Assembly: GCA_025354965.1 (NCBI GenBank)
Contig: JANXLW010000428.1
Coordinates: 1 to 35,995, forward strand
Origin: Betaproteobacteria bacterium
GTDB taxonomy: Bacteria; Pseudomonadota; Gammaproteobacteria; Burkholderiales; Burkholderiaceae_C
Direction: 5' to 3'
Length of the DNA: 35,995 nucleotides
A program made the translations under genes and the position numbers. The notes under the pieces were generated by a model that worked only from the letters and a program-made list of their open reading frames with translations, was not told the origin of the DNA and searched no databases. Below, piece by piece: positions 1 to 35,995 of the stretch. Position 1 is the stretch's first letter. The number at the start of each line of letters is the position of its first letter.

Positions 1-5
1 TCAGC

Positions 6-527
6 GTGGCGCAGTGGCTCCAGACAGCCGAGATTGACAAAATAGCGGAGGTGATACGTGACTATGGCGAAGAACGGTTTGCTGGCTCCATTGCAAAGGC
101 GATTGGCGCTCGCCGACAGGAACGGGGCCCAATTTCAACCACCACCGAATTGGCCCAACTCGTGGCTGACACGGTCAAAACCCGCGAGCCGGGCCAGAAC
201 CCTGCAACGCGCACATTTCAGGCTTTTCGGATTTTCATCAACGCCGAGCTTGAAGAGTTGCAACAGGCGTTAGCGTCCAGCCTCCAAGTGCTGATGCCTG
301 GTGGACGCCTGGTGGTCATCAGTTTTCACTCATTGGAAGATCGCATCGTCAAGCAGTTCATCGCCAAACACTCGCGTGATGAATATGATCGCCGCGCGCC
401 CTTTGCGGCGCCCAGGGTCATGCTGCTCAAGGCACTGTATCGCAGCAAGCCCAGCGCGGCCGAGGTGGCGGCAAATCCGCGCGCGCGCAGCGCCATCATG
501 CGCGTGGCACAGAGGACGGTGGCATGA
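6..527 (+). CDS. rsmH: 16S rRNA (cytosine1402-N4)-methyltransferase RsmH/MraW, 3' part (5' truncated by window)
   Basis: ORF contains the MraW C-terminal motifs [15 protein letters not shown] and [18 protein letters not shown]; first gene of a dcw cluster; open at left edge. Confidence 0.95.
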
Positions 528-532
528 GCGGC

Positions 533-602
533 GCCGGGCCGTCCCTAGGCGCGAAGGCCCCTCTGGGGGGCAGCGCAGTACGCGAAGCGACAAGCGTGGG
601 GG
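533..602 (+). repeat. 70-bp dispersed repeat, copy A (rsmH-ftsL junction)
   Basis: gccgggccgtccctaggcgcgaaggcccctctggggggcagcgcagtacgcgaagcgacaagcgtggggg. Confidence 0.9.
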
Positions 603-609
603 CTTCAAA

Positions 610-951
610 ATGACCAGGCTCAACCTCATGCTGTTGCTGGCCGTGCTGGCCAGTTCCTTGTACCTTGTGAATGTGCAATACGAGTCGCGTCGACTGTTCT
701 CTGATCTCGACAAAGCTCGCTCGCAAGCGCACAAACTGGAGGCAGACAACGAACGCCTGCAAGTCGAGAAGCGGGCGCAGGCCACGCCTTTGCGGGTTGA
801 GCGACTGGCCAAGGAGCAGTTGCAGATGCGCTCTACAACGCCGGCCACCACGCACTATGTGACCTATGGCGCCGACTCGTCGCCCGCTTTGGGTGCTGCG
901 ACTTCAGCAGCAACCCTGAACAGCCCCAGCGCAGCAGGGCCTGCCCCATGA
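610..951 (+). CDS. ftsL: Cell division protein FtsL
   Basis: 113 aa from ATG 610, N-terminal TM plus coiled coil (MTRLNLMLLLAVLASSLYLVNVQYESRRLF...); position between rsmH and ftsI; 4-bp overlap with ftsI. Confidence 0.9.
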   Translation: MTRLNLMLLLAVLASSLYLVNVQYESRRLFSDLDKARSQAHKLEADNERLQVEKRAQATPLRVERLAKEQLQMRSTTPATTHYVTYGADSSPALGAATSAATLNSPSAAGPAP

Positions 952-2693
952 GCCGCAGCATCGCCTACACCTCCAGCCCCTTGCTGGCAAGTCGGACGCC
1001 AGTCTGGCGCAGCAAGTTTATTGTCGCGGCCATTGCCCTTGGGTTTGTCGGTCTTGCTGCACGCGCGGTTTACATCCAGGTGCTCGCCAACGAGTTTTTT
1101 CAAAAGCAGGGGGAGGTTCGTTTTGCAAGAACACTGGCCTTGCCGGCCAATCGTGGTCGAATTCTGGACCGCAATGGTTTGATACTGGCGTCCAGCGTAC
1201 CGGCGCCAAGTATTTGGGCCATTCCGGAAGATATTGAGCGCGACCCAGCCCGGTTGCAGCAACTCGCCACGCTGCTCGAGATGCCGCTGGTTGAACTCAA
1301 TAAACGGCTGGAAGACGAGGACAAGACTTTCGTCTGGCTGAAGCGCCAGGTCGACGATTCCGTGGCGCAACAGATCATGGCGCTGGAGCTCAAGGGTGTT
1401 TATCAACGCAAGGAGTACAAGCGCCAGTACCCGGAGGGTGAGGCGGCCGCCCACGTGGTTGGCTTCACCGACGTGGAAGATATCGGCCAGGAAGGCATTG
1501 AACTCGCGTTCAACAAAGATCTTGCCGGGCACAATGGATCGCGCCGGGTCATCAAGGACCGGCTGGGGCGCGTGGTGGAGGATGTTGGTGAACAGATTGC
1601 GCCGGTGGACGGACCTGATCTGCAGCTCAGCGTTGACAGCAAGGTACAGTTTTTTGCCTACCAGAAATTGCGCGATGCCGTGCAGTTGTACAAGGCCAGG
1701 GCGGGCAGTGTGGTGGTGCTGGATGTCGTGACCGGTGAAGTACTGGCGCTGGCCAATTACCCCAGCTACTCCCCGGCCAAACGGCTAAACCTGAGCGGCG
1801 CACAGTTGCGTAACCGGGCCTTGACTGATACCTTTGAACCTGGCTCCGTGATGAAGCCGTTCACCATTGGCCTGGGTCTGGAGACCGGTCGTGTCACGCC
1901 GCAGACCTTGATCGACACCGGTGCCGGCAGGCTCACCATTACCGGCTCCACCATTTCAGACTCGCATCCCAATGGTGTGTTGACGGTCGAAGGCGTGATT
2001 CAGAAGTCCAGCAATATTGGCACCACCAAGATTGCGATGCAGATGCAGCCGCGTGAAATGTGGGAGCTGTTTTCACAAGCCGGCTTCGGGCAAAAGCCGC
2101 AGATCAGTTTCCCCGGTGCTGTGTCGGGCCGGCTGCGTCCTTACAAGACCTGGCGACCGATCGAGCAAGCAACCATGTCGTACGGCTACGGTCTGTCAGC
2201 ATCGCTGTTCCAAATGGCCCGCTCCTACACCGTATTTTCAAACGACGGTCAGATCATTCCGCTCACCATGCTCAAGAGCAGCCAACCTGCGGTGGGTGTT
2301 TCGGTACTGTCGGCGCGTACTGCTGGTCAGGTTCGCAAGATGCTGCAGATGGCGGCTGGTCCGGGTGGCACCGGGCAAAAAGCGCAGACCATCGGTTACT
2401 CGGTAGGTGGCAAATCCGGCACCGCCTACAAGCAGTTCGGCAAGGGCTACGGCAGCACCGGCAATCGTAAATACCGGGGCTGGTTTGTCGGCATGGCGCC
2501 GATCGAAAAGCCGCGTGTCATTGTTGCGGTAATGATTGATGAGCCGAGTGCCGGCCAATATTACGGTGGTGCCGTGGCGGCGCCGGTGTTCAGCGAAGTG
2601 GTGCAGCAGACTTTGCGCATGATGGGGGTGCAACCTGACATGACGGTCAAGCCGCAAATCGTGGCCAAAGCGGAAGAAGAAGAGAGCTTTTAA
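948..2693 (+). CDS. ftsI: Peptidoglycan D,D-transpeptidase FtsI (PBP3)
   Basis: 581 aa; N-terminal TM, transpeptidase motifs including SSNIGTTK and KSGTAYK; dcw position. Confidence 0.96.
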   Translation: MSRSIAYTSSPLLASRTPVWRSKFIVAAIALGFVGLAARAVYIQVLANEFFQKQGEVRFARTLALPANRGRILDRNGLILASSVPAPSIWAIPEDIERDPARLQQLATLLEMPLVELNKRLEDEDKTFVWLKRQVDDSVAQQIMALELKGVYQRKEYKRQYPEGEAAAHVVGFTDVEDIGQEGIELAFNKDLAGHNGSRRVIKDRLGRVVEDVGEQIAPVDGPDLQLSVDSKVQFFAYQKLRDAVQLYKARAGSVVVLDVVTGEVLALANYPSYSPAKRLNLSGAQLRNRALTDTFEPGSVMKPFTIGLGLETGRVTPQTLIDTGAGRLTITGSTISDSHPNGVLTVEGVIQKSSNIGTTKIAMQMQPREMWELFSQAGFGQKPQISFPGAVSGRLRPYKTWRPIEQATMSYGYGLSASLFQMARSYTVFSNDGQIIPLTMLKSSQPAVGVSVLSARTAGQVRKMLQMAAGPGGTGQKAQTIGYSVGGKSGTAYKQFGKGYGSTGNRKYRGWFVGMAPIEKPRVIVAVMIDEPSAGQYYGGAVAAPVFSEVVQQTLRMMGVQPDMTVKPQIVAKAEEEESF

Positions 2694-4228
2694 TGCTTGA
2701 ATTGCGCACACCCATCGAGGCCGCCAGCTGGTTGCGAAAGCGTGTCACCGGGACGATTCATGCCGACAGCCGTCAGGTACAAGCCGGCGATGGCTTGATG
2801 GCCTGGCCAGGCGTTGCAAACGACGCGCGGCAGTATGTGGCAGCAACTTTGGCGGATGGTGCGGCGGCCTGTCTGGTAGAAATGGAAGGTGCCGAGCACT
2901 ATGCATTCCACGGTGAGAATGTGGCCGGTTTCCACCAACTCAAGGCGGCAAGCGGACCGATTGCGGCGGCCTACTTCGAGCAACCGACGCAACAGCTTGA
3001 TGTGATGGCGGTGACCGGCACCAACGGCAAAACGTCCACCGCCTGGTGGTTGGCGCAAGCACTTTCAAATCTGCAGCAGGTTGTGCCCATTCCATGTGCG
3101 GTAGTCGGCACTTTGGGTACTGGTAGACCGCCCGCTGTCGTCGCAACCGGCTTGACGACGCCCGATGCGGTACTGTTGCAAAAGACTTTCAGGCGTTTTG
3201 TCGACGACGGAATACAAGCGTGTGCGGTTGAGGCGTCCTCGATAGGTCTCGAAGAGCGCCGTCTGGACGGCACTCACGTGAGGACCGCGATATTCACCAA
3301 TCTGACGCAAGACCACCTTGACTATCACGGCACGATGGAAGCCTATTGGCACAGCAAGGCAAGGTTGTTTCAGTGGCCTGGTTTGCAATCGGTAGTGATA
3401 AATATTGACGACCCGCAGGGCGCCGCGCTAGCCGTCACGTTGCGGGGCAAAGTGCCTGATGTATGGACTATTTCCTGTACCGGTGCCGCACGTCTGCAGG
3501 CACTTGATATTCGCTACAACCAGCGCGGCTTGCATTTCAGTGTGGTGGAGACAAACGGGCTGGCTGACGCGACCGGTAGCGCAAACTATGGACTGCAAAC
3601 TGCCTTGATTGGGCGCTACAACGTTTCCAACCTGTTGGGTGTGATGGCGGCGATGCGTTCCATCGGTGTGCCGTTGGCCGCTGCCGTCGAGTCGTGTGCC
3701 AAGCTGACTGCGGTGCCCGGTCGCATGCAGTGTGTCGGCGAGTCGGGGCAGCCGCTGGCCGCAGTGGACTACGCGCACACACCCGACGCATTGGGCAAAG
3801 CACTGGAAGCGTTGCGTTCCCTTTGTCGTCAGCGCGGTGGGCAACTGTGGTGCGTGTTCGGTTGTGGTGGTGACCGCGATGCGACCAAACGACCGCTGAT
3901 GGGTGCAATTGCCGCACGGCACGCCGACCGTCTGGTTGTGACCAGCGACAACCCACGCAGCGAAAAGCCCGAGACCATCATCAGTCAGATCTTGCTGGGC
4001 TTGACCGGCCATGCATCGACTATCGTCGAACCGGACCGTGCGCAAGCCATCCGTCAGGCCATCGCTGAAGCTGGCGCCAACGATGTGCTGCTGATCGCCG
4101 GCAAAGGGCATGAGGACTATCAGGAGTTGGCTGGCCAGCGTGTCCCATTTTCAGATCTGGATCATGTGCGTCGCGCATTGAGCGCCTGGGTCGCGCCGGC
4201 CAACCCACTGGGAACCGGCAATGAATGA
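2693..4228 (+). CDS. murE: UDP-MurNAc-L-Ala-D-Glu:meso-DAP ligase MurE
   Basis: Mur ligase motifs [41 protein letters not shown]; start overlaps ftsI stop. Confidence 0.96.
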   Translation: MLELRTPIEAASWLRKRVTGTIHADSRQVQAGDGLMAWPGVANDARQYVAATLADGAAACLVEMEGAEHYAFHGENVAGFHQLKAASGPIAAAYFEQPTQQLDVMAVTGTNGKTSTAWWLAQALSNLQQVVPIPCAVVGTLGTGRPPAVVATGLTTPDAVLLQKTFRRFVDDGIQACAVEASSIGLEERRLDGTHVRTAIFTNLTQDHLDYHGTMEAYWHSKARLFQWPGLQSVVINIDDPQGAALAVTLRGKVPDVWTISCTGAARLQALDIRYNQRGLHFSVVETNGLADATGSANYGLQTALIGRYNVSNLLGVMAAMRSIGVPLAAAVESCAKLTAVPGRMQCVGESGQPLAAVDYAHTPDALGKALEALRSLCRQRGGQLWCVFGCGGDRDATKRPLMGAIAARHADRLVVTSDNPRSEKPETIISQILLGLTGHASTIVEPDRAQAIRQAIAEAGANDVLLIAGKGHEDYQELAGQRVPFSDLDHVRRALSAWVAPANPLGTGNE

Positions 4229-5645
4229 GATGCTGACCCTGCAACAAGTCATGCCATGGCTGGACAATGCGCGCCTGCTGGGCAATGGGCAGGTTGCTTT
4301 CAAGCGCGTTCACAGCGACACCCGCACCATTGAGCCGGGTGATCTGTTCGTGGCGTTGCGCGGAGAGCGTTTTGATGCCAATGATTTTCTGCTCGAGGCC
4401 AAAACCCAAGGTGCGGTTGCTGCTCTGTGCCAAGGTGAAGCAGATGGCCGTCTGAGCGCCGCAGGCCTTCCCGGTTTGATCGTAACGGATGCCAAACTGG
4501 CGCTGGCAGCGCTGGCAACCCACTGGCGCGCACGGTTCAAGCTGCCCCTGATTGCAGTCACCGGCAGCAACGGCAAGACGACGGTCACGCAGATGATTGC
4601 CGCGATTTTGCGAGCCTTCAAGCCGAAGGCATTTCTTGCAACACTGGGCAACCTCAACAACGATATCGGGGTTCCCCTGACGGTGCTGCGCTTGCGCAGC
4701 GACACCGAAGTGGCAGTGATGGAGCTGGGCATGAATCATCCGGGCGAAATCGCAAGCCTGGCCACCATTGTCAAGCCGACTGTTGCGCTGGTAAATAACG
4801 CGCAGCGCGAGCATCTGGAGTTCATGACAACCGTGGAAGCAGTGGCGCAGGAAAACGGCTCCGTCATCAATGCACTGGCAGGCAACGGTGTGGCGGTGTT
4901 TCCGTCAGACGATCGCTACAGCCCGTTGTGGTCGGTGACAGCGGCGCAGCGCGCGGTATTGCGGTTCTGCGTTACCGACGAGGCTGCAAGCGAGGTGGAC
5001 ATCCGTTGCACCGCAGCGTTATGGTCCGGTGCGGCCTGGCAGGTGACGCTGAATACCCCGGTCGGAGTGTTGCGCTATGCCTTGCACATAGCCGGCTTGC
5101 ACAACGTCAAAAACTCGGCAGCTGCTGCTGCCTGCGCGTTGGCAGCGGGTGTCCCGTTGCAGGCCATTGCGCAAGGGTTGTCGGAGTTTCGGCCGGTCAA
5201 GGGACGCTCGCGCGCGCTGCTGGTCAAGTGCGGTGATCGCAACATCACGCTGGTGGACGACAGTTACAACGCGAATCCCGATTCGGTTCGCGCCGCCATT
5301 GAAGTGTTGGCGACGCTACCCCGGCCGCGGCTGCTGGTGCTGGGCGACATGGGTGAGGTAGGTGATCAAGGACCGCAGTTTCACGCAGAGGCCGGCGCGC
5401 TGGCTCGAACTCTCGGAGTTGACTCTTTATTTACTTTGGGCGACTTGTCTGCCACTGCCTCGGCAAGCTTCGGCACAGGCCGTCATTTTGGTGATATTCA
5501 ATCGCTGCAGGCGGCTGTTTTGTCAGAGCTTGCACAACTCGGCAGCGTGTTGGTTAAAGGTTCACGTTTCATGAAGATGGAGCGCATGGTCGAAGCAATT
5601 GCCGCCGCAACTCAAATCGAGAGGGATAAAACACATGCAGTTTAG
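4221..5645 (+). CDS. murF: UDP-MurNAc-tripeptide:D-Ala-D-Ala ligase MurF
   Basis: AVTGSNGKTTVTQMIAAIL, ELGMNHPGEIASLA, DDSYNANPDS; overlaps murE. Confidence 0.96.
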   Translation: MNEMLTLQQVMPWLDNARLLGNGQVAFKRVHSDTRTIEPGDLFVALRGERFDANDFLLEAKTQGAVAALCQGEADGRLSAAGLPGLIVTDAKLALAALATHWRARFKLPLIAVTGSNGKTTVTQMIAAILRAFKPKAFLATLGNLNNDIGVPLTVLRLRSDTEVAVMELGMNHPGEIASLATIVKPTVALVNNAQREHLEFMTTVEAVAQENGSVINALAGNGVAVFPSDDRYSPLWSVTAAQRAVLRFCVTDEAASEVDIRCTAALWSGAAWQVTLNTPVGVLRYALHIAGLHNVKNSAAAAACALAAGVPLQAIAQGLSEFRPVKGRSRALLVKCGDRNITLVDDSYNANPDSVRAAIEVLATLPRPRLLVLGDMGEVGDQGPQFHAEAGALARTLGVDSLFTLGDLSATASASFGTGRHFGDIQSLQAAVLSELAQLGSVLVKGSRFMKMERMVEAIAAATQIERDKTHAV

Positions 5646-5666
5646 TGTCAATATCGGAGGTTCACA

Positions 5667-6845
5667 GTGCTCTTGAGTCTTGCCCAGTGGCTGCAGTCGC
5701 TGTCATCTGAATTCGGATTTTTCCGGGTCTTCCAGTACTTGACTTTCCGCGCCGTCATGGCGGCCCTGACGGCGCTTTTAATGGGTTTGGTGGCAGGACC
5801 TTTTGTCATTCGTCGTCTGACCGAGCTCAAGATTGGCCAACCTATTCGGGGTTATGGCATGGAATCTCACTTCAGCAAGAGCGGCACGCCGACCATGGGC
5901 GGCGTCCTGATTTTGCTGTGCATCGCGGTCGCCACGCTGTTGTGGGCCGATCTGAGCAACCGCTTTGTCTGGATCGTGTTGCTGGTGACGCTGGGTTTTG
6001 GTGCTATTGGTTGGGCCGATGACTGGCGCAAAGTGGTGCATAAAAATCCCGAAGGCATGGCGTCAGTTGAAAAGTACCTTTGGCAATCCCTGATCGGTCT
6101 GGTGGCTGCGCTGTATCTGGTGTTCAGCATTTCGGAGAGTTCCAATTTGCGGGTGCTGGAGCTGTTTTTCAAATGGGTGCAGTCGGGCTTTGACTTGAAC
6201 CTGCCGCCCAAAGCCGGCCTGTTGCTGCCTTTCTTCAAGGAGGTTAGTTATCCGCTGGGCGTGCTGGGTTTTGTCGTCCTGACCTACCTGGTGATTGTGG
6301 GCTCCAGCAATGCCGTCAACCTGACCGATGGCCTGGATGGATTGGCCATCATGCCGGTGGTACTGGTCGGCTCATGCTTGGGAATATTTGCCTACGTGAC
6401 AGGTAGTGCAGTCTATTCAAAATACCTGTTTTTCCCGCACATCCCGGGTTCCGGTGAACTGCTGATCTTTTGCTCCGCCATGGCCGGCGCCGGTCTTGCG
6501 TTTCTGTGGTTCAACACCTATCCAGCTCAGGTCTTCATGGGCGATGTCGGCGCCTTGGCTCTGGGGGCTGCGTTGGGCACTATCGCAGTGATCGTGCGCC
6601 AGGAAATTGTGCTGGCCATCATGGGCGGCATCTTTGTGGTGGAGGCGCTGTCGGTCATGCTGCAAGTGACTTACTTCAAATTTACCAAGAAGCAATATGG
6701 TGCGGGCCGGCGTATTTTGAAGATGGCCCCGTTGCACCATCATTTCGAGAAAAGTGGTTGGCAGGAGACACAGGTGGTGGTTCGTTTCTGGATCATCACC
6801 ATGCTGTTGTGCCTGGTCGGACTGTCCACACTGAAGCTGAGATGA
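5667..6845 (+). CDS. mraY: Phospho-MurNAc-pentapeptide transferase MraY
   Basis: 392 aa polytopic protein; GTG start with [40 protein letters not shown] motifs. Confidence 0.96.
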
Positions 6846-8452
6846 AAATACTCACCCCCAAGCTTGCCACTTTGTGTGCTGCGCTGCCCCCCGAGGGAGC
6901 TGTGCCAGGCTTGGGGCGGCCCGGCGCTGGCACGACGTCCACTCTGAAAGACCAGCACGTTCTTATTCTGGGCCTGGGGCTGTCCGGTCTGGCAATGGCG
7001 CGATGGTGCGCGCGCTGCGGCGCCCGGGTGACGGTGGCGGATACCCGGGCTGCCCCACCGCAGTTGGCAGCTTTGCGCCTGCATGTGCCGGGTGCCCGTT
7101 TTGTCAGCACACCCTTTGAAGCATCATTGTTGCTGGGCGCGGAGTTGAGTAGGGTACTCAAGAGCCCCGGTCTGACACCGCAGGAAGTCGCTGTCGTTTA
7201 CCAGGCCGCCCGCGCCAGCGGGATAAAAACTTCAGGCGAACTGGGTCTTTTTGCACAAGCGCTGGCCGACCTGAAGTCAACCCGCGACTACGATCCGAAA
7301 GTACTGGCGGTAACCGGCACCAATGGCAAGACCACGGTGACTTCGCTTACCGGGCAATTGGTCAACCGAGCCGGTAAAACAGTGGCAGTGGCGGGCAATA
7401 TTGGCCCGACTTTACTTGACACCTTGTCTGAACGTCTGGACGCCGATGCGCTGCCTCAAGTGTGGGTTATCGAGTTGTCAAGCTTCCAACTCGACGGCGA
7501 AACAGCGTTCGAGGCGAGCGCCGCCACCGTGCTCAACATCACGCAAGACCATCTGGACTGGCATGGCTCGATGCTGGATTACACCGGCGCCAAGGCCAAC
7601 GTTTTTGGCCGACACGCGCTGATGGTGCTCAATCGCGATGACCCCGCCGTGATGACGATGCTGGTGCAACCGGTGCGCGTCAAGCTGCAGCGTCCCAACC
7701 ATCGACGTCATGTCACTTTCGGCGGCGATATGCCGTTGCGTGCTGGCGACTTTGGCATCGAGCAGGTCAATGGCATGGCGTGGCTGGTGCGTGCGCTGGC
7801 TGCGGATGAGACGCTAAAAAATCGCAAGGGTAGCGAGCCCGAGTTGTTCGTCCAGCGTTTGATGCCGGTTGACGCTTTACGCATTCGGGGTCGGCACAAC
7901 GCGCTCAATGCGCTGGCGGCCCTGGCGCTGGCCTCGGCAGCAGATTGTTCATTGGGCTCCATTCTCTACGGACTGCGTGAATACCGGGGTGAACGGCATC
8001 GGGTTCAGTCCATTGGCATCTTCAATGCGGTGGAGTTTTTTGACGACAGCAAAGGCACCAATGTGGGTGCCACTGTGGCTGCTATAAATGGTCTGGGTGG
8101 CGACCGCAAAGTCATCGTCATCCTCGGTGGCGAAGGCAAAGGGCAAGACTTTTCACCGCTGGTCGAGCCGGTGTCACGCAACGCCCGAACCGTGGTGCTG
8201 ATCGGGCGCGACGCGCCGAAAATTCGGGTTGCCCTGCAAGCCAGTGGCGTCACGCTGGTGGACGCTGCTTCGATGGTGCAGGCAGTGGCGCTGGCGGTTG
8301 GACATGCCCACGCGGGGGACGCAATTCTTATGTCGCCGGCTTGCGCCAGCTTCGATATGTTTGACAACTATGAGCATCGCGCCCAGGTTTTTATAGAAGC
8401 AGTGAAAGAAATTGCCAGCGCGGCCGGTGTCGAGATGGAGGGCGCCTTGTGA
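6842..8452 (+). CDS. murD: UDP-MurNAc-L-alanine:D-glutamate ligase MurD with repeat-encoded N-terminal extension
   Basis: ATGA overlap with mraY; Mur ligase motif [26 protein letters not shown]; catalytic part starts near [20 protein letters not shown], preceded by about 36 residues from a repeat copy. Confidence 0.94.
6855..6925 (-). repeat. 71-bp dispersed repeat, copy B (inverted, inside murD 5' end)
   Basis: Reverse complement reads gccgggccgccccaagcctggcacagctccctcggggggcagcgcagcacacaaagtggcaagcttggggg. Confidence 0.9.
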
Positions 8453-9705
8453 GCACCTTGCTGGCAAGCCTGCGCGGCTGGTTTGGACTTTTGGCAGGGC
8501 CTGCCCTCGATGTTCTGCCGGTGCGCCTGGGAACCACCCGACTGGCCGCTACTGGCAGCGCGCCGACACGGGTTCTGGGTTTTGATCAGGCGCTGGTTTG
8601 GGTCACAGTTGCGTTGCTGGCATGGGGCTTGGTCATGGTTTATTCGGCGTCGATTGCGATGCCGGAGAATCCGAGGTTTGCCAAATACACGCACAGCTAT
8701 TTTCTGCTGCGTCACCTGATGTGGTTGGCCCTGTCATTTGTTGCCGCATTGCTGGCCTTTCAGGTTCCGGTGGCGACCTGGGAGAAAGCGGCACCGATGC
8801 TTTTTGTCGCGTCGCTGATTCTGTTGGGCGCGGTATTGATTCCCTATATCGGCAAGGTGGTTTATGGTGCGCGGCGCTGGATCGCCATCGGCCCGCTTGG
8901 ATTTCAGCCGTCCGAGTTGGCCAAGTTCACCGTGCTGCTGTATGCGGCTGACTACATGGTGCGCAAGATGGAAGTCAAAGAGCGCTTTTTCCGTGCCGTG
9001 TTGCCGATGGGCGCGGCGGTGGCGGTGGTAGGCATATTGCTGTTGCTGGAGCCCGATATGGGCGCCTTTATGGTGATTGCTGTGATTGCCATGGGAATAT
9101 TGTTTCTGGGCGGTGTCAATGCCCGCATGTTCTTTCTGATTGCTACGGTGTTGATGGTGGCCTTCGCCCTGATGATCGCCACCAGCGAATGGCGACGTGA
9201 GCGAATTTTTGCCTATCTCGATCCCTGGAGCGAAAAAAATGCACTGGCCAAAGGCTATCAACTTACCCACTCCCTGATCGCCATTGGGCGGGGTGAAATT
9301 TTTGGCGTTGGCCTGGGCGGCAGTGTCGAGAAACTGCACTGGCTGCCAGAAGCGCACACAGATTTCCTGCTGGCCGTCATCGGCGAGGAGTTTGGACTGG
9401 TTGGCGTTATCTGCGTCATTGGCCTGTTCCTCTGGCTGACCCGGCGCATGATGCACATCGGTCGACAAGCGATTGCACTGGACCGCGTGTTTGCCGGGTT
9501 GGTGGCGCAGGGCGTGGGTATCTGGATGGGGTTTCAAGCCTTTATCAACATGGGTGTGAACCTGGGTGCCTTACCGACCAAGGGACTGACCTTGCCGCTG
9601 ATGAGCTATGGTGGTTCCGCCATTCTGGTTAACCTGGTGGCCCTTGCCGTGGTGCTGCGCATCGACCATGAAAACCGGTTGCTGATGCACGGAGGGCGTG
9701 TATGA
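8449..9705 (+). CDS. ftsW: Peptidoglycan glycosyltransferase FtsW
   Basis: SEDS-family polytopic protein; GTGA overlap with murD; motifs [41 protein letters not shown]. Confidence 0.95.
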
Positions 9706-10868
9706 GCCAGCCTGAGATGAACGCCGCGGCGCCGGGCCGCCCCAAGCAAGGCACGGCCCCCTTGAGGGGCAGCGCAGCACACGCAGTGGCAAGCGTGGGG
9801 GTAGCCTTGGTTATGGCCGGCGGTACCGGCGGCCATATCTTTCCGGGGTTGGCGGTGGCGCAAGCTTTGCGTGAACGCGGCTGGTGCGTGCATTGGCTGG
9901 GTGGCATCGGCAGCGCGGCACAACCGAGCATGGAAAGTCGCTTGGTGCCGCCCAACGGATTCGCGTTTGAGTCGATTGATTTCTCCGGTGTTCGCGGCAA
10001 GGGGCTGGCATCCGCCGCGATGCTACCCTGGCGTCTGGTGCGGGCCTGCTGGCAAAGCTTTCAGGTGCTACGCCGCGTGAAGCCGGATGTGGTGGTGGGG
10101 CTCGGTGGCTACATCACATTCCCGGCCGGGATCATGAGCGTACTGTTAGGTAAACCGCTGGTATTGCACGAGCAAAACTCAGTCGTCGGCATGGCCAACA
10201 AAGTGCTCTCCAAAGTGGCAAGTCGTGTCTATACGGCTTTTCCGGATGTGTTGGCAAAAGGGATCTGGATTGGTAACCCATTGCGCCCGCCCTTCGTTGG
10301 TGGGCCTGATCCAGCCACCCGATTTACCGGTCGCAGCGGCCCCTTGCGTTTGCTGGTGGTGGGCGGCAGTCTGGGCGCTCGCGCCCTGAACGATATCGTG
10401 CCTCGTGCGCTGGCCCTGCTAGCGCAGGTCGAGCGCCCGCTGGTCACTCACCAAAGCGGCGCCGCGCAGTTAGAAGCGCTGCGTGCCAACTATGCAGCCG
10501 CTGGCGTGCAGGCCCGACTGACACCGTTCATTGACGACACCGCACAAGCCTTCGCCGATGCGGATCTGGTGATTTGCCGCGCTGGTGCCAGCACGGTGAC
10601 CGAAATCGCGGCAGTGGGCGCAGCCGCCCTGTTCGTGCCTTTCCCGTCCGCCGTTGACGACCATCAGACCCGCAACGCCAGGTATCTGGTCGATCACGCG
10701 GCGGGCTGGCTGGTGGCGCAAGCGGACTTGAACCCACAGTGGCTTGCCGACATGCTGAAAAAGATGGATCGTCCCATGTTGCTGACCTGCGCCATGCGCG
10801 CCAAGGAACTTGAAAAGCTGGATGCCGCTGCGAAGATTGCGACGGCGTGCGAGGAGTTGAACTCATGA
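9702..10868 (+). CDS. murG: UDP-GlcNAc:lipid I N-acetylglucosaminyltransferase MurG with repeat-encoded N-terminal extension
   Basis: [20 protein letters not shown] and [14 protein letters not shown] motifs; ATGA overlap with ftsW; about 34 extra N-terminal residues. Confidence 0.95.
9731..9801 (+). repeat. 71-bp dispersed repeat, copy C (inside murG 5' end)
   Basis: gccgggccgccccaagcaaggcacggcccccttgaggggcagcgcagcacacgcagtggcaagcgtggggg. Confidence 0.9.
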
Positions 10869-12307
10869 AACACGCTATTCGCCATATTCATTTCGTCGGC
10901 ATCGGCGGCTCCGGCATGTCGGGCATTGCCGAGGTGTTGTTCAACCTGGGCTACGCCATCTCGGGCTCCGACCTGGCTGACAGCCTGACTTCAAGACGTC
11001 TCGCCAAACTGGGCATTCAAACCTACGTTGGACACTCGGCCAGCCATGTGTCGGGGGCTGACGCGGTGGTCACCTCGACGGCAGTACAAGCCGACAACCC
11101 GGAAGTGCTGGCAGCCCGAGAGAAGCGCATTCCAGTGGTGCCGCGCGCGCTCATGCTGGCTGAACTGATGCGCCTCAAGCAGGGCATTGCGATTGCCGGC
11201 ACGCATGGCAAGACCACCACCACCAGCCTGGTCGCAAGTGTTCTGGCCGAGGCCGGGCTGGACCCGACGTTTGTCATCGGCGGGCGCCTGAACAGCGCTG
11301 GCGCCAATGCGCGTCTGGGTCAGGGTGACTACATTGTGGTGGAAGCCGACGAGTCGGACGCCTCGTTCCTGAATCTGTTGCCAGTGATGGCGGTGGTGAC
11401 CAACATAGACGCCGACCACATGGAAACCTATGGCCACGACTTTGGTCGTCTCAAGCAGGCGTTCGTTGATTTTTTGCACCGCATGCCGTTTTATGGCACC
11501 GCCATTTTGTGTACCGATGACGCTGCGGTGCTTGAGATTGTGCCGCAAGTGACCTGCCCCATTACCAGCTACGGATTCAATGAAAATGCACAAGTGCGGG
11601 CCACTGACGTGCAGGCGCTGGGTGGGCAAATGCACTTTACCGTGCAGCGGCGCAACGGTGTCGTGCTGCCGGATCTGGCGGTCGTGCTGAACCTGCCGGG
11701 TCGCCATAACGTCCTCAACGCCCTGTCGGCGATTGCGGTGGCAGTGGAGTTGAATGTGCCCGACGCAGCGGTGCTAAGGGCGCTCGCCGAATTCAAAGGT
11801 GTCGGCCGGCGCTTCCAGAGTTACGGCGAACTCCCGGTGCGGGAGGGTGGATCGTTCACGCTGGTGGACGACTATGGTCACCACCCGGTTGAAATGGCAG
11901 CCACCCTGGCGGCAGCACGCGGTGCCTTTCCCGGGCGGCGTTTGGTGCTGGCGTTTCAGCCGCATCGCTTTACCCGTACCCGCGACTGTTTTGAAGATTT
12001 CGTCAAGGTTATTGCGCAGGCCGATGTGGTGTTGTTGGCTGAAGTCTACGGCGCCGGTGAGGCACCCATTGTGGCGGCGGACGGTCGCAGCCTGGCACGA
12101 GCGCTGCGCGTGGCGGGTCATATCGAGCCTGTGTTTGTAGATGACATCGCCGTCATGGCGCAGGCCATCGTGGAAACCGTTCGGGCCGGCGACCTGGTGC
12201 TGTGCATGGGAGCAGGTTCGATTGGCGCGGTACCCGCAAAAGTGGTCAGCATGCTGCAAAAGCCAGAGCAGTTGACAAAGGAGAAACGGGGCTATGAGCC
12301 AATTTGA
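10865..12307 (+). CDS. murC: UDP-N-acetylmuramate:L-alanine ligase MurC
   Basis: [36 protein letters not shown] overlap with murG (track ORF start 10847 is too far upstream). Confidence 0.96.
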
Positions 12308-13349
12308 TCAAATAAAATTGAGCGACGCCGGGCCGCCCCTAGGCGCGAAGGCCCCCGCCGGGGGCAGCGCAACACACGAAGTGGCAAGCGTGGGGGCCAC
12401 GTTTGGCAAGGTCGCGGTGCTCATGGGCGGCGCTTCCGCCGAGCGCGAAGTCTCCCTGATGTCGGGGCAAGGTGTGCTGCAGGCCTTGCGTTCGCAGGGC
12501 GTCGATGCCCACGCCTTTGATCCATCAGAGCGTGATCTTGCTGAATTGAAACATGAAGGTTTTGATTGTTGTTTCATTGCCTTGCACGGCCGCTTTGGTG
12601 AGGACGGCACAGTGCAGGGCGCGCTCGAGCTGCTTGGTATTGCGTACACCGGTTCCGGCGTTATGGCCTCCAGCATCGCCATTGACAAGGTGATGACCAA
12701 GCGCTTGTGGCGCGCTGAGGGATTGCCAACACCGGCCTGGCAAATGGTGGACAGTGCGACCGCTGCGCGCGAAGCGTTTGCCGCACTGGGCAGCCCCATG
12801 ATCGTGAAGCCGGCGCGCGAGGGCTCCACCATCGGACTGACCAAAGTTGCCACACTGGACCAGTGTGACGCCGCTTATGCGCTGGCGGCACAACATGACA
12901 CCGAGGTGCTGTGTGAGCAGTTCATTGGTGGCGACGAAGTCACAATTGCAGTGTTGGGGTCGGGCACCACGGCAACTGCGCTGCCGGTGATTCGCATCGT
13001 GGCGCTGGAAGGCAATTACGACTACCAGAACAAATATTTCACTGACACCACGCAATATTTGGTGCCTTGCGGCTTGCCTGCCGGCGAAGAACCGCGGATT
13101 CAGGAGTTGGTTCTCAAGGCCTACCGAAGTCTGAGTTGCCGCGGATGGGCGCGTGCCGATGTGATGATCGACGCGCGTACCCGGCAACCCTATTTGCTGG
13201 AGATCAACACCTCACCCGGCATGACCGGGCACTCGCTGGTGCCGATGGCGGCCAAGGCCGCTGGTATCACTTATCCGGCGCTGTGCATTCTACTGTTGCA
13301 ACAAACCTCGCTCGACTATGCGACGAACCTGCCAAAGGTGGCAGCATGA
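12294..13349 (+). CDS. ddl: D-alanine:D-alanine ligase with repeat-encoded N-terminal extension
   Basis: [49 protein letters not shown] about 10 nt upstream of ATG 12294; overlaps murC end. Confidence 0.95.
12327..12396 (+). repeat. 70-bp dispersed repeat, copy D (inside ddl 5' end)
   Basis: gccgggccgcccctaggcgcgaaggcccccgccgggggcagcgcaacacacgaagtggcaagcgtggggg. Confidence 0.9.
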
Positions 13350-14128
13350 AAAAGGCCGCGCTGCCAATGGACGTCAAGCTCATGAATGTGACGGCTTCGA
13401 TCCTGTTTGCGGTGTTTGCCTTGACGCTGGCGGCAACGCTGGCGAGTTGGGCCTCGCGCCATCCGGTGTTTGCCATCCACGGCATCACGGTCGGCGGTGA
13501 GGTGGCACACAACAACACCATTACCCTCAGGGCTAATGTGGCACCGCGACTGAGTGGTACGTTTTTTACGCTGGATCTGGCGGCCGCGCAGCTCGCATTT
13601 GAGTCCGTCCCATGGGTGCGCCAAGCTGTCGTGCGACGCGAGTTTCCTGATCGGCTCAAGGTGCTGTTGCAGGAGCACAAGGCAGTGGCTTACTGGGGCA
13701 CCGAGGGTGAATACAGACTGGTCAACAACTTTGGCGAAGTATTTGAAGCCAACACAGGTGAGGTCGAGCAAGACGCGCTGCCACGCTTGATGGGACCTGA
13801 CGGGCAGGCACCTCAGGTATTGGCGATGTACCAAGCCTTGCGAGGATTGTTTGATGCTATGGATTTGACACTGGACCAGGTTGAACTGACGATCCACGGC
13901 GGCTGGAGGGTACGGCTTGAGAGCGGTGCAGCCATCGAGCTTGGGAGCGGTTCGGCGGCTGAAGTACTGGCCCGCACGCAACGATTTCTCAAGACACTGA
14001 CGCAGGTGACTTCCAGCTACGGGCGCAAGCCCGATGCCCTGGAGACGGCGGATTTAAGGCACGACGAAGGCTATGCGGTGCGCCTGCGCGGCGTCACCAC
14101 GCTGGCAACAAATGTGAAACGGCAATAG
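13346..14128 (+). CDS. ftsQ: Cell division protein FtsQ
   Basis: N-terminal TM followed by POTRA-like region ([15 protein letters not shown]...[30 protein letters not shown]); dcw position. Confidence 0.93.
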
Positions 14129-14146
14129 CGGCAATAGCGGCAATTT
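14120..14146 (+). repeat. 9-bp tandem repeat (3 units) at ftsQ stop
   Basis: cggcaatag cggcaatag cggcaattt; first unit contains the ftsQ stop codon. Confidence 0.8.
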
Positions 14147-14163
14147 AAGCAACAGGTGGACAT

Positions 14164-15393
14164 ATGGCAAAAGAATACAAAGATCTGGTGGTCGGGTTGG
14201 ACATTGGCACCGCAAAAGTGATGGTGGTCGTGGCCGAGGTACTGGCCAATGGTGAGCTCAAGCTGGCGGGCCTGGGTGTTGCTCCCAGCAACGGTATCAA
14301 AAGGGGAGTCGTGGTCAACATTGATGCCACCGTGCAGAGCATTCAGCAGGCGTTGAAAGAAGCCGAGTTGATGGCCGACTGCAAGATCACCCGTGTTTAC
14401 ACCGGTATCACCGGCAGTCACATCCGGGGCATCAATTCCAGTGGCATGGTGGCCATCAAGGACCGTGAAGTGTGCGCTGCCGATGTCGCGCGAGTGGTGG
14501 AAACCGCCAAAGCCATAAACATTTCTACCGACCAGCGCCTGCTGCTGGTGGAGCCGCAGGAGTTCATCATCGATGGGCAGGACGTAAAGGAGCCGATCGG
14601 CATGAGCGGCATCCGTCTGGAAGCCAAGGTGCACATCGTGACTGGCGCACAAAGTGCCGCCGAGAACATCATCAAGTGTGTGCGACGCTGTGGTCTGGAG
14701 GTAGAGCAACTGATGCTCAACCCGCTTGCCAGCAGTTTGTCGGTGTTGACCGAAGACGAGCGAGAGCTGGGTGTCGCCCTGGTGGACATCGGTGCCGGCA
14801 CCACCGACGTCGCCATTTTTACCAATGGCGCCATCCGTCACACCTCGGTGATTCCGATTGCCGGCGATCTCATCACCAGCGACATTGCCATGGCCTTGCG
14901 CACACCCACCAAGGACGCTGAAGACATCAAGGTGGAGAGTGGTTATGCCAAGCAATTGCTGGCCGACGCCGAATCCCAGGTCGAAGTCCCGGGTCTGGGT
15001 GATCGTGGACCGCGCATGCTCAGTCGCCAAGCGCTGGCCGGTGTCATTGAACCCCGCGTTGAAGAGATTTTCTCTCTGGTGCACCAGGTGATGCGCGAGT
15101 CGGGCTTTGAAGAAATGCTCTCCAGCGGCATTGTGCTCACGGGCGGTAGCTGCGTCATGCCCGGCATGGTCGAGCTGGGCGAAGACATCTTTCTCAAGCC
15201 GGTACGGCGCGGCTTTCCCAAATATTCAAATGCATTGTCTGACATGGTGGCACAGCCCAGGGCTGCCACTGTCATGGGCCTGCTCGAGGATGCCCGGCTG
15301 GCCCGCTTGCGCGGCTTCAAAGTGGCACAAAAAAATGGCTCGATGAAAACCGCTTTTGGTCAGGTCAAAGACTGGTTTGTGGGGAACTTCTAA
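14164..15393 (+). CDS. ftsA: Cell division protein FtsA
   Basis: VVGLDIGTAKVMVVVAEV, DIGAGTTDVAIF; AGGTGGA SD upstream. Confidence 0.97.
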   Translation: MAKEYKDLVVGLDIGTAKVMVVVAEVLANGELKLAGLGVAPSNGIKRGVVVNIDATVQSIQQALKEAELMADCKITRVYTGITGSHIRGINSSGMVAIKDREVCAADVARVVETAKAINISTDQRLLLVEPQEFIIDGQDVKEPIGMSGIRLEAKVHIVTGAQSAAENIIKCVRRCGLEVEQLMLNPLASSLSVLTEDERELGVALVDIGAGTTDVAIFTNGAIRHTSVIPIAGDLITSDIAMALRTPTKDAEDIKVESGYAKQLLADAESQVEVPGLGDRGPRMLSRQALAGVIEPRVEEIFSLVHQVMRESGFEEMLSSGIVLTGGSCVMPGMVELGEDIFLKPVRRGFPKYSNALSDMVAQPRAATVMGLLEDARLARLRGFKVAQKNGSMKTAFGQVKDWFVGNF

Positions 15394-15427
15394 TCATGTA
15401 TTACTTAACGTTAAGCGCAGCCGCAGA

Positions 15428-15462
15428 GCCGGGCCGCCCCAAGCAAGGCACAGCCCCGGGGG
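15428..15462 (+). repeat. Half copy E of the dispersed repeat (ftsA-ftsZ intergenic)
   Basis: gccgggccgccccaagcaaggcacagccccggggg matches the left half through the central hairpin, then diverges. Confidence 0.8.
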
Positions 15463-15580
15463 TCATCTTCAGCCCTCACTGGCGCTGGCGATGCGCGGGT
15501 CCGCCGCCCTGATTTGGCAACAAAAATGATTCCAAACAATTTCGGCAACTGTCAACTATTTGAAACTTCAGGAGAGAAAA

Positions 15581-16831
15581 ATGCCTATCGAAATGATTGA
15601 AGAAGTGGTTTTTAACCAGGGCACACAAATCAAGGTCATTGGGGTTGGTGGCGGTGGTGGCAACGCCGTCGGACACATGATCGGCTGCGCTGTGCAAGGC
15701 GTCGAGTTCATCTGCGCCAATACCGATGCACAGGCCCTGAGCCGCAGCGATGCCCACAAAAGCATACAGCTCGGCAGCAGCGGTCTGGGTGCCGGCAGCA
15801 AGCCGGACAAGGGGCGCGAAGCGGCCGAACTGGCGGTGGACGACATTCGTGCTGCCATCGAAGGAGCGCATATGCTGTTCATTACGGCCGGCATGGGTGG
15901 TGGCACCGGTACCGGCGCCGCGCCCGTCATCGCCCGGGTGGCGCGTGAAATGGGCATACTGACGGTGGGCGTGGTGACCAAGCCATTTGACTTTGAAGGC
16001 GGTCGGCGCATGAGCAATGCCGAAAGCGGTCTGACCGAACTCGAAGCCAATGTCGACTCCCTGATTGTCGTTCTCAACGAAAAGCTGCTTGAGGTTTTGG
16101 GTGACGATGTGAGCCAGGACGAAGCCTTTGCCCATGCCAACGATGTGCTCAAAAACGCAGTCGGCGGCATCGCCGAAATCATCAATGTGCCGGGCCACGT
16201 GAACGTCGACTTTGAAGACGTGCGCACGGTCATGGGCGAACCCGGCAAGGCGATGATGGGAACCGCCGTTGCAGCCGGTCCGGACCGCGCGCGCATCGCG
16301 GCGGAGCAAGCCGTCGCCTGCCCCTTGCTCGAAGGCATCGATCTGTCGGGCGCCAAAGGCGTTTTGGTGTTGATCACTGCCGCCAAGGGGTCTCTCAAAC
16401 TCAGTGAGTCGAAGCTGGCCATGAACACGATACGTGCCTATGCCTCGCCCGATGCACATGTGATCTACGGCACCGCCTACGACGACAGCCTGGATGACCA
16501 GATTCGCGTTACCGTGGTGGCCACCGGACTGAGTCGTCAGGGTGTGCGCCGCACCGCGCCACCACTGCAAGTGCTGCGGACAGGTACCGACAACGTGCCG
16601 TTTCATGTGCCAACGCTGACTACGCCGGTCAATGGTCCGATGTCTTCCGCCACAATGACAGGCGCCGTGGCAAATGCCGGCATGGCTCATCCCGACTATC
16701 ACGCTATGGCCACGCCCAGCGTTTGGCGCACACGGGATCGAACCCAGGCTGCGGCCAAAGTGGACGCGCTGGCCTCGGGCGGCATGGATGACTTCGAGAT
16801 CCCGGCGTTCTTGCGCAAGCAGGCAGACTAG
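15581..16831 (+). CDS. ftsZ: Cell division protein FtsZ
   Basis: IKVIGVGGGGGNAV, tubulin signature GGGTGTGAAPV; C-terminal DDFEIPAFLRKQAD; start ATG 15581 with GGAGAG SD. Confidence 0.97.
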   Translation: MPIEMIEEVVFNQGTQIKVIGVGGGGGNAVGHMIGCAVQGVEFICANTDAQALSRSDAHKSIQLGSSGLGAGSKPDKGREAAELAVDDIRAAIEGAHMLFITAGMGGGTGTGAAPVIARVAREMGILTVGVVTKPFDFEGGRRMSNAESGLTELEANVDSLIVVLNEKLLEVLGDDVSQDEAFAHANDVLKNAVGGIAEIINVPGHVNVDFEDVRTVMGEPGKAMMGTAVAAGPDRARIAAEQAVACPLLEGIDLSGAKGVLVLITAAKGSLKLSESKLAMNTIRAYASPDAHVIYGTAYDDSLDDQIRVTVVATGLSRQGVRRTAPPLQVLRTGTDNVPFHVPTLTTPVNGPMSSATMTGAVANAGMAHPDYHAMATPSVWRTRDRTQAAAKVDALASGGMDDFEIPAFLRKQAD

Positions 16832-16843
16832 TAAAATCAGTTG

Positions 16844-17767
16844 GTGCTGCAACAACGAACGCTTAAATCTCTGACCCGCGCCGTTGGCGTCGGGCTGCAC
16901 AGTGGGCAGCGGGTGGAACTCACACTGCGGCCGGCGCAGCCCGACAGCGGCATTGTGTTCCGGCGGGTTGACCTGCCCGAGCCGGTCGATATTGTGGTTT
17001 CTGCCACGGCAGTGTCAGATACTCGGATGGCATCGACTTTGTCCAAGGGCAATGCCAAAGTGCACACCGTAGAGCACTTGATGTCGGCTTGTGCCGGACT
17101 CGGCGTCGACAATATGGTCGTCGACATCAACGCCGAAGAGGTGCCCATCCTGGACGGCTCGGCCGCCTCTTTTGTGTTCCTGTTGCAAAGCGCGGGCATC
17201 GAGTTGCAGAATGCACCCCGGCGCTTCATACGCCTGCTGAAGGTGGTGGAAGTGAGGGAAGGGCAGGGTGCATCCGAGAAATGGGCGCGGCTGGAGCCCT
17301 ACCACGGTTACAAGCTCAGTTTTGAGATCGAATTCGATCACCCCGCGGTCGACGCCACTGGTCAGCGCGTCGTGTTCGACATGAGTACCGGCTCGTACTC
17401 GAAAGACATCGCGCGCGCCCGCACCTTCGGCTTTACAAAGGACGTGGAGATGATGCGTGCCAATGGACTGGCATTGGGCGGCGGCCTGGACAACGTCATT
17501 GTGATGGACGATTACAAGGTGTTGAATGCGGATGGACTGCGCTACGACGACGAGTTCGTCAAACACAAAATTCTGGATGCCATGGGTGATCTTTATCTGG
17601 TCGGCAAACCCTTGCTGGCCAGTTACAGCGCTTTTCGATCCGGTCACGCGCTTAATAACAAGCTGTTGCGCGAGTTGTTGTCACGCGTCGACGCCTGGGA
17701 TGTCGTGACCTTTGAAGACGAAGCGCTTTGTCCCAATGGTTTTGCACAGCTGGCCAGGGCTTGGTAA
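16844..17767 (+). CDS. lpxC: UDP-3-O-acyl-GlcNAc deacetylase LpxC
   Basis: (M)[30 protein letters not shown]...[15 protein letters not shown]; likely GTG start at 16844 (TTG 16841 also possible). Confidence 0.95.
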
Positions 17768-17796
17768 AGTCTGCCAACTGAACTTTTAGGCCCGCC

Positions 17797-17973
17797 ATGC
17801 TGTTATTTCGTTGGCTTGTACTTTTGCTGTTGCTGGGTTCTGTTGTGTCATTCGCTTTTTATGCCAGCACCGGTCAACCCCGTTTTAGACGCTATGGGCT
17901 GCTCACGCTCAAATGGGTTTTGATTGCTGGCTTCGGCTTCTTTGCCGTGCTGATTCTGGAACGCATTGCCTGA
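17797..17973 (+). CDS. Small membrane protein of unknown function (58 aa)
   Basis: Read by hand: MLLFRWLVLLLLLGSVVSFAFYASTGQPRFRRYGLLTLKWVLIAGFGFFAVLILERIA; two hydrophobic segments; below the ORF-track size cutoff. Confidence 0.6.
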   Translation: MLLFRWLVLLLLLGSVVSFAFYASTGQPRFRRYGLLTLKWVLIAGFGFFAVLILERIA

Positions 17974-18005
17974 CGCTCAGCCATGCAAAGTAGTCCTTTG
18001 AGTGG

Positions 18006-18725
18006 TCAGCGCGTGATCACGACCTTTTGGTACAGACCGCCAAAGTAGGTTGTCTTTTCAACCTTGGAGATTTGAATTTCGCCGGGCAGCCAGTCGACGA
18101 TCTCACCGCGCCACAAGTCCATGGCAAACGGCTCCAGGGTGGTCAGGATAGGCACCATTACATAGCGGAATGGATTGCTGGCCACAGGCCGGTGGTAATC
18201 CACAAAAACCAGCTTGCCACCAGCTTTGGTAACGCGCAATGCCTCGGCAATGGTTTTGCGTCGCACTTCGACCGGTTGCTCATGCAACAGAAAAAATACC
18301 ACCACTGCGTCACGACTGGCATCTTTGAACTGCAGGTCATTTGAATCCTGCCGCAGCACCGTCACCTGACTGGTGTTTTTTAGCTTGGCATGCAAATTCT
18401 TGATTTGAACCGGCGCCACATCTATCACATCCAGACTACCTTGTGGTCCCAGGCGTTTGACCAGATGCTCGGTAAAGTTGCCGTAGACACAGGCCACCTG
18501 CAATACCTTGCCGTCAATGACATCGCCCATCTCCTGCAGGGCAGCATCGCGCAGCCGGGCAAAGTTACCCCACAAAATCAAATTCACCAGCCACTGGCGT
18601 TCAAACACGCGAACGGCATTGGGGTGGACGTAGGCCCACCAATAGGTTTTTTGCAAATATTCGGGAATGGGAACCGACGAAAATGGCTCGGTAGTGGCGA
18701 GGGTCGCCGAATCTTTGGGACTCAA
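18006..18725 (-). CDS. rquA: Rhodoquinone biosynthesis methyltransferase-like protein RquA
   Basis: SAM-methyltransferase fold with RquA-like motifs: YWWAYVHPNAVRVFERQWLVNLILWGNF, LQVACVYGNFT replacing the usual G-rich motif I, FFLLHEQP, VDYHRP; adjacent to frdABCD. Confidence 0.85.
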   Translation of the reverse strand: MSPKDSATLATTEPFSSVPIPEYLQKTYWWAYVHPNAVRVFERQWLVNLILWGNFARLRDAALQEMGDVIDGKVLQVACVYGNFTEHLVKRLGPQGSLDVIDVAPVQIKNLHAKLKNTSQVTVLRQDSNDLQFKDASRDAVVVFFLLHEQPVEVRRKTIAEALRVTKAGGKLVFVDYHRPVASNPFRYVMVPILTTLEPFAMDLWRGEIVDWLPGEIQISKVEKTTYFGGLYQKVVITR

Positions 18726-18755
18726 GACTAAACCTTTAAAACCCCCGGGGTGACG

Positions 18756-18776
18756 CCCACCCTGCTACAGGATGGG
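18756..18776. other. Intergenic hairpin between frdD and rquA
   Basis: CCCACCCTG-CTA-CAGGATGGG, 8 of 9 pairs; no clear U-tract. Confidence 0.35.
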
Positions 18777-18805
18777 TGCGATGATACAACGCTCGCCGGT
18801 CCGGG

Positions 18806-19147
18806 TCAGATGCGCAGCAAATACAGCACCGACAGCACCGTGCCCAGCGCTGCCGTTGCATAGACAACAACGGCAACCACCGAGTCCTGGCGCAGGCCGA
18901 AGTCGTAAAGTGTGACGCGCAGGCGGTGTGCCGCATGCCACAAAAATAGTGCAATCACCGCCAGCAAGAACAGCTTGCCAAACCAGCCTGCGGCAAATGC
19001 ATGGAAATTTGCATAGGTAAACAAATCGGGCGTGTGTCCCAAAGAGACCAGCAAATACAGCAGCACCAGCACCGGTGCCAGAAACGCCGCCAGCGTACCG
19101 CCAGCGGCAAACAAGCTCCAGAAAATTGGTTTATTCGACTTGGCCAT
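18806..19147 (-). CDS. frdD: Fumarate reductase membrane subunit D
   Basis: 113 aa, 3 TM, MAKSNKPIFWSLFAAGGTLAAFLAPVLVLL...; operon order frdABCD. Confidence 0.88.
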   Translation of the reverse strand: MAKSNKPIFWSLFAAGGTLAAFLAPVLVLLYLLVSLGHTPDLFTYANFHAFAAGWFGKLFLLAVIALFLWHAAHRLRVTLYDFGLRQDSVVAVVVYATAALGTVLSVLYLLRI

Positions 19148-19149
19148 GG

Positions 19150-19542
19150 TTACAGCACTCCCGCGAAAAACAAGACCACCAGCGAGGCAACGGCCCACAC
19201 CGCGTAGTGAGCGCCAACAATGTATTTGCCGGCCAGGAACTCCTCGCCGATTTGCACCGGCATCGCCTTGGGCGTCACGTTGAACCAACTTGTAGCGTTA
19301 TGCACTGCAAAGGCGAAGACGATGGTCAAGCCCAGGAAACCCCAGGGACCTTTGAGGGCCGCCAAAAAGGACTCAAATGCTTCTGGTCCTTTGGACAATC
19401 TCTCCAAAGTACACAGCATCAGCAGCGCGAAGGCGCCGATAAAGATACAGGTCACTTCGCGCGACATGTAGCGCATGTAACGTGGGTGCTTGAGGAACCA
19501 ACCGGTTTTCGAGACCTCGCGGACATAAGGTTTGCGGCTCAT
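19150..19542 (-). CDS. frdC: Fumarate reductase membrane subunit C
   Basis: MSRKPYVREVSKTGWFLKHPRYMRYMSREVTCIFIG..., FrdC-like N-terminus and 3 TM. Confidence 0.9.
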   Translation of the reverse strand: MSRKPYVREVSKTGWFLKHPRYMRYMSREVTCIFIGAFALLMLCTLERLSKGPEAFESFLAALKGPWGFLGLTIVFAFAVHNATSWFNVTPKAMPVQIGEEFLAGKYIVGAHYAVWAVASLVVLFFAGVL

Positions 19543-20291
19543 TTTGCGCCTCCTGGTAACAGATGTTCCTTGAACCAGTCCAGAGTGCTGGCGACCTTGA
19601 CCTGTTGCAGCGCACCGGCCGGATCAACCGCTTTCGGGCACACCTCGGAGCAGGCGCCGACAAACGAGCATTCCCAAACTCCTTCGTTGGTAGCGATGAC
19701 TTCCTGGCGCTCGTCGCGCCCGCCGTCGCGCGAATCCTGGTTGTAGCGGTGCGCCAGCGTGATGGCAGCCGGTCCGATGAATTTGGGCTGCAACGCGTAC
19801 TCGGGGCAGGCGGCGTAGCACAACATGCAGTTGATGCACATGGAAAACTGCCGGTACTTCATCAGTTGCGCCGGCGTTTGCTTGTACTCGCCCTCGGCAA
19901 CGGATTTCTTTTCCTTCGGGATCAGATAAGGTTTGACACGCTTGAGCTTGTCGATGAAGTCATCGGCCACGGTAACCAGATCGCGTTCGATCGGGAAATT
20001 GGCCAATGGCTCGACCCGAATCACGCCGGTGTAGGAGCGCAAAAAAGCATGACACGACAGCTTTGGCTCGCCGTTGACCATCATGCCGCAGCTGCCGCAC
20101 ACTGCCATGTGGCAGGACCAGCGAAAGTTCAGCGTGGGGTCGATGCTTTCCTTGACGGCTGTGAGGGCGTCCAGCACCACCCACTCTTCATTGCACATTA
20201 CCTCGTATTTTTGAAAGTGCGGTTCGCTGTCCTTTTCCGGGTCGTAGCGCAATACTTCCAATTGGACCAGGCGCTTTTTAAGTTGTGTCAT
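19539..20291 (-). CDS. frdB: Fumarate reductase iron-sulfur subunit
   Basis: [2Fe-2S] CHMAVCGSCGMMVNG and ferredoxin motifs CINCMLCYAACPEY, CSFVGACSEVCPKAVDP. Confidence 0.93.
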   Translation of the reverse strand: MTQLKKRLVQLEVLRYDPEKDSEPHFQKYEVMCNEEWVVLDALTAVKESIDPTLNFRWSCHMAVCGSCGMMVNGEPKLSCHAFLRSYTGVIRVEPLANFPIERDLVTVADDFIDKLKRVKPYLIPKEKKSVAEGEYKQTPAQLMKYRQFSMCINCMLCYAACPEYALQPKFIGPAAITLAHRYNQDSRDGGRDERQEVIATNEGVWECSFVGACSEVCPKAVDPAGALQQVKVASTLDWFKEHLLPGGAK

Positions 20292-22045
20292 TTGTGGTCT
20301 CCCGAGTAGTCACGCACACCGGGCGGCGACTTGGTAATCACGACGTCCAGGTAGTCCAGACGCGGGGCGCTCTGGCCCTGGTAATAAGCCATGCTGTGAC
20401 GCAGGAAGGTCTTGTCGTCGCGCTCCACATAGTCCAGCCGCTGGTGCGCACCGCGCGATTCCTTGCGTGCCAGGGCGCTGACGGTGAGTGCCTCGGCGCA
20501 ATCGAGCATGGAGCCCAGTTCCAGCACCTGAAACAAGTCGGTGTTGAAAACATTGCTCTTGTCGTGCAGGACCACTTTGTTGTAACGCCGACGCAATTCG
20601 GCGATCTTGGCAACCGCCTCCTTGAGGCCATTTTCTTCCCGATAGAGACCCGCATTTTTCTCCATTGTGTCCATCATTTCCTTGCGCAGGCCGGACATGG
20701 ATTCGGTGCCATCGGTGCGCGAGAACAACTCACGCACGCGCGCCTGGGATTCATTGGCTTTGGCCTCGAGCGCGGCAGTATTCGGTGCCGGTAGACCCTT
20801 CATGTGCTCGATTGCCGACATGGCAGCGCTCTTGCCGAAGACCAGCAATTCCACCAACGAGTTGGAACCCAGCCGGTTCGCACCGTTCAGGCTGACGCAG
20901 GCGCATTCACCGGCGGCAAACAAGCCGGACAGCGGGGTCGCCGCCTTGGTATTGGTGGAGATGCCGCCCATCATGTAGTGCACCACGGGCCGAATAGGAA
21001 TCGGGTCTTTGGCGATGTCCACACCCAGATAGGCAATGCCCAGTTCGCGTACCAAGGGCAGGCGCTCGTCGATGTATTTTTCACCCAGGTGTCGCATGTC
21101 CAGCATCACGCACTCGCCCCAGGGGGTGGTAACGGTATTGCCCTTTTGCAATTCATGCCAATAAGCCTGGCTGACGCGGTCACGCGGGCCTAGCTCCATG
21201 GTCTTGAGCTGCGGCTTGCCCAACGGAGTTTCCGGGCCCATGCCGTAGTCCTGCAGGTAGCGGCGGCCATTTTTGTTGAGCAACACACCGCCTTCACCAC
21301 GGCATGCTTCGGTCAGCAAGCTGCCGGTATTGGGCAAGCCGGTTGGGTGGTACTGGACAAACTCCATGTCCTTCAGCGGCACACCGGCACGGTAAGCCAA
21401 GGCCATGCCATCGCCGGTCTTGATGGCGCCATTGGTACTGAAGGGGAACATGCGCCCGGCACCGCCGCCGGCAATGATGACCGACTTGGCGTGAAACTGC
21501 TTGATCATGCCACTGCGCATTTCCATGGCAGTGACGCCCTGGCAGCGACCGTCTTCCACCAGCAAATCAAGCGCGTAATACTCGTCAAAGCGCGTAATCG
21601 TGGGGAACTGCAGGGTGGTTTGAAACAACGTGTGCAGAATGTGAAAGCCCGACTTGTCCGCTGCAAACCAGGTGCGCTGCTTCTTCATGCCGCCAAAGGG
21701 GCGCACGGCGACCGAGCCATCGGCTTCACGGTTCCACGGGCAACCCCAGTGTTCCAACTGGGTTAGTTCCTTGGGCGCCTCCTTGACGAAGTATTCGACG
21801 CAGTCCTGATCCGACAACCAGTCGCCACCGCCCACCGTGTCGTCAAAGTGCAGGTCAAAGCTGTCGTCAGCCTTGATGACGCCGGCTGCGCCGCCTTCGG
21901 CAGCGCAGGTGTGACTGCGCATCGGGTAGACCTTGGAGATCAGCGCAATTCGAAGCGTTGGGTCGGTCTCGGCCAGCGCAATGGCGGCGCGTAAACCGGC
22001 ACCCCCCGCGCCAATGATGGCGACATCGGTATTGACTATTTCCAT
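20288..22045 (-). CDS. frdA: Fumarate reductase flavoprotein subunit
   Basis: GAGGAGLRAAIAL, RSHTCAAEGGAAGV, GGDWLSDQDCVEYFVKEAP, VQYHPTGLPNTGSLLTEACRGEGG; closer to FrdA than SdhA by recall of E. coli FrdA. Confidence 0.93.
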   Translation of the reverse strand: MEIVNTDVAIIGAGGAGLRAAIALAETDPTLRIALISKVYPMRSHTCAAEGGAAGVIKADDSFDLHFDDTVGGGDWLSDQDCVEYFVKEAPKELTQLEHWGCPWNREADGSVAVRPFGGMKKQRTWFAADKSGFHILHTLFQTTLQFPTITRFDEYYALDLLVEDGRCQGVTAMEMRSGMIKQFHAKSVIIAGGGAGRMFPFSTNGAIKTGDGMALAYRAGVPLKDMEFVQYHPTGLPNTGSLLTEACRGEGGVLLNKNGRRYLQDYGMGPETPLGKPQLKTMELGPRDRVSQAYWHELQKGNTVTTPWGECVMLDMRHLGEKYIDERLPLVRELGIAYLGVDIAKDPIPIRPVVHYMMGGISTNTKAATPLSGLFAAGECACVSLNGANRLGSNSLVELLVFGKSAAMSAIEHMKGLPAPNTAALEAKANESQARVRELFSRTDGTESMSGLRKEMMDTMEKNAGLYREENGLKEAVAKIAELRRRYNKVVLHDKSNVFNTDLFQVLELGSMLDCAEALTVSALARKESRGAHQRLDYVERDDKTFLRHSMAYYQGQSAPRLDYLDVVITKSPPGVRDYSGDHK

Positions 22046-22103
22046 TTCTTCCTTTCCATCACCGCAGTGATTCCAAACAACAAGTCACCATGGCACCTCA
22101 ACT

Positions 22104-24110
22104 TCAGTGGGTCGTAAAGAAGCCGATCCCAACCAAAGTCAGCAAGGTCAGCCCGATCAGGATCAGGGTAAAGCCCAGAACCTTGGAGGCGGCCAATTGT
22201 CCGGCTGAAGGTGCGTCCACCAGGTATTTTTCAAGTTCACCGCTATCGACCAGGCGCTGGTACTCGACGCCATGATCATGTTTGAACTCTTCCAGCGAGA
22301 AGGTGCCGGTGAACATCACCACTTCCAGCGGGAACTTGTCCGGACGGAAGTGATTGTTGAAGAAGTGCACGGTGAACAGGAACACCACCGCCAAGAATGC
22401 TTCCTCGCCGTGGAAGATGGCCGCCACGTTGAAAATCCAGCCCGGCAGGAAGGCGCCGAAGAAGCTTGGCAACCACATTATCAGACCACTGACGCCAATG
22501 ATGGTGACGCCCCAGAACGGTGCCCAGTAGTCAAACTTCTCCCAGTAGGTCCAGCGGTCAAATACCGGGCGTGGACCCTGGCCAAAGAACCACTTGAACA
22601 TGGCCAGCATGTCTTTACCGTCCTGCAGATTTGGAATCATCGAGTTGGGGCCGAAGAATTTGAAATTCTTCCAGTCGCGCGCAATGCGCCACACCAGATA
22701 GAGCAGGTGCCAGAAAAACACGCCGGCAAAGATGACTGCAGCCACCCGATGGATGATGCCCGCGGTGTGGGGCCCACCCAAAGCCTTCATAAGCGCAGGC
22801 GCCCACGACACTTCCGAGTAGAACAAGGGCATGCCGGTGAGGGTCAACACCATCAGGCTCAGCGCAAAAGTCAGGTGGGCAATACGCCAGATCCGGCTAA
22901 AGCGCTGCACATGTTTGCCGCGCAGGTGCGCCGGGACCGAATCGGTTTTGATGTGCGGCTGGCCAGCGCGCGCTTTGCGCTCCTGGCGCTCACGGTAAAA
23001 CCAGAGTGCCGTATGCAACCAGAAGAAGCCAAAGGTGCCCACCAGCAGTTGCACCATGATCTGCCAGGCAACCCAGATCTGCGGGTACTTGTTGAAATCA
23101 TGCGCATTGCCATGCGGCTGGAAGCTGGCAAAGCCGGCCGGTACCTCGGGCAAGCCCTTCTTGGCGTTGTGACAGGCGCGGCAGGTCTGCATCCGGTTGT
23201 TCGGATGCACCATCGATTTCGGGTCGCTGACCTTCAGGATCTGGTGACTGCCATGGCAGTTGTAGCACTTGGCGGTATAGGCGTATCCCAGCGTGCTGAT
23301 CTGGCCGTGAAACGTGTCCTTGTAGGTGTCAAGTTTTTCAACGTGGCAATTGCCGCAGTTCGATGAAACGGTCAGTTTGAAGGCGTCCCCCGAGGTATTG
23401 CTGATCGAGTGCGCAGTATGGCAATCGGAGCAGACAGCACCTTGCGCCAACATCTTTTTGCTGTTTTCCTGGCCGTGCACCGAGCCCAGGTAAGCTTCCA
23501 GCTGGTCGCTGTGACAGGATGCTCCGCAAACCGTCGGGATGCTCAGGCGCCACTGGGTATATTGCGGCGTATTTTTTTGTGGAACGCTAAAACTGTGCGT
23601 ATCGTGGCAGTTGTCGCAAGCCGCATTGGGTTTGGTTTTGTCATCCGAACTGGGGCGCGCATGAAATGATTTTCTGTAGGCCTCAATGTTCTTGGCCACC
23701 ACACCCAGGCGCGGCCGCTCACTGGTCCTGCCACGTTCTACGGTCTGCTTCCACAGCTCTTCGTGACAGCCCGCACAATTGACCTTTTTCAATTCAACTG
23801 CAGGGTTCTTGGCATGCGCATTGCCTTTTTCAGCGTTGTCGACGATGTCGGTGTGGCAGGCCACACACTGCATATTGCCATGCACGCTCTGGGCAAACTT
23901 GTCGGCCGCCATGCTGCGCAGCGCGCGTGGTTTGCCTTCCGCGCCGGGTACTTCAAGCTTGCCTTTTCTCCCATCGTGGCAGGTCAGACAGCTTGTGTTT
24001 TCCAGATTCGGGGGTGGTGTCGGGGTTGGAGCGGCGCCTGCTGGAAGGGCCAGAAACACACTCCCAAGGCAAACAAACAAGGCCCACAAGGCCGAACGCA
24101 CAAGTTGCAT
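22104..24110 (-). CDS. Inner-membrane multiheme c / diheme cytochrome b fusion (CbcL-like quinol:cytochrome oxidoreductase)
   Basis: Signal-like N-terminus (MQLVRSALWALFVCLGSVFLALPAGA) with GGAGG SD; 8 CXXCH plus 1 CXXXCH; C-terminal multi-TM with conserved His typical of FdnI/HydC-type cytochrome b. Confidence 0.85.
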   Translation of the reverse strand: MQLVRSALWALFVCLGSVFLALPAGAAPTPTPPPNLENTSCLTCHDGRKGKLEVPGAEGKPRALRSMAADKFAQSVHGNMQCVACHTDIVDNAEKGNAHAKNPAVELKKVNCAGCHEELWKQTVERGRTSERPRLGVVAKNIEAYRKSFHARPSSDDKTKPNAACDNCHDTHSFSVPQKNTPQYTQWRLSIPTVCGASCHSDQLEAYLGSVHGQENSKKMLAQGAVCSDCHTAHSISNTSGDAFKLTVSSNCGNCHVEKLDTYKDTFHGQISTLGYAYTAKCYNCHGSHQILKVSDPKSMVHPNNRMQTCRACHNAKKGLPEVPAGFASFQPHGNAHDFNKYPQIWVAWQIMVQLLVGTFGFFWLHTALWFYRERQERKARAGQPHIKTDSVPAHLRGKHVQRFSRIWRIAHLTFALSLMVLTLTGMPLFYSEVSWAPALMKALGGPHTAGIIHRVAAVIFAGVFFWHLLYLVWRIARDWKNFKFFGPNSMIPNLQDGKDMLAMFKWFFGQGPRPVFDRWTYWEKFDYWAPFWGVTIIGVSGLIMWLPSFFGAFLPGWIFNVAAIFHGEEAFLAVVFLFTVHFFNNHFRPDKFPLEVVMFTGTFSLEEFKHDHGVEYQRLVDSGELEKYLVDAPSAGQLAASKVLGFTLILIGLTLLTLVGIGFFTTH

Positions 24111-24184
24111 GAAAAAAACCTCCGAGATAAGTGCGACGAGTTTAAACCGCAACTTTACTCAAATTGACACAGACTGACAGAGAT

Positions 24185-24198
24185 ATGACTTGGATCAA
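24185..24198. promoter_or_regulatory. FNR/ANR-like site upstream of the multiheme fusion
   Basis: ATGAC-TTGG-ATCAA compared with TTGAT-N4-ATCAA; one perfect half-site. Confidence 0.35.
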
Positions 24199-24259
24199 AA
24201 GACATCGTCCCCTGAACAATTTGACACACTTCATTGACGCCAGGCAGGCGCCAACGAGC

Positions 24260-24523
24260 TCACAAACCGAAGAGGGGAGTCAGAATTCCCTTGGCCACGT
24301 GAAAAGCCGTATACAGGACGATCACCGCAGGTACGCCAGCGAACGTGGCTTTGATCATGAACCAGAAAATGGTACTGAACTTCATATCCAGATCCGTCAC
24401 CGAGACCGACAAAGATTTTTCAGAGTCGATTGGCAGGGCACCACAATGGGGGCAACTTGCGGCCGTGTCACTGACCCTGGCCTTGCATTCATAGCAGTCG
24501 ATTAGCACAGTAGTTCCTTTCAA
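24260..24523 (-). CDS. Zinc-ribbon membrane protein, unknown function
   Basis: CYECKARVSDTAASCPHCG zinc ribbon followed by one TM; same strand between cytochrome genes. Confidence 0.7.
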   Translation of the reverse strand: MKGTTVLIDCYECKARVSDTAASCPHCGALPIDSEKSLSVSVTDLDMKFSTIFWFMIKATFAGVPAVIVLYTAFHVAKGILTPLFGL

Positions 24524-24543
24524 AGAGACCCGCTCAGGGCGGC

Positions 24544-25143
24544 TTACTTTTTTGCTGAGGTAGCAGCGTTCAACTCCTGCGGGCCCGGGCCGGTAGGTTC
24601 GGTGTGGGCAATGGCAAAGTGGCAGTCGATGCAGGTCAGGCCTTCGGTGCGAAGCTTCTCATGTCGCGCTTTGGCTTTGTCGGTTTGCTTATCCGGATCC
24701 ATCTTGGCAGTGGTATGACAATGGCGGCATTCGCGGGAATCCGTCTCTTTCATATAGGCCCAAACCTTTTTTGCCAACTCGTAACGCTTGCCTTCGAACC
24801 TCTCCTTGGTGTCGATGGAGTGCGTAACAAAGTGCCCCCAATAATCATTGAAAAGACCGAGTTTGGCCAGGTAATTCGTGATGTAACCGTGCGGAACGTG
24901 GCAATCGTTGCAGGTGGCGCGCACGCCGCTGCGGTTCTTGTCGTGGATCGTGTCCTTGTGCTCCGCCGCCAGGTAGCTCATCTCATGACAGGATGTGGCG
25001 CAGAACTTCTCGGAGTTGGCATACACCATAAACGATCCAGCCGAGCCGAAGAACACTACACCCAAAATCAAGCCCAGAAACAGCACCACAAGAGATCCGG
25101 GACCGACACCCCAGGCGCGAATTTTTTCAGTAATTTTCAACAT
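24544..25143 (-). CDS. NapC/NirT-family tetraheme cytochrome c
   Basis: N-terminal anchor; CATSCH (CX3CH), CNDCH, CRHCH, CIDCH; RSGVRATCNDCHVPH signature. Confidence 0.92.
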   Translation of the reverse strand: MLKITEKIRAWGVGPGSLVVLFLGLILGVVFFGSAGSFMVYANSEKFCATSCHEMSYLAAEHKDTIHDKNRSGVRATCNDCHVPHGYITNYLAKLGLFNDYWGHFVTHSIDTKERFEGKRYELAKKVWAYMKETDSRECRHCHTTAKMDPDKQTDKAKARHEKLRTEGLTCIDCHFAIAHTEPTGPGPQELNAATSAKK

Positions 25144-25211
25144 CTAAACCTACTCCTCTGGTACGCACACCACAGCGGGTGCGCGTGGAAATCGTCGCAA
25201 TGATGCGTGCC

Positions 25212-25832
25212 CTAGAAAATCGCGCTTCTGGAAATGAATGCCTTGTCGACTTCAATTTCCTGTGGCCCCGGTCCATCCGGCACCTTGTGAGCAATGCCGT
25301 AATGGCAATCTACACAAGTCAGTTTTTCTTTCTTGGCCCTGGCATGGCGCGTCTGGGCCATGGCGGACTGCTTTTCAGGGTCCATCTTGGCTTCATCGTG
25401 GCAATAGCGGCATTCGCGCGAGTCATTGCCCTTCATGTAAGTCCAGACGCGCGTCGCCATCATCTGGCGGGCGGCATCGAATTTTTCCGGCGTATCGACC
25501 GAGTGCGTCACGTGGTGGCTCCACAAGTCGTTGAGTGCACCCATCTTGGCAATGTACAAAGGCACCGGCGAGTGAGGAACGTGGCAATCTGAACAAGTGG
25601 CCCGAACACCAGTGCGATTCTTGTCGTGAATGGTGTCGCGATATTCACGCGTGTTGTTATTTGCCATCTCGTGGCAATTGGTGGCACAAAATTGTTCCGT
25701 GCCGGTATAAATCATGCTCGTGCCGAACAGGCTCAAAGCAATGAAGCCAATGGCAAACCCGGCCAGCAACACAACAATGCTTTTCTTGCTGGCGACCAGC
25801 CTTCGCGCTTTTGCGATAACTCTTCTAGGCAT
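25212..25832 (-). CDS. NapC/NirT-family tetraheme cytochrome c (paralogue)
   Basis: Start MPRRVIAKARR with GGAGGAA SD; CATNCH (CX3CH), CSDCH, CRYCH, CVDCH; RTGVRATCSDCHVPH. Confidence 0.92.
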   Translation of the reverse strand: MPRRVIAKARRLVASKKSIVVLLAGFAIGFIALSLFGTSMIYTGTEQFCATNCHEMANNNTREYRDTIHDKNRTGVRATCSDCHVPHSPVPLYIAKMGALNDLWSHHVTHSVDTPEKFDAARQMMATRVWTYMKGNDSRECRYCHDEAKMDPEKQSAMAQTRHARAKKEKLTCVDCHYGIAHKVPDGPGPQEIEVDKAFISRSAIF

Positions 25833-25917
25833 TTGCCGTTCCTCCAAAGAAAACACGCATCAAGGCACCCAGCTGTTCTGACGTGTGTGCCGCGATGCGT
25901 ATCAAGTCGTCAAACAA

Positions 25918-26247
25918 TTACAGCGACAAGATCCACTGAACAACATTCTTGATCTCGGCCGCGTCTTTGCTCTTGATCGCCTTGTGTTCTTCCTTCTTGC
26001 CGTCAATTTCAATCATCGGGCTCAGGGTAATGTGCTTTGTCAATTTATCTTCAGCATCAGCCTTGCCTTTGTATTTTTTCGCGGTTTCCTTGAACGGCGG
26101 GCCGTCTTTCTTTTTGTCAACGGCGTGGCACTTGAAACAGTCGCTCTTTTTCAGCAGGGCTTGCGCCGCATCGGCATCTACTGCAGCATAAGCAAACGAT
26201 GCGGTCATCAGGCCGGCGGCCACGAGCAAGGTCGAGAGAATCTTCAT
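25918..26247 (-). CDS. Class I monoheme cytochrome c (c551/c5-like), periplasmic
   Basis: Signal peptide MKILSTLLVAAGLMTASFAYA; CFKCH; distal Met (LSPMIEID). Confidence 0.88.
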   Translation of the reverse strand: MKILSTLLVAAGLMTASFAYAAVDADAAQALLKKSDCFKCHAVDKKKDGPPFKETAKKYKGKADAEDKLTKHITLSPMIEIDGKKEEHKAIKSKDAAEIKNVVQWILSL

Positions 26248-26402
26248 TCTGGTAATCCTTCAAAGAAAATAAATATGTGGCCGAGTGCCACTTGGGCAGC
26301 TTTGCACACCGCTACGCACCGCAGACGATGGCGCAAATCATGGGTGCATCTTATCAGCCGATTTTGTTTTTACTGAAGGCCAAGGCGCTACTTGCATTAG
26401 AT

Positions 26403-26416
26403 TTGATCTAAAGCAA
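26403..26416. promoter_or_regulatory. FNR/ANR-like site upstream of the cytochrome c / NapC gene group
   Basis: TTGAT-CTAA-AGCAA, 9 of 10 consensus positions of TTGAT-N4-ATCAA. Confidence 0.5.
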
Positions 26417-26574
26417 ATTCGGCGGCAAGTTGCAAGCCCCGCAAGTCATTGGCCCGCCGGAACTTGACCAGTCTTGAGGTCGGTCGATTGACAGGCAAAA
26501 AAAGGTAATTCAATGCCCAGAGGTCACCACTAATTGGCGCGGCGAACAGCACAAATGTTCGTTGTTAACAGTAC

Positions 26575-26588
26575 TGATATTGGTATCA
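26575..26588. promoter_or_regulatory. Palindromic operator-like site upstream of Phd-family antitoxin
   Basis: Perfect inverted repeat TGATA-TTGG-TATCA about 34 bp before the start codon. Confidence 0.4.
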
Positions 26589-26621
26589 TTCACCATCTTT
26601 CCATGCTGTTAAGAGATTACC

Positions 26622-26897
26622 ATGATGAACCACAATACGATCACGATTGCTGAAATCAAGCGCCGTGGCATGGCTGCAATCGACGATGGCTTGCGCCGCG
26701 GTCCGGTGCACATCATCAGGCGAAACAAGATGGCCGCTGTTGTCCTCGCAGAGGAGGAGTATCAGCGTCTCACCAACCAAAAATTGGTAAATTCGTCTGG
26801 CGTAACTGCCATGCAATGGCTGCTTTCACAGCCGACGATGGGCAAGCGCAGCAAAGAGCAGATCGACGCCGCTCTTAAAGTAGAGCGTGCCTGGTGA
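26622..26897 (+). CDS. Phd/YefM-family type II antitoxin
   Basis: MMNHNTITIAEIKRRGMAAIDDGLRRGPVHIIRRNKMAAVVLAEEEYQRL, Phd/YefM fold pattern. Confidence 0.82.
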   Translation: MMNHNTITIAEIKRRGMAAIDDGLRRGPVHIIRRNKMAAVVLAEEEYQRLTNQKLVNSSGVTAMQWLLSQPTMGKRSKEQIDAALKVERAW

Positions 26898-27240
26898 TTG
26901 CCTTCTTCGACTCAAGTGCGCAGTAATTTAGCGGCCGCTGCCAAAAAACACCCGGATATGCTCGCTGCTGTGTCCCGCCTGGCGTGGCTGCAGTGCCATG
27001 TTGGCCCCATGAAATCGAATGACAATGCCACCTTGGCTGCGTTCGACAAATTCTTTGCTCGCACTGACCTGGTATGGGTGGAGCTGAGTAAGGAAGTGGT
27101 CGAACTTGCAGCAGCGATTCGAGTCAAGCATGGGCTGAAGACGCCCGATGCGCTGCAAGCTGCAAGCTGTTTGCAACTGGGTGCTGATCACTTGTTTTCT
27201 GTCGACGTGCCAGCTTGCTGGTCACGCGACTTGAGTTACT
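26894..27240 (+). pseudogene. Decayed VapC-type PIN-domain toxin
   Basis: GTG 26894 overlapping the antitoxin stop encodes (M)IAFFDSSAQ-stop; the rest of the PIN domain (HPDMLAAVSRLAWLQCHVGPM...KHGLKTPDALQAASCLQLGADHLF) lies in another frame and the C-terminus is off-frame. Confidence 0.75.
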
Positions 27241-27658
27241 TCTTGGTGTTGTACAGCGCCGCATTTTTCTTGGCGTCTTTATAGGTCTTGCCGGCCTCAA
27301 CCAGATCCTTGATCTGCATTGCCTGTTCGGTGCTTAGAACATTCTTGCTGACCAGCATACCTTTGCTGCCGTAGGGGCGGGCGGCAATGATCTTGTCGGC
27401 TTCAACGGCGCTGATGCCGGGCAATTTCATCAACTCTTCACGAGTGGCAGCGTTGAGGTTGACCAGCTTGATATTGGGGTCGGCCTTGTATTTGCTGGCG
27501 GATGCTTTGCCGACCGGCTTTGCGCTGGTTTTACTTGCCACCGCCTTGCTGGCGGCCGGCTGCGGCGCGTTGGCTTTGTTGTCTGCCGCAAGGCTTGAAT
27601 TGGCAGCGCTCAGCAAACCAGTGACAGACAAAGCAAGTGCAATAAATCGGGTCTTCAT
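27236..27658 (-). CDS. Exported helix-hairpin-helix (ComEA-like) protein
   Basis: Signal peptide from MKTRFIALALSVTGLLSAANSSLA; Ala/Lys linker; HhH region VNLNAATREELMKLPGISAVEADKIIAARP. Confidence 0.8.
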   Translation of the reverse strand: MKTRFIALALSVTGLLSAANSSLAADNKANAPQPAASKAVASKTSAKPVGKASASKYKADPNIKLVNLNAATREELMKLPGISAVEADKIIAARPYGSKGMLVSKNVLSTEQAMQIKDLVEAGKTYKDAKKNAALYNTKK

Positions 27659-27683
27659 AAATTCCTTCAACTTTAAAAATAAA

Positions 27684-27713
27684 TAACCCGGATATGTTGC
27701 CACATCCGGGTTA
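27684..27713 (-). terminator. Intrinsic terminator of the decaheme gene
   Basis: 10-bp perfect stem TAACCCGGAT/ATCCGGGTTA followed on the - strand by TTTATTTTTAAAG. Confidence 0.7.
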
Positions 27714-27729
27714 GCTGTTGTCTGAGACA

Positions 27730-27755
27730 ACCGGTTACGGCGTACCGCAACCGGT
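27730..27755. other. Second hairpin downstream of the decaheme gene
   Basis: ACCGGTT ... AACCGGT, 7-bp stem, 22 bp downstream of the decaheme stop. Confidence 0.4.
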
Positions 27756-27777
27756 CAATCTCTGTCCCGATTGCACC

Positions 27778-30700
27778 CTAGTTGGAGTGCACCAACTTGA
27801 TGTCGGCTACCTTACCGGTGGCATGGCACACCATGCACCCTTCGCCTTGGGCCAGGGCTGTGCTGCGTGGCGCGTAAATCGAACCGCCTTCACGCTTCAT
27901 GTGGTCTTGCGCCAATTTGCTGTCGTGGCACGAAACGCAAGCCGTGGTGATGGGTGAATTCACCAAGCTGTTGCCGTCCGCCTGGATAGTTGCCCCAGGT
28001 AAGAGCGAGTAGAACGTGCCATCCGGTTTGCAGCCGTAGGTCGTTGCACTGCTGAAGTTCGCTCCAAAGCCGATGCCATATGCCGTAACGGCACCCGCAG
28101 TGGACGGAGTGACGTAGGGTGACAGACTGAAAGCAGACAGTGCGTCACCCACGGACGGTGAGGTCGCAGCGATACAACCATTGTTCCCCGAATTCACCTT
28201 TGTGTTAAGGGTTATGCTTTCTCCGCTGGCAGGGAATATGCCAGTCGCCACGGTCCTGTAGGGCCTGTTGGGCACTGCAGCGGCGTTAGCCGATGCCGCA
28301 AAGTCGTAAGTGCCAGGCAAATGGCAGGCTTCGCACTTGTTCACCACACCCGGATAACCGATCGACCAGAACCCATCCAGTGCGGAGACCGCATGCCAAG
28401 TGAACTTGTCAGTACGAACAGACGCAGCATGGATACCATGGACGAAGCTGGCAGCGTCAGCACTCCAGCCGGAACTGGTCCGGTTCGGGTTGTGGCACCA
28501 CGAGCAGGTGGTTCCATCATTGCGTTGGCCGGCATGGAAGGCTTCTGCGGTGAAGACACCCAGTTCCTGGTGGCAATTGTTGCAACGTGCGTCTTCCACA
28601 ATCGCGCGGCGTCCGGTATATCCGGTGGCAACTTTCTGCACATCTGGCGCAATAACGATCAGGCCACCCGTCTTGTTCGGCATGCTGGCGGTCAGACCCG
28701 AAGTCGCCGTTGCTGCCACCACCGGATAGGAGATCAGATTGGTCTGCGTCAGCGGCAGACTGCTGGTGACGTTGTAGCTGTAGCCCAAACCACCGGTCAG
28801 CATCACGGCAGTGTCCGGAATGGTCACGCCGGTCAGGGTTGCGGTGTAGTAGCCACTGCTGTCAGGGCCAGTCAGTGTGCCTGCGCTGGTGCCTGAAGCA
28901 GAACCGTTCCACAAACTTCTGAGGTAGCTGGAAGCCGAGGCATTGAAGTCTGCCGGGGCTGTAATGCCGTCCTGCGGTACCGAGAACACAAAGTACACGC
29001 TGGGGGCACCCATGAAGTTGGTCCAGATTTCCTGTGCTGCCAATTCTGCATTGGTCGCAACCGCACCGGCCTTGACAAAGGTGTTGAAAGCCGTTGCAGT
29101 GCCGTTCTGCAGCATCTGGAAGACCATCACGGGTTGCTTGCTGGCATTCCTGGACACGCTCTTGATGTTGTAGGTCACCTTGATGGCACCAGCCGGCAGG
29201 TTGGCGCTGTTCGAGGCAATCGAAGCAGCATTGGTGTTGGCGTTGGTACCACCCAAAAGGAGGGAGTTGGCAGCGTTAGGCGGTGTCACCGGGGTGTGAA
29301 CAAAAGCGACGCCGGCAGGTGCATGGCAGGTACCGCACAAAGTTGGATCTGCCGAAGCGGGACCGGTCAGAGCCCAACCGCCGTGTCCAGTGGTTGCGCC
29401 AGCTACCGTCTTGCCGGTGCCATCAGAGTACTTGATGCCGTCATGGCAAGCGCCGCAAGCCAGAATGCTGGGGACGTTCAACCAGTTGTCGCCTTGGGCC
29501 GTGGGGTTCGGGCCGCTGGCACTGTGGCACTTGGTACAGTTGCGCTGATCCTGCGGGTATTTCACTTCATTGAACAGGCCTTCACCGGCAGCGTTGAAGA
29601 AATAACCTTGTTTGACCAGTTCCGCGCCCATGTGGATCTTGTGGATCATGTTGGGGAAGTTGCCCAGCGCTCTGCCGTCAACCACGGCTGTGGTCGGACG
29701 GGTCGTTCCAGTCAGGGTCAGGCCATTATTGGTACTGGTGGCTTCCTGGCTGAAGGTGTATCTGATCTGATCCGTGTGGCAGGTCACGCAGTAGTTGGGA
29801 TCCTTGCGGCTGCCGTGCGCCAGGACCTTGCCCTGGTGACAGGCGCTGCAAGAGTCCAGCACGACGACATTGCGTTTGTCGGTGAGCGATCCGCCGTCCG
29901 GCCGGAAGTCATACCAGGCATTGCCGGTGTTGACCATGCTGACCGAAACCGGGGCACCCGAGGCAACTGGCAGAAAGCCTGTTGCGCTGGTGGTGTCAAT
30001 CAGGTTGGAGCCGGTGCCGGGGGCGGCGCCGCCGAGCTGAATGCCAACCCGGTGCGTCAAGGTTGCGTCGTAGGTGAGGTCACCCAGATCGGCTTTCTTG
30101 GACAGACCATCAGTCGTGTCGGGCAAGCTGGCCACAGTGGCTTTGGCTTGGGTGACATCGCGCTTAAAGGTGTATTGGTAACTGCCATCACCATTGTCAA
30201 CCAGCGTACCCTGGGCGTCGGAGGTTGGGTAGGTACCGCACCAGGTGGCGTTTACCGCTGGCACTGCGGGTACTGCGGGTGTCGCACCACTGGCAGGAAC
30301 AGCTGGAACTGCGGCAACGTTGTTGCATGCGGCGGTAGCGGCAACGGTGCCACTTGCTTGTGTAACATTGGCCGGAGCGGTCACCAGATAGCTGACCCAC
30401 TTGCTGGGTTGGTTGTTGGTGCCGGGTACCAGCTTGGCCAGGGTGAAGGCCAAATTGGTGAGGGCCGGCATGGTAGCTGAAGAACTTTGGGAACGGTTAC
30501 CAAGGCCTACGATGGGATTGCCCAAGGAGTCTTTGACTGTGAATTTGATAACTGGCGTGGTGGCAATCGTTGCGCCTGTAATCGCGACGGTTGGCGCCAG
30601 TGCTTTCCAGTTTGCAGCAGCCACGTCGGTAGAGGCTACCGTGTTGCTGGCAATTCGCACCACAGGTATGGCATTGGTGCCATCCAGACCGTTGTTGCCA

Positions 30701-30867
30701 GGGGCACCAGGAGCGCCAGCAACGCCTGGAGGGCCTGCCGGGCCAGGGGAGCCGGTACTACCGCCTCCGCAACCCGCCAGGGCAGCGACTGCGAGCAAGC
30801 TTGCCGCAGCCAGCTTGGTCCAGTGGGGGGACGGTCGATTCTTACTTGACTGATCGAAATATTTCAC
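27778..30867 (-). CDS. OmcA/MtrC-family decaheme c-type cytochrome, outer-membrane lipoprotein
   Basis: GTG start with AAGGAG SD; lipobox LAGC; ten CXXCH (CSACH CVTCH CTKCH CGACH CGTCH CNNCH CSWCH CEACH CVSCH CMVCH); collagen-like GXY tract after the lipobox. Confidence 0.92.
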   Translation of the reverse strand: MKYFDQSSKNRPSPHWTKLAAASLLAVAALAGCGGGSTGSPGPAGPPGVAGAPGAPGNNGLDGTNAIPVVRIASNTVASTDVAAANWKALAPTVAITGATIATTPVIKFTVKDSLGNPIVGLGNRSQSSSATMPALTNLAFTLAKLVPGTNNQPSKWVSYLVTAPANVTQASGTVAATAACNNVAAVPAVPASGATPAVPAVPAVNATWCGTYPTSDAQGTLVDNGDGSYQYTFKRDVTQAKATVASLPDTTDGLSKKADLGDLTYDATLTHRVGIQLGGAAPGTGSNLIDTTSATGFLPVASGAPVSVSMVNTGNAWYDFRPDGGSLTDKRNVVVLDSCSACHQGKVLAHGSRKDPNYCVTCHTDQIRYTFSQEATSTNNGLTLTGTTRPTTAVVDGRALGNFPNMIHKIHMGAELVKQGYFFNAAGEGLFNEVKYPQDQRNCTKCHSASGPNPTAQGDNWLNVPSILACGACHDGIKYSDGTGKTVAGATTGHGGWALTGPASADPTLCGTCHAPAGVAFVHTPVTPPNAANSLLLGGTNANTNAASIASNSANLPAGAIKVTYNIKSVSRNASKQPVMVFQMLQNGTATAFNTFVKAGAVATNAELAAQEIWTNFMGAPSVYFVFSVPQDGITAPADFNASASSYLRSLWNGSASGTSAGTLTGPDSSGYYTATLTGVTIPDTAVMLTGGLGYSYNVTSSLPLTQTNLISYPVVAATATSGLTASMPNKTGGLIVIAPDVQKVATGYTGRRAIVEDARCNNCHQELGVFTAEAFHAGQRNDGTTCSWCHNPNRTSSGWSADAASFVHGIHAASVRTDKFTWHAVSALDGFWSIGYPGVVNKCEACHLPGTYDFAASANAAAVPNRPYRTVATGIFPASGESITLNTKVNSGNNGCIAATSPSVGDALSAFSLSPYVTPSTAGAVTAYGIGFGANFSSATTYGCKPDGTFYSLLPGATIQADGNSLVNSPITTACVSCHDSKLAQDHMKREGGSIYAPRSTALAQGEGCMVCHATGKVADIKLVHSN

Positions 30868-30950
30868 AGCAGACTCCTTAAGTCTTAATTTACATCACTT
30901 TACACACACTTTACAGCGACCGATTCTCTATGGCGGTGTCGGTATCTGGT

Positions 30951-30964
30951 TTGTCCTAGATCAA
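30951..30964. promoter_or_regulatory. FNR/ANR-like site upstream of the decaheme gene
   Basis: TTGTC-CTAG-ATCAA; perfect ATCAA half-site. Confidence 0.4.
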
Positions 30965-31136
30965 ACTTGGAGCACGTGGGGAAAGGTATTTTCTGGTCCG
31001 CGAGTCCGGGAGCTGGCGAATTAAATTCTAAGCAGAACGCTTCAAACTGCGATCCATGTGCGCCAGGCCAGGAGGCGCTATGTTTGATATCAAATAGTGA
31101 TTGCAAATTCATCGTGTCCTTGCTACCATTGAACTC

Positions 31137-31391
31137 ATGAACAGCAAACATCGCAAGACATTGGCAGCGGTTTTTGCAAAGCCCACAGCGGTCTCGCTGG
31201 AATGGGCCCGAATTGAATCACTGTTGGTGGGTGTTGGATGCGCTGTGATTGAAGGCAACGGTTCGCGCGTGCGCTTTGTTCACGGCACATCAGTTGCCAG
31301 TTTCCACCGCCCGCACCCGACCAAGGAAGCCAAGGCGTACCAAGTAGAAGAAGCGCAAGCATTTTTAACATTGATAGGGGTAACACCATGA
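31137..31391 (+). CDS. hicA: HicA-family toxin
   Basis: MNSKHRKTLAAVFAKPTAVSLEWARIESLLVGVGCAVIEGNGSRVRF...ASFHRPHPTKEAKAYQVEEAQAFL; overlaps HicB-like gene. Confidence 0.85.
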   Translation: MNSKHRKTLAAVFAKPTAVSLEWARIESLLVGVGCAVIEGNGSRVRFVHGTSVASFHRPHPTKEAKAYQVEEAQAFLTLIGVTP

Positions 31392-31720
31392 ATACCATGA
31401 CCTACAAGGGCTACATCTCAAGAGTTGAGTTTGATGAGCGTGACAACATTCTTGTTGGCAAGTTGCTGGGCATCCGCGACAGTGTGAGTTTTCATGCCGA
31501 CAACGTGGCGGAGTTGCGTAGCGCCTTTGAACAAGCGGTTGATGACTACCTGGAAACATGTGCCAAGCTGTGCAAACCCGCTGAAAAGCCGGCATCAGGC
31601 AAAGTGATGTTGCGCGTGGCTCCCGAGATTCACAGGGCTGCCCTGATAGCAGCCCAGGCCAGCGGATTGAGTCTGAACAAATGGGCTGCCGACGCTCTGG
31701 CGCGGGCTGCCCACACATAG
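31388..31720 (+). CDS. hicB: HicB-family antitoxin
   Basis: YKGYISRVEFDERDNILVGKLLGIRDSVSFHADNVAELRSAFEQAVDDYLETC; C-terminal RHH-like region. Confidence 0.88.
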   Translation: MNTMTYKGYISRVEFDERDNILVGKLLGIRDSVSFHADNVAELRSAFEQAVDDYLETCAKLCKPAEKPASGKVMLRVAPEIHRAALIAAQASGLSLNKWAADALARAAHT

Positions 31721-31743
31721 GGTTTCGCCCAACAGGCATTTAC

Positions 31744-31760
31744 CTGCCGGGGTCCGGCAG
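31744..31760. other. GC hairpin next to the left 41-bp repeat
   Basis: CTGCCGG-GGT-CCGGCAG, perfect 7-bp stem. Confidence 0.4.
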
Positions 31761-31761
31761 A

Positions 31762-31802
31762 ACTACGGCAACTGGTAGCTGTAGGTCACCGCGATAACAC
31801 CG
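31762..31802. repeat. 41-bp direct repeat, left copy (3' end of hepT)
   Basis: actacggcaactggtagctgtaggtcaccgcgataacaccg, identical to 32592-32632. Confidence 0.95.
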
Positions 31803-32167
31803 TCGTTTTCTGTAGCCTTGATGCTGTCCAGAATTCGCTCCAAGTCTGGAAGATCGGTTCGTACAGTATCAAAAACGATGTTTGGGTTGGTCCTATGGTA
31901 TGTGTGCGTCAAACGAATCCGCATCGCATAGACGTCATCGAGGTGATGCCACGCATCGGGGTTGACGTGCTTCAACCCAGGTGCCGGTTTCATGATGTTG
32001 TTGGCAGCCTCGCCTATATCTATAAGACCTTTGATTACGGCGCGCTGTGACTTTCCATCATCGAGGAACTCGGGCTTCGTCAAGGTGCCAATGTCGGCGC
32101 GAATGTTCTTTATCGTTTCCCGGATGTCATTGAGCCAGTCCGGGATACGTCTTGCTTTACCGTTCAT
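31763..32167 (-). CDS. hepT: HepT-family toxin (HEPN) with C-terminus matching the MtrB-like protein
   Basis: MNGKARRIPDWLNDIRETIKNI...GLIDIGEAANNI...RIRLTHTYHRTNPNIVF; RX4-6H motif RIRLTHTY; ends GVIAVTYSYQLP. Confidence 0.87.
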   Translation of the reverse strand: MNGKARRIPDWLNDIRETIKNIRADIGTLTKPEFLDDGKSQRAVIKGLIDIGEAANNIMKPAPGLKHVNPDAWHHLDDVYAMRIRLTHTYHRTNPNIVFDTVRTDLPDLERILDSIKATENDGVIAVTYSYQLP

Positions 32168-32457
32168 ACCGACTGAGCCTCCATCACAACTTGGGCACGG
32201 AAGCGTTCATGCAAATCAAGAGGAGTCAAGACGTCAGTCTTGGTGCCAGTCAATGCCTGTATGGCAAGCTGGATTCTGGCGAGGCTGAGCAGTGTTGTCT
32301 TGCCGTCGATGGCATCTACAAGAAGGTCCAAGTCGCTGTCGTCTGTATCCTCGCCATGGACAATCGATCCAAACACACGAGGGTTGGCTGCATTATTTTT
32401 TTCAACAATGCGACGAATATCTTCACGATGTAGCTGGAGCGCTTCAGAGGGTTTCAT
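32164..32457 (-). CDS. mntA: MntA-family nucleotidyltransferase antitoxin
   Basis: RVFGSIVHGEDTDDSDLDLLVD nucleotidyltransferase GSX10DXD motif; overlaps hepT. Confidence 0.87.
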   Translation of the reverse strand: MKPSEALQLHREDIRRIVEKNNAANPRVFGSIVHGEDTDDSDLDLLVDAIDGKTTLLSLARIQLAIQALTGTKTDVLTPLDLHERFRAQVVMEAQSV

Positions 32458-32591
32458 AAATAGTGCCTGCTCCAGACAGTATCACCTTTCGTCAACAGTC
32501 AACCCAATATATCTGCAAAAGGCCATCTGTTGGCTTGATCATTTGCCTGAAAATTAGCTCAAGAAGTGGTAAACCGCGCGTGCCAGCACCG

Positions 32592-32632
32592 ACTACGGCA
32601 ACTGGTAGCTGTAGGTCACCGCGATAACACCG
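32592..32632. repeat. 41-bp direct repeat, right copy (3' end of mtrB-like gene)
   Basis: Identical to 31762-31802. Confidence 0.95.
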
Positions 32633-34761
32633 ACGCTCTGGGTTGGCTTTTGCGTCACCGTGGTGCCATCCGAATAACTGAAGCCGGTCCAGGCCCAGTC
32701 GTTCACGCTGTAGCGCTGGTGCACAAGGTCAACCCGCACGGTGGACGATTTATCGAGCGTATATTTGCCGAACAGTTTCAAGCCAGTCTGGCGGTACACC
32801 ACATCTGGCAAGCCGCCGCTGGTGGCCAGCAGATTGACGCTATAGGCATCGGCGGTGGCGTCCAGCGTCTGGGCGTAGACGCTCTTGTCGCCAACATAGG
32901 TCAGATTGCCACCGACTTGCAGGGCGCTGCTGGCCTTGCCGGTGAAGCCGATGCTGGCACCGAGGTTGGTGTTGTCAAACGCCATCACGTAGCCCGCCGG
33001 ACGGGCCTGGTTAAAGGTCTGCACACCGCGTGACGCATAGCCGTTCAAGGCCCAGTTGTCGGACAGGGTGTAACCCCAATCGATGCTGAGCTGGTTCATG
33101 CCGGTGTCGCGCAGTCCGTAGACGCTGGGCGTGTTGAACTTGTCGGACCCTTTTTCGGCGCTCAACTGCAGTGTCAGGCTTTCGCTGGGCTGCCAGTCAG
33201 CAAACAGCTTGACCTTGTTGCGCTGGCGATCAGCCAGTGTGGGCATGAAGATCGCCGTCGGCAAAAAGCCGGTGACCGGGTCGGCCGGGTTGGTGACTTC
33301 AGTAAGGCCTAAACCACTGTTGTCCTTCAACCAGTTGGAGCCGTCGCGTCGGTTGCTGGAAACACCCACCGTAGCGCTGAAGTTCTCTGCCATGCGGCCG
33401 CGCAGCTCGGCGCGCAAGCCAGTCTCTTTGGTCTTTTGCCGCAGCGCGTTGATGCCGGACACGGCGCTGGTTGCGGTGTAGAGACCACGATCAATGGCTT
33501 CATAGTCGGCACCCAGCGTGCCACGGTAGTCGCTGTTGAACTGCCAGTTGGCTTGCAGCTTGCCGTTGCTCTTTTTACTGGAAAGATCGCGGTTGGTGTA
33601 AGTGAAGGGGACGGCGGGTAAAGGCGGTACTGCGCCTTCGAGGTTGTAGCTGGCAATTGGTGTCTGGTCGTTCTTGTCCTCGTAGCGCACATCGGCCAGC
33701 AAAGACAGCTTGGCTATGGGGCGCGACGTCAGGCCAATCTTGGCCAACCTGGTGTTGACCAAACCGCCCAGATTGCCGACACCGGCCGGAGCGCCGCTCA
33801 GGCCAGCACTGGCAAAGTCAGCATTCTGCGTGGCGGTGGCGTAGCCCAGCTTGAAAGTGCCGCGGGTGGTTAGCGTGAAATCGTAGCTGCCGCTCAAATC
33901 AAACTGGTGTGCCTGGTTGTCGGGGGCCAGTGCCACCGGATTGTTCAGGATGCCGATCAACGCCGCGTTGCTGTTCAAGCTGCCAGGTACATTGGGGTTC
34001 AACGTGTCGTTGGCATTGCGATAAATCGAGCCGTAGTAGCCCAGGTTGAAGCGCAACTTTTCCAGGGCGTAACTGAGCCGGGCGTCGATTTGCGTGTGTC
34101 GGGCATTGATCGGTTCGGGCAACATCAGAAGCGCCCAGCCGGTGTTGGCGCCACAGGTCGGTGCGATCACCGAGGGACAGTTCATGCCGATACCGGACAA
34201 CCGTGCGCCTTCCTTCTTTTCGCTTTTCAGATCAAGCTCGAATTGCAGGGCCGGGGTGATAAATTTTGCCAGACCGATACCGAGCCCGGTCCGTTTGGTT
34301 TTCAAATCGTAATCCGTGCCGGTCCCGGCCAGCAGGGGTACCACTTGCGGCGTCGTTGACCCTGCACCCAGCAGGCCGGTGTTAACGGTGTACGGGTTGT
34401 AGCGTGTCAGCTCGCCATAATCGGCGCTGAGTTTCCAGCTACCGGGGTTCTTCCAGACCAGGTGCAGTTCACGCGAGTCACCCAGCAGGTTGCCACCCTC
34501 AAACTGAACCCAGGTCGGAGCGTCTACCTTGCGCAGGCTGTAGTCGATGTCGGCGACACCAATCACGTTGCGATCAGTGTGCAAACCGTTGTATTGGCCG
34601 AACTGCGCACGGTCGGCACTGGAGCCGGTGACGGCGCCAAGGCCAATGCTCACGGTGGTCTGGGCACCCTCGGTCTGGGCTTGCGCGGCAAAGCAGACGG
34701 CGCTGACCGCAATTGCGATCACGGTTTTGTGCATGTCAAATGAAAAAACGGAAGTGGTCAT
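32593..34761 (-). CDS. MtrB/PioB-family outer-membrane beta-barrel
   Basis: Start MTTSVFSFDMHKTVIAIAVSAVCFAAQA with GGAG SD; alternating beta-strand pattern over 700 aa; directly downstream of an MtrA/DmsE-type decaheme gene. Confidence 0.88.
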   Translation of the reverse strand: MTTSVFSFDMHKTVIAIAVSAVCFAAQAQTEGAQTTVSIGLGAVTGSSADRAQFGQYNGLHTDRNVIGVADIDYSLRKVDAPTWVQFEGGNLLGDSRELHLVWKNPGSWKLSADYGELTRYNPYTVNTGLLGAGSTTPQVVPLLAGTGTDYDLKTKRTGLGIGLAKFITPALQFELDLKSEKKEGARLSGIGMNCPSVIAPTCGANTGWALLMLPEPINARHTQIDARLSYALEKLRFNLGYYGSIYRNANDTLNPNVPGSLNSNAALIGILNNPVALAPDNQAHQFDLSGSYDFTLTTRGTFKLGYATATQNADFASAGLSGAPAGVGNLGGLVNTRLAKIGLTSRPIAKLSLLADVRYEDKNDQTPIASYNLEGAVPPLPAVPFTYTNRDLSSKKSNGKLQANWQFNSDYRGTLGADYEAIDRGLYTATSAVSGINALRQKTKETGLRAELRGRMAENFSATVGVSSNRRDGSNWLKDNSGLGLTEVTNPADPVTGFLPTAIFMPTLADRQRNKVKLFADWQPSESLTLQLSAEKGSDKFNTPSVYGLRDTGMNQLSIDWGYTLSDNWALNGYASRGVQTFNQARPAGYVMAFDNTNLGASIGFTGKASSALQVGGNLTYVGDKSVYAQTLDATADAYSVNLLATSGGLPDVVYRQTGLKLFGKYTLDKSSTVRVDLVHQRYSVNDWAWTGFSYSDGTTVTQKPTQSVGVIAVTYSYQLP

Positions 34762-34777
34762 GGTGGTTCTCCGTACT

Positions 34778-35698
34778 TCAGCGCAACATGAGCTGTGGCG
34801 TCGGATTGGTGGTCGACGGATTATTGGAGCCATGAACCTGTGTATGACAGTTCAGGCAGCTGCGACCCTGCCACAGGTTGGCGACGTTCTTGCCACTGCT
34901 GCCGGGGTTAGGTACACCGACGGCGCCGATACCACCTGCCGCATGCGGCGTATGGCATTGCTGGCACAGCATGGGGGCACGCGCCTTGAGCATGCCCTCG
35001 ACGCTGCTGCCGTGCACGTTGTGGCAGTTGGTGCAGTCTTCGGCGACCGGTTCATGCTGATGCACAAAGGGGCCGCGTTTTTCGGCGTGGCAGGTGTAGC
35101 AGGTGGCGTTGATGCTGTCGCGTTTTGCCAGCTTGGGCCCGGCCGAGCCATGCACGTTGTGGCAATCAGAGCAGTTCATCTTGCCCTCGGGAACCGGATG
35201 GTGCGATGGCCGGTTCATCTGGGCGCGCTGCTGCTTATGGCAGGTGTAGCAAACCTCGGTCTGGGTTGCCTTGTTCAAAATCTTGTCGCGGTTGGCATGT
35301 ATCTTGTGGCAGGAATTGCAGGCAAGGTCAGCGCTGTCATGCTGGCTACCAGCCCACAATGCGCGCTTGGGGTCCTTGGCGTGGCAGGTCAGGCAGACCG
35401 CACTGCGCTCGTTGGCAGGTAGCGCAAATTGCCGGATGAACATGCGGTCAGGGTGTGGCCGTTCCTTGACATCGGCGGGCTTCTTGGCATGCGTGGGGCT
35501 GGGGCCGTGGCAGGTGATGCAGTCCGGCACTCGCTTGTCGACGGCAAAGCCGTGCGCCGAGCGGCTCATGTCCGGCAGGTCTTCTTCGTCGTGGCAGGTA
35601 ACGCACAGCGCCGCGCCGGTTTCCCCGGCGCTCCAGGCTGGCCCGAGCAGCCCAAACAGGCAAAGCCCGAAGATGGCGGTTAAACGCTTGATACGCAT
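34778..35698 (-). CDS. MtrA/DmsE/PioA-family periplasmic decaheme cytochrome c
   Basis: Signal peptide MRIKRLTAIFGLCLFGLLGPAWSA; ten CXXCH (CVTCH CITCH CLTCH CNSCH CYTCH CSDCH CYTCH CTNCH CQQCH CLNCH). Confidence 0.92.
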   Translation of the reverse strand: MRIKRLTAIFGLCLFGLLGPAWSAGETGAALCVTCHDEEDLPDMSRSAHGFAVDKRVPDCITCHGPSPTHAKKPADVKERPHPDRMFIRQFALPANERSAVCLTCHAKDPKRALWAGSQHDSADLACNSCHKIHANRDKILNKATQTEVCYTCHKQQRAQMNRPSHHPVPEGKMNCSDCHNVHGSAGPKLAKRDSINATCYTCHAEKRGPFVHQHEPVAEDCTNCHNVHGSSVEGMLKARAPMLCQQCHTPHAAGGIGAVGVPNPGSSGKNVANLWQGRSCLNCHTQVHGSNNPSTTNPTPQLMLR

Positions 35699-35724
35699 CC
35701 CGAATCCCTTCAAATAGTCCACGG

Positions 35725-35995
35725 TTATTTCTGACCGTGGACGATGTCCACGCTCTTGGAGCCGCCGCTGGCATGGCAATCGTCACAGGTTTCGCGTGGC
35801 AAACTGGTGCTGCTTGGCACGGTGGTGACGTCGGCTTGAGTTCTGTCGCCAAACGTGCCACCGCCAAAGTTTTGCACGTGCGTGATGGCTGTGATCGAGT
35901 CGTGGCAAGCCGTGCAACTAGCGGCTTTGGGTGAGATCACTTTCCAGAGGTTGGCGTCGGTCAATGCGGTTGCTGCGCCAAAAACCGCCGGGCCA
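35725..35995 (-). CDS. Multiheme cytochrome c, C-terminal fragment (OmcA/MtrC-type likely), truncated by window
   Basis: LTDANLWKVISPKAASCTACHDSITAITHVQNFGGGTFG...ETCDDCHASGGSKSVDIVHGQK; two CXXCH; open to window edge; upstream of MtrA-like gene. Confidence 0.75.
   Translation of the reverse strand, partial: GPAVFGAATALTDANLWKVISPKAASCTACHDSITAITHVQNFGGGTFGDRTQADVTTVPSSTSLPRETCDDCHASGGSKSVDIVHGQK

Follow-up and report, generated by a model that had tools for sequence, protein, structure and literature searches.

An mntA-hepT toxin-antitoxin module bracketed by copies of the 3' end of an mtrB-type porin gene, and related footprints at other host genes

How chromosomal toxin-antitoxin modules spread without a nearby plasmid, phage or transposon is a long-standing question, and it is raised by a locus at which an mntA-hepT module lies between two copies of the end of a porin gene. 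The window analyzed here (35,995 nucleotides) is the whole of contig C330 in a 490-contig, 3.68-Mb assembly, and the whole locus gave a single match in a search of that assembly. The host gene (32593..34833, - strand) encodes an outer-membrane porin of the MtrB/PioB type (PF11854 MtrB_PioB, E 1e-141), with a C-terminus conserved across relatives. It is followed on the same strand by genes for the MntA antitoxin (32164..32457) and the HepT toxin (31763..32167) and, further on, by a gene for an MtrC-like multihaem cytochrome (27778..30867, - strand), which directly follows the porin gene in empty relatives (based on ORFs and the relatives' loci). The gap between the porin and mtrC-like genes is 1.7 kb in the window and is occupied by mntA-hepT and a second insert, a hicAB module (31101..31720, + strand; PF07927, PF05534) that lies outside the bracket. 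A candidate porin-end remnant beside this hicAB is merely a 12-bp match inside hicB and was treated as chance.

The first-pass annotation had reported a perfect 41-bp repeat around mntA-hepT and a C-terminus shared in frame by HepT and the porin. Both hold on direct comparison: positions 31762-31802 are identical to 32592-32632, and GVIAVTYSYQLP followed by a stop ends both HepT (31763-32167) and the porin (32593-34833). The - strand sequence of the repeat is C-GGT GTT ATC GCG GTG ACC TAC AGC TAC CAG TTG CCG TAG-T. The left copy (32592..32632, - strand) is the original and forms the porin's final 12 codons and stop; the right, duplicated copy (31762..31802, - strand) is the present hepT 3' end. 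Identity extends to 43/44 if one mismatch is permitted and is 88% across 58 bp. A 27-bp core of the repeat, allowing ≤3 mismatches, is found in the window only at these two sites, and shuffled sequences give 0. The region upstream of mntA (32458..32591, - strand), which arrived with the module, starts with CGGTGCTGG right after the left copy (sequence and junction table). Just past the right copy is an inverted repeat, CTGCCGGGGTCCGGCAG (31744..31760, no strand assigned), which is probably the former porin terminator, a role inferred from its sequence. Another inverted repeat, I2, lies at the left junction; with four pairs of this kind within 3.5 kb, it was treated as chance. The five bases right after the left copy (CGGTG, - strand, 32587-32591) are the same as the repeat's own first five bases (31798-31802), as though the event had involved a circle or else a further crossover at CGGTG; this may be chance (about 1 in 1000).

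No integrase, recombinase or transposase was found among the ORFs and Pfam matches of the insert (31803-32591), which encodes only mntA and hepT. Unlike a transposon, the module has no inverted repeats at its termini and no transposase ORF. The integron attC ends GTTRRRY and RYYYAAC are absent from the repeat as read, and the repeat does not resemble the 28-bp dif-like site of XerC/XerD (judged by eye, without a site model). An origin of mntA-hepT from a phage or plasmid was considered and rejected; a scan of viral contigs yielded no confirmed relative, and the HepTs on plasmids are all <60% identical.

The porin is encoded in 47 of 150 relatives, and those read end in variants of GVTYxYQLP-stop, the C-terminus VIGVTYxYQLP being a family feature. 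Since the porins of relatives share that C-terminus, the copy in the porin gene is native. The tails of HepT relatives are unrelated to the porin motif, and none of these proteins naturally ends in VIAVTYSYQLP. L033 encodes the nearest relative of this HepT (83% identity across the part compared), which matches the window HepT through ‘GV’ and then ends with APKSS-stop; divergence right after ‘GV’ indicates that the hepT tail was replaced. At the join the DNA reads AACGCCGGTGTAGCGCCC in L033, AACGACGGTGTTATCGCG in the window and AGCGTCGGTGTTATCGCG in the porin gene, which would place the join in or adjacent to a shared CGGTGT microhomology, where the repeat begins, as judged against this single reference relative. 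The ancestral hepT end is inferred from L033 alone. If L033 shows that end, the porin-derived part may be ~35 bp and not 41, because the first ~6 bp (CGGTGT) would already have been in hepT. The hepT of L033 has itself lost ~35 N-terminal codons in frame, with the catalytic motif kept.

A native porin end and a foreign hepT tail indicate that mntA-hepT entered at the 3' end of the porin gene and that this end was duplicated in the process. The first-pass annotation had described the shared sequence as a terminal porin strand and not a HepT tail, and had proposed that the module was inserted at the porin 3' end, duplicating it, with hepT taking over the last 12 codons and stop; sequence comparison supports both statements, in that porin relatives share the C-terminus and HepTs differ. 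The toxin thus gained a new C-terminus from the gene where the module landed. No allele carrying the module with a single repeat copy was present among the relatives' loci examined. The exact empty allele, ...CAGTTGCCGTAGTTCTGCCGGACCCCGGCAG, could also not be observed, the nearest porin among relatives being just 72% identical.

The captured tail is attached to a toxin that otherwise looks complete. HepT contains the catalytic motif R83-X4-H88-X-Y90 intact, and the GSX10DXD motif of MntA is present and reads GSIVHGEDTDDSDLD; RX4HXY in HepT and GSX10DXD in MntA are the motifs defined for type VII toxin-antitoxin systems (PMC7641770). Both proteins score above the cut-offs of their Pfam families (PF01934 HepT-like and PF01909 NTP_transf_2) and below those of the NCBIfam equivalogs, including that for MntA. 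The module resembles the type VII pair described in that paper in carrying both signature motifs, and neutralization of HepT through adenylylation by MntA is inferred here from this likeness. It differs in that the genes overlap in the order mntA-hepT and HepT has a 12-residue porin tail outside the fold. In an AlphaFold model of HepT (mean pLDDT 84.5) the confident part ends near residue 121, and residues 122-134 are of low confidence. As the tail lies outside the confidently modelled fold, it is predicted to be probably harmless to the fold of the toxin. No solved structure matching HepT by sequence was found.

The porin loci of relatives were scanned for additional copies of the porin end. 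At least eight relatives have empty sites, with no more than ~300 bp between the porin stop and the start of an mtrC-like multihaem gene. Other relatives have inserts. In G049 the porin gene is followed by brnTA (PF14384 and PF04365), a 40-bp porin end at 95% identity, terminator-like sequence that resembles the porin terminators of G027 and G034, an NTP_transf_8 gene, a 14-17 bp porin-end remnant and then the mtrC upstream region; the brnA stop lies inside the porin stop on the opposite strand. G085 has brnA with brnT mostly deleted, then a porin end (92% over 37 bp) and the mtrC upstream region. The order in G027 is porin, NTP_transf_8 gene, porin-end remnant (~17/21) and brnA remnant, so the NTP_transf_8 and brnA cassettes occur in opposite orders in G027 and G049. 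A full-length hipA/yjjJ-type toxin gene (NCBIfam YjjJ above cut-off) is followed by a 50-bp porin remnant in G007, and a truncated gene of this type (judged by reading) by a 136-bp porin remnant at 84.6% identity and the mtrC upstream region in G028. These loci show that several different toxin or toxin-linked genes landed at one porin end, and in each case a copy of that end closes the insert. The loci in G049, G085 and G027 (L388, L389 and L074) are array-like, with brnTA and NTP_transf_8 cassettes separated by porin-end remnants.

A search for other mntA-hepT modules flanked by duplicated host gene ends, as proposed in the first-pass annotation, recovered them at several host genes in relatives. 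The bracketing repeats derive from an MmeI-type restriction-methylase gene end (L178, 61 bp), a gene in G034 with an end similar to that of this MmeI-type gene (L107, 32 bp), a MacB permease gene (L171, 294 bp), a DAHP synthase gene (L163, 366 bp with an internal deletion), the 5' end of a DNA methylase gene (L128, 130 bp), an uncharacterized gene (L058, 182 bp) and a terminator (L050, 48 bp). Modules of hicAB are bracketed by lipoamide dehydrogenase 3' ends of 51 to 553 bp in three genomes (L233, L238 and L239), which is apparently a second hotspot, and elsewhere by the 3' end of a release-factor-3 gene, the 5' end of a shikimate kinase gene, an epimerase gene, and a tRNA end with a terminator. 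The two DAHP synthase copies (L163, 1188-1553 and 2303-2604) are 100% identical over the last 111 bp, and both are 91% identical to the sister genome G017, so this last stretch of the copy arose in situ. Identity between the copies is 97% and 100% at the two ends and 83.5% in a middle block, with a ~64-bp gap in the remnant. The divergent block marks the right copy as mosaic, which is what homologous recombination with other lineages would be expected to leave.

The frequency of brackets was compared with that around other positions and genes, a bracket being defined as a direct repeat of ≥38 bits around a gene with ≤1.3 kb enclosed, the same for all classes. Cross-locus pairs were dropped as the sole control, with random positions and non-toxin genes used instead. 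Among relatives, 12/64 HepT and 16/68 HicA genes are bracketed. The corresponding counts are 5/340 for random positions spaced by 1 kb in six genomes (all five in one genome), 3/208 for positions in porin neighbourhoods (including the toxin insertion in G028), and 0/30 each for glyoxalase and acetyltransferase genes. Only 1/30 PIN toxin genes is bracketed, and the pattern is thus not universal among toxin families. HepT and HicA together (28/132) differ from the pooled random positions, glyoxalase and acetyltransferase genes (5/400) with p = 8e-14; after dispersed repeats, attC sites, gene duplications and unclear cases were removed by hand, the comparison is 15/132 vs. 0/400 (p = 4e-10). These p-values overstate certainty, because the hand filter was unblinded, toxin-antitoxin loci are partly non-independent and the control genes are less mobile. 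Despite these caveats, the excess of bracketed HepT and HicA modules is large, and two module families (mntA-hepT and hicAB) have a strong excess of footprints over ordinary genes. Sequences that were read and set aside as not being gene-end duplications are intergenic repeats (L133, L145, L159), a repeat-rich gene (L179), lipoyl domains of adjacent genes (L124), a hicB duplication (L192), attC sites (L226, L191) and repeats with three copies each (L184, L234); L183, L207, L216 and L221 remained unclassified. In L226 and L191 (G112) hicAB is flanked by attC-like repeats, and these are probably cassettes of a chromosomal integron.

We consider the best account of the locus, with confidence somewhat above even, to be insertion of mntA-hepT at the porin 3' end by an event that duplicated the last ~35-41 bp, an ‘insertion with long target duplication’ in a fuller model that includes a recombination route. 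Foreign DNA carrying the module would most likely have joined the chromosome by recombination or template switching, which is inferred, a template-switch fusion not being directly observable. If one junction fell at the gene end and the second one further upstream, the end would, by inference, be copied twice. The left copy leaves the porin intact; the right copy would have joined hepT in frame at the CGGTGT microhomology and now supplies its last 12 codons, its stop and (inferred) the old porin terminator. Only events that spare the host gene would survive selection. RecA could delete the module precisely between the direct repeats, and we infer that bracketed modules persist because an addiction module penalizes its own loss. 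A bracketed cassette has homology to one host gene on each side, and we further infer that it could therefore pass to relatives by ordinary homologous recombination; such spread would account for finding the porin-end cassettes in more than one order.

The main rival is a trans-acting tyrosine or serine recombinase that uses the porin 3' end as attB and integrates recombinase-less cassettes, restoring the gene end as at tRNA genes. It has this standing because two different modules share a near-equal porin boundary (the copy starts near -37 for G049 and near -41 for the window) and because brnA and the NTP_transf_8 gene are found in both orders; it would also accommodate several different cassettes at one gene end and the one hicAB bracketed by a tRNA end. 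However, the repeats have no constant length (about 14, 40, 41 and 136 bp for copies of the porin end and 32-366 bp at other loci), the targets have no evident common sequence and include gene 5' ends, and the hepT end departs from its relative inside the repeat, at the microhomology. The module encodes no recombinase, although an enzyme acting in trans is not excluded. We regard this explanation as rather unlikely. The resemblance to attB-type restoration of a gene end that the first-pass annotation pointed out remains an analogy only and is not supported as a mechanism, with repeats of ~14 to 366 bp around a module without a recombinase.

In another order of events the module landed downstream of the porin first, by any route, and gene conversion or template switching later overwrote the hepT end with a copy of the porin's. 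The junction microhomology would fit this equally, but bracketing is also observed around modules that are not fused to the repeat (G049, G085, L163, L171, L178), which makes the duplicated flank a general feature and tail capture a by-product; we consider the overwriting improbable. An assembly artefact, in which a 41-bp shared word caused a false join, needs mention, since assemblers commonly use a k-mer of 41 and the window makes up a single complete contig out of the assembly's 490. Yet an assembler would need the hepT-to-repeat fusion in the reads, the same pattern is present in other genomes, some on long contigs (669 kb in G037, 99 kb in G049), and the imperfect repeats elsewhere cannot be k-mer joins; there is very little to recommend this reading. 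That the HepT motif arose by descent or convergence, its identity with the porin being coincidental, is already refuted by 41 identical bases that include silent positions, by the differing HepT tails of relatives and by shuffles without a match.

Insertion with long target duplication is known from restriction-modification genes in Helicobacter pylori (Nobusato et al. 2000 Gene 259:99, as cited in PMC1643837), and summaries of the process describe its duplications as long and variable, on a scale of around 100 bp (PMC3874152; PMC3031569). We found no report of it for toxin-antitoxin modules, only for restriction-modification, in the searchable literature, subscription literature being outside our reach. 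The likeness consists in an addictive module, a long and variable target duplication (41 bp here and 32-366 bp at other loci, far beyond what a transposon duplicates) and the lack of an own transposase or integrase. Here, in contrast, the cargo is a toxin-antitoxin module, a new class that is addictive like restriction-modification; the repeats are mostly host gene ends, the same end was struck repeatedly by different modules, and a repeat has joined a toxin gene. The dif modules (pdif) of Acinetobacter plasmids are also small recombinase-less cassettes, often toxin-antitoxin and shuffled in order, but are bounded by constant XerC/XerD sites, whereas the boundaries here are copies of local host genes. 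Integron gene cassettes likewise include toxin-antitoxin modules with repeats between them, but their attC belongs to the cassette and needs an integrase, whereas the repeat here is a host gene end. Integrative elements at gene or tRNA 3' ends share the restored gene end and the direct repeat on both sides; the present cases differ in having no integrase, tiny cargo and a repeat length that varies across cassettes at the same gene.

The recurrence at the same porin end with different toxin genes suggests how modules can move without a visible mobile element. Several toxin modules were taken up by one gene end in one genus and left readable footprints, which provides natural insertion junctions for analysis. 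A broader idea can be offered only tentatively, and we would not bet on it: toxin-antitoxin modules here may move as recombinase-less cassettes, with adjacent host gene ends as portable homology arms, and form arrays like those of integrons at hotspots, the mtrB porin end among them. If true, such portable-arm cassettes would be a general, unrecognized mobility route for chromosomal toxin-antitoxin modules, stabilized by their own addiction.

The stretch from 26622 to 32457 contains three distinct toxin-antitoxin modules (Phd-PIN, HicAB and MntA-HepT) among the genes of one extracellular-electron-transfer cluster. The PIN toxin ORF (26898-27284, + strand), which follows a Phd/YefM-type antitoxin gene (26622-26897), overlaps the 3' end of a ComEA-like gene (27236-27730, - strand). 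Its last 16 codons are antisense to the end of the ComEA-like gene, making this a second toxin tail drawn from a host gene end.
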